Assembly: GCF_002303885.1 (NCBI RefSeq)
Contig: NZ_MRCM01000021.1
Span: 1 to 64,000, forward strand
DNA length: 64,000 nt
Source: Flavobacterium sp. ACN2
GTDB taxonomy: Bacteria > Bacteroidota > Bacteroidia > Flavobacteriales > Flavobacteriaceae
Direction: 5' to 3'
The notes beneath the pieces are model-generated. The model was not told the DNA's origin. It searched no databases and worked only from the letters and a program-made list of their open reading frames with translations. Below are positions 1 through 64,000 of the stretch, piece after piece (the first letter of the stretch is position 1; each line of letters starts with the position of its first letter). The position numbers were made by a program, and so were the translations under genes.

Positions 1-952
1 ATATAAAACGATATCCTTTATTGAAAGAAATCAATAAAAACAGACCAAATTGTGTCTTTAAAAGAGTGTTAATTCCCAAATACGTATTGTATTTAAAAAT
101 ATTTTTATGAAAATGAAAATATTTTAATCTTCCATATATATTTTTCTCTTGAGAGGCAACAATATACACTTGCACTAAAATTCTATAAATCAAATATTGC
201 TGGAGCTTTACTTTTCCTTCGAATGTATTTTCCTCAATTATTTTAAATGCATTTTGAAAATATTTTAAAACAGATAACTGCTTTTTTAAATCTGCTGAAG
301 TTGTCTCAATACTTTCATGTCCTCTTCTGACTTTATATAAAAAATCTGCATGGGTAATATATTTTGGAGAAAAAGAAATCATCCTTAAATGAAAATCAGC
401 TTCTTGACTCCTATATAAAGTGACATCAAATAAATTTTTACCTGTCAAGAATTCCCTTTTCCATAATGGAGAAGGTGTCGCAAAAACATGTCCACCAAGA
501 AAATAAGCATACAACGGATGTTCTTTTGGGGCTAAATTAATATAATTTTTAGCTGTTTTTCCATCTTCGAAAAAGTATTCCCATTGACAAGCGCAAAAAT
601 CCAGTGATTTATTATTAAGTAAAATCGAAACCTGAATCTGTAAAAAGTTATGATACATTATATCATCACTATCAAACCACTTTACATAGTTTCCCTTAGA
701 CATTTCAAATCCATAATTGCGTGCTGCATTACCTCCGGCTTGCATTTCTGAAGGACGCAGATATAATTTAAAACGACTATCTCTCTTTACATACCCATCC
801 ACAACTTCAACCGTATTATCACTGGAGCCATCATCAACAACAATACATTCCCAATTTTGATAAACTTGCGCAAGCAAACTGTCTAATGTTTCACTTATTA
901 AATGTGCACGATTGAAAGCAGGTATTATTATGGAAACTAATGGATTAATCAT
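1..952 (-). CDS. Glycosyltransferase family 2, partial (C-terminus beyond window)
   Basis: An open frame starts at the ATG at 950-952 and stays open to the left window edge, giving 317 residues without a stop. The N-terminus has the GT-A fold signature of family 2: a VSIIIPAFN strand, VVDDGSS at about residues 38-44 for nucleotide binding, and a DSDD metal-binding motif at about 94-97. It should transfer a sugar from a nucleotide donor on the cytoplasmic side of the inner membrane. Its ATG directly abuts the stop of the upstream glycosyltransferase, so it is probably the most distal visible gene of the polysaccharide operon. Donor and acceptor cannot be read from the sequence. Confidence 0.85.
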   Translation of the reverse strand, partial: MINPLVSIIIPAFNRAHLISETLDSLLAQVYQNWECIVVDDGSSDNTVEVVDGYVKRDSRFKLYLRPSEMQAGGNAARNYGFEMSKGNYVKWFDSDDIMYHNFLQIQVSILLNNKSLDFCACQWEYFFEDGKTAKNYINLAPKEHPLYAYFLGGHVFATPSPLWKREFLTGKNLFDVTLYRSQEADFHLRMISFSPKYITHADFLYKVRRGHESIETTSADLKKQLSVLKYFQNAFKIIEENTFEGKVKLQQYLIYRILVQVYIVASQEKNIYGRLKYFHFHKNIFKYNTYLGINTLLKTQFGLFLLISFNKGYRFI

Positions 953-1873
953 TTAATTTAAAAAAGATGATGCTATTTTTTTACTTTCATTATTGTTTTT
1001 TAAGATATTTTCTTTATCCAACTGATTTAAAATTTTAATTTTTAAAATATTCTTTTTCATATCTCCTATTTTCAAAAAAACAATAGCTTTTGCAAGACCC
1101 ATATAGTTTTTTTTATATTCATTTTGAAAACTGCAATTATTATACGGATTTGAAAATTTTAAAACTGAAAGCCTTTTATATGATACTATTTCATCTTCAA
1201 AATATATGTTCTTATGTAAGATAGTCTCTCTATCATGAAAAATATTGCAAGTAGGCAATACGCCTAACTTAAAAGAATGAAATTTTATCCTTTGGATATA
1301 ATTATCATCCTCTCCATAATGAAAAAAAGAAGGATTAAACCCTCCTACTTTTTCTATACAATTTCTTGAAATTAACCAAGCAGCTGCATTAACAAAATCG
1401 ACCTCGTATATAGAATTTTTTATTTTTTTTAAATAAATATCCGAATATATATTTTTACAACTTGAAGGATTGATATATAACGAAAATTTATAATCTAAAG
1501 CATCTCCTTTGCCATTTAAATGCATTGGGCTGACGATTCCAAACTGAGGTTCTTTCTGATGCGCTATAATAAGGTTTGCTATCGTGTTTGGTTCTATCCA
1601 AGCATCTTGATTTAGCAAAAAAAAATAGTCTGCCCCTTCATTGAAAGCTTTTTTTATGCCAATATTATTACCATTCCCAAATCCTTTATTTTCTTTTTCT
1701 TCAATAAGTTTTACTTCAGGAAAATCATTTTTAATTATAGCAGGAGATCCATCTGTAGATTTATTATCAACCACAATTATACTTAAATCAATTGTGCTAT
1801 TCTTTAGGCTACTTAAACATTTGTGCAACCATTTTTTTGGATTATGAGTTACAATGACAACTACGATTTTCAT
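953..1873 (-). CDS. Glycosyltransferase family 2
   Basis: This 306-residue GT-A type transferase has an N-terminal VVIVTHNPKKW strand, VVDNKSTDGS at about 34-43 and an LNQDAW motif near residue 88 that supplies the DxD-like metal ligand. The middle part (FVNAAAWLIS, then GGFNPSFFHYGEDD) resembles rhamnosyltransferase-like family 2 enzymes that act in O-antigen assembly. That is consistent with the dTDP-rhamnose genes of the same locus, but the sugar specificity is inference. It overlaps the upstream gene by 4 bases (ATGA), which suggests translational coupling, and is followed immediately by another transferase. Confidence 0.85.
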   Translation of the reverse strand: MKIVVVIVTHNPKKWLHKCLSSLKNSTIDLSIIVVDNKSTDGSPAIIKNDFPEVKLIEEKENKGFGNGNNIGIKKAFNEGADYFFLLNQDAWIEPNTIANLIIAHQKEPQFGIVSPMHLNGKGDALDYKFSLYINPSSCKNIYSDIYLKKIKNSIYEVDFVNAAAWLISRNCIEKVGGFNPSFFHYGEDDNYIQRIKFHSFKLGVLPTCNIFHDRETILHKNIYFEDEIVSYKRLSVLKFSNPYNNCSFQNEYKKNYMGLAKAIVFLKIGDMKKNILKIKILNQLDKENILKNNNESKKIASSFLN

Positions 1874-2760
1874 TTTACTTTCATTTTGACATTGAATAAA
1901 AACTTCAATTTTCGGGTTATTTTTGAAACAATAGAGAATTTATATTCTAACCTTAATCTGTTTTCTTCATTTACTAGGTTAAAATATTCTTTATACAAAA
2001 TTTTATCATAAAGACTATAATCCTTTATATGCTTTTTACTATTTTCATTTGTTGCTTGATCTTGATGTATTCTAAATTTCACTAATGGTTTATTTATTAT
2101 CAGAATCGGTTGCTCCTTTAAAATTCTATACCAAAATTCATAATCAAGAACTTGTTTCAAGTCTGTCCGGAAATACCCAATTTTATTTACAATATCTTTT
2201 CTAAAAAGAACTACGCTGGGCTCTCCGATTTTATTAAATGGCTGTTTTCTAAAATCGTCTCTTTTAAATATAAGCTTATCCAATATTAGTACATCAGTTT
2301 CTTCCTTAACTAATTTTTTTTGTAAATCTTCATATTTTTTTATCCAGTTATTAGTATTTTCTCCAACAGCATTTTGTTCAATAATAAAAGATCGTTTACT
2401 TGCGATTAAGCCAACCGCTGGATTTTCATCATATATTGAAATCATTTCTTCAATGCAATTCTGTTCCATTACATCATCTTGAAATAAAAATTTGATAAAT
2501 TCACCATTGGATTTTTTTATACAATTATTCCAATTTGCACCAATTCCTTTTGGTTTGTGATGATAGATAAAAACAGGGAATTTACTTTGGAATTTAAATT
2601 TTTCAATAATATCTAGTGTTTTATCCATTGATTTATCATCACTAACAATCACTTCAATATTACAATATGTTTGTTCTCGAATACTATTTAATGTTTCTTG
2701 TAGATATTTTTCTCCATTAAACGTGGGAATGCATATCGAAATCAAAGGAAGGCTGTTCAT
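1870..2760 (-). CDS. Glycosyltransferase family 2
   Basis: A 296-residue family 2 transferase with SICIPTFNGEKYL at the N-terminus, VSDDKSMDKT for nucleotide binding and LFQDDVMEQ as the metal-binding motif near residue 93. A downstream DYEFWYRIL segment is typical of the acceptor half in this family. It is predicted to add one sugar to the lipid-linked repeat unit in the cytoplasm. The gene ends inside the start of the next transferase (4-base overlap). About 105 bases without a gene separate it from the upstream gene, one of the larger gaps in this part of the cluster. Confidence 0.85.
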   Translation of the reverse strand: MNSLPLISICIPTFNGEKYLQETLNSIREQTYCNIEVIVSDDKSMDKTLDIIEKFKFQSKFPVFIYHHKPKGIGANWNNCIKKSNGEFIKFLFQDDVMEQNCIEEMISIYDENPAVGLIASKRSFIIEQNAVGENTNNWIKKYEDLQKKLVKEETDVLILDKLIFKRDDFRKQPFNKIGEPSVVLFRKDIVNKIGYFRTDLKQVLDYEFWYRILKEQPILIINKPLVKFRIHQDQATNENSKKHIKDYSLYDKILYKEYFNLVNEENRLRLEYKFSIVSKITRKLKFLFNVKMKVK

Positions 2761-2865
2761 TTTTCTATTCTTAGGATATCTTATTAGTATGCGTTTTAGT
2801 GACTTATTTATCTCTCAATATTTTTTTTTGAACAATTACAGAAATTAGAAGTTGATCTGTTTGCA

Positions 2866-3708
2866 TCAATTCTTCAATTTTAGATAACGTACTAAAATTT
2901 TTATTTTATATCGAATACTTTGCTTAAACTTGATACCAAATTGTTTTAAAAAATCTGATTTAAAAAGATACAATCCAAAAATTTGATAATGATATTTTGG
3001 AATAAAATGCCAAAAAAAAGTTTTAAAAAAAACAAATTTATTAACACTATTTTTCTTTATATCATTTTTATTTCCTAAATCGCCTTGATTGTTTATTTGG
3101 ACATAGACTTGATTTATCCATTTTTGTTTAGGAATGATTTTTGACAAAGAATTTATAACTCTATAATCGGAGACTTTCCATCCATCCCACCTAACCTTAT
3201 TCTTATATTTTGAATGAAACAAGAAACATGCAGTATCGATATTGTAGATTTCAATCATCCCCTTTTTCACTCTTCTATTATCCGGCAAAATAACTTTATT
3301 TGGAAATCTAATTTGCCAAAAAAACATAGTATCATTATCATTCTTTTTAATATGACTTATAATTTCTTCAAATACTTTATGATGAAAAAGATTTACATCA
3401 TCATCCAGAAAAACTATCCAACCGTCAGTTACCTTATCCAGCAATTCATTACAATATAAATTATAATATGCAGGTGTAAAACCATCTGGATGATTTTTCT
3501 CTTCTCTTATATCGCTATTTACCTTAACTTTCTCAACATCGTACTGGTTAAGATAATTTAAATCGACATCATTATCATAAGAAACAATATGTCTGATTAT
3601 TTTATAAGTCTGATTATTTAAAGAATATTTTAAATTTTTAAATCCAATAGGACGATTTGAAGTACGGGTAAGTACATTAATTACTATATTATCTTCTAAT
3701 TTTTCCAT
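2866..3708 (-). CDS. Glycosyltransferase, GT-A fold (family 2-like)
   Basis: This 280-residue protein starts with an NVLTRTSNRPIGFKN segment and carries a DDDVNLFHH motif at about residue 100, which fits the DxD metal site of GT-A enzymes. The nucleotide-binding region is less canonical than in its neighbours (HIVSYDNDVDLNYL), so the family assignment is weaker. The C-terminus is strongly basic and aromatic, as in membrane-associated transferases. It lies in the same direction as the other transferases, between a GT2 gene and a GT4 gene. Substrate unknown. Confidence 0.7.
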   Translation of the reverse strand: MEKLEDNIVINVLTRTSNRPIGFKNLKYSLNNQTYKIIRHIVSYDNDVDLNYLNQYDVEKVKVNSDIREEKNHPDGFTPAYYNLYCNELLDKVTDGWIVFLDDDVNLFHHKVFEEIISHIKKNDNDTMFFWQIRFPNKVILPDNRRVKKGMIEIYNIDTACFLFHSKYKNKVRWDGWKVSDYRVINSLSKIIPKQKWINQVYVQINNQGDLGNKNDIKKNSVNKFVFFKTFFWHFIPKYHYQIFGLYLFKSDFLKQFGIKFKQSIRYKIKILVRYLKLKN

Positions 3709-3728
3709 AAATAATCAATAAAATGCTT

Positions 3729-4847
3729 TTATGCTGTCTCAATAGCTTTATCGACTAAATCATTAAGAATTTTTAAATGTCTTTCTTGCGAAAAATTAGA
3801 TTGAATATTTTCCTTTCCCTTTCTTCCCAGCTCAATTGCATATTCTTTATTCTCAAGTAACATTATCATCTGTTGAGCCATTGCATCCACATCATGTTCA
3901 TTTATCAACAATCCCGTTTTTTCATTAATAATAACGTCAGGAATTCCTGCATGGAAAGTGGCAATAATAGGCAATCCAGCAGCACTGGCCTCTAAAATTG
4001 CAACTGGAGTTCCTTCCTGATCACCATTTATAGCAGTTATAGAATGTTGTACAAAGGCAAGTGAATTTTCTAAATAAGCAACAAAATCTTCTTTAGAAAG
4101 TACTCCTGGCAAGAAAACATTATTTTCAAGTTTTAAATAATAAACTAAGTTTTTACAAACTTCAAATAAATTTCCATCTCCGCCAATCACTAACTTAGCA
4201 TTTGGAAATTTCTCCAAGACCTTACTGAAGGCTAAAATAGTGTAATATGGAGCTTTTTTCTCTACGAAACGCCCTATGGCTATAAAAGTATCGTCGGTAA
4301 ATTTAGGAACTAAATTAATAAAACTTTTATCTGGACCATATGTACTATAAATTAGTTTCTCCTCTGGACAGCCTAATCTTAATAGATTTTGCTTCATAGA
4401 AATAGAAACTGCTACAACAAATGTACTGTAATTAAAAGCCTGCGAATAATTTTGACATTCTTCAATAGCAGAATATACAGATGCGTCATAACCATGAAAA
4501 TGAGTAATAAGCGGAATATTTAAATATTTGCTAATCTTTGCCAAACGATTTCCTACCGGACCATACTGTGCAAAAATTAATTCTATTTTATTCTTCTTTA
4601 AAGATCTAATAAATGCTAATTCTTCTGGTTTAAAATTAGTAGGCCTAATCTTTTCTAATATTTTATAGAATAATAAATCTTTTGTTTTTAACAGTTTGCC
4701 AAAATTCTCTAAATATAGCGGAAGACTTCCTCCGTAATAGTAAAAAACTTCTGCTTTTATTCCTGTCTTCTGAACTTGAATAAATGTTTCAGAATACGTA
4801 TTAAATGATGGTGATACCATCGCTATTCTATTTTTTTGCGATACCAT
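3729..4847 (-). CDS. Glycosyltransferase family 4 (GT-B)
   Basis: A 372-residue GT-B enzyme. The N-terminal Rossmann half includes RIAMVSPSFNTYSETF and HFHGYDASVY. The C-terminal donor half contains AIGRFVEKKAPYYTILAF, VIGGDG and the E-x7-E type motif in EGTPVAILEASAAGLPIIA, as in retaining group 1 transferases. The first Met is preferred because a later Met (residue 10) would remove the first beta strand. The start lies 20 bases inside the upstream methyltransferase gene, so the two are probably translationally coupled. The sugar donor cannot be told. Confidence 0.88.
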   Translation of the reverse strand: MVSQKNRIAMVSPSFNTYSETFIQVQKTGIKAEVFYYYGGSLPLYLENFGKLLKTKDLLFYKILEKIRPTNFKPEELAFIRSLKKNKIELIFAQYGPVGNRLAKISKYLNIPLITHFHGYDASVYSAIEECQNYSQAFNYSTFVVAVSISMKQNLLRLGCPEEKLIYSTYGPDKSFINLVPKFTDDTFIAIGRFVEKKAPYYTILAFSKVLEKFPNAKLVIGGDGNLFEVCKNLVYYLKLENNVFLPGVLSKEDFVAYLENSLAFVQHSITAINGDQEGTPVAILEASAAGLPIIATFHAGIPDVIINEKTGLLINEHDVDAMAQQMIMLLENKEYAIELGRKGKENIQSNFSQERHLKILNDLVDKAIETA

Positions 4848-5535
4848 ATAGTCCTGTTATCATTTGTCCTTCTTTAAAATTTATCGTCAAATTTTTATCT
4901 TTTTTTATTAAAAAAAGAATAAATGGTTTTAAAACCGAAGAAAGTACTTTTCTTTTTTTAGCACTCATAGGAGCTCTTCTTACCCATAGTCCTAACATTT
5001 GCGCCAATGAAGCATGCCATCCGCCCAAAGCTTTTATTTCAATATCTTTAAATCCTGAATTCTCAAGATGTCGTTGTAATGAAAAAGGCGTATATCTGTA
5101 TTCATCATGAGGAACTTCATGAAGATTCCATAAAAAAGGAACAGTAAAGAAAAATATAGCGTCTTCTTTTAAAACCCTATGAAGCTCTTTTAAGATTATT
5201 TCTGGCTCGGGACAATGTTCTAAGACTTCTGTTCCAAATGCACAGTCGAAAGAGTTATTTTCAAACGGCATATTGATTCCATTCCAAGTAAAATCTGGTT
5301 TTACTTCCGAATCATAAACCAAAGCATCTTCGATATCAAGACCTGTATATTTTGTCGCATTACTATTTTTAAGAATATAATTTTTGTATGGCATTTTACC
5401 ACAACCTATATCTAGTATTTCACCACTAAATCTTTTAAGATTTTCATTAAGTGCATTTAGAATCGACGTTCTAATGTAATATCTGTCTAAATTTTCTTTA
5501 CAGTAAGGTACATCCGTGAAATTATTTAGCTTCAT
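4828..5535 (-). CDS. Class I SAM-dependent methyltransferase
   Basis: A 235-residue methyltransferase with the SAM-binding glycine motif ILDIGCGKMPYKNYIL near residue 41, an acidic end of strand 2 (GLDIED) and FGTEVLEHCPEPE in the motif IV region, as in the Methyltransf_11 family. It may methylate a sugar hydroxyl of the polysaccharide. It overlaps the upstream TylF-like methyltransferase by 4 bases. The two methyltransferases directly follow the ABC transporter ATPase, a position that in known ABC-exported O-antigens holds chain-capping enzymes; that role is inference. Confidence 0.82.
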   Translation of the reverse strand: MKLNNFTDVPYCKENLDRYYIRTSILNALNENLKRFSGEILDIGCGKMPYKNYILKNSNATKYTGLDIEDALVYDSEVKPDFTWNGINMPFENNSFDCAFGTEVLEHCPEPEIILKELHRVLKEDAIFFFTVPFLWNLHEVPHDEYRYTPFSLQRHLENSGFKDIEIKALGGWHASLAQMLGLWVRRAPMSAKKRKVLSSVLKPFILFLIKKDKNLTINFKEGQMITGLYGIAKK

Positions 5536-6299
5536 GGTTTTATCATAATTCTTCCAGTATAATCGATTCGGCCTAGAAAAGGTTTAAAAGGTAGTGAATT
5601 AAAATATTCATCAACAGCTCTTCGACAGCCGTCCCAATGTCCATAGTCGTCAATAATTAAAACACCGCCTGAAACAAGTTTTGGATATAAAATTTCTAAT
5701 TCTATTTTTGTTGACTCATACCAATCTGTGTCCAATCTTAGCAAAGAAATTTTTTCTGGCAATTCATGAGACAATAAAGTTTCCTCAACCATACCTTTTA
5801 TGAAATTAACATTTTCACTTGGATAATTATATTTACTTATATTCTCTTTAACATTATCTAATTCGGCTTTAGCCCATAATCTTGACGTTTCCTCATCTTC
5901 TATTTCCATTCGATCAGATGCTAGATCTCCATTTATGTCCAAATCAAAATCTGTTGGTTCATTCATTCCTTCAAATGTATCGAACAGCCAGATTTTAGTA
6001 TTATTTTTGTTTAGCTTGTTCAAAGTCAGCATACACGTTCCTATACTGCCTCCTTTCCAAACTCCACATTCAATTATATCTCCCTCGATATTATTTGTAG
6101 CTATATATTCAACAGCATGTATTAAAGAAACTATTCTCTCTGCTGATGTCATCGTATAATCTTTAACCTGACTAATTACTGAATTTTCAAAATCTGTAAA
6201 ATCATTTGTTCGAGAGTCCGTTTTTAGAGTAGAGCTCTCTTTAACATTATGATTCAAGTATTTACTAATTTTCTTTTTAATTCTATATAATCTACTCAT
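5532..6299 (-). CDS. TylF/MycF-family O-methyltransferase
   Basis: The sequence matches the macrocin O-methyltransferase family, which methylates sugar hydroxyls using SAM and a divalent metal. Visible motifs are ERIVSLIHAVEYI, the SAM-binding DIIECGVWKGGS, WLFDTFEGMNEPT, LLRLDTDWYEST (aspartates in the metal site) and VLIIDDYGHWDGCRRAVDEY near the C-terminus. A start at 6323 would give 263 residues but overlap the Wzt gene by 22 bases. The ATG at 6297-6299 (MSRLYRI) lies just after the Wzt stop and gives 255 residues, so I prefer it. It probably modifies a sugar of the polysaccharide, possibly the chain end. Confidence 0.85.
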   Translation of the reverse strand: MSRLYRIKKKISKYLNHNVKESSTLKTDSRTNDFTDFENSVISQVKDYTMTSAERIVSLIHAVEYIATNNIEGDIIECGVWKGGSIGTCMLTLNKLNKNNTKIWLFDTFEGMNEPTDFDLDINGDLASDRMEIEDEETSRLWAKAELDNVKENISKYNYPSENVNFIKGMVEETLLSHELPEKISLLRLDTDWYESTKIELEILYPKLVSGGVLIIDDYGHWDGCRRAVDEYFNSLPFKPFLGRIDYTGRIMIKP

Positions 6300-6301
6300 A
6301 G

Positions 6302-7567
6302 CTATTGTTTTGTTACTTCCCATTTTGAATCTTCTATATACTTACAGGTTCCTCCTTGCCATTTATAGTCTCCTCTTACATTTTTCATCATTTCAACTTT
6401 AAAATTACAAGTTGAATCGATAAAATCAAATCTTTCCTTAGTTTTAGATTCCGATAAATACACTCTGATAGAAAAGACCCCCATATAAAGCCTTAGCTTT
6501 TCATAAGTGCAACTAAAAGTATATATTCCTTTTTCTCTATTTATCTTAAACTCAGAATCAATTTGCCATGTATGCAAAATTGGATTTTGAAATTCATCAA
6601 TTACTTGAAATGATAATGCTAAATTCTCAACACGGATAGGGCAATTAATTGTAAACTCAATTTTTAACTCTTTACCAAATTCATGAATTTTACCTGGCAA
6701 ACTGGTAAATAGCTCTATTTTAGTAATTTTTGGAATATGCTCATCTGCATTAGCTATATAAGTAGATTCGCTTGAACCGTCATTTAAATATCTCCTTATT
6801 CCTTCATCTGTGTTTCCTTCAAAATAAACACCTCCGTTTCTCAAAACAATCACTTTATTTGTCAATGTAGAAATAGCATTCATATCATGGCTTACAAATA
6901 ATACTGTCCTCCCCCCTTCAGTCGAAATCTCTTGCATTTTTCCGATCGCCTTTTTTTGAAATTCAGCATCTCCCACTGCTAAAACCTCATCGACTACTAA
7001 AACTTCAGGTTCTAAAAAAGCAGCTACTGCAAATGCCAAACGAACTGTCATTCCAGAACTATATCTTTTCACTGGGGTATCAATATAACGTTCACAGCCA
7101 GAAAATTCAATAATTTCATCAAGCTTTGAAGCAATTTCTTTTTTGGTCATTCCTAAAATGGCTCCATTTAGAAAGATGTTTTCTCGCCCTGTCATCTCTC
7201 CATTAAAACCTGTTCCAACTTCTAATAAAGACGCAATACGTCCTTTAGATTTTATACTACCTGTTGTTGGCGCTGTAACCTTTGAAAGAATTTTTAAAAG
7301 GGTAGATTTTCCTGCTCCGTTCTTTCCAATAATTCCTAAAACTTCACCTCTTTCTACCTCAAAGTTGATATCCTGTAAAGCCCAAACGTAATCTGAAGTT
7401 CCTTTTGTAGAGCGATCGTTGGTATCACCAATTTTTAGATATGGATTTTCCTTTCCTCTAATTTTGTGCCACCATCGATTTAAATCATGGCTTAAAGTTC
7501 CTGTTCCAACCTGCCCTAAACGATATTGCTTAGAGATATTTTCAGCTTTTAATATGATGTCTTTCAT
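6302..7567 (-). CDS. wzt: ABC transporter ATPase of polysaccharide export (Wzt-like) with C-terminal glycan-binding domain
   Basis: A 421-residue protein in two parts. Residues about 1-270 form an ABC ATPase with Walker A GIIGKNGAGKSTLL, signature YSSGMTVRLAFAVA, Walker B VLVVDEVLAVGDAEF and the switch histidine in LFVSHDMNA. Residues about 275-421 form a beta-rich extension (KITKIELF, then FSIRVYLSES) like the Wzt C-terminal domain, which in E. coli O8/O9a recognises the modified non-reducing end of the O-chain. With the permease encoded immediately upstream it should move lipid-linked glycan across the inner membrane. The two methyltransferase genes that follow may provide the recognised cap (inference). 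Confidence 0.92.
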   Translation of the reverse strand: MKDIILKAENISKQYRLGQVGTGTLSHDLNRWWHKIRGKENPYLKIGDTNDRSTKGTSDYVWALQDINFEVERGEVLGIIGKNGAGKSTLLKILSKVTAPTTGSIKSKGRIASLLEVGTGFNGEMTGRENIFLNGAILGMTKKEIASKLDEIIEFSGCERYIDTPVKRYSSGMTVRLAFAVAAFLEPEVLVVDEVLAVGDAEFQKKAIGKMQEISTEGGRTVLFVSHDMNAISTLTNKVIVLRNGGVYFEGNTDEGIRRYLNDGSSESTYIANADEHIPKITKIELFTSLPGKIHEFGKELKIEFTINCPIRVENLALSFQVIDEFQNPILHTWQIDSEFKINREKGIYTFSCTYEKLRLYMGVFSIRVYLSESKTKERFDFIDSTCNFKVEMMKNVRGDYKWQGGTCKYIEDSKWEVTKQ

Positions 7568-8431
7568 TTATACAGTATCTATAAAGCTTTTTTCTGTTCT
7601 ATTAAAAATTAATAACCCAATGAAGAAAACTACAATTGTAACTATCATTGTATATACTAAACCTAAAATTGAAATACTTCCAATATTTAAAAGCATATAG
7701 CGAGAAGTTTCTACAACATAAGCCAATGGGTTGTATTCTACAATCCAACCAAATTTTGGGAGTTTTTCTTTTATTAATTCCATAGGATACATTACAGCAG
7801 ATATATACATTAATAGTTGGACTCCAAAACCAACTAAATTATTTAAATCTCTATATTTTGTAACCATTGAAGAAATCATCATCCCCAAACCTAAACCTAA
7901 AATTCCCATAAACAAAATTAAGATTGGGAAAAATAGTATTAATCCATTTAGGCTTAAATCTGCTCCTTGAAAATAAAAGAAAATGTAAAAGAAAATAAAT
8001 ATCCCAAATTGAATTCCGAATTTTATTAAGTTCGAAGTCACTATGGATAAAGGAGTAATAATTCTAGGGAAATATACTTTTCCAAATATTCCTGCGTTGG
8101 ATTTAAAAGTATCTGAAGTCCCATTTAAGCACGCAGTAAAATAATTCCAAACCATAATTCCTGCAAGATTAAATAAGAATGGTGGAATGGATCCTGTTTT
8201 GATTCCTGCTACATTATTAAAAATAATCGTAAAGGTAATAGAAGTAAATAAAGGCTGTATTAAATACCATAGAGGACCTAAAACAGTTTGCTTATAAACT
8301 GTGATAATATCTCTTTTTACAAAGAGCATTAGTAAATCTCGATATTGCCAAATTTCTTTAAAATTTAGCGAGAAAAATTTATTCTTGGGTGTTATTTCAA
8401 ACAGCCAGTCTTTTGTATTTTTAGAATCCAT
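7568..8431 (-). CDS. wzm: ABC-2 type polysaccharide export permease (Wzm-like)
   Basis: A 287-residue membrane protein with about six hydrophobic segments. It has the family start WQYRDLLMLFVKRDIITVYKQTVLGPLWYLIQPL, split here by its cytosolic turn, and the C-terminal EYNPLAYVVETSRYMLL motif typical of O-antigen export permeases. It partners the ATPase encoded immediately downstream; its stop abuts the wzt start codon. It is preceded by two stem-loops in the 129-base gap after the 4,6-dehydratase gene, so wzm-wzt may form a separately controlled sub-unit of the cluster. Confidence 0.9.
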   Translation of the reverse strand: MDSKNTKDWLFEITPKNKFFSLNFKEIWQYRDLLMLFVKRDIITVYKQTVLGPLWYLIQPLFTSITFTIIFNNVAGIKTGSIPPFLFNLAGIMVWNYFTACLNGTSDTFKSNAGIFGKVYFPRIITPLSIVTSNLIKFGIQFGIFIFFYIFFYFQGADLSLNGLILFFPILILFMGILGLGLGMMISSMVTKYRDLNNLVGFGVQLLMYISAVMYPMELIKEKLPKFGWIVEYNPLAYVVETSRYMLLNIGSISILGLVYTMIVTIVVFFIGLLIFNRTEKSFIDTV

Positions 8432-8440
8432 TTAAAGGGG

Positions 8441-8479
8441 CTTAAAAATCTTAATTTAAAAAAATTAACAAGATTTTTA
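8441..8479 (-). repeat. Inverted repeat (11-bp arms) just before wzm
   Basis: The arms at 8441-8451 and 8469-8479 are perfect reverse complements, with an inner AATTT/AAATT pairing that extends the stem. It lies in the short leader before the wzm start at 8431. It is very AT-rich, so its stability is uncertain. It could affect translation or mRNA stability of wzm-wzt. Confidence 0.35.
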
Positions 8480-8506
8480 ACATTTTAAAATTTATTTAAA
8501 AATGTC

Positions 8507-8528
8507 AAAAGGCGTTTAAAAAACACCT
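8507..8528 (-). terminator. Terminator-like hairpin after the 4,6-dehydratase gene
   Basis: On the minus strand AGGTGTTT, a TTT loop and AAACGCCT form an 8-bp stem with one G-U pair, followed by four T and an AT-rich tail. It sits 33 bases past the stop of the dehydratase gene and about 75 bases before wzm. It is a moderate intrinsic terminator candidate inside an otherwise continuous operon, so partial termination is more likely than a complete block. Confidence 0.4.
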
Positions 8529-8560
8529 CTTGACTATATTGATTTTATTTTCGTTTGATC

Positions 8561-10528
8561 TTATTTATCTAAAACTTCAAAAGTTGAATTCATGCTTTTG
8601 AATTCAGGAACTATCTTTTTCATTTTTGAAACAATATCATCATTTTCGTAAAAATCAGCAATTCCAATCAATTCATCAACCTCATTATGAAGATTTTCAT
8701 ACTCGTCTTGAATTTCTTGCGCAATCATGATCTTATTGTGATGTGTTGGAAGAGTCTTAGAAGTATCATTTAATAATTCTTCGTAAAGTTTTTCTCCAGG
8801 TCTTAAACCAACTATTTTAATTTTAATTTCCTTGTCAGGAATAAAACCAGCCAGCTTAATCATTTTTCGTGCCAAATCAATAATTCTAACTGGTTTACCC
8901 ATGTCAAAAATATAAATTTCACCACCATTACCCATAGCTCCAGCTTCTAATACAAGTTGACATGCCTCAGGGATTGTCATAAAATAACGAATTATATCCT
9001 GATGTGTAATTGTTACTGGTCCTCCTTCTGCTATTTGTTTAGTAAATAAGGGGACAACAGATCCATTTGAACCTAAAACGTTTCCAAAACGAGTAGTAAT
9101 AAATTTTGTCCCGCCTTCAACCTTTTCTCTTTGGTTTTTTAAGAATAAAGACTGCACATATTTTTCTGCAATACGTTTACTAGCTCCCATTACATTACTT
9201 GGGTTAACAGCTTTATCGGTAGAAACCATTACAAATTTCTTAACCTGATATTTACAAGCTAAATCGGCAAGGTTTTTAGTTCCTTTAATATTAGTTTGAA
9301 TTGCTTGAGACGGATTCTCTTCCATCAAAGGCACATGTTTGTAAGCTGCCGCATGAAAAACAACATGAGGATTATAATTTTTAAAAACTTTTTCTAAAGC
9401 TTTTTTACTTCTTACATCAGCAATTACTGCAACAATTTTCGTGCTGAAATTCATTCCCTGAGTTTCTAAGCATAAATTGTGTAACGGTGTCTCTGCGTGA
9501 TCTAAAACAATTACATTTTTTGGATTAAAATTCAGAACCTGTCTGACAATCTCACTCCCAATTGAACCAGCCGCACCTGTTATTAAGATTGTTTTATCTT
9601 TTAATTGTTTCGAAATTGATTTACTATCTAAGACTATAGGTTTTCTTTCTAATAAATCTTCAATCTGTATATTTTTTACTTTCTGAGAAATTTCTTTTTG
9701 ATTTTCCCAATCTGAAATCAATGGAACCGTATATACTCTGTAATTGAACTCTAAACATTGATCAACAATAATAAGTTGTTCATCTTTTGTCAAACTTTTA
9801 TCTGCAATAATTACCCCTTCTGCTGCAACAGAACGCATTAAAGCAGGAAGTTTCTTTCTTAAAATTAAAATAGGAAGATCTAGCATTCTCTTAGATGCAT
9901 TCTGATTATTCTTATCAACAAATCCAACAATTTTAAACCTAGAAGGCGTCTCAAATTTTAAAGCATTTGCGACAGAAATTGCATTTGCATCTGTACCATA
10001 AATAACTGTCCGTACAAGCTTAGTTGTCGCTTTTTCCGAAAAATACATCTCAAATGTTTGCTTTACAATAACACGATATAAAAATAGGCCGCAAAAAGAT
10101 AAAACTAAATTGATAAAAAGCGCTGTATTTAAAAATGCTTTATGCCCAGTATATAATTCAAATATTAGATTTATAAATAGAAAGAAAACTAAAACTGACA
10201 TTTGAGAGAAAAGCAATTTTATTGCATCAATATATGAGGAGTGTCTAATAATTCCTGAATAGGTTCTAAAGAGCCAAAAGAAAAATATATTGACTGTTAT
10301 TAATCCCGCTACAAAATAAAAATCATGAGAAGTTATAATGTACCCAATTGCAGTTCCATCAAAAAGCAAATAAGTAAAGGAAAATGAAAAAAACAAAACC
10401 ATTACATCAATAGCAACAATAATCCACCTAGGCAAATAACTCAAATTATTGATATTTGCTCTAAGGTTTCTTGGAGAAAAGGTTCTATATAACAAAGAGG
10501 CTATATTATTTGGTTTTTCTGTATTCAA
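8561..10528 (-). CDS. Membrane-bound UDP-HexNAc 4,6-dehydratase (WbpM/PglF/CapD-like)
   Basis: A 655-residue protein with four hydrophobic segments in residues about 35-150, a first nucleotide-binding region (VRTVIYGTDANAISVANAL, about 185) and a C-terminal SDR domain with TILITGAAGSIGSEIV at about 315. The active site reads VSTDKAVNPSNVMGASKR, so the usual SDR tyrosine is methionine. This Ser-Met-Lys arrangement is known from WbpM and PglF, which convert UDP-GlcNAc to the 4-keto-6-deoxy sugar. The product can feed the WbpV-like reductase or the PglE-like aminotransferase of this locus. The start is a TTG at 10526-10528; no in-frame ATG lies between it and the upstream stop. Confidence 0.92.
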   Translation of the reverse strand: MNTEKPNNIASLLYRTFSPRNLRANINNLSYLPRWIIVAIDVMVLFFSFSFTYLLFDGTAIGYIITSHDFYFVAGLITVNIFFFWLFRTYSGIIRHSSYIDAIKLLFSQMSVLVFFLFINLIFELYTGHKAFLNTALFINLVLSFCGLFLYRVIVKQTFEMYFSEKATTKLVRTVIYGTDANAISVANALKFETPSRFKIVGFVDKNNQNASKRMLDLPILILRKKLPALMRSVAAEGVIIADKSLTKDEQLIIVDQCLEFNYRVYTVPLISDWENQKEISQKVKNIQIEDLLERKPIVLDSKSISKQLKDKTILITGAAGSIGSEIVRQVLNFNPKNVIVLDHAETPLHNLCLETQGMNFSTKIVAVIADVRSKKALEKVFKNYNPHVVFHAAAYKHVPLMEENPSQAIQTNIKGTKNLADLACKYQVKKFVMVSTDKAVNPSNVMGASKRIAEKYVQSLFLKNQREKVEGGTKFITTRFGNVLGSNGSVVPLFTKQIAEGGPVTITHQDIIRYFMTIPEACQLVLEAGAMGNGGEIYIFDMGKPVRIIDLARKMIKLAGFIPDKEIKIKIVGLRPGEKLYEELLNDTSKTLPTHHNKIMIAQEIQDEYENLHNEVDELIGIADFYENDDIVSKMKKIVPEFKSMNSTFEVLDK

Positions 10529-10612
10529 TTTAGCATTTTTTAAGTCAGTAAAATTTGAACTTTATACAAAAATACAAATTAAAGGTTTTAAATAATTACT
10601 TAATGGTGCAAA

Positions 10613-11497
10613 TTAAATTTTAACACCTTTTTTCTTTTGCTTTAAAAATTCCAAAAGATAAGTTCCATAACCAGATTTAAGTAATGGCTGAGCTAATTCT
10701 TCCAGTCGTGCATCGTCAATAAATCCTTGCCTCCATGCAATTTCTTCAATGCACCCAACCTTTAATCCTTGTCTTTCTTCTAGAACTTGTACAAATTGCC
10801 CAGCTTGCATTAAACTATTAAAAGTTCCTGTATCCAGCCAAGCTGTTCCTCTACTTAGTATACCCACTTTTAATTTGCCTTTTTCAAGATAAACTTTGTT
10901 TATATCCGTAATTTCATATTCACCTCTAGCACTTGGTTTTATGCTTTTTGCAATCTCTACAACAGAATTATCGTAGAAATAAAGTCCTGGAACGGCATAA
11001 TTAGATTTAGGTTCTAAAGGTTTTTCCTCAATAGAAATAGCATTTTTACTTTCATCAAATTCCACTACTCCATATCTTTCAGGATCCGAAACATGGTAAG
11101 CAAAAACAACTCCTCCATCTGGATCCGCATTATCTTTTAACAATTGCTGCATATTAGTACCGAAGAAAATATTATCTCCCAGTACTAAAGCAACTTTATC
11201 TTTTCCAATAAATTCCTCTCCGATTACAAAAGCCTGAGCCAATCCATTCGGATTTGGTTGTTCTGCATAACTAAACTTACAACCAACCGTACTCCCATCG
11301 CCTAAAAGTTTTTTAAAATGCGGTAGATCGTGAGGGGTAGATATAATTAAAATTTCATTAATTCCTGCCATCATTAATGTTGATAACGGATAATAAATCA
11401 TAGGTTTATCGTAAACCGGCATTAGCTGTTTACTTACAGCTAATGTCAATGGATGCAATCTTGTGCCAGAACCTCCAGCTAATATAATTCCTTTCAT
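10613..11497 (-). CDS. rfbA: Glucose-1-phosphate thymidylyltransferase RfbA/RmlA
   Basis: This 294-residue enzyme makes dTDP-glucose from glucose 1-phosphate and dTTP, the first step of dTDP-L-rhamnose synthesis. The signature [18 protein letters not shown] is at the N-terminus, followed by [21 protein letters not shown] with the catalytic aspartate, EEKP and [13 protein letters not shown]. Length and motifs are those of bacterial RmlA. It precedes the WbpM-like gene and follows rfbD. The dTDP-glucose it makes also feeds the 3-amino-sugar branch encoded at 27-30 kb. Confidence 0.97.
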
Positions 11498-11571
11498 ATA
11501 TTTTGATTTTATATTTTAGATTTTAGATTTCCTTGAAATTCTCTCGTATAAATCTTCAAATCATTTTTAAT

Positions 11572-12417
11572 TTAAGCAAACATCTTTCTTAAACTTTCTT
11601 TATAATTTGGAACTTCTAAATTATAAACTGTTTTTATCTTTTTCTTATCTAATAGTGAGTAACTTGGTCTTTTTGCAGGGGTTGGATAAGCTGATGAAGG
11701 AATTCCAACAACTTTACAGTTATAATCTCCAAGCTCTTTAATGCCTAAAGCAAATTCATGCCAGCTTATTTCGCCTTCATTCGAATAATTGTAAATTCCG
11801 GGGATCCATTTTGAGGATTCGATGATATCAATCATTGCTTTAGCCAAGTCAGCAGCGTAAGTGGGAGAACCTATTTGGTCATTAACCACATTAATTTCCT
11901 CTCTTTCCTGCATCAATCGCTGCATTGTTTTTACAAAATTATTTCCAAACTTGCTATAAACCCACGAAGTCCTAATAATAATGGATTCTGGGTTTTCTTT
12001 TAAACAATCAATTTCTCCAGCCAATTTACTTTCTCCATAAACATTTATAGGTTTAGTTTCAGCTTTTTCATCCAAAGCAATTGACGAAGTTCCATCAAAT
12101 ACGTAATCAGTTGAAACGTGAATTAATCTAACGTTCTTTTCTCGTGCATATTTTGCGATTAATTCTACTGCTAAATGATTTACTGTAAAAACTAAATCTT
12201 TTTCTGATTCAGCTTTATCAACTGCTGTATAAGCTCCACAATTAAATATAACATCAGGACAAATTGCCTCTAATTGGGATTGAAGCATTTCCAAGTTATC
12301 TAATGTAATTTGAGTTCTATCTGCAAATACCCAATCATATTGAGGATAAGAAGGCGCTAAAACTGAAAGTTCTGATCCTAATTGTCCTGTTGCACCAGTT
12401 ACTAAAATTTTTTTCAT
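11572..12417 (-). CDS. rfbD: dTDP-4-dehydrorhamnose reductase RfbD/RmlD
   Basis: A 281-residue SDR enzyme catalysing the last step to dTDP-L-rhamnose. It has the Rossmann motif VTGATGQLGSEL, the RmlD segment LIHVSTDYVFDG, the catalytic YxxxK in NVYGESKLAGE, and GIYNYSNEGEISWHEFA. Its start shares one base with the rfbC stop. The rml genes run in the order C, D, A here, with rfbB separated by about 20 kb in the same cluster. Confidence 0.96.
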   Translation of the reverse strand: MKKILVTGATGQLGSELSVLAPSYPQYDWVFADRTQITLDNLEMLQSQLEAICPDVIFNCGAYTAVDKAESEKDLVFTVNHLAVELIAKYAREKNVRLIHVSTDYVFDGTSSIALDEKAETKPINVYGESKLAGEIDCLKENPESIIIRTSWVYSKFGNNFVKTMQRLMQEREEINVVNDQIGSPTYAADLAKAMIDIIESSKWIPGIYNYSNEGEISWHEFALGIKELGDYNCKVVGIPSSAYPTPAKRPSYSLLDKKKIKTVYNLEVPNYKESLRKMFA

Positions 12418-12965
12418 TAAAATAAACTATTACAATTTTCAATAAAAGGAAGAATTTGATCTTTTTCTGAAACTATTGCTTCATCCAGATTCATTCCCCA
12501 ATCAATGCTCAAAGACGGATCATCGTATTTAATTCCGCCCTCAGAGGCTTTATTATAAAATTGATCACATTTATACATTACTGAAGCAGTGTCACTAATA
12601 ACTGAAAATCCATGCGCAAATCCTTGTGGCACTAATAACTGCTTTTTATTCTCTGCTGACAATAGAATACTAAATGCTTTTCCATAAGTAGGAGAATCTT
12701 TTCTTAAATCTACTGCAACATCAATAATTTCACCTTCTAAAACACGAACTAGTTTTGTCTGGGCAAAAGGAGGATTTTGATAATGTAAACCTCTTAAAGT
12801 CCCTTTCTTTGAAAATGACTGATTATCCTGAACAAATTCAATATTAATCCCTAAATCTTCAAATTTAGTTTTACTATAAGACTCAAAAAAATACCCTCTT
12901 TCGTCTCCAAATACTGTTGGTTCAATTATTATCAAATCTTTTATAAACGTTTCTTCGATTTTCAT
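12417..12965 (-). CDS. rfbC: dTDP-4-dehydrorhamnose 3,5-epimerase RfbC/RmlC
   Basis: A 182-residue cupin enzyme epimerising C3 and C5 of dTDP-4-keto-6-deoxyglucose. Family motifs are IIEPTVFGDERGYFFE, the active-site LRGLHYQNPPFAQTK with its histidine, and LVPQGFAHGFSV. The ATG at 12963-12965 (MKIEETF) matches the usual family start. A GTG at 12981-12983 would add six residues and overlap the upstream stop, so I reject it. It is coupled to rfbD by a one-base stop/start overlap. Confidence 0.95.
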   Translation of the reverse strand: MKIEETFIKDLIIIEPTVFGDERGYFFESYSKTKFEDLGINIEFVQDNQSFSKKGTLRGLHYQNPPFAQTKLVRVLEGEIIDVAVDLRKDSPTYGKAFSILLSAENKKQLLVPQGFAHGFSVISDTASVMYKCDQFYNKASEGGIKYDDPSLSIDWGMNLDEAIVSEKDQILPFIENCNSLF

Positions 12966-12979
12966 TTTAATTTTTTTAT

Positions 12980-14107
12980 TCACTTAAAGAAATTTATAAT
13001 AACATCTTTTATTCTACTTCTATCTTTAGCACTTAAATTTGATCCTGATGGCAAGCATAAGCCTTTTTCAAACAATTCTTCAGCAACTTTATTACCGTAA
13101 TAGGAATACTTTTCAAAAACTGGCTGTAAATGCATTGGCTTCCATAATGGTCTACTCTCTATATTAGCTTCTTCAAAAGCAAGTCTCAACCTTTCTCTTT
13201 CTATCTTTGTTTCAAGTAATATTGTATTTAGCCAAAAATTAGAAAAAAAGTCACCGCTTGGATTATCGAATAGTTGTACGTTTTGAATGTCTTTAAAAAT
13301 TTCTTCATAGAATAAATGATTATCTCGTCTAAGACGAATATTCAGTTCTAAAACTTTAATTTGTCCAAGACCAATTCCGGCACAGATATTACTCATTCTA
13401 TAGTTATATCCTATTTCACTATGCTGATAATGTACAGCTGAATCTTTTGATTGGGTTGCATAAAAAATAGCTTTTTCTTTTATGCTTTTTGAATTCGAAA
13501 TTAATGCTCCTCCACTTGAAGTGGTAATGATTTTATTACCATTAAAAGACAAAATCCCAAAAGTCCCAAAACTACCACATTTTTTTTCTTTATAAGTACT
13601 CCCAAGAGCTTCGGCACCATCTTCAATAATTGGTATGCCGTATCTATCAGCAATTGAATGAACCTCATCAATTTTATAAGGCATTCCATATAAATGTACT
13701 GCTATAATTGCTTTTGGTTTTTTTCCTTTTCTTATCCTATCTTTTATTGCAATTTCAAGATTTTTCGGACAGATATTCCAAGTATCTACTTCACTATCTA
13801 CAAATATCGGGTATGCATTTTGGTACAAAATTGGATTTGCAGAAGCTACAAAAGTCATAGTTTGACAGATCACTTCATCTCCACTTTTAACACCTAATAA
13901 AATTAATGCTAAATGTATAGCAGACGTTCCCGAATTTGTCGCCGTAACAAAATTTTCATTTTTAAAAAAATTTTGGATTCTATATTCAAATTCATCAACA
14001 TTTGGGCCACTAGAAGTAATCCAATTTGACTTTAATGCATTCTGAATATACTCTTGCTCAAATCCGCTTTCTTGAGATAATGACAAATAAATTCTCTTAT
14101 TGTCCAT
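12980..14107 (-). CDS. PLP-dependent sugar aminotransferase (DegT/DnrJ family, PglE-like)
   Basis: About 375 residues from the ATG at 14105-14107. The beginning (RIYLSLSQESGFEQEYI, then NWITSSGPNVDEFE) and the active site (IIEDGAEALGS, with the PLP lysine in LSFNGNKIITT) resemble PglE-type enzymes that aminate UDP-4-keto-6-deoxy-GlcNAc at C4. The WbpM/PglF-like dehydratase of this locus would provide that substrate. A longer frame to 14158 exists, but its extra residues do not resemble the family. The start overlaps the upstream cupin gene by 11 bases. The exact product, perhaps UDP-QuiNAc4N, is inference. Confidence 0.88.
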   Translation of the reverse strand: MDNKRIYLSLSQESGFEQEYIQNALKSNWITSSGPNVDEFEYRIQNFFKNENFVTATNSGTSAIHLALILLGVKSGDEVICQTMTFVASANPILYQNAYPIFVDSEVDTWNICPKNLEIAIKDRIRKGKKPKAIIAVHLYGMPYKIDEVHSIADRYGIPIIEDGAEALGSTYKEKKCGSFGTFGILSFNGNKIITTSSGGALISNSKSIKEKAIFYATQSKDSAVHYQHSEIGYNYRMSNICAGIGLGQIKVLELNIRLRRDNHLFYEEIFKDIQNVQLFDNPSGDFFSNFWLNTILLETKIERERLRLAFEEANIESRPLWKPMHLQPVFEKYSYYGNKVAEELFEKGLCLPSGSNLSAKDRSRIKDVIINFFK

Positions 14108-14528
14108 TATTAATATGCCAATAATCTGACGGATAACGAACATCATCTTCATTAACATTACTTAATGATAATGTAGAAAACGATATCAATTTTGAGTTTT
14201 CTTCAAGAGACTCAACTGCATTTGCATAACCAGCTGGTATGTGAACAATTTTGCTGTCAGATTCCGAAACTAAAAAAGTCTCAATAGCCAAGTCCTTTGA
14301 AGGATTCTCCCAATTGTCAATTTTTATAAAATGAATTTTAAAAGAGCCTGAAAGGCAATAAAAATTCTTTGCGTCTAATTTATGTCCTTGCCACGCACGA
14401 ATTGGATTTTCTTTAGAATTACTTATAATATAAAATCTTTCAATATCTGTAAAACTAAAATCGTTTACATAAGATATACTTCCTCGATGATCTGAAAATT
14501 TTCCTCCTTGAATTATTTTAGGTTCCAT
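14097..14528 (-). CDS. WxcM/RmlC-like cupin, putative sugar epimerase or isomerase
   Basis: A 143-residue single-domain cupin with DHRGSISYVNDF near the N-terminus, IRAWQGHKLDAKNFYCLSGSFKI as the central cupin motif and HIPAGYANAVESL near residue 95. The pattern resembles WxcM-like and RmlC-like proteins acting on dTDP- or UDP-4-keto sugars. Only one histidine (QGHK) is in the usual active-site position. It overlaps the PglE-like aminotransferase gene, suggesting that they act in the same amino-sugar branch. The reaction is unproven. Confidence 0.7.
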   Translation of the reverse strand: MEPKIIQGGKFSDHRGSISYVNDFSFTDIERFYIISNSKENPIRAWQGHKLDAKNFYCLSGSFKIHFIKIDNWENPSKDLAIETFLVSESDSKIVHIPAGYANAVESLEENSKLISFSTLSLSNVNEDDVRYPSDYWHINNGQ

Positions 14529-14537
14529 GATTCAATC

Positions 14538-15488
14538 TTAAATTACTTTTTTTAATAAATAAAATTTTGATGAATAAAGGAATAATAAAGGCAAAATTAC
14601 AATTACGAATATAATTGCATCCTGAACTTTTTGATAAAGAAAAATAACTATTAAAGAAATTCCTGTCTGGGCTAAAGCATAAAGAAGAGATACCAACCTA
14701 TGTTGTATTTTATATTCATTACTAAGAACCTGATATAAATGCAATCTATGCGCTTCAAAAATATTCTGTTTAAGATAAAGTCTGTGTAGAATTGTACAAA
14801 CTGCATCAACTCCATAAACTGCCAAAAATAATAACCATATAAGTGATTCTGTTTTTAGAATTAGTCCTAACACCAGATAAATTACCCAAAAAGCTATAGC
14901 AATACTTCCGACATCGCCTGCAAAACATTTTGCTTTTTTTCTATAATTAAAAAACAGAAAAACTAAGCTCGCAATCATTGCATATATTATAAAAACACCA
15001 TCAGTAAAAAGCTGGATTTTTGTATTTACATACAACAGTGACCCCATTACTACTAAAGTATAAAGCCCTGTAATACCATTAATTCCATCCATGAAATTAT
15101 AGGCATTAATGAGCCCTATTGCTAATACGTAACTTACTAAAACTATCCAAATTGGGACGAAAGTAAATAAGTTTAAATCAAAAAAAATTAACGTGATGGA
15201 AAGGAAATGAATTGAAATTCGGATTTTATTTGATAAACTTTGAATATCGTCCCAAAAACTGACTAAACTGACTAAAGTAATTCCTGTAAAAAAAAAGAAA
15301 TTAGTTTCAATGTTTTGAGCAAAATATAACAATGCTGCAAACCAAAAAATGATTCCACCTCCTCGCAAAGTAATTTCTGTATGCGAACTTCTTTGATTTG
15401 GTTTGTCAATTATATTAAAATGATCTGCTACTTTAAAATAGAGCAACATAATAATCATTAAAATAATTCCTAAAATTGTATATTGCAT
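14538..15488 (-). CDS. Undecaprenyl-phosphate HexNAc-1-phosphate transferase (WecA/WbpL-like)
   Basis: A 316-residue polytopic membrane protein of the MraY/WecA superfamily. It has GGGIIFWFAALL after the DKPNQRSSH segment (metal/uridine site), NAYNFMDGINGITGLYTL (the conserved membrane aspartates) and FAGDVGSIAIAFW. It should start repeat-unit synthesis by transferring a HexNAc-phosphate to undecaprenyl phosphate at the inner membrane. Directly upstream is a WbpV-like reductase, and the WbpM-like dehydratase is in the same cluster. That WbpM-WbpV-WbpL set starts O-antigen chains with QuiNAc or FucNAc in Pseudomonas aeruginosa. Confidence 0.93.
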   Translation of the reverse strand: MQYTILGIILMIIMLLYFKVADHFNIIDKPNQRSSHTEITLRGGGIIFWFAALLYFAQNIETNFFFFTGITLVSLVSFWDDIQSLSNKIRISIHFLSITLIFFDLNLFTFVPIWIVLVSYVLAIGLINAYNFMDGINGITGLYTLVVMGSLLYVNTKIQLFTDGVFIIYAMIASLVFLFFNYRKKAKCFAGDVGSIAIAFWVIYLVLGLILKTESLIWLLFLAVYGVDAVCTILHRLYLKQNIFEAHRLHLYQVLSNEYKIQHRLVSLLYALAQTGISLIVIFLYQKVQDAIIFVIVILPLLFLYSSKFYLLKKVI

Positions 15489-15491
15489 TAT

Positions 15492-16391
15492 CTAATTTAT
15501 AAAACTTTTTATTGTTCTTTCAAGTCCCTCTTTAGCTGTGTATGGCATTTTATCAATTCCGACAGCATCTTTTATTTTTTGATTTGAAACCCTATAATTT
15601 TCAGTTAATTTTTGAATTTTATCAGAGTTTAAAGGTAATTTAATTACATCTCCGATTTTACCTATCCCCTTAATTAAAGCTTTAGGAATTGCTATTGAAA
15701 GTGTTTTTTTGTTCAAAACCCTTGAAACAATTTCAATAAGCTCATTTGTAGATAAAACCTCATCATCCGAAAAATTATAAACTCCTGAAGAAATCTGTTT
15801 GTTTTGGATAATTTCTTTAATTAAAAAATTAAGATTATCTATTCCTAAAAAAGATCTTTCGTTATGAAAAGCTGCTAAAGGATATGGAATTCTTTTTTTT
15901 ACAAAATTGTATAAAAGATTCAAATTCCCTTTATTTCCTGGTCCGTGAATCATGCAAGGCCTTATTATAAAAACTCTTTTCCCTTCTGGAATTTGTTTCG
16001 ATAAAATATATTCTTCTGCTTTTAATTTTGACTGTCCATACGGGGTTTTTGGTTTTGCCAAAACATCTTCATACAAAGTTTCCGAAACTTGATCGGCAAC
16101 AGCCTTTACACTACTAAAATAAATAAAATCCTTAATTTCACTTTCTATAAAAAAGTCAAATAATTTGTGGGTTAAATAAGTATTAACCTCAAAATATTCT
16201 GAAGCATTCCTGACATTTTTAAGATCGTGGGCTTTTCCTGCTAAATGTATAATTACATCACCAGAAAGATTATTTTTCCATTTAGAATTTCTTAATGAAA
16301 TAAAAGAGGTAGAAAATGGAATGGTTGAAAAATAACTAGAGAGATTCTGCGCTACAAACCCCGATTTACCAGTAATTATGACTCTAAGCAT
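15492..16391 (-). CDS. NAD-dependent epimerase/dehydratase (WbpV-like 4-keto reductase)
   Basis: A 299-residue extended SDR with VIITGKSGFVAQNL at the N-terminus, VIIHLAGKAHD, YFSSVKAV, and the catalytic YxxxK in TPYGQSKLKAEEYI. These features are close to WbpV and related reductases that act on UDP-4-keto-6-deoxy-HexNAc. Its neighbour is the WbpL-like transferase, which would use the product. It overlaps the upstream GT4 gene by 8 bases. A 4-epimerase role is the main alternative. Confidence 0.85.
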   Translation of the reverse strand: MLRVIITGKSGFVAQNLSSYFSTIPFSTSFISLRNSKWKNNLSGDVIIHLAGKAHDLKNVRNASEYFEVNTYLTHKLFDFFIESEIKDFIYFSSVKAVADQVSETLYEDVLAKPKTPYGQSKLKAEEYILSKQIPEGKRVFIIRPCMIHGPGNKGNLNLLYNFVKKRIPYPLAAFHNERSFLGIDNLNFLIKEIIQNKQISSGVYNFSDDEVLSTNELIEIVSRVLNKKTLSIAIPKALIKGIGKIGDVIKLPLNSDKIQKLTENYRVSNQKIKDAVGIDKMPYTAKEGLERTIKSFIN

Positions 16392-17490
16392 TGTACACCT
16401 CTAAATATGATTCAGACATTTTTTTACGCGTAAACAATCCTACTCTTTGAATTGCATTTGAAGAAAAAAGCTCATATAATTCTTTATTAACTATTATTCT
16501 CTCAATCGCACATTTTAAACTTTTAGAACATTTTGGTTCTACTGTAATACCCGAAAAATCATTTAATGATACGAAAGGCACTCCTGAATTTAAATTTGTA
16601 TTTATAACAGGAAGACCATTTGCCATAGCTTCCAATTGTACAACTCCAAATGCTTCTGCTTCATTAATTGATGGGAGAACAAATAAATCCGAAGCTTGAT
16701 AAATTTGTGACAATTCTTCATCAGAAGCATTAGTAATAAAACGAACCTTATCCTGTAAGCTCACAGAATTTACTTTTTCTTTCAAAATTTCTAGTTCTTC
16801 ACCATTCCCTACAATGGTGAGTCCTACAGGCAAATTTTGAATAGCTTCAATCAAATATTCAACCCCTTTATACTTTCTCAACTTACCAACAAAAAGTAGT
16901 TCGAAATTTCTATTTTCAGGCATTTTTTTACCAGCTGAAATCTTATACTTTGGGTCAAAACTCAAAGGAATGACCTTTATTTTATCTTTATAATCTTTTA
17001 AAATATTAGAAGCTTCAAAAAGTTGTGGAGAAGTTACAATAATACAATCTGCCCTATCCAATATTTTTTTAATCATAGGGTTGTAAAATTTCTCGATCCA
17101 GCTCCACCGAGAATTTTTTATATTGGCATGCCAAGTAATGATTAATTTTTTATTTTGGCACTTCTTAAGATATCTTAATAAGCTTACTTCCATAGTAGGA
17201 AATGGGTAATGATGATGAATGATATCATTTTCTGCTATTAGTTTCTTTAATGCTGGATATCTCAAATTCAGAGGTTGACTTTTAAGAAAAAGAGGTGTTA
17301 TTTCTTTAAGAACAATGATTTTACCGAATATTTTTTTTACTCGAGTAAAACTTTTCACATGATTATTCGAGTAAACTGTAAAATTAATTTCGTCGGAACA
17401 ATCAACTACACCTTCAACTAAATTTTTAACTACACTTTCCATACCTCCTTGACATGGATCATAATATTTTACAATTTGGAGAATTTTCAT
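16384..17490 (-). CDS. Glycosyltransferase family 4 (GT-B)
   Basis: A 368-residue group 1 transferase. The N-terminus has KILQIVKYYDPCQGGMESVV, the middle DIIHHHYPFPTMEVSLLRYL, and the donor half LFVGKLRKYKGVEYLIEAI, FVLPSINEAEAFGVVQLEAMANGLPVI with the ExxxxxxxE motif. The organisation is typical of enzymes adding mannose, rhamnose or HexNAc to lipid-linked glycans. A 117-base gap with a weak hairpin separates it from the secreted beta-helix gene upstream. The acceptor is unknown. Confidence 0.9.
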   Translation of the reverse strand: MKILQIVKYYDPCQGGMESVVKNLVEGVVDCSDEINFTVYSNNHVKSFTRVKKIFGKIIVLKEITPLFLKSQPLNLRYPALKKLIAENDIIHHHYPFPTMEVSLLRYLKKCQNKKLIITWHANIKNSRWSWIEKFYNPMIKKILDRADCIIVTSPQLFEASNILKDYKDKIKVIPLSFDPKYKISAGKKMPENRNFELLFVGKLRKYKGVEYLIEAIQNLPVGLTIVGNGEELEILKEKVNSVSLQDKVRFITNASDEELSQIYQASDLFVLPSINEAEAFGVVQLEAMANGLPVINTNLNSGVPFVSLNDFSGITVEPKCSKSLKCAIERIIVNKELYELFSSNAIQRVGLFTRKKMSESYLEVYNA

Positions 17491-17607
17491 AAATTAAACT
17501 AAGTTGTATAAAATGTCTGCTAGTATTTATAGTTCTAGCAATTTACTTATTAAAAGATTATTTTAAAATTCCAATATTTATTTAAAAAAATGCTTTTTAG
17601 AATAAAA

Positions 17608-18972
17608 TTAATTATTAATTTCTAATTTAACATATTTTGCACTTATATCTTTTCTCGAGTTCCCTATAAACTTTGAATTTTCAATTTTATATTTTAAGCT
17701 TTTATCATTAGAAAAAAAAGACATTTCGTGCCCGCCAAAATTTATAAATTTACAATATGAGAAAATAGTATTGCCGTCAGCAAAGAAAAAATTAGTATTG
17801 TTGCCATTAATTGTTGATCTTTCAACTTTCACTAATCCAACTGCACTCTGATATGCTTTTTCTCTTCCGTTAAAATCTAATTCAGAATCACTTACATATA
17901 TTTTAGCAGTGCTATGATAATTTAAAAATGCTAACGCATCACCATTATCATTGCCATCGTTAAATCCTACTTTTACAATTGCATTCTGTAAATAAATTAT
18001 TGAAGAGTCATTAAGAACATTTGCGATAGCAAAATTAAAGTCTTCAAATTTTACATTCTTTAATCTAAAAATTGTTTTAGCAGTTTCTTCGATATGGAGA
18101 CACTTTGCATAGCCCGAAATATTTACGTTACTAATAGAAACGTCATATGGAAAAGTCGAATACTCGAATGTCAACGCCGATCTACTCCTTTTATTATTAG
18201 TAATTTTCCCTTCGAAAAAACAATCCTTAATTACTATTTTCGCATTCGAATTAACTTTTGCATGATAAATGGCGTCTCCAAATCCGTCCATATCAACTTT
18301 ATTTGCGAATTGGGTATAACCTCTACCTCCAACATTTATGAATTTGCAGTTTTTAATATTGCTATTTAAAACATCATGAATTCTCAAACCATAACCATTT
18401 ATATTTCTAAAAACACAATTTTCCACAATTACTTTTTCAGATACAAATTGTGCCGCAATATATATATCATCATCAAATGAGTGTACATTTTTAGTAACTT
18501 CCTGTTGAATTCCGTCTATTACTAATCCTGAAATGAATATTTGTGTCCCTATATTTTCAGTAGGCTCTTCAGGTTTATAGATTGAATTTATTTTCCTTCC
18601 TATAGAAATAAAAACATGTTCTTTAAAAGGAGTTAATTTATACGCACTCCTTGTATCAGTGATTTTTGGAGTAATTGTTGCTTTATTTGATATAATTTTA
18701 ATTTTTTCACCTTTTAGTAACTCCACTCGAATAGTTTTATTCAAATTATAGGTTTGTTGAGTCTTTGGGATATATAATGTTTTTTGATTTTTAATACAAT
18801 ATATAATTGCATTTTCAAAAGCATCTGAGTCATCTGTCATTCCATCACCTCGCGCACCAAAATCAAGTACAGATATTTTATCCTCAAAAAAAACATCCTT
18901 TTGAGATGTAAAACTAAATATTAAAATCGATGAGCATAATAAACCAAATAATATAAAAAGTCTAATATTCAT
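17608..18972 (-). CDS. Secreted right-handed parallel beta-helix protein (pectate-lyase-3-like)
   Basis: A 454-residue protein with an N-terminal signal sequence (NIRLFILFGLLCSSILIFSF). It is followed by VLDFGARGDGMTDDSDAFENAI at about residues 36-57, the hallmark of the Pectate_lyase_3/beta-helix fold shared by polysaccharide lyases, epimerases and phage tailspikes. The rest contains many short repeats such as VIENCVFRNI, IKNCKFINV and IKDCFFEG, one per helical turn. It is the only clearly exported enzyme-like protein among the glycosyltransferases. It overlaps the upstream GT2 stop... its own start overlaps the downstream GT2 stop by 4 bases. It may trim, epimerise or modify the polymer; activity is inference. 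Confidence 0.8.
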   Translation of the reverse strand: MNIRLFILFGLLCSSILIFSFTSQKDVFFEDKISVLDFGARGDGMTDDSDAFENAIIYCIKNQKTLYIPKTQQTYNLNKTIRVELLKGEKIKIISNKATITPKITDTRSAYKLTPFKEHVFISIGRKINSIYKPEEPTENIGTQIFISGLVIDGIQQEVTKNVHSFDDDIYIAAQFVSEKVIVENCVFRNINGYGLRIHDVLNSNIKNCKFINVGGRGYTQFANKVDMDGFGDAIYHAKVNSNAKIVIKDCFFEGKITNNKRSRSALTFEYSTFPYDVSISNVNISGYAKCLHIEETAKTIFRLKNVKFEDFNFAIANVLNDSSIIYLQNAIVKVGFNDGNDNGDALAFLNYHSTAKIYVSDSELDFNGREKAYQSAVGLVKVERSTINGNNTNFFFADGNTIFSYCKFINFGGHEMSFFSNDKSLKYKIENSKFIGNSRKDISAKYVKLEINN

Positions 18973-19760
18973 GATAACTCATTTTTAACAACACAACTTA
19001 TAATAATTCTTCTCAAGTATTTAATTTTTTCAAAAAAAATAATTTTTATATAAGTTTTATAGTTTATTAATTTATTTGAATAGAGATTTTTATAACATTG
19101 TAAAACCCCTTCATGCATTAGTCGCAAGTTTGATGATAATCCATTCTGTCCAAAAACCTTTTTATCATCAACATTTGCTGCTCCAACATAATCTAATAAA
19201 TAACCTCTATTATTAGAAATTATACTGAGCCACAAAAAATAATCCTCAGCAAAACTCATTTCTTCATTAAAGCCGCCTACTTCAAAAAATACATCTTTTT
19301 TTAAAACAACACAAGGAGTTAGGAAATAGTTTTTATAAAGCATTTTTTTCAAAAAAATTTCACCTACATAACTTATCGGCGCGCCTAAATATTTTGTTGC
19401 CACGATTTTGAAACTATCATTTTCTTGAAAAAATTCTTTAACATTTCTAATATGATCAGGTGACCATATATCATCACTATCCAAAAAAGCAATATGACTA
19501 CTAGTCGCCAATGAAACACCTTTATTTCTAGCTGCTGAAGGCCCGGCATTTTCTTGTTCTACTAAAACTATCATTATACCATGTACAGATTTTAACACTT
19601 CGTTAGCAATAGCTACAGATCTATCCACACTGCCATCATCAACAATAATAATTTCGTTAACATTTTCTGTTTGGCTTAAGATAGATTCTAAACATTTAGC
19701 AATCGTTTTCTGTGAATTATAAATAGGAACGACAGCAGAAATTGTGACAATATTTTTCAT
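18969..19760 (-). CDS. Glycosyltransferase family 2
   Basis: A 263-residue GT-A enzyme with ISAVVPIYNSQKTI, EIIIVDDGSVDRS at about 37-49, and FLDSDDIWSPDH near residue 94 for the metal site, followed by GGFNEEMSFAEDYFLWL. This is a canonical family 2 transferase. It overlaps genes on both sides by 4 bases, so it is translationally coupled to both the GT upstream and the beta-helix protein downstream. The sugar transferred cannot be inferred. Confidence 0.88.
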   Translation of the reverse strand: MKNIVTISAVVPIYNSQKTIAKCLESILSQTENVNEIIIVDDGSVDRSVAIANEVLKSVHGIMIVLVEQENAGPSAARNKGVSLATSSHIAFLDSDDIWSPDHIRNVKEFFQENDSFKIVATKYLGAPISYVGEIFLKKMLYKNYFLTPCVVLKKDVFFEVGGFNEEMSFAEDYFLWLSIISNNRGYLLDYVGAANVDDKKVFGQNGLSSNLRLMHEGVLQCYKNLYSNKLINYKTYIKIIFFEKIKYLRRIIISCVVKNELS

Positions 19761-20926
19761 AAAATTGCTTCAAGCTTTAAAGAGATCTTACTTAAATTAT
19801 TATCAATCTTAAATTGTCTCATATTATTCTTAAATTCTTCATTTTTTTTCTTATAATTTTGATGATTCAATTCACTAATAACATGCTTGATCTCATTCAG
19901 ATCATCGCATAGAAACCCAAATTCGCCGAAACTCTCAAATAACCACACAAAAAAGTCATTCTTGATAGATATTATTGGCACTTCCAACCTAATTGCTTCA
20001 AAAATGGCTCCGCTTGCGCACAGTTTGTAAGAATTATTGTCATAGAAAAAAATTACAAAATCTAGTTTTGATATTTCTAATTCAAACTTTTGCTGTGAAA
20101 CGAAAGAATCTGAATATAAATTTCTAACAAAGCCATTTTGATATTTTTTTAGTTCAGGAAGTACTTTTCCAATTGTGAGCAAATTAATTTTATTATTAAT
20201 AACTTCACTTTTAAAATATTCTCCTAAATCATAAATGCAATTAGAATTTTTTGATAACATTTGTGTTCCAATCGCGCCGATGTTTAATCCATTATAATCT
20301 TCTTTATTAATCAGATTTTCTTTATTTACACAAAAATTATATGGATGTAATATAGAATATGTTTTATCTAATGTGGAATTACTTAATAAGCCCTTTAAAC
20401 TTTTTTTAATATTATCTCCAAGTACTATGTATTTATTTTTTTTACTGCTTAAGAAAAATGCTAGTTTAAGAATAATACCTAAGAAAATTTCAGATTTTCT
20501 TTTTCCTTTCAATAATTCTAGCTCACCATGCAAAATTATAATGTGTTTGGTGTTTTTTTTAAAAAGTAGAAGAATATTTAAAAAAAGGTGTCCTGTTGGA
20601 AACAAACATGTCCATATAAATAACTCATTTTTATGTAATGCTGCGAGTTTAAAAATTTTCAGGATTTGTTTACATTCTCCAATAATTCTGGATCTCCACT
20701 TAAATTTTTCTTCATTATAAAATCCTTCAAATGGTAAATATTCCAAATTTTGTATATTCGATAATTCCAAATTAAATCTTACCGCACTAACATGCTTTTT
20801 TTCGGCAACAAACATAACCTTACTTGATGGATTACTTTTCGTAATCATTTCAATAAAACAACTATTTACCTGAAAATGAATCTCTCCTATATGAGACACT
20901 TCACTTATTATTATTGTATTTTTCAT
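19757..20926 (-). CDS. Probable GT-B glycosyltransferase
   Basis: A 389-residue protein with weak similarity to group 1 transferases. I see a Rossmann-like N-terminal part (TIIISEVSHIGEIHFQV), a strand IILHGELELLKG in the middle, and a donor-half pattern near the C-terminus (ASGAIFEAIRLEVPIISIKNDFFVWLFESFGEFGF). The position among transferases supports the call. A 4-base overlap joins it to the next GT2 gene. The lack of the usual EGFG-type motif makes the exact family uncertain. Confidence 0.6.
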   Translation of the reverse strand: MKNTIIISEVSHIGEIHFQVNSCFIEMITKSNPSSKVMFVAEKKHVSAVRFNLELSNIQNLEYLPFEGFYNEEKFKWRSRIIGECKQILKIFKLAALHKNELFIWTCLFPTGHLFLNILLLFKKNTKHIIILHGELELLKGKRKSEIFLGIILKLAFFLSSKKNKYIVLGDNIKKSLKGLLSNSTLDKTYSILHPYNFCVNKENLINKEDYNGLNIGAIGTQMLSKNSNCIYDLGEYFKSEVINNKINLLTIGKVLPELKKYQNGFVRNLYSDSFVSQQKFELEISKLDFVIFFYDNNSYKLCASGAIFEAIRLEVPIISIKNDFFVWLFESFGEFGFLCDDLNEIKHVISELNHQNYKKKNEEFKNNMRQFKIDNNLSKISLKLEAIL

Positions 20927-20941
20927 TGAAAAATAGTTTGC

Positions 20942-22048
20942 TTATTTATTAAAAATTGAATTATAAGGCACATAAAGATTGTAATAGGAATTAACTAAAG
21001 CATTAAATCTAGTCCAAGAGAAAAAAATAACTACGGCAAATACCGTTAATAACATCATTTTTCTAGTTTTAAAGAAAGACAGCGAATATCCTATTAAAAA
21101 AATTTCAAAGAAAAGAAAAGGAACAGATGCTCTTGCAAATACAGCCAAATCTTTTGCAAAAACAAAATATGTCAAATTCCCTATCATATAAAGGTTAAAA
21201 TAACCTTGAAAGTACAAAAAGTTGCCTTTGGATCTATTTTTTACGAAAATAAAAAAAGGTATAAATAAGAGTCTCTTTGTGACACCAAGTAAATACATTA
21301 CAATTGGATTATTAGTTGTATTCAATACTTCACTATCTTCATTAAGATAATTATTTATTTTTGCTCCTATAAAACCATCAATTCCTAAAACTCTTAACAC
21401 TAAGTCTAAAATTAATGTGCCTATTCCAATTAATCCTAATGCTACACAAAATGCTACTAAGTAATAAAAAGTTTTGTCACTGATTTTAGTCCAATAAATA
21501 TAATAAGCCAAAAAATATAGTATTGAAGAATAGTGAATTGATGATGCTAATATTACAAATAAAGCAAAATAAAAAGGTTGTCTTCTTATAATAAAAATGG
21601 TACTAAATAATGTCAAAGAAATTGCCAAATTTTGACGTACTGCAAATATATCAGCAAAGTAATAGCAAAAATATAATAAAATAAGTGTAAAAAAGAACTC
21701 TTTATGAAATTTATAGAAATAGGAAAATTTAAAAGTCAAACATAAAAAGGAAAAAATAGTAAGAAAAACAGTGTAATTTGATGTGTATTGCCTAATTTGA
21801 CCCGCTAAAACAATATAGCCTGGTTCAAAATTTACAGTATGGGCATCAGAAAAATAATAGAATGTATCAAAATAAGATTCCCAATCTGTACCGCATTCCC
21901 ATCTTAAACTGGCAAATGCCCAGAAAATTAGGAAAAATACACACGCCCCTGTTACCAAAAATATTTTCCTTTGGTTTTTATCAAAGCGAACGTAATCAGT
22001 AAAACTTAGAGTGACTAGTATCAAAAATAAAATTATGTAGATCCCCAA
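20942..22048 (-). CDS. EpsG/Wzy-family polysaccharide polymerase
   Basis: A 368-residue protein with about ten hydrophobic segments. The family signature is FASLRWECGTDWESYFDTFYYF near residue 47, and a second conserved region lies in FAVRQNLAISLTLFS. It should polymerise flipped repeat units on the periplasmic face, partnering the Wzx flippase at 25-26.6 kb. The start appears to be a TTG at 22046-22048, because the upstream stop is only two codons before it and no ATG follows near the N-terminus. Confidence 0.88.
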   Translation of the reverse strand: MGIYIILFLILVTLSFTDYVRFDKNQRKIFLVTGACVFFLIFWAFASLRWECGTDWESYFDTFYYFSDAHTVNFEPGYIVLAGQIRQYTSNYTVFLTIFSFLCLTFKFSYFYKFHKEFFFTLILLYFCYYFADIFAVRQNLAISLTLFSTIFIIRRQPFYFALFVILASSIHYSSILYFLAYYIYWTKISDKTFYYLVAFCVALGLIGIGTLILDLVLRVLGIDGFIGAKINNYLNEDSEVLNTTNNPIVMYLLGVTKRLLFIPFFIFVKNRSKGNFLYFQGYFNLYMIGNLTYFVFAKDLAVFARASVPFLFFEIFLIGYSLSFFKTRKMMLLTVFAVVIFFSWTRFNALVNSYYNLYVPYNSIFNK

Positions 22049-22101
22049 TGCTTAATTATTTTAAACTTCAAACAATATTTAGTTAAATCAGTTTACGTAA
22101 T

Positions 22102-22992
22102 TTAACTAACCAATGAGAAAAAAAACTGCGATTTTTCTTTTAGTGTTAATCTCTTATCTAATAAAATAGGTAACCTCACAATTAAATAGACAAACCTAAA
22201 TAAATAATAACTTAAGATAAAAGAATTCTTTTTGAAGTATTTAAACATCCCATCGTTGATCATCATTCTTTTCTTTGCTGAAAAATCTTCTTCAGCAACA
22301 CTTGCTCCTTCGAGATGTATTATCTTGGGCTCTTTAATTAAATAACGCTTTAATCCTAATTTATGTATCTGTAGTTGCAAATCTGTTTCTTCAAAGTACA
22401 TAAAAAAAACTGGATCGAATTTTCCGGCTTTTAAAAATAGTTCCTTTGTCAAAAAAAGGTCAGCTCCAGTGATGTAATCTACTTCAACATATCGATTATT
22501 ATCAAATTTTATAATATCCAATTTATATGGATATTTAAATAATTTAGATAAATAATTATTTATTATCTTAAATATTACCGTCCTTTTTAAAGGGAACTGC
22601 TCTGCTGAATGAATAATTTCTCCATTTTCATCAACTAACATACCTCCCAGACATCCTATATTTAAATTATTATTTTTTTTATAAAAATCTAAAAAGTAAA
22701 AAACTGCATTATTTTGCAAAATAGTGTCGGAATTCAAAAGAAATAAGTAATCACCCTTAGCAAATTCTGCTCCTAAATTATTAGCTTTTCCAAAGCCTAA
22801 ATTTACTTCTGACTCAATAAGAACAACTTCAGGAAATTTTTCTTTTATAAGCTCCTGTGAGCCATCTATTGAAGCATTATCGACAATGATGATTTCAAAG
22901 TCGACATCTTTTGTATTACTGTAAATTGATCCAATACAATTAGATAACAAATCCTTAGTATTATAATTTACTATTATAATTGAAACATTCAT
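22102..22992 (-). CDS. Glycosyltransferase family 2 (rhamnosyltransferase-like)
   Basis: A 296-residue enzyme with VSIIIVNYNTKDLLSNC, EIIIVDNASIDGSQELI at about 34-48, FLLNSDTIL near residue 92, and a GGM.VDENGE segment followed by DYITGADLFLTKELF and FFMYFEETDLQLQI. This pattern is that of the WbbL-like rhamnosyltransferase group, matching the dTDP-rhamnose pathway of the cluster. Specificity is inferred only. It lies between the polymerase gene and a GT4 gene. Confidence 0.88.
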   Translation of the reverse strand: MNVSIIIVNYNTKDLLSNCIGSIYSNTKDVDFEIIIVDNASIDGSQELIKEKFPEVVLIESEVNLGFGKANNLGAEFAKGDYLFLLNSDTILQNNAVFYFLDFYKKNNNLNIGCLGGMLVDENGEIIHSAEQFPLKRTVIFKIINNYLSKLFKYPYKLDIIKFDNNRYVEVDYITGADLFLTKELFLKAGKFDPVFFMYFEETDLQLQIHKLGLKRYLIKEPKIIHLEGASVAEEDFSAKKRMMINDGMFKYFKKNSFILSYYLFRFVYLIVRLPILLDKRLTLKEKSQFFFSLVS

Positions 22993-23002
22993 TTACAATT
23001 TC

Positions 23003-24133
23003 TTAATTAGTTTTGCAATGCATTAATGTGATTATATTATGACAAATATTTTTCCAATAAAAATTTTCGTAAGCAAAGTTTTGAATGGATAAGCAATCTT
23101 CAGACAACTTTTGTTCGTCACATGCCTTTTCATTTAGAATTTTCGATAACTCAACATGATCACCAATGGGAAAAATACTACCTAATCTTCCATCATCAGT
23201 AACATCGTGAGCAGTATTTAAATCAGTAGATACAATTATGCATCCAGACTTAATAGCTTCAAGAAATACTAATGGAAAACCTTCCGAGATTGATGTCAAT
23301 ACAAAGATCTTTGCTTTTTTATATTTATCATCTAAAGCTTTTCGATCAGAAATCGCTCCTGTGAACGAAACTTTATCTTTTAGACTTGGATTATTTTTCA
23401 TGAAACTATTAATATAAGCTATAAAACTTTCCTCAATTGGACCTATAATTTCAAGTTTCCATTTATCATTTAATTTAGAAAATTCTTTGAAACCTTCAAG
23501 AAGCACTTCATTATTTTTTTCAAATGATCCAATACGACCAACTGTTATAATTAAATTCTCCTTATTGGCATATTTGATATCTTTCCTTATTCCATAATCA
23601 TAAAAGCCGTTAGGGATATATTTAATTTTGTTCCCAAAAATATTATTGTTTAAAGCAAAATCATTAAGTTTCTTACTTTCTAAACTAAGTAAATCAATTT
23701 TTTCTAGAAGAAATTTATAAATTTTTCTTTTTATAAAAGTAAATTTCCAATCTTTAATTGAATCATTCACATCCATCTTCAGAAAAACTCTCGCTTTTTT
23801 ATTTCTAAAATTGAGAATCTTAAACGCATACAACAATAAGACATGTTTTAGTGAAAAATGATAAACCTGTAAAATATCAAATTTTCTAAAGTTAAAAAGT
23901 ATGAAATTTAACGAATTTAGGAACTCACTCTTAAAAACTTTTTTTATAAAGACTTGTTTTAATCCTTTAACATCTGTTTGTAGGTATGGATACTCACCGT
24001 TATTATAACTTGCTACAGTAGAATTATAATTAAATTCTTTATAAAGAACATATGGAATCATACCAATGTCTTTAATTAGATGGATATTTTCGCAAGGAGT
24101 AAAAATGGTCAAAAATCTAATATCTCTATCCAT
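23003..24133 (-). CDS. Glycosyltransferase family 4 (GT-B)
   Basis: A 376-residue group 1 transferase. The N-terminal half contains LQVYHFSLKHVLLLYAF. The C-terminal half has IITVGRIGSFEKNNEVLLEGF, FTGAISDRKALDDKYKKAKIFVL and TSISEGFPLVFLEAIKSGCIIVS, where EGFPLVFLE is the donor-binding motif of family 4. It sits one base before a GT2 gene and ten bases after another. Donor and linkage are not readable. Confidence 0.88.
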   Translation of the reverse strand: MDRDIRFLTIFTPCENIHLIKDIGMIPYVLYKEFNYNSTVASYNNGEYPYLQTDVKGLKQVFIKKVFKSEFLNSLNFILFNFRKFDILQVYHFSLKHVLLLYAFKILNFRNKKARVFLKMDVNDSIKDWKFTFIKRKIYKFLLEKIDLLSLESKKLNDFALNNNIFGNKIKYIPNGFYDYGIRKDIKYANKENLIITVGRIGSFEKNNEVLLEGFKEFSKLNDKWKLEIIGPIEESFIAYINSFMKNNPSLKDKVSFTGAISDRKALDDKYKKAKIFVLTSISEGFPLVFLEAIKSGCIIVSTDLNTAHDVTDDGRLGSIFPIGDHVELSKILNEKACDEQKLSEDCLSIQNFAYENFYWKNICHNIITLMHCKTN

Positions 24134-24134
24134 T

Positions 24135-25088
24135 TTAACTTTTATTAAGATAATTTGAATACAATTTGACGAAAGGAGTATTACATATTAAAAATTTCAC
24201 AAACCCCTTGAGTCCTGTTCTAACTAAGAAATTCGAATGATATTTAGCTCTCTCAAAATGTCCTTCCTTAATAAAATTAGTTGCTAAAAAATTATGGTGC
24301 AATTCTTGAAGTTTTTTAACAGTAATATCATTAGTTGAATATTTGCTTAAAAAGTGCTTTTTTATATCGAACACTGCATTCTCAAATTTTTCAGTTTTCT
24401 CGTAGTTGCTTTTATTGTTGCTTAGAGATCCTTCTGCTACAGTATAAGTTATGGTTTCTACAGGTATATATTTGAACTTTGTATGTTGTATCATCTCTAA
24501 CCACATAGGATAATCTTCCATTACAAAACCAAGTGATATAAACTTATCAAAGTTTATATATTTAGAGAAAATTTCTTTTCTAAAAATTACTGTTCCCGCT
24601 GAAATAAAATTACCTTTTAGTAAATTTAAATACATCTTTTTTTCGTCAACAATAATTGGCTTTGAACTTGTAAAAACTTCAACATTATTATTTACATTCA
24701 CTATTCTATAATCAGTAAAAACTAATCCAAAACTATTGTCTTTTTCTAAAAATTGAACCTGCATTTCCAGTTTATGAGGATTATGCCACCAATCGTCACC
24801 AGCGCAAACTCCTAAATATCTACCCCTACTCTTCTGTATGCAATCAATATAATTTTTCAACAGACCTTTATTTGGTTGTTTATCCATAAGGTGAATAATA
24901 TCAGGATACTTTTCCGCATATTGTTTACAAATTAGTCGTGTGTTATCATTTGGGGATGCATCTTCTCCAATAATTATTTCAAAGCTATAGTTTGTTTCTT
25001 GCTGTAATACGCTTTCAATTGTACGTGCTATTGTAGCTTCTTGGTTATAACAAAGTATAACAACTGATATAAGAGGTTTTGTTGACAT
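24135..25088 (-). CDS. Glycosyltransferase family 2
   Basis: A 317-residue GT-A enzyme with ISVVILCYNQEATIA, EIIIGEDASPNDNT at about 38-51, CAGDDWWHNPHKL near residue 98 for the DxD-like site, and MEDYPMWLEMI. Enzymes of this shape are common in Bacteroidota polysaccharide loci. The start shares one base with the stop of the flippase gene. The sugar is unknown. Confidence 0.87.
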   Translation of the reverse strand: MSTKPLISVVILCYNQEATIARTIESVLQQETNYSFEIIIGEDASPNDNTRLICKQYAEKYPDIIHLMDKQPNKGLLKNYIDCIQKSRGRYLGVCAGDDWWHNPHKLEMQVQFLEKDNSFGLVFTDYRIVNVNNNVEVFTSSKPIIVDEKKMYLNLLKGNFISAGTVIFRKEIFSKYINFDKFISLGFVMEDYPMWLEMIQHTKFKYIPVETITYTVAEGSLSNNKSNYEKTEKFENAVFDIKKHFLSKYSTNDITVKKLQELHHNFLATNFIKEGHFERAKYHSNFLVRTGLKGFVKFLICNTPFVKLYSNYLNKS

Positions 25089-26569
25089 TATTTTCTTCTT
25101 ATTATTCTGCTTATAAGCATTTTTACATCCATTATTAAACTTAAATTATATATAGAGTAGATAATAGAAAAAATCAATGCAATAACAGAAATCATTAAAC
25201 GTAAAGGTCCTGTAAAATATTCATGAGAACAAAAGGAAACTGCTAAAAGAAAAAACATTACAATTACAACTTTTATGTTTTTAGAAGAAATATTTATACC
25301 AAATCGAAAATTACTATATAGACATATAAAAACCATCAAAAAAAACTGAGCAATGAAAAAAGATAATCCTATTGATAAAAACCCAAATTTGTCCCAACTT
25401 AAATATACACTTGCAATATAAATAATCGTATAAGAAACATTACTAAAAACAAAGAGTTTACCTAGGCCTTTTGCTAAAAAAACAAATCCAAATGGCCAAG
25501 CAATAATTTTAAAGAAATCTCCAATTATCTGCCATTTTAGTACTGAAACAGCTCCTAAAAATTTACTTGAATATAAAATCTTAATCGCTACTTCCGCAAA
25601 CCCAACCATACCAATAATAATAGGTGATGCCAATAATAGAACAATATAAAGTTGATTGTTAACAGTTGCGCCTAACTTATGATTATCATCATGTATTGAA
25701 GATAATTTTGGGTAGTAATCACTCGCCATAGAGTTTAACACAATTGACAGATACATTGTTGCAATTGTATTTGCAGCTGTAAAAAGTCCAACCCCGTCTA
25801 TTCCCGATTTATTAGACAAAAAAGCTCTTAAGCCTAGACTTACAAATTGCTCAACAATACTGACTATTATAGTAAAAAATCCTATCCGAATCATCACTTT
25901 TGCAGTACTCCATGATTCTATAACTGAAATCTTTTTATATTTTGGAATTCGTAATTTTTTATAAAAGAAATAGATAACTAAAAAATTAACTAATGCCATT
26001 AAGATAAGTGAAGGAACTATTCCTTTATCTTTTAAAACAAGATAAAATAATACCGAGACCAAAGAGCCAAAAAAATTCGCGACAATAGTCGCTTTAGACA
26101 TCAATAAAACAGCTCTTTTACCTTGCATAACCGACTGATAACCTGCAGCCAATGTAGAAAAAAAAACTGAAACCGATAAAAACCCTATTCCAACAGTATA
26201 AATATCATTATTAAATAAGAACCTGCTTAATGGCAGACAAAATATTACAGTAATAATACTTCCAACAAGGGCTGAAATAAAAATCCATTTATTGAATACT
26301 TTAACAATCCTTGAAATTTCTAAATCATCTTTTTTGGCATTTGCTATTGAAATATCTCTTACACCACTGAATGGAAGACCTAGACTTGCAAAGTTTCTTA
26401 TCATGTCTGTCGCTGTAGTTAATATTCCAACTACCCCAACTCCAAAAGTGCCTAAAATTAAGGCAATGACTTTAGTTCTCAAAAGAGAAATCAATATATT
26501 AATAACTTGAGCTCCTCCAACTGTCCCTGTCGCTTTAAGGGCATCCTTTTCTTCTTCTTTATTATTCAT
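25088..26569 (-). CDS. Oligosaccharide flippase, Wzx/O-antigen translocase family
   Basis: A 493-residue integral membrane protein with 12 or more hydrophobic segments. The N-terminal region ATGTVGGAQVINILISLLRTK is typical of the MVF/MATE-like polysaccharide transporters that flip undecaprenyl-linked repeat units across the inner membrane. With the EpsG-type polymerase it supplies a complete Wzx/Wzy route, although the locus also encodes an ABC exporter. It starts 89 bases after an acetyltransferase-like gene and overlaps the next gene by one base. Confidence 0.9.
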   Translation of the reverse strand: MNNKEEEKDALKATGTVGGAQVINILISLLRTKVIALILGTFGVGVVGILTTATDMIRNFASLGLPFSGVRDISIANAKKDDLEISRIVKVFNKWIFISALVGSIITVIFCLPLSRFLFNNDIYTVGIGFLSVSVFFSTLAAGYQSVMQGKRAVLLMSKATIVANFFGSLVSVLFYLVLKDKGIVPSLILMALVNFLVIYFFYKKLRIPKYKKISVIESWSTAKVMIRIGFFTIIVSIVEQFVSLGLRAFLSNKSGIDGVGLFTAANTIATMYLSIVLNSMASDYYPKLSSIHDDNHKLGATVNNQLYIVLLLASPIIIGMVGFAEVAIKILYSSKFLGAVSVLKWQIIGDFFKIIAWPFGFVFLAKGLGKLFVFSNVSYTIIYIASVYLSWDKFGFLSIGLSFFIAQFFLMVFICLYSNFRFGINISSKNIKVVIVMFFLLAVSFCSHEYFTGPLRLMISVIALIFSIIYSIYNLSLIMDVKMLISRIIRRK

Positions 26570-26658
26570 CTAAAAACTCAAACTGAATTTCTTTGCTTTC
26601 AAAATGATTTGCATTGGTCGTAAGTTTTGCAATACAAATTCCTCATTTGTGATATATA

Positions 26659-27339
26659 TCAAATATCTCTTGACCAAGATATGTTTGATTTTACAATATT
26701 AGCAGGTATTCCTGCTAACATTGAATTAGGAGGATATGATTTATTACTAATTTTGGTTAAACTTGCAACTATTGAATTATCACAAATTGTAGAGCCTTTT
26801 AAAACACTACTATTATTCGCGATCCAAACATGATTACCAATAGTCACATTTTCATAATGTTGTTTATTTTCTATTGTATGCCAATCAGAATCGGTGATGA
26901 AGACATTCCAAGCACATAAAAAATCTTTACCTATTCTAATATCTTTATAACACATTATTACGGAATCTGCTGTTATTCCAGAACCTGACTCAATATCTTT
27001 ACCTCCCAAATATAAAAAGGCCTCATCACTTAAAATCAATTTGACACCATTTCCAATTATAAAATCACCATCAATCTTTAAAGTTGAATTAACTCCTAAA
27101 GTGATAATAATTGGATTTGTGCCACCAATGTGAGAATTAATAAAAACATCACCATTTAATATTAATTTCGATCCTTGACTTTTTTTAATTTTTAAAGAGA
27201 TATGAGGATTATTTATAATAATTTTTCCCTTACTACCTTCATCTATATACATAGAATAGTAAATAGATTTTATTTTACATATAATAAATCTACATATCAA
27301 AAAAGGATTTGATAAAATTATTTTAAGTTTCTTAATCAA
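26659..27339 (-). CDS. Left-handed beta-helix acyltransferase
   Basis: A 226-residue protein whose second half carries hexapeptide repeats: [37 protein letters not shown], and [32 protein letters not shown] followed by AGIPANIVK. These features define the LbH family of acetyl- or acyl-CoA sugar transferases. It may O- or N-acylate a sugar of the repeat unit. The start is TTG at 27337-27339, overlapping the upstream aminotransferase stop in a TTGA arrangement; the in-frame alternatives are worse. Confidence 0.82.
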
Positions 27340-28445
27340 GGTATTCTATTATAAGAATTTAAAAGCTCTACAATTTTTGAAATTTCTTGTTTTGTAATAA
27401 CAGAACTAATAGGTAAGCTCAAAACTTCATTATGAATAATTTCTGTTATTGGTAAAGAAATATTCGACATGTAATTGTAACACTCTTGTTTATAAATTGG
27501 GATAGGATAATGAATTAATGTTTGAACACCGTTTTCAGTCAAATACGAATACAGTTCATCTCTATTTTTTACACGAATAACAAAAAGATGCCATACATGT
27601 TCTTCATATTCATTATAATTTGGCAAAATTACACTTTTATTATCAATGTTTCTAATATATTCAAATGCCACTTCTCTACGAATTTTAGCTTCATTTTCTA
27701 AATGTTTTAACTTAACAGTTAAAAAAGCAGCTTGTATTTCATCCATACGACTGTTTAATCCTTGATACTGATTTACATATTTTTGTGCAGAACCATAATT
27801 CGCCAATGTACGTATCACTTCAGCTAACTCAGGATTTTTAGTCGTAACTGCACCCGAATCTCCCAATGCACCCAAATTTTTGCCTGGGTAAAAGCTAAAT
27901 CCAGCAGCATCCCCTAAATTCCCAGTTTTTATACCATTCCATTTTGCACCAATTGCCTGAGCATTGTCTTCAATAATTTTTATGCTATATTTTTTAGCTA
28001 TATTTTCTAATTCCGTACTCCAACAAACCCTTCCATACAGATGAACAACCATAATAGCTTTAGTTTTTGAAGTAATTTTACTTTCTACTAAATCTATATC
28101 TAAATTATAGGTTTCCAAATTTGGCTCAACTAAAACAGGAACCAAATTATTATCAGTAATCGCTAGTACTGAAGCAATGTAGGTATTTGCAGGAACAATT
28201 ACTTCGTCTCCTTCATTCATAATACCTAATTCTATATAGGCTTTGAAAATAAGACGTAATGCATCTAAACCATTTGCAACAGCAACTACATTTCCTCCAT
28301 CTTGAAAATCTTTTAAAGAATTTTCAAATTCTTGTACTCTGTCGCCTAATAAATACCATCCACTATCAATTACCTCAGCCGCAACAGATTTTAGTTCATC
28401 ACTATATTGGGCATTAACTTTTTGTAAATCTAAAAATTTAATCAT
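27336..28445 (-). CDS. dTDP-3-keto-6-deoxyhexose aminotransferase (FdtB/QdtB-like, DegT/DnrJ family)
   Basis: A 369-residue PLP enzyme with [13 protein letters not shown] at the N-terminus, [25 protein letters not shown], and [18 protein letters not shown] carrying the PLP lysine. This is the FdtB/QdtB pattern, which aminates C3 of a dTDP-3-keto-6-deoxyhexose. Two FdtA/QdtA-like ketoisomerase genes and a LbH acyltransferase lie immediately upstream in the order expected for a dTDP-Fuc3NAc or dTDP-Qui3NAc pathway. It overlaps the acyltransferase gene by 4 bases. Confidence 0.93.
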
Positions 28446-28984
28446 TTTCTAATTGGTCTAAATCCATCTAAATAATATTCTTCACCAGTACAGCGATCTA
28501 CTAAGTTCAAATTTAGTAAAATTGAATCGTCTGTAATATAACCTGTATGCTTTGCTGGATTTCCGTACCATACAGTATATGGAGAAGTACTTTTTGTTAA
28601 TACACTTCCCGCCCCTATTAAAGTTTTATAACCTATTTTAATACCACATAAAATTGTTGAATTTGCACCAATTGAAACATAATCTTCAACTATTGTTTTC
28701 TCATTTTTGTAATTTTTATTTTTTGAAATTGGAATTCTGTCATTTGTAAAAGTTACATTAGGCCCTATCATTACTTTATTACCGATATAGATACCATCCC
28801 AAATTTGCACTCCTGGTTTTACTGTAACATCATCTCCAATAAATACGTCATTTTCAATCAAAACATTGCAATTTATATTACATCTACTGCCAATTACAGC
28901 TTCTTTTAACACAATTACAAATTGCCATATGTCAGTATCAATACCTATGTTGGTAGACTTAACATCAGATAATGGGTGTATCAT
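28442..28984 (-). CDS. Sugar N-acyltransferase, LbH family (FdtC/QdtC-like)
   Basis: A 180-residue left-handed beta-helix protein made mostly of hexapeptide repeats, including [32 protein letters not shown] and [13 protein letters not shown], with [28 protein letters not shown] near the C-terminus. It probably acylates the 3-amino group made by the adjacent aminotransferase, as FdtC and QdtC do with acetyl-CoA. It overlaps the second FdtA-like gene by 20 bases and the aminotransferase by 4, which supports a single functional module. Confidence 0.9.
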
Positions 28985-29387
28985 TTCTATATTTTAAATA
29001 TTCTTTGTAATCTCTTATATAATCAGATTCACTATACTCATGTGAAGCTAGAACTAAACATATTGAACCACTAGAAAAATCTTTAATCTCTCTCCAAATT
29101 CCAGGCTGGATATGCAATGCTTTTGATGGATCATTTAAAAAAAAATCTTTCTTACTGACACCATCATCTAGCACGAATGTAAATGAACCACTTGCTGCAA
29201 CAATATATTGTTGCAACTCATAATGTCCGTGTCCACCTCTGTCTGCCTTTTTAGGGACATCATATAAATAATAAATTCTCTTTATAGCAAAAGGAATATT
29301 TATATTGTTCTCTAAAACTGTAATATTACCAGCGTCGTTATGTACTTGAGACAAATCAATTATTTTACAATCTGATACATTATACAT
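28965..29387 (-). CDS. FdtA/QdtA-like dTDP-4-keto-6-deoxyglucose ketoisomerase (copy 2)
   Basis: A 140-residue cupin of the FdtA/QdtA family, which isomerises dTDP-4-keto-6-deoxyglucose to a 3-keto sugar. It shows HNDAGNITVLE, IPFAIKRIYYLYDVP, the active-site RGGHGHYELQQ with both family histidines, and SDYIRDYKEYL. It overlaps the first copy by 8 bases and the acyltransferase by 20. Because its HxH pair is intact, it is the better candidate for the active isomerase of the pair. Confidence 0.9.
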   Translation of the reverse strand: MYNVSDCKIIDLSQVHNDAGNITVLENNINIPFAIKRIYYLYDVPKKADRGGHGHYELQQYIVAASGSFTFVLDDGVSKKDFFLNDPSKALHIQPGIWREIKDFSSGSICLVLASHEYSESDYIRDYKEYLKYRNDTPII

Positions 29388-29781
29388 CTTTCAAAATTTT
29401 AAATTCTTCAAAATCTCTAATATAATCTTCTTTTGAAAATGATTCGCTAGAAATATGTAATGCAAGCGAGTTTGTTGAAAAATTTTCAATATGCCTCCAT
29501 GTTTTTGCTGGTAAATACAAGCCATAATAACTTCTATTAAGAGAAAACTTTTCCGTTATACCATCCTTGTTAGTAATTATAACATCGAAACTTCCACTTA
29601 AAGCAATAATCACTTCTTTTTGAGAATTATATGCATGACCGCCTCGTACTTCGCCACCAGGAACATCATATGTCCAAAATGTTCTTTTGATCTCAAATGG
29701 AATCTGTTGCAATCCTTGTAGAAAGGTAAGATTTCCTCTTGGGTCATGTATCTTAGGAAAATCAATAATAAATGGTTTCAT
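29380..29781 (-). CDS. FdtA/QdtA-like cupin (copy 1, altered HxH motif)
   Basis: A 133-residue paralogue of the following gene, with the same landmarks: HDPRGNLTFLQ, IPFEIKRTFWTYDVP, RGGHAYNSQKE, LPAKTWRHIENFS and KEDYIRDFEEF. The second histidine of the HxH pair is replaced by tyrosine (HAY). This may change the stereochemistry of the product, make it a non-catalytic partner, or simply be a natural variant. The two copies overlap by 8 bases, so they are probably made in equal amounts and may form a mixed dimer (inference). Confidence 0.85.
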   Translation of the reverse strand: MKPFIIDFPKIHDPRGNLTFLQGLQQIPFEIKRTFWTYDVPGGEVRGGHAYNSQKEVIIALSGSFDVIITNKDGITEKFSLNRSYYGLYLPAKTWRHIENFSTNSLALHISSESFSKEDYIRDFEEFKILKDV

Positions 29782-29796
29782 AATATAAGCATGGGG

Positions 29797-30873
29797 CTAC
29801 TTGAAAGTCCCTTCAGAAAATAGTTTCTTAAATAATAAAAAAATTAAACTAATAAATACAGCTAAAAATCCACCAATTAGCAATCCCTTTGTTTTCCCAA
29901 ATTTTTCTTTGGGTAAAGGCAAAATTGGTCTATCGATTACCTGGATTAAAGGTGTTTCTTTTCTCAGCGTAATTTTAGCTAATTCCGATTGTTTTACTAA
30001 CTCAGCAAGAATTGCTGTGTTAGTCTGAATATCTACCTGTCTGCGAGAAGATGGTGCACGTTGAACATTATGTGCAGGATTTAACATAAATGTATTATCA
30101 TTGGCTACAGCCATACCATGTATCGCGCCATTTAATTCTCTTCTAATAGAATCAGTTTGCCGATATAAAATCTCCATATTGGTACGAGCTTTTTTGCTCT
30201 TGGTCTCAATGTAAAATTTACCAACCTGTTTAGCAAGTGCTTCACAAAAGTAAAAGGAAAATAATTCATTTCCAGAAGCAACTTCAATGGATGTAATTGC
30301 AGTTTTTTTATCTTTTTGCTCTATTGATAAAGAACTTTTTGATAAATTGCTATAAATTACTCCCAAGATACTATCCTGAACTCTTGTAAATTTTTTGCGA
30401 TCACTAGTTGGTAGAAACTGAATAGTTTTATACTTAGGCTGTGTATTCCAAACATCACGCCATTTATTAATTTGAATATACATCTCAGCTAACGAAATTT
30501 CTTTCCCTTCCACTTTGACTGGCATTAATAAGGTTTTTTCAACCATATTACGAGATTTAAATAATTCTGTTAAGTTTGATCCTGAAAAAACTCCTCCTCC
30601 TCCATTACTTCCAACGCCTAAACCTAAAGTTCCTGCCAAACTTAATGCACCACCTAACCCGCCATTTGAGTTTTCATCCTCTAAAACATAAGATAATGTT
30701 GCCGTATAAATAGGCTTTTTAATATATGAGTAGACTATCCCTAGTCCCCCTCCTATAAAGCCTGCAATAAAAATTATTTTCCAATGATTAAAAAAATAAA
30801 CTATAAGTTGTTTCACTTTTTCTAACACATCCTTAAACAAGAGCTCATCACTTTCTGTCGCCGTATTTTCCAT
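29797..30873 (-). CDS. Wzz-family chain-length determinant without kinase domain
   Basis: About 358 residues, with two membrane segments: WKIIFIAGFIGGGLGIVYSY near residue 40 and a C-terminal GLLIGGFLAVFISLIFLLF. Between them is a large periplasmic part with helices, and just before the second segment the proline-rich VIDRPILPLPKEKFGK, typical of Wzz co-polymerases. It controls chain length or co-operates with the SLBB protein encoded just upstream. An ATG at 30871-30873 is used; the TTG one codon earlier gives only an extra Met. It lacks the BY-kinase domain found in the Wzc of this window. Confidence 0.88.
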   Translation of the reverse strand: MENTATESDELLFKDVLEKVKQLIVYFFNHWKIIFIAGFIGGGLGIVYSYIKKPIYTATLSYVLEDENSNGGLGGALSLAGTLGLGVGSNGGGGVFSGSNLTELFKSRNMVEKTLLMPVKVEGKEISLAEMYIQINKWRDVWNTQPKYKTIQFLPTSDRKKFTRVQDSILGVIYSNLSKSSLSIEQKDKKTAITSIEVASGNELFSFYFCEALAKQVGKFYIETKSKKARTNMEILYRQTDSIRRELNGAIHGMAVANDNTFMLNPAHNVQRAPSSRRQVDIQTNTAILAELVKQSELAKITLRKETPLIQVIDRPILPLPKEKFGKTKGLLIGGFLAVFISLIFLLFKKLFSEGTFK

Positions 30874-30879
30874 CAAAAT

Positions 30880-33357
30880 TTATTTAAAAGCAGTTACAAT
30901 TAATAATGCCAAGCTGGCAAATGCTGTCCCAAGACCAGCCCATTCACCTGCACTCATCTTTCTCTTTTCAGGCTTTTCTGGTACAACAATTTGCGAATCT
31001 GGCTCTACTTTCGGATAAGACCTAAAAAATAAAAAAGAACTTGTCACTGCTGCTTTTCCGTTGGGATATATTATATATGCCTTTCTTTTCCATCCTTTAC
31101 TATCTACTCCCCCAACAGAATTTATATAATATTTAAATCCTTTTCCATTTCTATATGGAATTTCAGATGTCAATAATACATTTCCTGTAACTTTTACTCC
31201 TTCATTATAGACAGCAACTTCTATTTCATCTCCAGGAAATAATGTAACATTAGAATAATGATTTTTATCTTTAACGATTTTCACCCAATTTACAGGAATT
31301 GTAGTATATTTTAAATCATCTCTAAGTCTTTTTGACAATCTAGACTTGAGAGTATCTTTTGTCTTTAAATCAACTCCCTCTTCAGAAGTTTCTTTCTTAT
31401 CGTAGTTAAGATTTATACTTTCTAGTTGCTCAATCTGTTCTTCCTTGATTGGCCTTTTGATTTTCATACCATCTAAATTTGCAATTGATGTTAAACCTCC
31501 TGCTCTCATCACCACATTGTAAACCTTCTCTTTTTTATTAGCCAATACATATTTACCAGGATAAGTAACAGCCCCACTAACTTTAACCATTTCGGGTTTT
31601 TCATAAACTGCCATTCTACGAATATTAATAACATCAAAAGGTTTTAAAACAAAATTTTTAACTTGTTCATTATTGTCTGCGGTTATTTCCAGTTCCACTA
31701 ATTCTACACGTTTAGGGTCAGCATCATCAATAGCATCAGACTTAATCATTCTAGCAATTTCAACTCTTTTTGAAGCAGAACCAGTTAAGCCACCTACTTG
31801 AACCACTAAATCATTTAAAGTTAAATTTTCAAAATATTCATACTCTCCAGGATTTTTTACTTCCCCATCTATAGTTACTTTATATTCTTCTCTAAAATCT
31901 AATATAGAATATACCGTCACTATATCTTCTCTTTTTAGTTCAATATCTTCATTTAAATCACCTGACAAAGCGGCTCCTAAATCTAAATTAACAATTTCTG
32001 TTGTTAAATCTGTTCTTAAACGAATAATTCTTGCTCTTTTACTATAAGCATCTTCTTTTAATCCTTCTGCTCTTGTCACAAGATCTGAAATCCTCATCCC
32101 TTCTGTAAAAGAATAATAATCTGGTCTAAAAACAGCCCCTTCAATCTTGATACGATTTTCAAATCGATTTATAATCTTAGTAATTCTAAAAACATCTCCG
32201 GATTGAGGTTGATAGGAATTATATTCACTTTCATTTATATCGTGGACTTTAAATTCTTTTCCTGTCTTTTGCAATACATTTACTGAAGCAGTATAAGCAA
32301 ATTCATTAAAGCCAGATGCAAAATTCAATAAGTCTGAGAATTTTTCGCCATTTTTCATTTCAAAAATCCCTGGTCTTTTTACTTCACCTTCTACAGTTAC
32401 TCTTTGTGTATATGCAGGAATTCTAATTACATCATTTTCTTTTAAGGTAACATTATCAGATTGATCTCCTTTAACTAAAAATCTATAAATGTCAATATTC
32501 CTGTAAACCTTATTGTTTCGTATCAATTCAATATTTCTATAACTCCCATTCTTTCCTGGCCCACCAGCTAAATGTAAAGCATTATAAACAGTTGCTAGCG
32601 AAGAAATAGAATAATTCCCTGGCTGTTTACCTCCAACAATGGTAACTTTTATAGTCCGTATTTTTCCTAAACTAATGCTAACTTGAGATTGCCCAGAGCG
32701 AACGGTACTGTAAACTCTAGCAACAGCCGCTTTTATTTTTTGTGTTGCCGCTTCTATAGACATTCCTGAAACTGAAATTTGCCCAACATAATCAATATTT
32801 ATTTTGCCTTCAACACTTACTGGTACATTAGCATTATATTCTTGAACACCATAAACGCTTATTTGCAATTCATCACCAGGACCGAGAATGTAATTCATAG
32901 GAGTTGCCAAATTCAAATCTGGTTCAAAATTTAAAGTAGGATTATCAAAGAGTTCTGATCCAAAAATTAATGCATTCAAAGAATCTTTTATCTTCTCATT
33001 TTTAATTTTTTCCTGTTTTCTGCCAAACTCTGAATCCTTATCACCTGATTTTAATTTACTATCCTTATTTTTATCTTTTCCACCATCTTTTGAATTTTTC
33101 TTTTCATAATCATTAAGCTTAATCTTAAGTTTATTAAACTCTGCTTGGTTCATACCTTTTGAAAGTGCCATTGATTCAACTTGCTCAATAGTTGTGTTAT
33201 TACTTTTTAACTGAGCGCTAATTTTTGTCAAATCATCATCTGATAAGTAATCTACTCTTACAGAACTTAAATCTTTGGATTTCATTAAATCTTGTGCAGT
33301 TGCATTAAATGTTATTAATGCAAAAGAAAATGTAAGAACGTATATTATTTTTTTCAT
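30880..33357 (-). CDS. Large SLBB polysaccharide export protein (Wza-like)
   Basis: An 825-residue protein with a signal peptide (KKIIYVLTFSFALITFNATAQ, residues 2-22), a lysine-rich charged linker at about 85-135, a Poly_export domain starting YILGPGDELQISVYG, and about five SLBB repeats such as VTIVGGKQPGNYSISSLATV and VTVEGEVKRPGIFEMKNG. The C-terminus has one membrane segment. It is about twice the size of classical Wza, as is common for export proteins in Bacteroidota. It forms the outer-membrane export channel together with the Wzz-type protein immediately downstream. Confidence 0.92.
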   Translation of the reverse strand: MKKIIYVLTFSFALITFNATAQDLMKSKDLSSVRVDYLSDDDLTKISAQLKSNNTTIEQVESMALSKGMNQAEFNKLKIKLNDYEKKNSKDGGKDKNKDSKLKSGDKDSEFGRKQEKIKNEKIKDSLNALIFGSELFDNPTLNFEPDLNLATPMNYILGPGDELQISVYGVQEYNANVPVSVEGKINIDYVGQISVSGMSIEAATQKIKAAVARVYSTVRSGQSQVSISLGKIRTIKVTIVGGKQPGNYSISSLATVYNALHLAGGPGKNGSYRNIELIRNNKVYRNIDIYRFLVKGDQSDNVTLKENDVIRIPAYTQRVTVEGEVKRPGIFEMKNGEKFSDLLNFASGFNEFAYTASVNVLQKTGKEFKVHDINESEYNSYQPQSGDVFRITKIINRFENRIKIEGAVFRPDYYSFTEGMRISDLVTRAEGLKEDAYSKRARIIRLRTDLTTEIVNLDLGAALSGDLNEDIELKREDIVTVYSILDFREEYKVTIDGEVKNPGEYEYFENLTLNDLVVQVGGLTGSASKRVEIARMIKSDAIDDADPKRVELVELEITADNNEQVKNFVLKPFDVINIRRMAVYEKPEMVKVSGAVTYPGKYVLANKKEKVYNVVMRAGGLTSIANLDGMKIKRPIKEEQIEQLESINLNYDKKETSEEGVDLKTKDTLKSRLSKRLRDDLKYTTIPVNWVKIVKDKNHYSNVTLFPGDEIEVAVYNEGVKVTGNVLLTSEIPYRNGKGFKYYINSVGGVDSKGWKRKAYIIYPNGKAAVTSSFLFFRSYPKVEPDSQIVVPEKPEKRKMSAGEWAGLGTAFASLALLIVTAFK

Positions 33358-33405
33358 AATTTACAGGAAAAATTATCTTCGATATATTTATTGTAAGTAT
33401 ACTTT

Positions 33406-34452
33406 TTATGAATATTGTTTTTGATAATACTCTTTATAGGCTCCTGAAGTAACATTTTGAAGCCATTCTTTATTATTAAGATACCAATTTATAGTTTTTT
33501 CTAATCCTTCTTCAAAAGTAACCGAAGGTTTCCATCCTAATTCTGTATTGATTTTAGATGCATCGATTGCATATCTTAAATCATGACCCGGCCTGTCTTT
33601 TACATAAGTAATCAAGTTTTCAGAATCTCCAGCTTCACGACCCAATTTTTGATCCATAATTTTACAAAGAAGCTTTACTAAATCAATATTTTTCCATTCA
33701 TTAAAACCTCCAATATTATAGGTCTCATGATTTTTTCCTTCGTGAAAAACTAAATCTATGGCAATGGCATGATCCTCCACAAAAAGCCAATCACGAGTGT
33801 AATTTCCGTCTCCATATACAGGAAGAGGTTTACTATTAATTATATTGTTTATAAATAATGGGATTAACTTTTCGGGGAAATGAAATGAACCGTAATTATT
33901 CGAACAGTTAGTTAAAACATATGGAAGTCCGTAAGTTTCTCCATACGCTCTTACAAAATGGTCTGAACTAGCCTTTGAGGCGGAATAAGGGGAGTTTGGA
34001 TCATAAGAAGTAGTTTCTTTAAATAAACCTTCAGCTCCTAATGAACCATACACTTCATCTGTACTGATATGATAAAATCTTTTTCCTTCATTATTGCCCT
34101 TCCACTGATTTTTAGCCGCATTTAATAAATTCATAGTTCCGATAACATTAGTTTTTACAAATGCTAATGGGTCTTCTATCGAGCGATCAACATGTGATTC
34201 AGCAGCTAAATGTAAAACTCCTTCAAATTCATGTTTTTTAAAAAGGTCATTTATAAAACTTTCATCAACTATATCTCCTTTAATAAAGGTATAATTTGGT
34301 TTATCCTCAATGTCTTTTATGTTCTCCAGATTTCCTGCGTAGGTTAAAGCATCCAAATTAAAAATTTGATATTCCGGATATTTGTTTACAAAACGTCTTA
34401 CTACATGAGAACCAATAAATCCAGCACCGCCAGTTATTAAAATTTTTTTCAT
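33406..34452 (-). CDS. rfbB: dTDP-glucose 4,6-dehydratase RfbB/RmlB
   Basis: A 348-residue SDR that makes dTDP-4-keto-6-deoxyglucose, the branch point of the rhamnose and 3-amino-sugar routes. Visible are ILITGGAGFIGSHVVRRF, HLAAESHVDRSIEDPLAF, the catalytic Thr-Asp-Glu triad residues in YHISTDEVYGSLG, the YxxxK in SPYSASKASSDHF, and NNYGSFHFPEKLIPL. The remaining rml genes are about 20 kb downstream in the same operon. Confidence 0.97.
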   Translation of the reverse strand: MKKILITGGAGFIGSHVVRRFVNKYPEYQIFNLDALTYAGNLENIKDIEDKPNYTFIKGDIVDESFINDLFKKHEFEGVLHLAAESHVDRSIEDPLAFVKTNVIGTMNLLNAAKNQWKGNNEGKRFYHISTDEVYGSLGAEGLFKETTSYDPNSPYSASKASSDHFVRAYGETYGLPYVLTNCSNNYGSFHFPEKLIPLFINNIINSKPLPVYGDGNYTRDWLFVEDHAIAIDLVFHEGKNHETYNIGGFNEWKNIDLVKLLCKIMDQKLGREAGDSENLITYVKDRPGHDLRYAIDASKINTELGWKPSVTFEEGLEKTINWYLNNKEWLQNVTSGAYKEYYQKQYS

Positions 34453-34467
34453 TTTAAATGCTTTTTA

Positions 34468-35475
34468 TTAATTTAATAAATCGGAATTTTGTTTTTCCAA
34501 TTCGTTATATATATCTTTTACATCTTGTGAATTTTCTTTTTGCAAAATTAAATTAGCCGTTTCTGTATAGACAAAAATAGTATTTTTCAAACCAAGAAAA
34601 GTGGTATGCTTATCACATCCAATAACCATGTTGCCGTTAGAATCTGTTGAATGTCCTTTAGAATATAAATAATCATATACTGATTCAAATGAGCCTAAAT
34701 CTGACCATGAAAACGAAGCAGGAACAACTTTAATCTTTTTACTACGCTCCATTACTGCATAATCAATACTGATAGAAGGAATTTCCATAGATAAGTCAAA
34801 ATTTAAAAATCCATCATTACTTCCCTCCCATACTGTTTTTGATTTTTCATAAACATCGGGCTGGAATTTTTTCAACTCCTCTAAAAGCACACTTGCTTTA
34901 AAACAAAACATTCCACTATTCCATAAAAAATTGCCTTTTGCAATAAACTCCTTTGCTGTAGTTTCATTTGGCTTTTCACGGAAAGAAATTACATTGTCCC
35001 CCTCTGCTTCTATATAACCATAACCTGTTTCTGGTTTAGTTGGAATAACCCCAAAAGTTACAATAAAACCATCATTAGCTTTTGTAACCGCCTCGTTGAT
35101 AGCCTGATTATAATTCTCCATCTGATCTATTATGTGATCTGACGGAGTAATTATTAAAATATCATTAGGTTCAGATGCAAATGCAGCAAAAGCTATCGCC
35201 GCAGCCGTATTTCTTGGCGTTGCCTCAATAATATTTATGTAAGAAGTACTTGTTTTTTCCATCACTTTGCCACTCAAATGATGATTATCAACATTCCCAA
35301 CTACCATTACTTTATTTGCTAAATGACTGTTTCGTTTAACTGTCATTTCAAATAAAGATTTACCATCAAATATTTCAAGATATTGTTTTGGTCTACTTTT
35401 ACGAGAAAGTGGCCAAAGTCTACTTCCAACTCCTCCAGTAAGTATTACGTGCGTTATCGTTTTATCTGAACTCAT
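34468..35475 (-). CDS. manC: Mannose-1-phosphate guanylyltransferase (ManC-type, single domain)
   Basis: A 335-residue nucleotidyltransferase with VILTGGVGSRLWPLSRKSRPKQYL, ITPSDHIIDQM and FREKPNETTAKEF, plus FSWSDLGSFESVYDYL. It makes GDP-mannose from GTP and mannose 1-phosphate. It has the nucleotidyltransferase part only; the phosphomannose isomerase domain of bifunctional ManC is absent. No GDP-mannose-modifying enzyme (GMD, Fcl) is seen here, so mannose itself may enter the polymer or the product may be used elsewhere. Confidence 0.93.
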   Translation of the reverse strand: MSSDKTITHVILTGGVGSRLWPLSRKSRPKQYLEIFDGKSLFEMTVKRNSHLANKVMVVGNVDNHHLSGKVMEKTSTSYINIIEATPRNTAAAIAFAAFASEPNDILIITPSDHIIDQMENYNQAINEAVTKANDGFIVTFGVIPTKPETGYGYIEAEGDNVISFREKPNETTAKEFIAKGNFLWNSGMFCFKASVLLEELKKFQPDVYEKSKTVWEGSNDGFLNFDLSMEIPSISIDYAVMERSKKIKVVPASFSWSDLGSFESVYDYLYSKGHSTDSNGNMVIGCDKHTTFLGLKNTIFVYTETANLILQKENSQDVKDIYNELEKQNSDLLN

Positions 35476-35499
35476 ATACTCTTAAATAAAAAAGGAGAT

Positions 35500-36789
35500 C
35501 TAAAGTCTGTTGTCTGCCAAAGATCCTAAAACTCCTTTTACATCATAAATTAAACTTTTTTCTTTTTGCAAACTTGAAAAATCTATTTGAAGAAACTCTG
35601 AATGAGCTACTCCTAATACTAATGCATCAAATTCTTTTTCAGGCAGAGAGTTAATAGTCTCCAGCTTATATTCTTTATTAACTTCGTCATTATTAGCTAA
35701 AGGATCAAAAATAGTAACCACTATTCCGTAATCTTTTAATGCTTTTATAACATCGACAATTTTTGTATTTCTAACGTCTGGGCAATTTTCTTTGAAAGTA
35801 ATACCAAGCATTAACAGCTCAGCTCCATTAACCGAAATACCTTTTTTTATCATTAACTTCACTATTTGTGAAGCCACATATTCGCCCATGCTATCGTTCA
35901 AGCGTCTTCCTGCCAAAATTATTTCTGGGTGATAACCAAACTCCTGTGCTCTTTGTGCTAAGTAGTAAGGATCTACACCAATACAATGTCCGCCGACAAG
36001 TCCTGGTTTAAATGGCAAAAAATTCCATTTTGTAGATGCCGCTTCTAATACTTCTTGAGTATCGATATTCATTAAGTTGAATATCTTAGCTAATTCGTTA
36101 ACAAAAGCAATGTTAATGTCTCGCTGAGAGTTCTCAATAACTTTAGCTGCTTCCGCTACTTTTATTGTTGGAGCTAAATGGGTTCCAGCAGTAATTACAG
36201 ACTTATATAAAGCGTCAACTTTTAAACCTATTTCTGGTGTTGAGCCTGATGTTACTTTTAAAATTTTTTCAACTGTATGTTCCTTGTCTCCAGGATTAAT
36301 TCTTTCTGGAGAATATCCTGCAAAAAAATCTTCATTAAACTTTAAACCAGACACCTGTTCTAAAACTGGCACACATTGTTCTTCTGTTACTCCTGGATAG
36401 ACAGTTGATTCGTAAATAACTATATCTCCTTTTTTTAAAACTTTACCAACTGTTTCGCTCGACTTATAAAGAGGAGTTAAATCTGGTCTATTGTTTTTGT
36501 CTACTGGTGTAGGAACTGTTACTATATAATAATTACATTCAGCAATATCCGCTATAGAGGTAGTACAATATAGTCCTTCTTTTTCATCGGTTTTATTTAT
36601 TAAAACGCTTTGTAAAACATCATCCTCTACTTCTAATGTTGTATCTGTTCCTGATTTCAGAGAACTAACCCTCGATTCATTTATATCAAAACCAATTACA
36701 GAATATTTTGTTGCAAACAATCGAGCCAGTGGCAAACCGACATAGCCCAAACCAATAACTGCAATTTTAATATTTTTTTCTAGCTCCAT
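35500..36789 (-). CDS. UDP-N-acetylhexosamine 6-dehydrogenase (WbpO/TviB-like)
   Basis: A 429-residue UDP-sugar dehydrogenase that oxidises C6 of a UDP-HexNAc to the uronic acid with two NAD. It has KIAVIGLGYVGLPLARLF, YYIVTVPTPVD, VYPGVTEEQCVP and the catalytic cysteine in GLVGGHCIGVDPYYL. The sequence is of the WbpO/TviB type, and the WbpP/TviC-like epimerase of this window would supply UDP-GalNAc, giving UDP-GalNAcA. It is the first gene of the long operon and is preceded by a promoter and a structured leader. Confidence 0.94.
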   Translation of the reverse strand: MELEKNIKIAVIGLGYVGLPLARLFATKYSVIGFDINESRVSSLKSGTDTTLEVEDDVLQSVLINKTDEKEGLYCTTSIADIAECNYYIVTVPTPVDKNNRPDLTPLYKSSETVGKVLKKGDIVIYESTVYPGVTEEQCVPVLEQVSGLKFNEDFFAGYSPERINPGDKEHTVEKILKVTSGSTPEIGLKVDALYKSVITAGTHLAPTIKVAEAAKVIENSQRDINIAFVNELAKIFNLMNIDTQEVLEAASTKWNFLPFKPGLVGGHCIGVDPYYLAQRAQEFGYHPEIILAGRRLNDSMGEYVASQIVKLMIKKGISVNGAELLMLGITFKENCPDVRNTKIVDVIKALKDYGIVVTIFDPLANNDEVNKEYKLETINSLPEKEFDALVLGVAHSEFLQIDFSSLQKEKSLIYDVKGVLGSLADNRL

Positions 36790-36801
36790 CTTTTTAATTT
36801 C

Positions 36802-36866
36802 TTTAGGCTTTTAAAAATTCACGGCTTCGCCGTTCCAAGTCACAATATCTGACTCAGATGCCTAAA
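36802..36866 (-). ncRNA. Candidate three-way-junction leader RNA of the polysaccharide operon
   Basis: On the minus strand a 7-bp closing helix (TTTAGGC at 36866-36860 with GCCTAAA at 36808-36802) encloses two hairpins. The first is ATCTG-AGT-CAGAT (36859-36847), the second ACGGC-GAA-GCCGT (36831-36819 region). The structure fills most of the leader between the predicted transcription start (about 36876) and the ATG at 36789. It has no U-run, so it is not a terminator. It may be the recognition element for the UpxY antiterminator encoded just upstream, or a protein- or ligand-binding leader. Confidence 0.5.
36847..36859. promoter_or_regulatory. 13-bp perfect palindrome (possible operator or RNA hairpin)
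   Basis: ATCTGA-C-TCAGAT is a perfect inverted repeat with a one-base centre, 23-35 bases downstream of the predicted -7 box of the operon promoter. It can act as a dimeric DNA-binding site or as a hairpin with a 3-nt loop in the leader RNA. The sequence alone cannot decide between these. Confidence 0.35.
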
Positions 36867-36881
36867 TTAATCATTTTCGCG

Positions 36882-36912
36882 CAAATATAGTATAATAACT
36901 CTAGTTAATCAA
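36882..36912 (-). promoter_or_regulatory. Flavobacterium-type promoter of the 36-kb polysaccharide operon
   Basis: Minus strand: TTG (36912-36910), a spacer of 20 bases, and TATATTTG (36889-36882), an exact match to the Bacteroidota vegetative consensus TTG/TAnnTTTG. Transcription should start near 36876, giving a leader of about 87 nt. A small hairpin (TACGG/CCGTA, 36913-36926) lies immediately upstream of the -33 element. Confidence 0.6.
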
Positions 36913-37002
36913 TACGGTTTCCCGTAATACTCAAAAACAAATTGTTAATAAAAAAACGCTTACCCACAATGTGTTATTAATCAGGCTGTAAATAATTACT
37001 TT

Positions 37003-37050
37003 ATAAAAAAAACAGAAGAAAAAAATCTAAAAAAAGACTTCTCTTCTGTT
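37003..37050 (-). terminator. Intrinsic terminator between upxY and the polysaccharide operon
   Basis: The minus strand has AACAGAAGA (37050-37042) pairing with TCTTCTGTT (37019-37011), a T-rich loop of 22 bases, then a run of T (37012-37005). It begins 22 bases after the upxY stop and ends about 90 bases before the operon promoter. It is placed exactly where the antiterminator just encoded could act on readthrough. Confidence 0.65.
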
Positions 37051-37072
37051 AACTTTTTATTGGATAACGCTG

Positions 37073-37537
37073 TTATTTATATTTTATTTTCAAGACACAC
37101 CCTAAAGCTTCAAGCACCAGCACATAATAATTATTAGAAACTTCCTGAACAATTGCATCTTGATTGATAAACGCACCGGACTCTAATTTAATTTTATCTC
37201 CAACCTGAATAGTCGAAACTGAAACATCCTTTAGATTCGGGGATTTTAAACTTGTTCTAATAATTTCAATTTCTTGATCTTTTACAATTGCTGGCTTTCC
37301 TAACCAAAACAAATACCTAACTACTCCTTGTACTTGAAAAACTAAGTTACGATCTGAATCGGATAACTGAACAAAAACGTAGGAATTAAAAAGAGGCGTT
37401 TCAATTTTCTTCTTCCTGTCTGACCACTGTTTTATTTGAGTAATCAATGGACAATAACATTCTATTCCAAGCTGATTAAGTTTATCTGCTACTTTCTTTT
37501 CCCATTTCGGTTTTGTATAAACAACATACCAATTCAT
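37073..37537 (-). CDS. UpxY/NusG-family transcription antiterminator
   Basis: A 154-residue NusG paralogue. Residues 1-95 form an NGN domain (WYVVYTKPKWEKKVADKL, then YCPLITQIKQWSDRKKK and FNSYVFVQL), and about 100-154 a KOW-type domain (VGDKIKLESGAF to YVLVLEAL). Proteins of this size and pattern are UpxY in Bacteroides, which promote elongation through capsule operons, and LoaP and RfaH act alike. It lies between ugd and the long polysaccharide operon, followed by a terminator. Its leader has only a weak promoter candidate, so it is also probably transcribed with the genes upstream. Confidence 0.93.
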   Translation of the reverse strand: MNWYVVYTKPKWEKKVADKLNQLGIECYCPLITQIKQWSDRKKKIETPLFNSYVFVQLSDSDRNLVFQVQGVVRYLFWLGKPAIVKDQEIEIIRTSLKSPNLKDVSVSTIQVGDKIKLESGAFINQDAIVQEVSNNYYVLVLEALGCVLKIKYK

Positions 37538-37584
37538 TTTTTTTTATTTAGGATGAAGCAACATATTCCACTCCATTTAATTCT

Positions 37585-37612
37585 ACAAATACAAAACCAA
37601 TTTATGCTCCAA
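37585..37612 (-). promoter_or_regulatory. Weak promoter candidate before upxY
   Basis: Minus strand: TTG (37612-37610), a spacer of 17 bases and TGTATTTG (37592-37585), one mismatch from the TAnnTTTG consensus. The -33 element lies in the last codons of ugd. It would give upxY a private transcript with a leader of about 40 bases. Confidence 0.28.
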
Positions 37613-38993
37613 TACCATTATAAACGAATCCAATTGATTCTAATTGTTTGGCATTTAAAATATTTCTTCCATCAAATATAAAAGCTGGCTTATGCATAGA
37701 ATCGTAAATCCTTTTCCAATCATAAGTTGTAAACTCATCCCACTCTGTTAAAATTGCAATCGCATGTGCGTCTTTACATGCCTCATAAGCATTATCAAAA
37801 ACACTTAGTGCGTCAAGATTATTTTCACTTGCTCTCGTTTCTAAATAATCTAAGTCACTTAGCATTTTAGTTTTAGAAACCTTCGGATCAAAAACGGAGA
37901 TTTTGGCTTGTTCATTTATTAAATCATCAGCAACATAAATTGCTGCAGACTCTCTTGTATCATTTGTGTCTTTTTTAAAAGCCCAACCTAAAAAAGTAAT
38001 TTTTTTATCGGCTACTGTATTATATAAAGTCTGAACAATTTTATTTGAAAATCTTCTTTTTTGATGATCATTCATAATAATCACTTGCTCCCAATAATCT
38101 GCAACCTCATTTAATCCGTATGATTTTGCTATATATACTAAATTCAATATGTCTTTTTGGAAACAAGAACCTCCAAATCCTACAGAAGCTTTCAAAAATT
38201 TAGGACCAATTCTACTATCCATACCGATCGCTTTAGCTACCTCATTTACATTTGCTCCCGTTTTCTCGCAAAGTTCCGACATCGCGTTTATTGAAGAAAT
38301 ACGTTGTGCTAAAAATGCATTTGCGGTTAGTTTAGACAATTCAGACGACCAAACATTTGTTGTCAAAATTCGATCTTTGCTTACCCAATTTGAATAAACT
38401 TCTACTAAGGAATTAATTGCCTCTTCACCTTCTTGAGTTTTATCTCCACCAATCAAAATTCGATCAGGGTTTAATAAATCTGTAACTGCAGTTCCTTCTG
38501 CTAAAAACTCTGGATTAGATAAAATTTGAAATTGAACACCATTTCCTGTATTATCCAATATACTTTTAATGGCCTCAGCGGTTCTCACTGGTAAAGTTGA
38601 CTTCTCGACTACAATTTTATTTTGTTTTGCAACCCTTGCAATTTGTCTAGCACATAATTCGATATATTTTAAATCTGCTGCCATTCCTTTTCCTTTTCCA
38701 TAAGTCTTGGTTGGTGTATTTACAGAAATAAATATCATTTGAGCTTCATCTATCGCTTTATCTACATCTGTAGAAAAAAACAAATTTCTGCTTCTTGCTT
38801 CTGCTACAATTTCAGAAAGTCCAGGTTCATATATTGGAATATTTTCAGGATTCGGATCATTCCAATCTGCTATTCTTTGTTCATTTAAATCAACAACCGT
38901 AACCTGAATATGAGGACATTTTTGAGCAATCACTGCCATTGTTGGCCCTCCAACATATCCTGCACCAATGCAGCAAATTTTTGTAATTTTCAT
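37602..38993 (-). CDS. ugd: UDP-glucose 6-dehydrogenase
   Basis: A 463-residue UDP-sugar dehydrogenase producing UDP-glucuronic acid. Motifs include [45 protein letters not shown] and the catalytic cysteine in [17 protein letters not shown]; the C-terminal part has [17 protein letters not shown]. Its length and close match to animal-type UGDH are usual for Bacteroidota. It lies between the WbpP-like epimerase (27 bases upstream) and upxY. UDP-GlcA may be polymerised directly or be a precursor of other uronic acids. Confidence 0.95.
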
Positions 38994-39020
38994 TTGATCT
39001 ATTTTATCTTGATCTTAAAT

Positions 39021-40004
39021 TTATTTTAAATTATTCCAATACCATTCAACAGCTTCTTTTAACCCGTCTTGCAAAGAATACTTTGGATTATAACCGAGAT
39101 TTCTTTTTGCTTTTTCGATACTTGCTAGAGAATGCGGAATGTCTCCTGCTCGATTTTCGCCATAAATAACTGGAACATCCTTTATTTTTGGATCAAAGTC
39201 TGATAAATATTCTTTTAAATATCCAACTAAGTCATTTAAAGTATTTCTGTCTCCAAATGCAGTATTATAAATAGTATTAATTGCTTCTAAATTTTGACAA
39301 GTCATAGCCAACTCATTCATTTGAATTACATTGTCTATGTAAGTAAAATCACGAGAATAATTTCCGTCTCCATTAATTATTGGACTCTCGTGGCTCATAA
39401 ATTGCTTTACAAACTTTGGAATTACAGCCGCATAAGCTCCATTAGGGTCTTGCTTTCTTCCAAAAACATTAAAATAACGAAGTCCGATTGTTTCTAATCC
39501 ATATGTCTTGCTAAAAATTTCCGCATAAAGCTCATTCACATATTTTGTAATTGCATAAGGAGACAATGGTTTTCCTATAACATCTTCTACTTTGGGTAAT
39601 CCTTGAGAGTCTCCATAAGTAGAAGAACTCGCAGCATAAACAAATCGTTTTACTTTAGCATCGCGTGCTGCTGTAAGCATATTTAAAAAACCCGAAACAT
39701 TTACATCATTAGTCGTAATTGGATCTTTTATCGACCTAGGAACAGAACCTAAAGCAGCTTGATGTAAAACATAATCTACTCCTTCAACAGCTAAACTACA
39801 ATCAGTTAAATTTCGGATATCGCCTTCGATTAACTTAAAATCAGGATTATTTAAAAAATCTTTTAAATTATAACGATGGCCTGTAGAAAAATTATCCATA
39901 CAAACGATCTTATAGCCTAAGCCTAAAAAATACTCAGTCAAATTTGAACCTATAAATCCAGCTCCTCCTGTAATCAAAATTGTATTCTTTACCCTGCTTT
40001 CCAT
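39021..40004 (-). CDS. UDP-GlcNAc 4-epimerase (WbpP/TviC-like)
   Basis: A 327-residue extended SDR. It has TGGAGFIGSNLTEYFLGLG, the loop AASSSTYGDSQGLPKVED and the catalytic YxxxK in SPYAITKYVNELYAE. These residues match WbpP/TviC, which interconvert UDP-GlcNAc and UDP-GalNAc. The WbpO/TviB-like dehydrogenase at 35.5-36.8 kb would oxidise the product. The two enzymes lie in different transcription units on either side of the terminator. Confidence 0.92.
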   Translation of the reverse strand: MESRVKNTILITGGAGFIGSNLTEYFLGLGYKIVCMDNFSTGHRYNLKDFLNNPDFKLIEGDIRNLTDCSLAVEGVDYVLHQAALGSVPRSIKDPITTNDVNVSGFLNMLTAARDAKVKRFVYAASSSTYGDSQGLPKVEDVIGKPLSPYAITKYVNELYAEIFSKTYGLETIGLRYFNVFGRKQDPNGAYAAVIPKFVKQFMSHESPIINGDGNYSRDFTYIDNVIQMNELAMTCQNLEAINTIYNTAFGDRNTLNDLVGYLKEYLSDFDPKIKDVPVIYGENRAGDIPHSLASIEKAKRNLGYNPKYSLQDGLKEAVEWYWNNLK

Positions 40005-40014
40005 TTGTCAAAGT

Positions 40015-42462
40015 TTATTTTTTTCTAATTCGGTTTAAAAATGCTTTCCAAAATCCATCTTTAACATCCTCTTCATGATAACCATTCGAATAAGCTCCAT
40101 ATCCGTAACCATATCCGTAGCCACTACCGTATTTTGCTTTATTTTCATAACCATTTAATACAATACTCACGTTGCTCAACTCTCCACGTTTAAGCCTAGT
40201 ATTCAACAACGTTATCATATCTTTCTTAGTATAATTTTGTCTTACAATATACAATACTACATCTGCAAACTGAACTAATTCCAATGAATCTGCTACTAAA
40301 CCAACTGGCGGAGTATCCAAAACTATATAATCATATTTTTGCTTCAGTTCATCAATCAATTCTTTCATTGCATCACTTAAAATTAACTCAGAAGGATTTG
40401 GAGGAATTGGTCCTGAAAGTATTATGTCTAAATTAGGAATTGGTGTCTGATTAGTAATTTCTTCTAAATTATTTTGTCTTATTAAATAATTGACAACTCC
40501 TAGAGATGATTTTAATTGAAATTCATCTGCCAATCTTGGTTTTCTTAAATCCAGACCAACTATTACTGTTTTTTTCTCGCTTAAAGCAAAAACTGTAGCG
40601 ATATTTATAGAGCAGAATGTTTTTCCTTCTCCACTAATTGAAGAAGTAATCATTAAGGTTTTGGATCCGTCAACTTTTTGTTTTTTATATAAAAACTGAA
40701 GTGAAGAACGTAAGCCCCTAAATGATTCTGAAAGAGCAGATTTTGGTTTATCAAAAACCGCTAAGCTTCCTGAGTCTTTATTAATACCAACTACTCCAAG
40801 CAATGGAATCTGTGTTAGTTTACTAATATCATCACCATTCTGAATTGAATTATTAATAAAGAAGATTAATAAAACAAACAACAAAGGGATTAAAACACCT
40901 AAAAACAAAGCCATTACATAGTTTACAGAAGTCTTAGGACCAATTAAACCTCCACCAATATCTTTTGCAGGATCAATAAAATGAATATCTGATAGATTAG
41001 ATGCTCTTACAATTTCTGCTTCATTTCTCTTCTGAAGGAACTCTGTATAGATATTGTCATTCAAATCATATTTCCTTTTAATCTTCAGTAATTCCTGTTG
41101 TTCTTCAGGAAGTTTTTTAACAGCACTTTCTGCTTGGCCAATTTTGGCATTTAACAAAGATAAATCATAAACTAAAGAAGACTTTGCAGTAGCAATATTC
41201 TCTTGAAGAACATTTTTTACCGCAGCCATTTGATTATCAAAATCTTTAAATATTTTTTCACTTTTTACAGCATAAGCCATTTCTGATCTTTGAGTAGAAA
41301 GAGCTATAAGTTTGGAAACATTAGCAACAACATTAGGATCTTCAATTCCAGCAACAGAAGGTGCTGGCAACCTAGAATAGTCGTCGCTACTATTTAAATA
41401 TGATCTTAACGAATTATAATAAGCTATCTTTCTAGTAACTTGATCTTTCTCAACATCAAAATTCATTATCTTTTCTGAAACCCTTGAGCCACCATCTTCT
41501 ATTTGGTAAATATTTTTATCTTTTTGAAAAGATTTTAATTCGTTACCAGTCTCTTTAAGCTGAGATTCCATTGCAACAAGAGTACTATCAATAAATCTAA
41601 TAGTGTTTGTTGCAAATTGGTTTTTACCATCTAATTGCAATTTCATAAGCATCCTTACGGTAGCATTTAGATAATCAACCATTCTTGCTTTATTTGTTCC
41701 TTGCATTGACAAAGTCAACAACGACCCTGCACTTTTTCCAGCATCTACATTTATGCCTTTGTATTGAGATACAGTTCCATCAAAATCATTAAATCTTACA
41801 AAGTATTCTTTACCTTTATAAAAACCTGGATTATCTACTATTTGAAGTTTCCAATCTAAAAATGGAAGATTAACACGTTCTCCTACTTTGTATTTTTTAA
41901 TAAAAGTTGTGGGTTGTACTGACGTCTTGCCATAAGAATTATTGCTATAAGTAATTAACGAAACAGAATTAACTTCAAATGGTATCTGAATTTGATACTC
42001 ATTTTCGCTTAAAAATTTTATATTAATTAATGTATTTGCAAGCTGTCCCTTTGTTTTGTCAATATCGACGTAGAATGGTACCGCTCCATAAGAATCAATT
42101 AAATTGTATTTCCCCTGCTCTAAGTAATTAATATAAAATTGAAGTTTATCTACGACTAGTTCATTATGAGATCTTGATTGCAAAATTGTAGAAATACCAT
42201 TTACCTGATCCGAAACTCCTCCCCAATTGAATACCAAACTGGTGTTTGATGTAAAAAAAGGATTGCTTTCTTCTTTAATAGAAATCATGGTTTGCATTCC
42301 GTAAATTTTTTCTTTACGAATATTTATCTGGTAAGCAATAGTGAATGTAATAATCAAACTTACAAGAAACCATTTCCAGTAACTTGCAATTTTCAACAGA
42401 AACCCTTTAAAATCAAAATGAGAATGATTTTCAAAAATGGCAAAATCTTTAATGTCTAACAT
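40015..42462 (-). CDS. wzc: Polysaccharide co-polymerase with tyrosine autokinase domain (Wzc-like)
   Basis: An 815-residue inner-membrane protein. A Wzz domain with a first membrane segment (SYWKWFLVSLIITFTIAY, about 28) is followed by periplasmic coiled coils, a second segment near 500 (VNYVMALFLGVLIPLLFVLLIFF) and a BY-kinase domain. The kinase has Walker A SISGEGKTFCSINIA, Walker A' VIVGLDLRKP and Walker B YDYIVLDTPPVG. The C-terminus has a Gly-Tyr repeat cluster (GYGYGYGYGAY) that is the autophosphorylation site in this family. It works with the Wza encoded upstream, with control by a phosphatase not seen here. Confidence 0.96.
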   Translation of the reverse strand: MLDIKDFAIFENHSHFDFKGFLLKIASYWKWFLVSLIITFTIAYQINIRKEKIYGMQTMISIKEESNPFFTSNTSLVFNWGGVSDQVNGISTILQSRSHNELVVDKLQFYINYLEQGKYNLIDSYGAVPFYVDIDKTKGQLANTLINIKFLSENEYQIQIPFEVNSVSLITYSNNSYGKTSVQPTTFIKKYKVGERVNLPFLDWKLQIVDNPGFYKGKEYFVRFNDFDGTVSQYKGINVDAGKSAGSLLTLSMQGTNKARMVDYLNATVRMLMKLQLDGKNQFATNTIRFIDSTLVAMESQLKETGNELKSFQKDKNIYQIEDGGSRVSEKIMNFDVEKDQVTRKIAYYNSLRSYLNSSDDYSRLPAPSVAGIEDPNVVANVSKLIALSTQRSEMAYAVKSEKIFKDFDNQMAAVKNVLQENIATAKSSLVYDLSLLNAKIGQAESAVKKLPEEQQELLKIKRKYDLNDNIYTEFLQKRNEAEIVRASNLSDIHFIDPAKDIGGGLIGPKTSVNYVMALFLGVLIPLLFVLLIFFINNSIQNGDDISKLTQIPLLGVVGINKDSGSLAVFDKPKSALSESFRGLRSSLQFLYKKQKVDGSKTLMITSSISGEGKTFCSINIATVFALSEKKTVIVGLDLRKPRLADEFQLKSSLGVVNYLIRQNNLEEITNQTPIPNLDIILSGPIPPNPSELILSDAMKELIDELKQKYDYIVLDTPPVGLVADSLELVQFADVVLYIVRQNYTKKDMITLLNTRLKRGELSNVSIVLNGYENKAKYGSGYGYGYGYGAYSNGYHEEDVKDGFWKAFLNRIRKK
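40097..40132. repeat. 12-bp tandem repeat encoding the tyrosine tail of Wzc
   Basis: Two nearly identical 12-bp units (CCATATCCGTAA/G) and a degenerate third encode the alternating Gly-Tyr residues at the C-terminus of Wzc. Short in-frame repeats of this kind can change copy number without frameshift and thereby change the number of phospho-acceptor tyrosines. Confidence 0.6.
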
Positions 42463-42478
42463 TTTAAAAACCTATTTT

Positions 42479-43270
42479 TTACTTTATAATTAAATAAACT
42501 GTTGTTGCCAAAGACAATAATGTGATTATTGTTCCTATTGACTGTATCCCCGTTTGACCCGTTCCCCATGTTTTTTGCCTCAATGGTTTTACATAGATAT
42601 AATCATTTGGCTGTAAATAATAATAAGGTGATTTCATTACGTTCACATCTGTAAGATCAATCTCATGCAGTTGAACACCAGTTGGACTCTGACGAATTAT
42701 GGTTACTTCTTTTCTATTACCGACTGTTGTAATATCTCCAGCATTTGCAACAGCTTCTAAAATATTTACATTATCTTTAAATAATGTTTTTGTACCTGTA
42801 CTTCCAACCTCTCCATTAATTGTATATCTAAAACCCGCTAGTTTTACTGTTACAAAAATATTTGCTTCGCTTTTAAAATATTCTTCCAGTAATTTCTTTT
42901 CGATTTTTATTCTTGTCTCTTCAAGAGTATATCCAATTACATTAATTTCTCCAAGAATTGGCATTCTTATATTTCCGTGATCGTCAACTGTAAATCCATC
43001 AAAGTACAAACTAGCTTCGCTCTTGCCTGCCTGACCAGTTTCGCCTTCAGTTGTATTAAAAATAGAGACTAATTTTGAGTCTATTGCCTTTATATTAACT
43101 TTTAAAACATCATGCACTTGCAATCTATATGGTTTTGATTCTACTGCTACAATCGCTGCTTGTTCTCCTGAATCATTTTTATCCTGAAGGTAAACCAAAT
43201 CTTTGATTGGAATGCACGAGGTAAATAATGTAGAGATTAATAAAAATAGAAAAAAACTGTTTTTTGTCAT
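42479..43270 (-). CDS. wza: Polysaccharide export outer-membrane lipoprotein (Wza-like)
   Basis: A 263-residue protein with a lipoprotein signal peptide: a hydrophobic stretch then LFTSC, with the cysteine at residue 19. A Poly_export domain follows (YRLQVHDVLKVNIKAIDSK, then GFTVDDHGNIRMPILGEINVIG) and an SLBB-like segment (FRYTINGEVGSTGTKTLF). The C-terminus has one hydrophobic segment. It should form the outer-membrane channel with Wzc, whose gene starts 16 bases downstream. It is the classical small Wza, whereas the 825-residue protein at 30.9-33.4 kb is a distinct large form. Confidence 0.93.
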   Translation of the reverse strand: MTKNSFFLFLLISTLFTSCIPIKDLVYLQDKNDSGEQAAIVAVESKPYRLQVHDVLKVNIKAIDSKLVSIFNTTEGETGQAGKSEASLYFDGFTVDDHGNIRMPILGEINVIGYTLEETRIKIEKKLLEEYFKSEANIFVTVKLAGFRYTINGEVGSTGTKTLFKDNVNILEAVANAGDITTVGNRKEVTIIRQSPTGVQLHEIDLTDVNVMKSPYYYLQPNDYIYVKPLRQKTWGTGQTGIQSIGTIITLLSLATTVYLIIK

Positions 43271-43340
43271 TCGTTCAATGTTTTCGCAAAGATCTTTTCC
43301 TTTAATATCAAGAAAAACATAATCGCTATTTGGGGTTTAG

Positions 43341-43961
43341 TTAATTGTTTTTAAATGTTTTTTCAAAAGGAACTCTATGCAAGATGCTTCGTCCAAGTGT
43401 TATTTCGTCTGCATATTCTAATTCATCTCCAACCGATATTCCTCTCGCAATTGTCGAAATTATAATATCAGAATCTGCAATTTGTTTATAGATATAAAAA
43501 TTCGTTGTATCTCCTTCCATAGTTGAGCTTAACGCAAAAATAATCTCCGCTACATTTCCAGATTTTACTTTTGTTACTAAGCTAGAAATATTTAACTGAT
43601 TTGGGCCTACTCCTTCAATAGGTGAAATTTTACCTCCAAGCACATGATATATTCCTCTAAATTGCCCTGTATTTTCTATTGCCATAACATCTCTAATATC
43701 TTCTACAATACATATTGTTTCATGATTTCTAACTGGATTAGCGCAAATCTCGCACATTTTAGTATCAGAAATATTATGGCAACTTTCACAAAACTTAATA
43801 TCCTCACGCATTTTCAATAATGCTTGAGACAAAAAAGCTGTTTGTTCTTTAGGTTGTTTTAATAAATGAAGAACTAATCGAAGTGCCGTACGCTTACCTA
43901 TACCAGGTAATTGCGACATTTCGTTTACCGCTTTTTCAATTAATTTTGATGAAAATTCCAT
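43341..43961 (-). CDS. recR: Recombination mediator RecR
   Basis: A 206-residue DNA-repair protein of the RecFOR pathway. It has an N-terminal helix-hairpin-helix ([17 protein letters not shown]), a four-cysteine zinc motif ([16 protein letters not shown], about 58-73) and a Toprim domain ([14 protein letters not shown], then [15 protein letters not shown]). Length and motifs are standard. It precedes wza by 70 bases without a visible terminator, so it may be transcribed with the capsule export genes. Confidence 0.97.
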
Positions 43962-43966
43962 GACGA

Positions 43967-43974
43967 CAAAAGTA
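43967..43974 (-). promoter_or_regulatory. -7 element candidate for recR
   Basis: TACTTTTG on the minus strand matches TAnnTTTG exactly, but no TTG lies at the right distance upstream. It ends only five bases before the recR ATG, so a transcript from it would be almost leaderless. Low confidence. Confidence 0.25.
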
Positions 43975-44091
43975 ATACTTTTAATGGTTTAGCCTACATT
44001 ACAGCCATTAAATTCAAAGCTTAACACTAACGAAAATTTATTACGAAACACCTTTCTTTTCAATGTTAAAATGAAAGTGACAAATAATATT

Positions 44092-44457
44092 TTAGTATTG
44101 ATTTGTAGCCAACAAAACTAATGTACAAGCTACCTCTACTTGAATATCATTTAATTCTAGTAATTGGTACAACTCTGGGTTTTCTGTTCCTGGATTAAAA
44201 ATCACTCGTTTAGGATGTGACTCAATAATATAATTATAATAATCTCTCTGACGAATAGGATTTAAATACAAAGTGATGGTATCAATATTTTTAACTGGTA
44301 TCGCCTTAGTTTGAATTTTTACTCCAGCAACTTCTCCTGCTTTTTGTCCGATTGCTAAAACAGAATGTCCTTTTCCTGCCAGCATATTTACTGCTCTATA
44401 AGAATAACGTTCTGGATTTGTAGATGCTCCTATGACTAATGTTTTTTTATTTTTCAT
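44092..44457 (-). CDS. CoA-binding protein (YccU/YmdE-type)
   Basis: A 121-residue Rossmann protein with LVIGASTNPERYSYRAVNML, the nucleotide loop, and HPKRVIFNPGTENPELYQLL near the C-terminus. The family (CoA_binding_2) includes small proteins that bind CoA but whose role is unknown. It lies divergent to marC. No operon partner is evident. Confidence 0.85.
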   Translation of the reverse strand: MKNKKTLVIGASTNPERYSYRAVNMLAGKGHSVLAIGQKAGEVAGVKIQTKAIPVKNIDTITLYLNPIRQRDYYNYIIESHPKRVIFNPGTENPELYQLLELNDIQVEVACTLVLLATNQY

Positions 44458-44474
44458 TGTTTTTGTTTAGACTG

Positions 44475-44482
44475 CAAAAGTA
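44475..44482 (-). promoter_or_regulatory. -7 element candidate for the CoA-binding protein gene
   Basis: The minus strand reads TACTTTTG, matching TAnnTTTG, 17 bases before the start codon. There is no clear TTG at -33. Confidence 0.28.
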
Positions 44483-44609
44483 ATCAAAAAGAACGATTTA
44501 ACTTCATGTCTTTGATTCAGAATAAACAGCAATAAAAACATTATTATAACATAATTTCACATAAAAACATCAAAAAATAATTACATTTACTTCAACCAAT
44601 CAATATAAT

Positions 44610-45236
44610 ATGGAATTATTTATTTACTTATTTGCTGCCTTGTTCTCAGTGCTAAACCCAATTGGAACTGTACCTATTTTTGTCGGATTAACACAACACG
44701 ACTCTCAAAAAGAAAGATCACGAATCTCTCTTTGGACCGCAATCAATGTTTTCATCATATTATTGGTTTCTTATTTCATTGGCCAATATGTTTTAACTTT
44801 TTTCGGAATCAGCATAGACGCCTTAAGAATTGCGGGCGGAATTGTAATTGTAAATTCTGGTTTTTCTTTACTTTCTGGAAAATTCAACAAGAAACGAGGA
44901 ATCAATAAAAAAATTGAAAATGAAGCGCAACACAGAAATGATATTGCATTAACACCTTTAGCAATACCAATGCTTGCTGGCCCTGGATCGATGTCTCTTT
45001 TAATTGCTTTTTATCAAGAGCATCATGAAATAAACGAAATTATAATTTCATCATTAGCGATTCTAGCAATTGCTGTAGCGATTTTTGCTATTTTAAAAAG
45101 CGCTCATTATTTAGCTAGAATTTTAGGAGCATCTGGAATTGTCGCTATTTCAAGAATTGTTGGTTTTATCGTTATTTCTATCGGAATTCAATACATAGTA
45201 AGTGCTATAGTAAATATTATAAAAGGAAATTTTTAA
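44610..45236 (+). CDS. MarC family integral membrane protein
   Basis: A 208-residue protein with six hydrophobic segments. It has LFSVLNPIGTVPIFVGLT near the start, RIAGGIVIVNSGFSLLSGK, and the family segment LTPLAIPMLAGPGSMSLLI at about 117. The family is widespread with unclear role; it does not appear to confer antibiotic resistance despite its name. It is the only clear plus-strand gene and converges on the ctlX gene, sharing a strong bidirectional terminator. Confidence 0.92.
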   Translation: MELFIYLFAALFSVLNPIGTVPIFVGLTQHDSQKERSRISLWTAINVFIILLVSYFIGQYVLTFFGISIDALRIAGGIVIVNSGFSLLSGKFNKKRGINKKIENEAQHRNDIALTPLAIPMLAGPGSMSLLIAFYQEHHEINEIIISSLAILAIAVAIFAILKSAHYLARILGASGIVAISRIVGFIVISIGIQYIVSAIVNIIKGNF

Positions 45237-45251
45237 CTCCAAAATATTCTT

Positions 45252-45297
45252 AAAAAGAAAGGGATAAAATCAAGTATGATTTTATCCCTTTCTTTTT
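45252..45297. terminator. Bidirectional intrinsic terminator between marC and ctlX
   Basis: A perfect 21-bp stem (45252-45272 with 45277-45297) and an AGTA loop. On the plus strand the 3' arm ends in T-rich sequence that continues TATTA; on the minus strand it ends in a T run within the reverse complement of AAAAAGAAA. This suits convergent genes on both sides. Confidence 0.85.
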
Positions 45298-45312
45298 ATT
45301 AGATCTTTTATT

Positions 45313-46248
45313 TTAACTTCTCGGTAAGAAAACTTCCGCCATCATACATCTTGCACTTCCTCCGCCACAAGCTTCAATTGTATCAAGGCTTGAGCTTAAG
45401 ATTTCTGCATGATTTTCCAATTGAGCAATCTGTTTTGGAGTTAAGATCTGGTGTGCAGAAGCACTCATAACAATATATCTCTTATCATCTTTTCCGCGAA
45501 CTTCTAGCATATTTCCTGCAAAATTATTCACTTGGTCTTCTGTTATTAAAATAACTTCCTTTTGATCTTGTTTAAGATTATCCAGAACCATTTTTCGTTC
45601 TTTCTTATCATCGATAGAATCTGCACAAATAACAGCAAAAGTTTCACCTAAACACATCATTACATTAGTATGATAAATTAGTTTACGCTCGCCATCAACC
45701 GTTTGAAAAGCTTCAAAAATAACAGGAGCATAATCAAAATCTTCGCAGAATTCTATAAAAAGCTCTTCATCTGCTCTTGGAGATAGTGCGCAATATGCTT
45801 TTCCATTAGCTCTATCTAACAACAAACTTCCTGTTCCTTCTAAGAAAATGCCATCTTCTTCTGCTGAAGTATAATCCATGATATTAGAAATTTCGAATCC
45901 TTTTTCTTCCAAAGTATCCAAAATATCTTCACGACGTTCTTGACGACGATTTTCAGCAAACATCGGATAAAGTGCTACATCACCATTTTCATGAAATGAA
46001 ACCCAATTGTTTGGAAAAATACTATCAGGAGTATCAGTCTCTAAATTGTCATCAACAACAGTAACATCTACTCCGACTGCTCTTAATTTTTCAACAAAAG
46101 CATCAAATTCCTGTTGTGCTTTAGCATTAACAGTACTTGGTAAAAGTTCGTCTAATACTTTTTGATAATAATTATTTACAGCCGTCTGTTCATTCATCCT
46201 GAATGCAACTGGGCGAATCATTACTATTGCGTTTGTTGTTTGTCTCAT
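45313..46248 (-). CDS. ctlX: Citrulline utilisation hydrolase CtlX-type amidohydrolase
   Basis: A 311-residue pentein-fold protein of the arginine deiminase superfamily. It has VMIRPVAFRMNEQTAVNNYYQ at the N-terminus, IFPNNWVSFHENGDVALYPM, HTNVMMCLGETFAVIC with the catalytic histidine, and the C-terminal catalytic cysteine in CGGGSARCMMAEVF. CtlX enzymes hydrolyse citrulline to ornithine. It follows a second pentein hydrolase gene, suggesting the sequential steps arginine to citrulline to ornithine. Substrate is inference. Confidence 0.85.
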   Translation of the reverse strand: MRQTTNAIVMIRPVAFRMNEQTAVNNYYQKVLDELLPSTVNAKAQQEFDAFVEKLRAVGVDVTVVDDNLETDTPDSIFPNNWVSFHENGDVALYPMFAENRRQERREDILDTLEEKGFEISNIMDYTSAEEDGIFLEGTGSLLLDRANGKAYCALSPRADEELFIEFCEDFDYAPVIFEAFQTVDGERKLIYHTNVMMCLGETFAVICADSIDDKKERKMVLDNLKQDQKEVILITEDQVNNFAGNMLEVRGKDDKRYIVMSASAHQILTPKQIAQLENHAEILSSSLDTIEACGGGSARCMMAEVFLPRS

Positions 46249-46271
46249 TTTTTATATTTTTTTTGTTTCAC

Positions 46272-46326
46272 GTTTCAAGCTTCAGGTTTCACGTCTTGCA
46301 AAAATTTGAAATCTGAAACTTGAAAC
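46272..46326. repeat. Intergenic imperfect palindrome of GTTTCA-type repeats
   Basis: Arms at 46272-46291 and 46307-46326 are reverse complements at 18 of 20 positions, around a 15-base loop. The left side also reads as degenerate 7-mer units around GTTTCA. It fills most of the 90-base gap between the two pentein hydrolase genes. It resembles dispersed intergenic repeats rather than a terminator, because no T-run follows. Confidence 0.6.
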
Positions 46327-46338
46327 AAAAAACTATTT

Positions 46339-47253
46339 TTACTCTCTAATTAATGGAAGCGTTGAACATCTTAACAAACCTTCTTGCTTTGAAATTTCAG
46401 CATATGGAATTTCTTCAACAGTAAAACCATTTTCACGAAGCCAATTATTCAATCTCGTGAAATTCTTTTCAGAAACCACCACATTTTCATCAATTGAAAA
46501 TACATTCGAAAACATATTATACATTTCGTTTCTTTCAATATGAAATAGATTTTCTTTTCCGAAAAGCTTCACTAAATAAAGATAATCTGCCTCCTCTCGA
46601 AAGCCTCTTTTATAAATAATACCTTTATTTTTTCCAACGGGCTGGAAACAACAATCCAAATGTAACGCATTATCTCTTGCTTCTAATTTAGATTTTACCA
46701 AATCAAATTCTTTTACAATCTTATTAGGAAATAACGATTTGATATAGTTTACACCATGCATATTGGTTCTTGCTGTAATGTAGTCTTTATAATCACTTCC
46801 TTTATAAGTTCCGATAAAAATATGATCATTCCAAAGCATCACATCTCCTCCTTCAATATGAACTTCTTCTGGAGGACGAACCACTTTTAATGGATCTATC
46901 TGATCAATTACATATTGAATAGCATCTAATTCGCGTTCTCTATCTGGAAGAATATTCGATTTCACAAAGATATCATCAATTACGAATCCAATATCTCTTG
47001 CAAAAATCTGATTGTAGTTTTCAATCATCTCCGGACGATAAACTGTAACATCATATTTCTGAAAAACAGCATTAAAAGCATCCATTTCAGCAACCATATC
47101 TTTTTCTAAAGGATAAGTTCCCGCCTTAATATGTTCCAATGATTTAGGATCATAAGCCTCTTCTATAGTTGGAGTTGGTCCATTATGAACAGCAGAACCC
47201 AAAACTACAGCACGAAGTCGAGACGTTTCGTTCTTTACATTTAATTGCAACAT
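46339..47253 (-). CDS. Arginine deiminase / dimethylargininase-family hydrolase
   Basis: A 304-residue pentein-fold protein with VVLGSAVHNGPTPTIEE, ARDIGFVIDDIFVKSN, EVHIEGGDVMLWND, the catalytic histidine in NALHLDCCFQPVGKN, and the catalytic cysteine in LLRCSTLPLIRE near the end. It belongs with DDAH and amidinotransferase-like enzymes acting on arginine or methylated arginine. Its neighbour ctlX would use citrulline. It has its own -7 element directly after the gltA terminator. Confidence 0.8.
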   Translation of the reverse strand: MLQLNVKNETSRLRAVVLGSAVHNGPTPTIEEAYDPKSLEHIKAGTYPLEKDMVAEMDAFNAVFQKYDVTVYRPEMIENYNQIFARDIGFVIDDIFVKSNILPDRERELDAIQYVIDQIDPLKVVRPPEEVHIEGGDVMLWNDHIFIGTYKGSDYKDYITARTNMHGVNYIKSLFPNKIVKEFDLVKSKLEARDNALHLDCCFQPVGKNKGIIYKRGFREEADYLYLVKLFGKENLFHIERNEMYNMFSNVFSIDENVVVSEKNFTRLNNWLRENGFTVEEIPYAEISKQEGLLRCSTLPLIRE

Positions 47254-47272
47254 AACTCTATTGTATTTTGAG

Positions 47273-47280
47273 CAAATATA
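47273..47280 (-). promoter_or_regulatory. -7 element candidate for the arginine hydrolase gene
   Basis: TATATTTG on the minus strand is an exact match to TAnnTTTG, 20 bases before the start codon and directly downstream of the gltA terminator, where a new promoter is expected. No TTG lies at the right distance because the terminator stem occupies that region. Confidence 0.35.
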
Positions 47281-47309
47281 AAAAAAGCTTCACAGTTAAG
47301 TGAAGCTTT
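47278..47309 (-). terminator. Intrinsic terminator after gltA
   Basis: A 10-bp stem (AAAGCTTCAC at 47284-47293 with its complement at 47300-47309) and a 6-base loop begins about six bases after the gltA stop. On the minus strand the stem ends in a T-run. The plus side is also T-rich after the stem, so it may stop transcription from both directions. Confidence 0.75.
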
Positions 47310-47315
47310 CGTTTT

Positions 47316-48593
47316 TTATTTATTAGACTTAAACTCTCGTAAAGGATGTCCTGTATAAATTTGTCTTGGTCTTCCAATTGGTTCTTTGTTTTCACGCATT
47401 TCTTTCCATTGCGCAATCCAACCAGGCAGTCTTCCAATTGCAAACATAACAGTAAACATATCAGTTGGAATTCCTAAAGCTCTGTAGATAATTCCAGAGT
47501 AGAAATCAACGTTTGGATATAAGTTTCTTGCTTTGAAGTATTCGTCTTCAAGTGCAGCTTTTTCTAATTTTCTTGCGATATCTAAAATCGGATCTTCAAC
47601 ACCTAAAGTCTCTAATACTTCTGTTGCTGCTTTTTTGATAATTTTAGCTCTTGGATCAAAGTTTTTGTAAACTCTGTGTCCGAATCCCATTAAACGGAAA
47701 GGATCATTTTTGTCTTTTGCTTTTGCTAAGAATTTATCTGTATCTCCGCCATCTTTATTAATTTCTTCAAGCATTTCAAGTACAGCTTGGTTTGCTCCAC
47801 CGTGAAGTGGCCCCCATAAAGCTGAAACTCCTGCAGATACCGAAGCAAATAAACCTGCGTGAGAAGAACCTACCATTCTAACAGTAGATGTAGAACAGTT
47901 TTGTTCATGATCTGCGTGAAGAATAAATAATTTATCTAAAGCATTTACGATTACTGGATTTGCAGCATAAGGACCAGTAGGCAATTTAAACATTAATTGC
48001 ATAAAGCTTTCTACATATCCTTTTGTATTATCGTAGTAGTTTAAAGGATAACCCATAGATTTTCTATAAGTCCATGTAGCAATTACAAGAAACTTTGCCA
48101 TTGTTTTACAAATAGCCTCGTACATTTCTTTTTCATTATCAACATTAACTGCTTTAGGGTTAAATGCTGTTAAAGCACTAGTTAAAGCAGATAACACTCC
48201 CATTGGGTGAGCCGTTTTAGGAAAACCGTCAATGATATTTTTCATTTCTTCGTTTACCAAAGAATGCTTTTTGATACCATTTTCAAAATCTTCTAATTGT
48301 GAAGCTGTAGGCAATTCACCAAAAATCAAAAGATAAGATACTTCTAAGAAATTAGCTTTTTCTGCAAGATCTTCGATTGAGTATCCTCTGTAACGTAAAA
48401 TTCCTTCTTCTCCGTCTAGGAAAGTGATTTCGCTTGTACAAGACCCTGAATTTTTATAACCAGGATCAAGTGTTATAAAACCTGTTAAATCACGTAATTT
48501 GTTAATATCGATAGCTGATTCGTTTTCGCTTCCTGTGATTACTGGAAGCTCAATCTTTTTACCATCTATTTCTAATGTAGCTATTTTTGACAT
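47316..48593 (-). CDS. gltA: Citrate synthase
   Basis: A 425-residue citrate synthase condensing oxaloacetate and acetyl-CoA at the start of the TCA cycle. It has ITFLDGEEGILRYRGYSIEDLA near the N-terminus, HADHEQNCSTSTVRMVGSS with a catalytic histidine, GPLHGGANQAVLEML, GFGHRVYKNFDPRAK and the catalytic aspartate in NVDFYSGI. It is the ordinary bacterial type I length. The ATG at 48591-48593 (MSKIATLEI) is chosen; a start 13 codons earlier would add a non-homologous leader. Confidence 0.97.
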   Translation of the reverse strand: MSKIATLEIDGKKIELPVITGSENESAIDINKLRDLTGFITLDPGYKNSGSCTSEITFLDGEEGILRYRGYSIEDLAEKANFLEVSYLLIFGELPTASQLEDFENGIKKHSLVNEEMKNIIDGFPKTAHPMGVLSALTSALTAFNPKAVNVDNEKEMYEAICKTMAKFLVIATWTYRKSMGYPLNYYDNTKGYVESFMQLMFKLPTGPYAANPVIVNALDKLFILHADHEQNCSTSTVRMVGSSHAGLFASVSAGVSALWGPLHGGANQAVLEMLEEINKDGGDTDKFLAKAKDKNDPFRLMGFGHRVYKNFDPRAKIIKKAATEVLETLGVEDPILDIARKLEKAALEDEYFKARNLYPNVDFYSGIIYRALGIPTDMFTVMFAIGRLPGWIAQWKEMRENKEPIGRPRQIYTGHPLREFKSNK

Positions 48594-48629
48594 AATATAC
48601 TGGAAATAATTCTTTAAATAATAATTTAT

Positions 48630-48637
48630 CAAATCTA
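48630..48637 (-). promoter_or_regulatory. -7 element candidate for gltA
   Basis: TAGATTTG matches TAnnTTTG on the minus strand, 36 bases before the gltA start and just after the eno terminator. No TTG at the usual -33 spacing is visible. Confidence 0.35.
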
Positions 48638-48689
48638 ATGAATTTAAGACTAATTAAAAAAAGAATACTGCTATGAATTTGTTAAAACT

Positions 48690-48725
48690 CCAAAAAAAAA
48701 CCATTCATTAAAAAATGAATGGTTT
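48690..48725 (-). terminator. Intrinsic terminator after eno
   Basis: A perfect 12-bp stem (48698-48709 with 48714-48725) has an AAAA loop and is followed on the minus strand by a T-run (48697-48692). It lies 21 bases past the eno stop and cleanly separates eno from gltA. Confidence 0.85.
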
Positions 48726-48746
48726 ATCTTAATATATCTCTTATGA

Positions 48747-50051
<1,305 letters not shown>

Positions 50052-50150
50052 TTATTAATAAATTATATTTTTTTTTCGAAATTATAAAAATATTTAATAC
50101 TATAAACGCATTGTAGTCATTAAACACCTTTATTTATTAACTACATCGTT

Positions 50151-51260
50151 TTAGGCTTTGTCGCTTTTAATATTCTCTACAAATTGGTCAAACAAATATG
50201 ACGAATCGTGTGGTCCTGGACTAGCTTCTGGGTGATACTGAACTGAGAAACAATTTTTATTCTTCATCCTCATTCCTGCCACAGTACCATCATTCAAGTG
50301 AACATGAGTAATTTGTAATTCTGGATGATTTTCCAATTGCTCTCTCTTAACAGCAAAACCGTGGTTTTGAGATGTTATTTCACCTTTACCTGTAATAAGA
50401 TTTTTTACTGGGTGGTTAATCCCTCGGTGTCCATTAAACATCTTATAAGTTTCAACTCCATTAGCCAAACCAATTACTTGATGCCCCAAACAGATCCCGA
50501 ATAAAGGTCTATCTTCAGCAAGAATTTTCTTTGCTACTTCTATCGCACCAAATAAAGGATCTGGATCCCCAGGTCCATTTGACAAGAAAAACCCATCTGG
50601 ATTAAACGAATTTAAATCCTCATAAGTTGAGTTGTACGGAAAAACTTTAATGTAGCAATCTCTCTTAGCAAGATTTCTTAAAATATTCTTTTTAATTCCA
50701 AGATCTAAAGCTGATATTTTATAAGTAGCATTTTCGTCGCCAAAGAAATATGGTTCTTTAGTTGAAACTTTAGAAGCCAATTCCAAACCTTCCATATTAG
50801 GAACATTAGCCAACTCTTTTTTCAAATCCTCGATTGAAGTTCCATCTGTACAAATTACTGCATTCATAGCACCATTATCTCGAATGTAGCTTACAAGTGC
50901 ACGCGTATCAACATCAGAAATACAGATTAAATTTTGTTTAGCAAAATAATCCTCTAAACTTCCCGAAGCATTTTCTCTAGAATAATTAAAACTAAAGTTT
51001 TTACAAACTAAACCGGCAATTTTAATACTATCAGATTCAACTTCAGAATCATTAACACCATAGTTTCCGATATGTGTATTTGTAGCAACCATTATTTGCC
51101 CAAAATAAGAAGGATCAGTAAAAATTTCCTGATACCCAGTCATCCCTGTGTTAAAACAAACTTCACCAAAAGTTTTACCGCTAATCCCGATAGATTTTCC
51201 GTGAAAGATTGTTCCGTCACTAAGTAATAAAATGGCGCTTTGTCGTGTTGTGTATTTCAT
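50151..51260 (-). CDS. carA: Carbamoyl-phosphate synthase small subunit
   Basis: A 369-residue glutamine amidotransferase subunit that releases ammonia from glutamine for CarB, in arginine and pyrimidine synthesis. The N-terminal half contains GKTFGEVCFNTGMTGYQEIFTDPSY; the class I GATase half has the catalytic cysteine in FGICLGHQVIGLA and the His-Glu pair in VQYHPEASPGPHD. The expected partner carB is not next to it. A consensus promoter lies 73 bases upstream. Confidence 0.97.
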   Translation of the reverse strand: MKYTTRQSAILLLSDGTIFHGKSIGISGKTFGEVCFNTGMTGYQEIFTDPSYFGQIMVATNTHIGNYGVNDSEVESDSIKIAGLVCKNFSFNYSRENASGSLEDYFAKQNLICISDVDTRALVSYIRDNGAMNAVICTDGTSIEDLKKELANVPNMEGLELASKVSTKEPYFFGDENATYKISALDLGIKKNILRNLAKRDCYIKVFPYNSTYEDLNSFNPDGFFLSNGPGDPDPLFGAIEVAKKILAEDRPLFGICLGHQVIGLANGVETYKMFNGHRGINHPVKNLITGKGEITSQNHGFAVKREQLENHPELQITHVHLNDGTVAGMRMKNKNCFSVQYHPEASPGPHDSSYLFDQFVENIKSDKA

Positions 51261-51332
51261 TATTTAATTTGTATTGTTTTTTAATCAAGTTATAAAACCA
51301 AAATATAGGTTTTAAGTGTAATTAGAATTTTG

Positions 51333-51363
51333 CAAATTTACTTCTTTAAAATAGCCCCTCCAA
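51333..51363 (-). promoter_or_regulatory. Flavobacterium-type promoter of carA
   Basis: TTG (51363-51361), a spacer of 20 bases and TAAATTTG (51340-51333) on the minus strand match the Bacteroidota consensus. Transcription should begin near 51326, giving a leader of about 65 nt. Confidence 0.55.
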
Positions 51364-51431
51364 GATTTTTTAAAACTTTCATCGGTAAAAATAAAACCTA
51401 TCATTTTAAATAAGTTACATTTTTACGGTTT

Positions 51432-51477
51432 CAAAAAAATCAAAAAAAAAGGATAAACTAAAAATTAGTTTATCCTT
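51432..51477 (-). terminator. Intrinsic terminator at the end of the ribosomal operon (after rplQ)
   Basis: A perfect 12-bp stem (51449-51460 with 51466-51477) is followed on the minus strand by T-rich sequence (the complement of the A-runs at 51432-51448). It lies 29 bases past the rplQ stop and marks the end of the S10-spc-alpha cluster. Confidence 0.85.
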
Positions 51478-51505
51478 GATCTCTATAGAATGATTACTTT
51501 CATAA

Positions 51506-51997
51506 TTATTCAGAAGCTTCAGTAGTCGTTTCTGTTTCAGCAGCAGGAGCTTCTGGAGCAGCAGTTTCAGCTTTTTTAGCTTTACCACCACGACGGCTTT
51601 TCGCTTTTTTAACTTCTTTTTTACCTCCGTTGTAAAGTTCATTAAAATCTACAAGTTCGATCATTGCCATATCAGCATTATCTCCCAAACGATTTCCAAC
51701 TTTAATGATACGAGTGTATCCACCTGGACGGTCTCCAACTTTAGCAGCCACATCTCTGAACAAGTCAGTTACAGCATATTTGCTACGTAGGTAAGCAAAA
51801 ACAATACGACGATTATGAGTCGTATCTTCTTTTGATTTAGTGATTAAAGGCTCAACGAATTGTTTAAGCGCTTTAGCTTTAGCAACAGTAGTGTTAATAC
51901 GTTTGTGCTCAATAAGAGAACAAGCCATATTAGCCAACATAGCTTTTCTATGTCCAGTCTGTCTGCTTAAGTGGTTGAATTTTTTTCCGTGTCTCAT
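51506..51997 (-). CDS. rplQ: 50S ribosomal protein L17
   Basis: A 163-residue L17 with [33 protein letters not shown], the conserved N-terminus, and [23 protein letters not shown]. After residue about 125 there is a basic stretch and then an acidic Ala/Glu/Thr tail not present in the E. coli protein (127 residues). Such extensions are typical of Bacteroidota. It is the last gene of the operon. Confidence 0.97.
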
Positions 51998-52059
51998 GAC
52001 GTGTTTTTTTTATCTTCATCTTGCTACAATCCACTATGGAGAGCAAAATATGAAGTAAA

Positions 52060-53052
52060 TTATTCTTTATCTAATTTGTATTTAGCTAAATCCATTCCAA
52101 AAGTTAAATTCTTCACTGCAACAAGTTCATCAAGTTCAGTTAAAGATTTTTTACCAAAATTACGGAATTTCATTAGGTCATTTTTATTGAACGATACTAA
52201 ATCACCAAGTGTATCAACTTCAGCCGCTTTCAAGCAATTTAATGCTCTCACAGATAAATCCATATCAACAAGCTTAGTTTTAAGCAATTGTCTCATATGC
52301 AATGACTCTTCATCATACGATTCTGTTTGTGCAATTTCGTCAGCCTCAAGTGTAATTCTTTCATCAGAAAACAACATGAAATGGTGAATTAAAACTTTAG
52401 CAGCTTCAGTAAGAGCATCTTTTGGATTAATAGATCCATCAGTTTTAATTTCAAAAACTAATTTTTCGTAATCTGTTTTTTGCTCTACACGGAAATTTTC
52501 GATTGCATATTTTACATTTTTTACCGGAGTAAAAATAGAATCTGTAAAAATTGTTCCAATTGCAGCATTCTGTTTTTTGTTCTCTTCAGCAGGAACGTAT
52601 CCTCTACCTTTCTCGATTGTTAAATCGAAGTTCAATTTGATTTTAGAATCTAAATTACAGATAACAAGGTCTGGATTCAAAACTTGAAAACCTGAGATAA
52701 ATTTTTGAAAATCACCTGCTGTTAATTGATCTTTACCAGAAACAGAAATAGTAACTGATTCATTATCGATATCTTCAATCTGACGTTTGAAACGTACTTG
52801 TTTAAGATTAAGGATAATTTCGGTAACATCCTCAACAACACCTGAAATAGTAGAAAACTCATGATCTACACCTTCGATACGAACAGATGTAATTGCATAA
52901 CCTTCTAACGCTGAAAGCAAAACTCTTCTAAGTGCATTACCAACTGTCAATCCGTAACCAGGTTCTAAAGGTCTAAACTCAAATTTACCTTCAAAATCGG
53001 TTGAATCGATCATGATAACTTTATCGGGCTTTTGAAAATTAAATATTGCCAT
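52060..53052 (-). CDS. rpoA: RNA polymerase alpha subunit
   Basis: A 330-residue alpha subunit. The N-terminal domain has [32 protein letters not shown] for dimer formation and beta/beta-prime binding, and the C-terminal domain has [40 protein letters not shown] for DNA and activator contact. It follows rpsD by 21 bases, in the usual alpha-operon order. Confidence 0.98.
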
Positions 53053-53073
53053 AAATTTCGACTAAGTCAATTA

Positions 53074-53679
53074 TTATTTGTTGTACAACTCTACGATTAA
53101 TTGTTCTTTAATGTTTTCTGGAATTTGAAGTCTCGCAGGTACAGAAACGAAAGTTCCTTCTTTAAGATCATTGTTCCAAGTAATCCATTCATAAACATGA
53201 CTTGAATTTGATAAAGAACGTTCGATAGCTTCTAAAGATTTAGATTTTTCACGAACTGCAACTTTATCACCAGGCTTAAGGTGGTAAGAAGGAATATTAA
53301 CAACCTCTCCATTTACAGTAACGTGTCTGTGAGAAACGATTTGACGCGCACCTCTTCTAGATGGAGCAATTCCCATTCTAAAAACAACATTATCTAATCT
53401 TGCTTCGCATAATTGTAATAAAACTTCACCAGTTACTCCTTTAGTCGCTGATGCTTTTTCGAATAAATTTCTGAATTGTTTTTCTAAAATTCCATAAGAA
53501 TATTTAGCTTTTTGCTTTTCCATTAACTGAACAGCGTACTCAGATTTTTTTCCTCTTTTTTTAGCCATCCCGTGTTGTCCAGGTGGGTAATTTCTTTTTT
53601 CGAAAGATTTATCATCTCCGAAGATTGCCTCGCCAAATTTACGAGCGATTTTGGTTTTAGGACCAGTATATCTTGCCAT
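53074..53679 (-). CDS. rpsD: 30S ribosomal protein S4
   Basis: A 201-residue S4 with [39 protein letters not shown] and an S4 RNA-binding domain ([45 protein letters not shown]). S4 starts 30S assembly and in several bacteria represses its own operon by binding mRNA. The gap before this gene holds a long stem-loop that could serve such control. Confidence 0.98.
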
Positions 53680-53680
53680 T

Positions 53681-53747
53681 TTAAAAAAAATTTAAGGTAG
53701 AAATTATGAATTCAGGTCTAATCCTTCGATAATCTATGTTCTACCTT
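53681..53747 (-). promoter_or_regulatory. Stem-loop leader with T-run before rpsD
   Basis: AAGGTAGAA (53747-53739) pairs with TTCTACCTT (53702-53694), extended inside by ATTAT/ATAAT, and the stem is followed by a run of eight T just before the rpsD ATG. The form resembles an attenuator or S4-binding leader within the operon. Confidence 0.45.
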
Positions 53748-53770
53748 GTTTATACTATAAAAATAAAAAA

Positions 53771-54154
53771 TTAAACTCTACGTCTTTTCGGAGGACGACA
53801 TCCGTTGTGAGGCATTGGAGTAACATCAATAATTTCTGTAACTTCAATTCCACCGTTATGAATAGAACGGATAGCAGACTCACGTCCGTTACCTGGTCCT
53901 TTTACATAAACTTTCACTTTTTTAAGTCCTGCCTCAAGTGCTACTTTAGCGCAATCTTCTGCTGCCATTTGAGCTGCATAAGGAGTGTTCTTTTTAGAAC
54001 CTCTGAAACCCATTTTACCAGCTGAAGACCAAGAGATAACTTCACCTTTCTTATTAGTCAAAGAAATAATAATGTTATTAAAAGTGGCAGAAATATGAGC
54101 CTCACCCGTTGATTCAACGATAACTTTACGTTTTTTTGCAGTTGCTTTAGCCAT
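53771..54154 (-). CDS. rpsK: 30S ribosomal protein S11
   Basis: A 127-residue S11 with [44 protein letters not shown] and the conserved C-terminus [15 protein letters not shown]. It contacts mRNA and 16S rRNA in the platform. It follows rpsM by 8 bases and is separated from rpsD by a structured 91-base gap. Confidence 0.98.
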
Positions 54155-54162
54155 ATTACTTA

Positions 54163-54537
54163 TTATTTAGTTGCTTTTTTCTTGTTAGCAACAGTTTTTC
54201 TTTTACCTTTTCTTGTTCTTGAGTTGTTTTTAGTTCTTTGTCCTCTTAATGGAAGACCAGATCTATGACGAATACCTCTGTAACATCCGATATCCATTAA
54301 ACGTTTAATGTTTAAAGAAATTTCAGAACGTAATTCTCCTTCAATTTTGTAAAATGAAACAGCTTCACGAATTGCTCCGATTTCATCATCATTCCAATCT
54401 TGAACTTTTTTATCTTGGCTAACTTGAGCTTTTTCCAAAATCTCGATAGCTCTACTTTTTCCTAATCCGAAGATGTGGGTAAGTGCAATAACACCTCTTT
54501 TGTTTTTTGGGATATCTACCCCTGCTATTCTTGCCAT
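54163..54537 (-). CDS. rpsM: 30S ribosomal protein S13
   Basis: A 124-residue S13 with [33 protein letters not shown], the H2TH-type core, and [35 protein letters not shown] as the basic tail contacting the P-site tRNA and rRNA. It follows rpmJ by two bases. Confidence 0.98.
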
Positions 54538-54539
54538 AA

Positions 54540-54656
54540 TTATCCTTGTCTTTGTTTAAATCTAGGATTCTTTTTGTTTATTACGTACAGTCTCCCTTTT
54601 CTACGCACGATAATGCACTCGGCACTTCTCTTTTTTACTGATGCTCTAACTTTCAT
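54540..54656 (-). CDS. rpmJ: 50S ribosomal protein L36
   Basis: A 38-codon gene translated directly from the sequence: it begins [14 protein letters not shown] and ends [10 protein letters not shown] with stop TAA at 54540-54542. It has a single cysteine rather than the zinc-binding set, so it is the zinc-independent form usual in Bacteroidota. It lies between infA and rpsM, the standard order. Confidence 0.95.
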
Positions 54657-54668
54657 AGTGAATATCCT

Positions 54669-54884
54669 TTAATATCGATAAGTAATTCTTGCTTTTGACA
54701 AATCGTAAGGACTCATTTCTAGTTTCACTTTATCACCAGGTAATAATTTGATGTAATGCATTCGCATTTTACCAGAAATATGAGCAATTACAATATGTCC
54801 ATTTTCTAACTCTACACGGAACATCGCATTTGATAATGCTTCAATGATTGATCCGTCTTGTTCTATTGCTGATTGTTTTGCCAT
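54669..54884 (-). CDS. infA: Translation initiation factor IF-1
   Basis: A 71-residue OB-fold protein: [63 protein letters not shown] in pieces is the standard bacterial IF-1. It binds the A site of the 30S subunit at initiation. It lies between secY and rpmJ. Confidence 0.98.
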
Positions 54885-54891
54885 AAATATA

Positions 54892-56238
54892 TTAAGCTAC
54901 CGCTTTTCTATTTTTACCAGTCTTCATTAAACCATCATAATGTTTGTTTAACAAGTATGAATTGATTTGTTGAATAGTATCTATTGCAACACCAACCATA
55001 ATTATTAATGAGGTACCTCCAAAAAACATCGCCCAAGATTGTTGTACATCCATAATACTTACAACAATAGCTGGGAACACAGCAATCAAAGCAAGGAATA
55101 AAGATCCTGGGAAAGTTATTAAAGACATCACTTTATCAAGGAAATCAGAAGTTTCTGCTCCAGGACGAACTCCAGGAATAAAACCGCCGCTTCTCTTCAA
55201 ATCATCAGCCATTTTGTTAGTAGGTACAGTGATCGCAGTATAAAAGAATGTAAATACAATAATTAAAGTTGCAAAAACAAAATTATACCAGAAACCAAAC
55301 ATATTACTAAATGCACCAACAATAGATTGTGATGTATCTGATTTAGACAATCCAGCTACAGCCGCAGGAATAAACATAATTGCCTGAGCAAAAATAATTG
55401 GCATAACTCCAGAAGCATTAAGCTTTAGAGGAATCCATTGTCTATTACCTCCTGCCAAATCTTGCTCGTAATCTCCTGTAGTTGTACGACGAGCATACTG
55501 AACAGGGATTCTACGCACTGCCATTGTAAGCAATACACAAGAAATGATAACTAATAACCACACAATAATTTCAATAACTAATAACATTGGACCTCCATTG
55601 TTATTGGTAACACGAGTTGTAAACTCTTGGATAAAAGCTTGCGGTAAACGAGCTAAAATACCAACCATAATTAACAATGAAATACCATTTCCAATACCTT
55701 TATCTGTAATTTTCTCACCCAGCCACATAGCAAAAATTGTACCAGTAACTAAAATGATAACAGACGAGAACAAAAATTCAGGAGAATTAAAGCCTAGCAA
55801 AAATGCATTACTAGGCAATGTTCTGTATAAATTATAGATATAAGTTGGACCTTGAACCAATGTGATAGCGATTGTCAACCAACGAGTGATTTGATTAATC
55901 TTTTTTCTACCACTTTCCCCATCATTTTGAAGTTTTTGTAAATATGGAATCGCAATCCCCATCAACTGAACAACAATAGACGCAGAAATATAAGGCATGA
56001 TACCTAAGGCAAAAACTGAAGCCTTAGAGAAAGCACCCCCGGTGAACATGTCTAGAATAGATCCTAGACCATTTTTAGTTTGTCCCGCTAAACCAGTCAA
56101 TTGCGTTGCGTCAATTCCAGGAAGCGTAACGTGTGCTCCAAAACGATATACTAAAAGCAATCCTAATGTAATTAAGATTCTATTCTTTAGTTCTTCGATT
56201 TTCCAAACATTACTTATTGATTCAATAAATTTCTTCAT
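54892..56238 (-). CDS. secY: Protein translocase subunit SecY
   Basis: A 448-residue channel subunit of the Sec translocon with ten membrane segments. It has [24 protein letters not shown], the plug region [33 protein letters not shown], and the cytoplasmic loop [42 protein letters not shown]. It lies at the end of the spc segment, after rplO. Confidence 0.98.
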
Positions 56239-56251
56239 CTTAATAGATAAG

Positions 56252-56704
56252 TTATATAGTTACAGCTTCTCCACCAGCAGCTTCGATAGCAGCTTTTGCA
56301 GTAGCAGTAAATTTGTGGGCAGTTACTTTTAATTTTGCTTTCAATTCTCCTCTACCTAAAATCTTAACGATTTCATTTTTAGTAGCTAGACGATTTGCTA
56401 CGAATTCTGTCATAGAAACAGAATCAGTAATTGCACCGTTATCAACTAATAATTGAAGAGTATCTAAATTAACACCTTCGTATTCTTTACGATTGATGTT
56501 TTTGAAACCAAACTTAGGTACACGTCTTTGAAGTGGCATTTGCCCTCCTTCAAAACCAATCTTTTTAGAATAACCAGAACGAGATTTTGCTCCTTTGTGT
56601 CCACGTGCAGCGGTACCACCTTTTCCAGAACCTTCTCCTCTACCTAATCTTTTATTTTGATTGTGTGTAGATCCCTCAGCAGGTTGTAAGTTACTTAAAT
56701 TCAT
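56252..56704 (-). CDS. rplO: 50S ribosomal protein L15
   Basis: A 150-residue L15 with the glycine-rich N-terminus LGRGEGSGKGGTAARGHKGAKSRSGYSKKIGFEGGQMPLQRRVPKFGF and a C-terminal helical domain. It contacts 23S rRNA in late assembly. Standard order between rpmD and secY. Confidence 0.97.
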   Translation of the reverse strand: MNLSNLQPAEGSTHNQNKRLGRGEGSGKGGTAARGHKGAKSRSGYSKKIGFEGGQMPLQRRVPKFGFKNINRKEYEGVNLDTLQLLVDNGAITDSVSMTEFVANRLATKNEIVKILGRGELKAKLKVTAHKFTATAKAAIEAAGGEAVTI

Positions 56705-56715
56705 AACAGTATTTG

Positions 56716-56898
56716 TTATTTAGCTTCTTCAACAGAAACTAAGTGTTTAACTTTGTTTATCATCCCAAGGATAGCAGGATTTGACTCATGCTCCACAACT
56801 TGTCCAATTTTACGTAGACCTAAAGCTTCCAACCCTCTCTTTTGAGAAAGAGGACAGTTGATTTTGCTTCTTACTTGTTTTACTAATAATTTAGCCAT
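56716..56898 (-). CDS. rpmD: 50S ribosomal protein L30
   Basis: A 60-residue L30 with [33 protein letters not shown] and [18 protein letters not shown]. It lies 11 bases after rpsE and 11 before rplO. Standard bacterial length. Confidence 0.97.
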
Positions 56899-56909
56899 AA
56901 TTTCCTGAA

Positions 56910-57431
56910 TTAACCTTTAAAAACTTTCTCTAAAGAAACACCTCTTTGTTTTGCAACAGTATGAGCGCTTCTCATTTGCAATAAAGCATCAAAAGTTGCT
57001 TTTACTACGTTATGTGGATTTGATGATCCTTGAGATTTAGACAATACATCGTGAATACCTACTGACTCAAGAACTGAACGAACAGCTCCACCAGCAATAA
57101 CTCCAGTACCATGAGACGCTGGAATTAAGAATACGCGTGCACCACCAAATTTACCTTTTTGTTCGTGAGGAACAGATTGTCCATTCAAAGGAATTCTAAC
57201 TAAATTTTTCTTAGCATCTTCTACTGCTTTCGCAATTGCTTCAGAAACGTCTTTAGATTTTCCTAATCCATGACCAACTACTCCATTTTCATCACCTACA
57301 ACTACAATAGCAGAAAAACCGAAAGCTCTACCACCTTTTGTAACTTTAGTAACACGATTAACACTAACTAGACGATCTTTTAATTCAAGACCACTAGGTT
57401 TTACCAATTCTACATTTTTGTATTTAGACAT
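56910..57431 (-). CDS. rpsE: 30S ribosomal protein S5
   Basis: A 173-residue S5 with [46 protein letters not shown] (double-stranded RNA-binding domain) and a C-terminal domain including [22 protein letters not shown]. Sites in this protein influence fidelity. Standard length and place. Confidence 0.98.
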
Positions 57432-57437
57432 AATATA

Positions 57438-57788
57438 TTAGAATTTAAGTCCAGCGGCTCTTGCGCCTTCTGCTAATGATTTAATACGCCCGTGATATAA
57501 ATATCCACCTCTATCAAAAGTGATGGTATCAATCCCAGCTTTTAACGCTTTCTCTGCAACTAGTTTTCCAACAGCAGCAGCTACTTCAACGTTAGTACCT
57601 TTTCCTATTTCTTTTTCTCTAGAAGATGCAGCTAAGATAGTAACTCCATTTACATCATCAATAATTTGAGCGTAAATTTCTTTATTACTTCTAAAAACAG
57701 AAAGTCTAGGTCTTGCAGCAGAACCACTAACCGATTTTCTAATTCTGAATTTAATTCTCTGTCTTCTTTCAGATTTTGTTAATGACAT
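57438..57788 (-). CDS. rplR: 50S ribosomal protein L18
   Basis: A 116-residue L18 that binds 5S rRNA. It has [42 protein letters not shown] and [29 protein letters not shown]. Standard length. Confidence 0.97.
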
Positions 57789-57799
57789 AATCTTATATT

Positions 57800-58342
57800 T
57801 TAAGCTGATTTACCTGCTTTTCTTCTTAATACTTCACCCACAAATTTAACACCTTTTCCTTTGTATGGCTCAGGCTTACGGAAACCTCTAATTTTCGCAG
57901 CTACTTGACCTAAAAGTTGTTTATCAAACGATGTTAATTTTACGATAGGGTTCTTACCTTTTTCAGATACTGTTTCTAAAGATACTTCTGGAGCAATTTC
58001 TAAAACAATATTGTGAGAATATCCAAGAGCTAAATCTAATTTTTGACCTTGGTTTGAAGCTCTATAACCTACTCCAACTAATTCTAGTTCTTTTGTGAAA
58101 CCTTCAGATACACCAACAATCATATTATTGATCAAAGATCTAAATAATCCGTGTTTTGCTCTATGGTCTTTATGATCAGACGATCTTTCAACTAAAACTT
58201 GATCGCCTTCAACAGTTACATTTACGTCCGAAAACTCTTGTACTAGTTGACCTCTTTTTCCTTTTACTGTAATTATACTGTCTTTAACTTCAACAGTTAC
58301 ACCAGCAGGGATTACAATTGGGCTTTTACCTATTCTTGACAT
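57800..58342 (-). CDS. rplF: 50S ribosomal protein L6
   Basis: A 180-residue L6 with two homologous domains: [32 protein letters not shown] near the N-terminus and [21 protein letters not shown] at the C-terminus. Standard length and order after rpsH. Confidence 0.98.
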
Positions 58343-58361
58343 CTTTATCTAGTGTTTAAAA

Positions 58362-58760
58362 TTAGTATACGTAACAAATTACTTCACCACCTACATTTAA
58401 TTGCTTAGCTTGTTTTCCTGTCATCAAACCTTTTGATGTAGAAACAATAGCAATTCCTAATCCGTTAAGGATTCTAGGTAATTTGGCAGCACCTGCGTAC
58501 TTACGTAAACCAGGTTTACTAATTCTTTGGATATCTTTGATTACAGGCTCTTTAGTATCTTTATCATACTTCAAAGCAATTTTGATAGAACCTTGAACTG
58601 TGTTCTGCTCAAATTTGTAACTTAAGATATAACCTTGATCAAATAAGATCTTAGTTATCTCTTTTTTAAGATTAGATGCTGGAATTTCAACAACTTTGTG
58701 GTTTGCAGCCACAGCGTTACGAACTCTAGTCAAATAATCTGCAATAGGATCTGTATACAT
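58362..58760 (-). CDS. rpsH: 30S ribosomal protein S8
   Basis: A 132-residue S8 with YTDPIADYLTRVRNAVAANHKVVEIPASNLKKEI and the C-terminal STSKGLMTGKQAKQLNVGGEVICYVY. S8 is a central 16S-binding protein and an operon repressor in E. coli. It is preceded by an unusual 105-base gap with a promoter and a stem-loop. Confidence 0.97.
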   Translation of the reverse strand: MYTDPIADYLTRVRNAVAANHKVVEIPASNLKKEITKILFDQGYILSYKFEQNTVQGSIKIALKYDKDTKEPVIKDIQRISKPGLRKYAGAAKLPRILNGLGIAIVSTSKGLMTGKQAKQLNVGGEVICYVY

Positions 58761-58780
58761 ATGTATTTGATTGCGATTAT

Positions 58781-58810
58781 GGTTTTCGGGAGATACTCAT
58801 CTCCCGAACC
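58781..58810 (-). promoter_or_regulatory. Stem-loop in the leader of rpsH
   Basis: The minus strand reads GGTTCGGGAGA, TGAGTA, TCTCCCGAAAACC: nine consecutive base pairs with two more after an AA bulge. No T-run follows it, so it is not an intrinsic terminator. It is the most GC-rich intergenic structure in the cluster and probably a control or processing element. Confidence 0.55.
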
Positions 58811-58841
58811 TTTAATCAATTAAAAATTATTTTTTGGTTTG

Positions 58842-58872
58842 CAAAAGTAATAACTTATTGCCAGATTACCAA
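58842..58872 (-). promoter_or_regulatory. Internal promoter before rpsH
   Basis: TTG (58872-58870, inside the last codons of rpsN), a 20-base spacer and TACTTTTG (58849-58842) match the Bacteroidota promoter consensus on the minus strand. It would add transcription of rpsH and the distal ribosomal genes, with a leader of about 75 nt that contains the stem-loop. Confidence 0.45.
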
Positions 58873-59135
58873 GATGCTTTTTTAACACCAGGAATTAATC
58901 CATTGTTAGCCATTTCACGGAAAGTTACACGTGAAATACCGAATTGACGGATGTAACCTCTAGGTCTACCTGTTAACTTACAACGGTTGTGTAAACGAAC
59001 TGGTGAAGCATTTTTAGGTAATCTTTGTAAACCTTCATAGTCTCCAGCTTCTAATAAAGCTTTTCTCTTTTCAGCGTACTTAGCTACCGTTTTCTCTCTT
59101 TTCACCTCGCGGGCTTTCATTGATTCTTTAGCCAT
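58866..59135 (-). CDS. rpsN: 30S ribosomal protein S14
   Basis: An 89-residue S14 of the longer, zinc-free type. It has [33 protein letters not shown] and [46 protein letters not shown]; only one Cys is present, so no zinc site. Starts 3 bases after the rplE stop. Standard order. Confidence 0.97.
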
Positions 59136-59138
59136 GTC

Positions 59139-59690
59139 TTAATTCTTTTTAAAAGGTAATCCTAATTCAGCCAATAATGACTTTGCTTCCTTGTCTGTTT
59201 TTGCAGTAGTAACAAAAGTAATATCCATTCCTGAAATTTTGTTTACTTTGTCAATATCAATTTCTGGGAAAATGATTTGCTCTAAAACTCCAAGATTGTA
59301 GTTACCTCTTCCGTCGAATCCAGTAGCTTTAATACCACCAAAATCTCTAACACGTGGTAAAGCAGAAGTGATAAGTCTATCTAAAAACTCATACATTCTT
59401 TCTCCACGTAAAGTAACTTTTGCTCCAATAGGCATTCCTTTTCTCAATTTGAAAGACGCAACGTCTTTCTTAGAGATTGTAGAAACTGCTTTTTGTCCAG
59501 TGATCTTTGTTAACTCATCAACTGCATAGTCAATAAGTTTTTTATCAGATACAGCTGCACCAACTCCACGGCTCAAAACGATTTTCTCAAGTTTAGGAAC
59601 TTGCATCACGTTTGTATATCCGAACTCTTCTTTAAGAGCAGAGATTACTCTACTCTTATATTCTTCTTTTAGTCTAGGTGTATATGCCAT
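59139..59690 (-). CDS. rplE: 50S ribosomal protein L5
   Basis: A 183-residue L5 that binds 5S rRNA and contacts the P-site tRNA. Visible are [36 protein letters not shown] and [37 protein letters not shown]. Standard length. Confidence 0.98.
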
Positions 59691-59692
59691 TA

Positions 59693-60007
59693 CTATAGTA
59701 CTTGATTAGATTTTTTTGAAAATCTTACTTTCTTATCTCCTTCTACTCTAATACCTACTCTAGTTGTCTCCTTAGTTTTAGGATCAATTAAAGCAATGTT
59801 AGAAATTTGAATAGAAGCTTCTTTCTTAACGATACCACCTTGAGGGTTTTTAGCACTTGGTTTAGTATGTTTAGAAACCATGTTTACACCTTCAACGATC
59901 GCTTTGTTTTTTTCACGGTAAACACGTAAAACTTTACCTTCAGCCCCTTTATGGTCTCCAGCAATAACTCTTACGATATCTCCTGATTTTATTTTTAGCT
60001 TTATCAT
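59693..60007 (-). CDS. rplX: 50S ribosomal protein L24
   Basis: A 104-residue L24 with the KOW motif in [43 protein letters not shown]. It is one of the two assembly initiators for the 50S subunit. Standard length. Confidence 0.98.
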
Positions 60008-60018
60008 CTTAAAACGAA

Positions 60019-60387
60019 TTAAAGCACTTCTGGTGCTAATGATACAATTTTCATGAATTGTTTTTCACGAAGTTCTCTTGCTACCGGACCAAAAACACGA
60101 GTTCCTCTCATTTCCCCTGCAGCGTTCAAAAGAACACATGCATTGTCATCGAAACGGATATAAGAACCATCAGCTCTTCTCACTTCTTTTTTAGTACGCA
60201 CAACAACTGCAGTTGAAACAGCTCCTTTTTTCACGTTTCCGTTTGGAGTTGCATCTTTGATAGAAACTACAATTTTGTCACCAACAGAGGCATATCTTCT
60301 TTTAGTACCTCCTAAAACACGAATAGTTAAAACTTCTTTAGCTCCCGTGTTATCTGCTACTTTTAGTCTTGATTCTTGTTGTACCAT
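60019..60387 (-). CDS. rplN: 50S ribosomal protein L14
   Basis: A 122-residue L14 with [45 protein letters not shown] and [29 protein letters not shown]. It takes part in subunit contacts. Standard length. Confidence 0.98.
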
Positions 60388-60389
60388 AA

Positions 60390-60650
60390 TTATTTAGCTC
60401 TTTCTAAGATTTCAACTAATCTCCAACATTTTGTTTTACTTAAAGGACGCGTTTCGCTAATTCTTACAGTATCTCCAATGTTACAGTCGTTTGTTTCGTC
60501 GTGTGCAACATATTTCTTAGTTTTCAACACGAACTTACCGTATAATGGGTGTTTTACTTTTCTTACTTCCGAAATAACGATAGATTTATCCATCTTATTT
60601 GAAGTAACAACACCTATTCTTTCTTTTCTTAAATTTCTTTTTTCTTCCAT
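60390..60650 (-). CDS. rpsQ: 30S ribosomal protein S17
   Basis: An 86-residue S17 of OB-fold type with [45 protein letters not shown]. Two bases separate its stop from the rplN start region. Standard length. Confidence 0.97.
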
Positions 60651-60667
60651 CTTTCAGCAGAATACAA

Positions 60668-60859
60668 TTATTGTAACTCTCTTTTAGTTAACTCTGTAGC
60701 TAATCTTGCAACTGTTCTTCTAACGCTTCTAATTTGAAGTGGGTTAGCAATTGGAGAGATTGCGTGAGCCATTTTTAGGTCAGCATATACTTTCTTAGTT
60801 TGACTAAGCTTTTCTTGCAACTCCGCTGCAGAAAGATCTTTTATTTCTGATTGTTTCAT
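60668..60859 (-). CDS. rpmC: 50S ribosomal protein L29
   Basis: A 63-residue L29, mostly two helices: IKDLSAAELQEKLSQTKKVYADLKMAHAISPIANPLQIRSVRRTVARLATEL in pieces. It lies near the exit of the peptide tunnel. Standard length. Confidence 0.96.
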   Translation of the reverse strand: MKQSEIKDLSAAELQEKLSQTKKVYADLKMAHAISPIANPLQIRSVRRTVARLATELTKRELQ

Positions 60860-60871
60860 AATAAATATAAA

Positions 60872-61297
60872 TTATGCTTCGAAATCTCTAGCAACGACGA
60901 ACTTAGTTTTTACTGGAAGTTTTTGAGCTGCAAGACGTAAAGCCTCTTTTGCAACTGACAATGGAACTCCTCCAACTTCAAACATAATTCTTCCTGGTTT
61001 AACAACAGCAGCCCAATACTCAACTGCTCCTTTACCTTTACCCATACGTACTTCAAGAGGTTTCTTAGTAATAGGTTTGTCTGGGAAAATTTTAATCCAT
61101 AATTGTCCCTCTCTTTTCATGTAACGAGTTGCAGCGATACGTGCAGCTTCGATTTGACGAGAAGTTAAGAACATTCCATCTTCATGTACAGATTTAATAC
61201 CAAACATTCCATTTGAAAGTTCATGCCCTCTTTGAGAGTTACCTTTCATTCTACCTTTTTGTACCTTACGGTATTTTGTTCTTTTAGGCTGTAACAT
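60872..61297 (-). CDS. rplP: 50S ribosomal protein L16
   Basis: A 141-residue L16 with [41 protein letters not shown] and [27 protein letters not shown]. It contacts the A-site tRNA. Standard length. Confidence 0.98.
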
Positions 61298-61316
61298 TTT
61301 TCTTTAGTTTAAAAAT

Positions 61317-62075
61317 TTACTTTCTTTTACGAGCGTCTGGTTTTCCACCTTTGTTAAAGTTAGATTTGCCTCTAGGAGCATCTCCACCTTTTCCACCACC
61401 TGTACCAGATTGTTTTTTGTCCATTCCAGCAAGTGGAGAAAGTTCTCTCTTACCGTAAACTTCACCTTTCATGATCCACACTTTGATCCCCATTCTACCG
61501 TAAGTAGTGTGAGCTTCAGCAAGTGCATAATCAATGTCAGCTCTGAAAGTTGATAGAGGAATTCTACCTTCTTTGAAACCTTCCGAACGCGCCATCTCAG
61601 CACCATTCAAACGACCAGAAATCAAAACTTTGATACCTTCAGCGTTCATACGCATAGAAGCAGCAATAGCCATTTTGATTGCACGTCTGTAAGAAATACG
61701 GCTTTCGATTTGACGAGCGATGCTTGTCGCCACAAGATAAGCATCTAACTCAGGTCTTTTAATTTCAAAGATGTTGATTTGAACCTCTTTGTCAGTAACT
61801 TTCTTAAGTTCTTCTTTTAACTTGTCTACCTCTTGTCCACCTTTTCCGATAATGATACCAGGTCTAGCAGTAGTGATAGTAACGGTTACAAGTTTCAAAG
61901 TTCTCTCGATGATTACTTTTGATACACTAGCTTTTGATAAACGAGCGTGGATATACTTTCTGATTTTGTGATCTTCGGCAAGTTTATCACCGTAATCATT
62001 TCCACCATACCAGTTTGAGTCCCATCCTCTGATGATACCAAGTCTATTTCCAATTGGATTTGTCTTTTGTCCCAT
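61317..62075 (-). CDS. rpsC: 30S ribosomal protein S3
   Basis: A 252-residue S3 with an N-terminal [24 protein letters not shown] segment, the KH domain with [23 protein letters not shown], and the C-terminal [20 protein letters not shown]. After residue about 220 there is a Gly/Lys-rich basic tail longer than in E. coli, common in this phylum. Standard order before rplP. Confidence 0.98.
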
Positions 62076-62080
62076 GCTGC

Positions 62081-62494
62081 TTAAGAATTGCTTTGTGTGT
62101 TATTGATAGCTCCAAGCACGATTGTTACGTGATTAGAACGTTTTCTTATTCTGTGTGCACGACCTTGTGGAGCTGGACGAAGTCTTTTTAACATCATTCC
62201 ACCATCTACTCTGATCTCTTTAACAAATAATCCAGCCTCTTCTAAATTACCTTCACTATTTTTTTGCTCCCAGTTATTGATTGCAGATAATAATAGTTTT
62301 TCTAATTTTCTTGAAGCTTCTTTAGAACTGAATTTTAAAATGTTAAGTGCTCTTTCTACCTTCTGACCTCTTACCAAGTCCGCTACTAAGCGCATTTTTC
62401 TAGGTGAAGTAGGGCAGTTATTCAATTTTGCGAAAGCGATAGACTTATTAGCCTCTTTTCTCGCATCTGCTGTTTCTCTTTTACGAACTCCCAT
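62081..62494 (-). CDS. rplV: 50S ribosomal protein L22
   Basis: A 137-residue L22 with [34 protein letters not shown] and [29 protein letters not shown]. Its loop lines the peptide exit tunnel. Slightly longer N-terminus than E. coli. Confidence 0.97.
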
Positions 62495-62502
62495 TGCTTC
62501 TT

Positions 62503-62781
62503 TTATTTTTTACCTTTATTTTTTGCTCCAGCATGACCTCTAAAAGATCTAGTTGGCGAAAACTCTCCTAATTTGTGACCTACCATGTTTTCTGTTACGT
62601 AAACTGGTACAAATTGACGACCGTTATGAACTGCGATAGTTTGTCCAACGAAATCTGGAGTAATCATTGAAGCTCTAGACCAAGTCTTAACAACTGCATT
62701 TTTACCACTTTCTACGTTTTCCTGAACTTTCTTGTCTAATTTATAATGAACGAAAGGTCCTTTTTTTAATGAACGTGCCAT
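62503..62781 (-). CDS. rpsS: 30S ribosomal protein S19
   Basis: A 92-residue S19 with [21 protein letters not shown] and the signature [44 protein letters not shown]. It lies in the head of the 30S subunit. Standard length. Confidence 0.98.
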
Positions 62782-62787
62782 ATCTTA

Positions 62788-63612
62788 TTATTTCTTTCTA
62801 CGTTCTACGATATACTTGTTACTCGGGTTTTTCTTAGAACGAGTTCTGTAACCTTTAGCTGGCAATCCGTTTCTTGAACGTGGGTGCCCTCCAGAAGAAC
62901 GTCCTTCACCACCTCCCATAGGGTGATCAACTGGGTTCATCGCTACTGGTCTAGTTCTAGGTCTTCTTCCTAACCATCTTGTTCTACCTGCTTTTCCAGA
63001 TACAACTAATTGGTGGTCAGAGTTAGAAACAGCTCCAATTGTAGCCGAACAAGTTAACAAGATTAATCTTGTCTCACCAGAAGGCATTTTAATTGTTGCA
63101 TATTTCCCGTCTCTTGCCATTAACTGAGCAAAAGTTCCAGCTGAACGAGCGATAACCGCTCCTTGTCCTGGACGTAACTCAATACAAGATATAACAGTTC
63201 CAAGAGGAATTCTGCTTAAAGGTAATGTATTACCGATTTCTGGTTGAGACTCTGGTCCAGAAACTAATTTCTGACCAACTTTCAATCCATTTTGTGCGAT
63301 AATATAAGTTTTCTCTCCATCAGCGTAAGCTAATAAAGCGATAAATGCAGTACGATTTGGATCATATTCAATTGATTTCACTGTAGCTGGAATTCCATCT
63401 TTAGTTCTTTTAAAATCAATAATACGATATCTCTGCTTGTGACCACCACCCGTATAACGCATGGTCATCTTTCCTTGACTATTTCTACCTCCTGAGTTTT
63501 TTATCGGCGCTATCAATGAGCGTTCCGGCTTATCAGTTGTAATAGCGTCATAACCATTCACAACTCTAAATCGCTGACCCGGGGTAATAGGTTTTAATTT
63601 TCTTACTGACAT
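62788..63612 (-). CDS. rplB: 50S ribosomal protein L2
   Basis: A 274-residue L2 with [30 protein letters not shown] near the N-terminus and the peptidyl-transferase-proximal motif in [24 protein letters not shown]. Standard length and order. Confidence 0.98.
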
Positions 63613-63621
63613 TTTTCTATC

Positions 63622-63912
63622 TTAGATATTGTTGTAAAAATCAATTGTTTCTCCTTCTTGTACTTGTACAATTGCTTTTTTATAAGCATTTGTCTTTCCA
63701 CTGATTAAACCACTTTTAGTGTATTTAGTAGATCTATCTGGTCTCACATTCATTGTGTTAACAGAAACGATAGTTACTCCATAAGCAGCTTCAACAGCTT
63801 TCTTAATCTCAACTTTGTTTGCTTTTTTGTTAACAACGAATCCGAAGCGGTTTAGAACTTCACTTTCTTTGGTTACTTTTTCCGTTACTATAGGTCTAAT
63901 AATAATGCTCAT
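63622..63912 (-). CDS. rplW: 50S ribosomal protein L23
   Basis: A 96-residue L23 with IIIRPIVTEKVTKESEVLNRFGFVVNKKANKVEIKKAVEAAYGVTIVSVNTMNVRPDRSTKYT. It is the docking protein for trigger factor and SRP at the tunnel exit. It starts 7 bases after the rplD stop. Confidence 0.97.
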   Translation of the reverse strand: MSIIIRPIVTEKVTKESEVLNRFGFVVNKKANKVEIKKAVEAAYGVTIVSVNTMNVRPDRSTKYTKSGLISGKTNAYKKAIVQVQEGETIDFYNNI

Positions 63913-63919
63913 ATTCCTA

Positions 63920-64000
63920 TTATTTACTTAAATTTTCTTCAATTAACTCTAAAGAACCTTCCAAAAGCACTAAATTACTAGCGTTTAATATTGCGTAAGT
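63920..64000 (-). CDS. rplD: 50S ribosomal protein L4, partial (C-terminal 26 residues)
   Basis: The frame entering from the right edge encodes TYAILNASNLVLLEGSLELI and EENLSK before a stop TAA at 63920-63922. This matches the end of bacterial L4. The identity is also supported by its place immediately upstream of rplW. The start is outside the window. Confidence 0.92.
   Translation of the reverse strand, partial: TYAILNASNLVLLEGSLELIEENLSK

Follow-up and report, generated by a model that had tools for sequence, protein, structure and literature searches.

An Upstream RNA Hairpin and a GCGNAGC Motif Form a Likely ops-Like Loading Site for UpxY in a Flavobacterium Polysaccharide Operon Leader

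The window analyzed here (the whole stretch of 64,000 nucleotides from Flavobacterium sp. ACN2, contig NZ_MRCM01000021.1) carries on its minus strand a upxY gene that adjoins a polysaccharide operon, as judged from the ORF list, Pfam and NCBIfam, and the leader described in this work lies between the two (Table 1). The UpxY protein scores 137.5 bits with NF033644 (NCBIfam cut-off 100) and matches the Pfam NusG domain PF02357 at 8e-21; among named upxY genes the closest comes from Flavobacterium tyrosinilyticum (95% identity), and the genome itself contains a single upxY match at E <= 1e-25 and a single strong copy of the leader element. The TTG and TATATTTG ahead of the leader form a likely promoter of the Bacteroidota type, and the first ATG (36789) follows about 87 nt past the likely start, in agreement with the original prediction. 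The inverted repeat at the -33 TTG is a possible activator site; a second exact copy lies at C22:40523 of the genome, about 60 nt 5' of an ORF for a large secreted-looking protein, and with two mismatches there are 9 genome matches versus 7 for a reversed control. The sole Rfam match in the window is an S4-Flavobacteria ribosomal protein leader at 53702-53734 on the minus strand (47.2 bits).

Table 1. Features of the upxY-operon interval, in window coordinates.
Feature	Position	Strand	Basis
upxY: UpxY family transcription antiterminator, NusG paralogue, 154 aa	37073..37537	-	NCBIfam and Pfam
Likely intrinsic terminator 3' of upxY: AACAGAAGA..TCTTCTGTT and T run	37005..37048	-	Sequence read by eye; absent from terminator scan list
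Inverted repeat TACGGGAAACCGTATT, overlapping the -33 TTG	36911..36926	-	Conserved in most near relatives
Likely Bacteroidota-type promoter: TTG 36912-36910, TATATTTG 36889-36882; putative start near 36876	36882..36912	-	Sequence and conservation
P1 5' arm TTTAGGC, closing helix	36860..36866	-	Near relatives only
P2 5' arm TCTGAGTCA	36850..36858	-	Fold and covariation
P2 3' arm TGACTTGGA	36834..36842	-	Fold and covariation
ops-like motif GGCGAAGCCGTG	36820..36831	-	Core and pause-base enrichment near upxY
Mini-hairpin GGC-GAA-GCC	36831-36823	-	Inside ops-like motif
Putative pause T36821, next base G36820		-	Inside ops-like motif
P1 3' arm GCCTAAA, closing helix	36802..36808	-	Near relatives only
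Nucleotide-sugar dehydrogenase, operon gene 1	35500..36789	-	TviB best NCBIfam match, just under cut-off; TIGR03026 over cut-off
Presumed target operon: run of 35 ORFs of at least 80 aa	953..36789	-	ORF count; Pfam on first four genes

The original prediction drew this leader as a three-way junction, with a closing helix TTTAGGC/GCCTAAA (36866-36860 and 36808-36802) around two hairpins, ATCTG-AGT-CAGAT (36859-36847) and ACGGC-GAA-GCCGT (36833-36821), and the letters of all three helices are indeed present. The 111-nt leader folds better than its shuffled versions (z = -2.89; 2/200 shuffles as good), as do the 65 nt that had been singled out (z = -3.99; 0/200). The ATCTG/CAGAT hairpin is not the conserved pairing, however: in the predicted fold it is displaced by a 9-bp helix, P2, which taken alone reaches -8.9 kcal/mol versus -1.8 for the hairpin. 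The two are mutually exclusive and conservation is found for P2 only, while ACGGC-GAA-GCCGT and the closing stem are retained in the predicted fold alongside it. Among the 25 leaders compared, the ten nearest, that of the window among them, are able to form the closing helix, some with T-A in place of C-G and others with interruptions. In the 15 more distant leaders the P1 arms pair with each other no better than swapped arms do (permutation p = 0.13); over all 25 they beat swapped arms (0/5000 permutations), a figure inflated by relatedness. RNAalifold on the 25 leaders returned P2 and the GGC/GCC mini-stem and left out the closing helix. The three-helix drawing was rejected as the functional core because its closing helix is local to the nearest relatives and because P2, rather than ATCTG/CAGAT, is conserved.

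When 199 genomes of the genus were searched at the DNA level, 34 gave a match at E <= 0.001, the own genome among them; the motif is missing from two matches that were fetched (L030 and L031). In the alignment of 25 leaders, P2 and GGCGNAGCCGTG are retained while the remainder drifts, and GGCGNAGCCGTG, with its core GCGNAGC, stands at near-fixed spacing from P2 in the relatives. A model of the 47-nt core (R1) matched 78/249 genomes of the genus and 10/299 genomes of the family sample at E <= 0.01, tallies that include the own genome and a few false matches. Five R1 matches were excluded from the alignments and readings while still standing in these raw tallies: two within rpoC (L103, L106), two with TGCGRAGC only and in another context (L089, L096), and one with a false pairing (L070). 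From the weak R1 matches a general form can be read, namely a hairpin with its 3' side close to TGKGACT, five to six bases, and then GGCGNAGCC.

The original prediction proposed a covariance search of such leaders. P2 covaries among the relatives; the closing helix is local to the nearest leaders. Across 74 matches (71 distinct), in an alignment that was fitted to the P2 structure and is biased towards it, 85.5% of P2 cells are paired versus 72.1 +/- 1.0 after shuffling, double changes occupy 63 cells versus 20.1 +/- 3.4 (slid controls are far lower), and further pair types number 26 versus 17.4 +/- 1.6, none of which was reached in 500 shuffles. Double changes touch 8/9 P2 pairs versus 5.9 +/- 1.0, a level reached in 29/500 shuffles. 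The MAFFT alignment of the 25 leaders points in the same direction, more weakly (6 double-change cells versus 2.0; 2/500 shuffles).

The core itself is strict. Among 159 distinct elements, 155 bear it, with A (138), G (10) or T (7) as the loop base, TGKGA-to-core spacing is 7 or 8 in 144 of the 151 elements that have TGKGA, and the outer pair of the mini-hairpin is gc in 114, gt in 16, at in 9, ac in 4, tg in 4, tt in 3, cg in 2, ta in 2 and cc in 1, tallies to be read with the models used in mind since these favor such sequences. The outer pair co-varies, being gc, gt, at, tg, cg or ta in 147/155 elements. The flanking bases were examined in a set defined by core and place alone, comparing cores near upxY with cores elsewhere in the same loci, many of them from related species: T-1 is present in 58/60 versus 38/104, G+1 in 46/60 versus 15/104, G-2 in 45/60 versus 34/104, and G-11 in 41/60 versus 44/104. 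All four consensus-pause flanks (G-11, G-10, T-1 and G+1) are present in the window, where the 12-mer GGCGAAGCCGTG occurs once, both strands counted. As DNA, d(GCGNAGC) is an unusually stable mini-hairpin, and a 3-bp GNA-loop hairpin is predicted in the 12-mer as DNA; the folding energy is -3.0 kcal/mol as RNA and -1.7 as DNA, so the folding program does not favor DNA.

The element is closely tied to upxY. Of 40 fetched loci, 28 have a UpxY gene on the same strand, 21-438 nt upstream of the element, and in two others (L097, L101) upxY is more than 2 kb upstream, again on the same strand. In six loci (L079, L084, L087, L091, L102, L109) the genes downstream are of polysaccharide type, and upxY was not found within 6 kb; the remaining loci are two false matches in rpoC and two doubtful ones. 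One downstream gene each in L079, L084, L087, L091, L097 and L101 carries a nucleotidyl-/cytidylyltransferase, epimerase or export domain according to Pfam (in L091 the gene checked is not gene 1).

A model-free view comes from 80 loci of named genomes that were selected on their UpxY only (the best 80 of 579), many of which are from the same or near species or from genomes or species that supplied the model. On the upxY strand, GCGNAGC, a pattern derived from the first leaders, lies within 750 nt downstream of the gene in 58 of these best 80 loci, versus 1 on the other strand, and its 60 occurrences there compare with 2.6 expected from resampled sequence. In the larger flanks the counts are 28 (+) and 12 (-) upstream and 30 (+) and 25 (-) further downstream. 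The second model, R2, matches 66/80 of the same loci at E <= 1 and 56 at E <= 0.01, where the 66 stand for one match per locus picked by hand (set aside: L123 1151, L132 2431, L151 7894, L154 8355, L159 229), and all 71 R2 matches are on the upxY strand. In 14 of these best 80 loci no R2 match was found even at E <= 1.

Co-occurrence in the family sample tells the same way. With cut-offs of E <= 0.01 for the element and E <= 1e-25 for upxY, 29 of 298 genomes have both, 4 the element only, 29 upxY only and 236 neither (p = 5e-20); some of the genomes counted had supplied training elements for R1 and R2, and after removal of the training genomes the figures are 22, 3, 29 and 236 (p = 4e-16). The element was not found at E <= 0.01 in 29/58 upxY genomes of this sample. 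At E <= 0.05 there are 15 element-only genomes, probably mostly by chance. Every one of the 25 family-sample elements within 350 nt of an upxY shares its strand, and 6 of them are upstream of upxY, which would make upxY the first gene behind the element. A weak match in G488 (E = 0.013) lies 648 nt from upxY on the opposite strand. Either divergent elements or another recognition mode would explain the upxY loci and genomes without a match.

Several genomes carry more than one element (L084 and L085 in G111, L086 and L087 in G149, and G273 and G500); some of these elements are far from upxY, and some precede GDP-fucose-type or other genes. G273 and G500 have three elements each, none of them near the single detected upxY, a placement that suggests UpxY may act in trans; the multi-element genomes are candidates for such action.

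The element is not confined to the genus, and similar ones occur elsewhere in the phylum. In the phylum sample R2 matches 92/296 genomes at E <= 0.05, where about 15 would be expected by chance, the E-values being rough. Outside the family, among genomes that took no part in model training, 25 contain an element at E <= 0.001, and 24 of these encode a UpxY-like paralogue (E <= 1e-18) versus 141/266 overall (p = 2e-6), five of the 25 coming from one family (f17) in which most sampled members have such a paralogue. In 117 of these 141 upxY genomes the element was not found at E <= 0.001. Of 46 loci from the family and phylum searches (L193-L214, L245-L268), all 44 that were read out have GCGNAGC within the match; the other two, L201 and L206, are close to contig ends. 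A UpxY-like ORF lies within about 3 kb in 17/22 family loci and 9/24 phylum loci, and since the model favors the core, this neighborhood is better evidence than the core count.

Fifteen Bacteroidales-type loci were gathered by UpxY similarity only, likewise outside model training: seven named Bacteroides, Phocaeicola or Parabacteroides records and eight fecal contigs labeled as phage. GCGNAGC lies at most 160 nt 5' of the conserved UpxY start in 10 of the 15, versus none on the other strand, although near-copies (L300, L308 and L318; L319 and L321) mean that 10/15 overstates the independent cases; about 0.3 of 16 loci would be expected by chance. The core is present in 6/7 named records and 4/8 fecal contigs labeled Bacteriophage sp. 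A Spirosoma locus outside the 15 (L299) has GCGCAGC in wecB, readable on both strands, and with it the counts become 11/16 (+) and 1/16 (-). A separate hairpin is predicted just 5' of the core in 7 of the 10 loci, while a different fold is predicted for the near-copies L300, L308 and L318. Most of the Bacteroidales-type loci do not keep T-1 and G+1, and the upxY start as annotated in L300, L303 and L304 includes the core. The fecal records labeled Bacteriophage sp. (L307, L308, L318-L323) contain UpxY genes and may be Bacteroidales capsule DNA, which they resemble. Scanning viral contigs for the pattern yielded two stretches, one of which (L297, 22.7 bits with R2) reads as an open frame; the other (L298) scored 14.5 bits.

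A close analogy is RfaH and its ops (JUMPstart) element. PMC5995543 describes ops of E. coli as a consensus pause, with the pausing TG at positions 11-12, where a small hairpin that RfaH recognizes folds in the non-template strand; recruitment proceeds through both the pause and the DNA hairpin. The window shares with that system, as described there, a NusG paralogue, a long polysaccharide operon and a short element in the leader that ends in TG, matches the consensus pause and can form a small non-template hairpin, GGCGAAGCCGTG lying in the same frame. The letters, however, are different: GGCGAAGCCGTG and GGCGGTAGCGTG (ops) share 8/12 positions, and G5, T6, A7 and G8 of ops all differ, among which G5 and T6 are contacted by RfaH (PMC5995543). 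In the window the loop of the GCGNAGC core is of the GNA type, unlike that of ops, and an RNA hairpin lies upstream at near-fixed distance; its protein scores 80.8 against the RfaH cut-off of 144.5, but clears that of UpxY.

For the capsule operons of Bacteroides, UpxY leaders are the subject of Chatzidaki-Livanis 2009/2010, and UpxY counters termination in the leader (PMC7819879). The window resembles these in the protein family, in having a leader site and, through the 10/15 Bacteroidales-type loci, in the GCGNAGC at the upxY 5' end. Unlike them, the site is downstream of upxY in the window and in most related loci fetched, sits in the window behind a likely terminator with its own promoter, and keeps the TG pause bases that the Bacteroidales-type loci mostly lack. 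A search for UpxZ was blank in the own genome and in control genomes alike. In work published in 2024, Bacteroides UpxY reportedly recognizes the paused polymerase by way of the non-template DNA that is exposed and the duplex DNA upstream, with RNA hairpins helping, and the predicted anatomy of the window site fits this picture closely. LoaP binds an RNA hairpin of the UNCG type, at which no pause is discernible (PMC12691694). The LoaP/dfn hairpin of Bacillus velezensis is likewise a leader hairpin paired with a NusG paralogue, yet the window protein scores 47.6 bits against the LoaP cut-off of 125 and the P2 loop is not UNCG.

A short hairpin and a conserved core beside an antiterminator gene in many Bacteroidota most likely mark the place where UpxY boards RNA polymerase, and we consider it likely that this leader is an ops-like loading site, with a mini-hairpin at a pause that is prepared by an RNA hairpin. 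The central guess of the original prediction, that the leader is the recognition element of the adjacent UpxY, is well supported by linkage, strand, co-occurrence and covariation, all of them read from sequence. RNA polymerase leaving the promoter would transcribe P2, and P2 would be newly emerged as the polymerase reaches GGCGAAGCCGTG, the match to the consensus pause; the base of P2 is 13 nt from the RNA 3' end at T36821, so that it should have just emerged at the putative pause. In the paused bubble the non-template strand would expose GCGAAGC, which could fold into the GNA-loop mini-hairpin, and UpxY from the adjacent gene would read this exposed DNA and perhaps also the RNA hairpin. UpxY would then replace NusG on the polymerase and travel along with it, allowing the 36-kb operon to be transcribed without premature termination. 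We infer the pausing, DNA readout, UpxY binding and antitermination, and the step of which we are least sure is what UpxY reads, be it DNA, RNA or both.

This step is where the main competitor differs. In a LoaP-like version, which strikes us as possible if rather unlikely, UpxY would bind nascent P2, or P2 with the small RNA hairpin, and pausing would be minor. The covariation of P2 as a base-paired structure speaks for it, as do the largely conserved TGKGACT on the P2 3' side and the requirement of LoaP antitermination for an RNA hairpin (PMC12691694), but the P2 stem varies in sequence, the most conserved letters are GCGNAGC and the consensus-pause bases, and T-1 and G+1 would be unneeded for RNA-only recognition. 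The strict GCGNAGC together with its consensus-pause flanks points to an ops-like site, working through non-template DNA and pausing, no less than to a LoaP-type site of RNA-protein contact.

The other readings are far less probable. That P3 (ACGGC-GAA-GCCGT) and five following U residues form a weak terminator, overcome by UpxY or another factor, seems improbable to us; the original prediction had stated that no U-run follows, which is inexact, as GAATTTTTAA comes after the last hairpin and the scan calls the site terminator-like, and an attenuator would agree with the action of Bacteroides UpxY against termination in leaders (PMC7819879). A five-T run is present in only 4/25 aligned leaders, though, and the second pair of P3 is unformed in 11/23 distinct rows, and the terminator reading was rejected on these two grounds. 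The original prediction also offered a sensing RNA, and a riboswitch-like three-way junction responding to a nucleotide sugar or another signal would suit the compact fold (z = -3.99) and the polysaccharide genes downstream; nothing further was found in its favor, and we regard it as very improbable. The junction is limited to near relatives, the conserved core is one hairpin and a 12-mer, the linkage is with upxY and not with one enzyme, and Rfam gave no match at gathering threshold over the leader (chance-level matches at E <= 10); the riboswitch was rejected on the missing Rfam match over the leader and the local closing helix. We give just as little weight to a 5' mRNA stabilizer or translation-control hairpin tied to UpxY by neighborhood alone, which would fit a position near the 5' end of a long mRNA, but not elements at varied distances and on either side of upxY, nor those that precede distant polysaccharide loci in upxY-bearing genomes, nor a GCGNAGC core across the phylum sample.

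No Rfam family fits: the leader and five related loci give nothing near a gathering score, and searches of openly licensed papers turned up neither a Flavobacterium element nor an ops-like UpxY motif. The best reading is that the preferred ops-like site is a new form of the UpxY paused-polymerase recognition described above. To our knowledge, how a specialized NusG paralogue locates its operons has been worked out in detail in few cases, above all RfaH and LoaP. A short, searchable signature tied to UpxY would allow UpxY regulons to be read from Bacteroidota genomes, covering capsule and exopolysaccharide clusters in both environmental and gut species, and would make the question of DNA versus RNA hairpin directly testable. 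The GNA mini-hairpin further suggests that readout of a folded non-template strand may not be peculiar to RfaH.

Two minor observations concern the loci themselves. A small ORF with a start like MLDSLITSKTRIRLLVKFF stands beside upxY or the element in L092, L107, L108, L200, L204, L250, L257, L259, L266 and L267; for the L267 copy, neither Pfam (at 1e-8) nor NCBIfam (at 1e-5) gave a match, and the ORF may be a regulator of upxY/element loci. Further, a Flavobacterium-type upxY locus with the element occurs in a MAG titled Klebsiella pneumoniae (L167), a title that is probably mislabeled.
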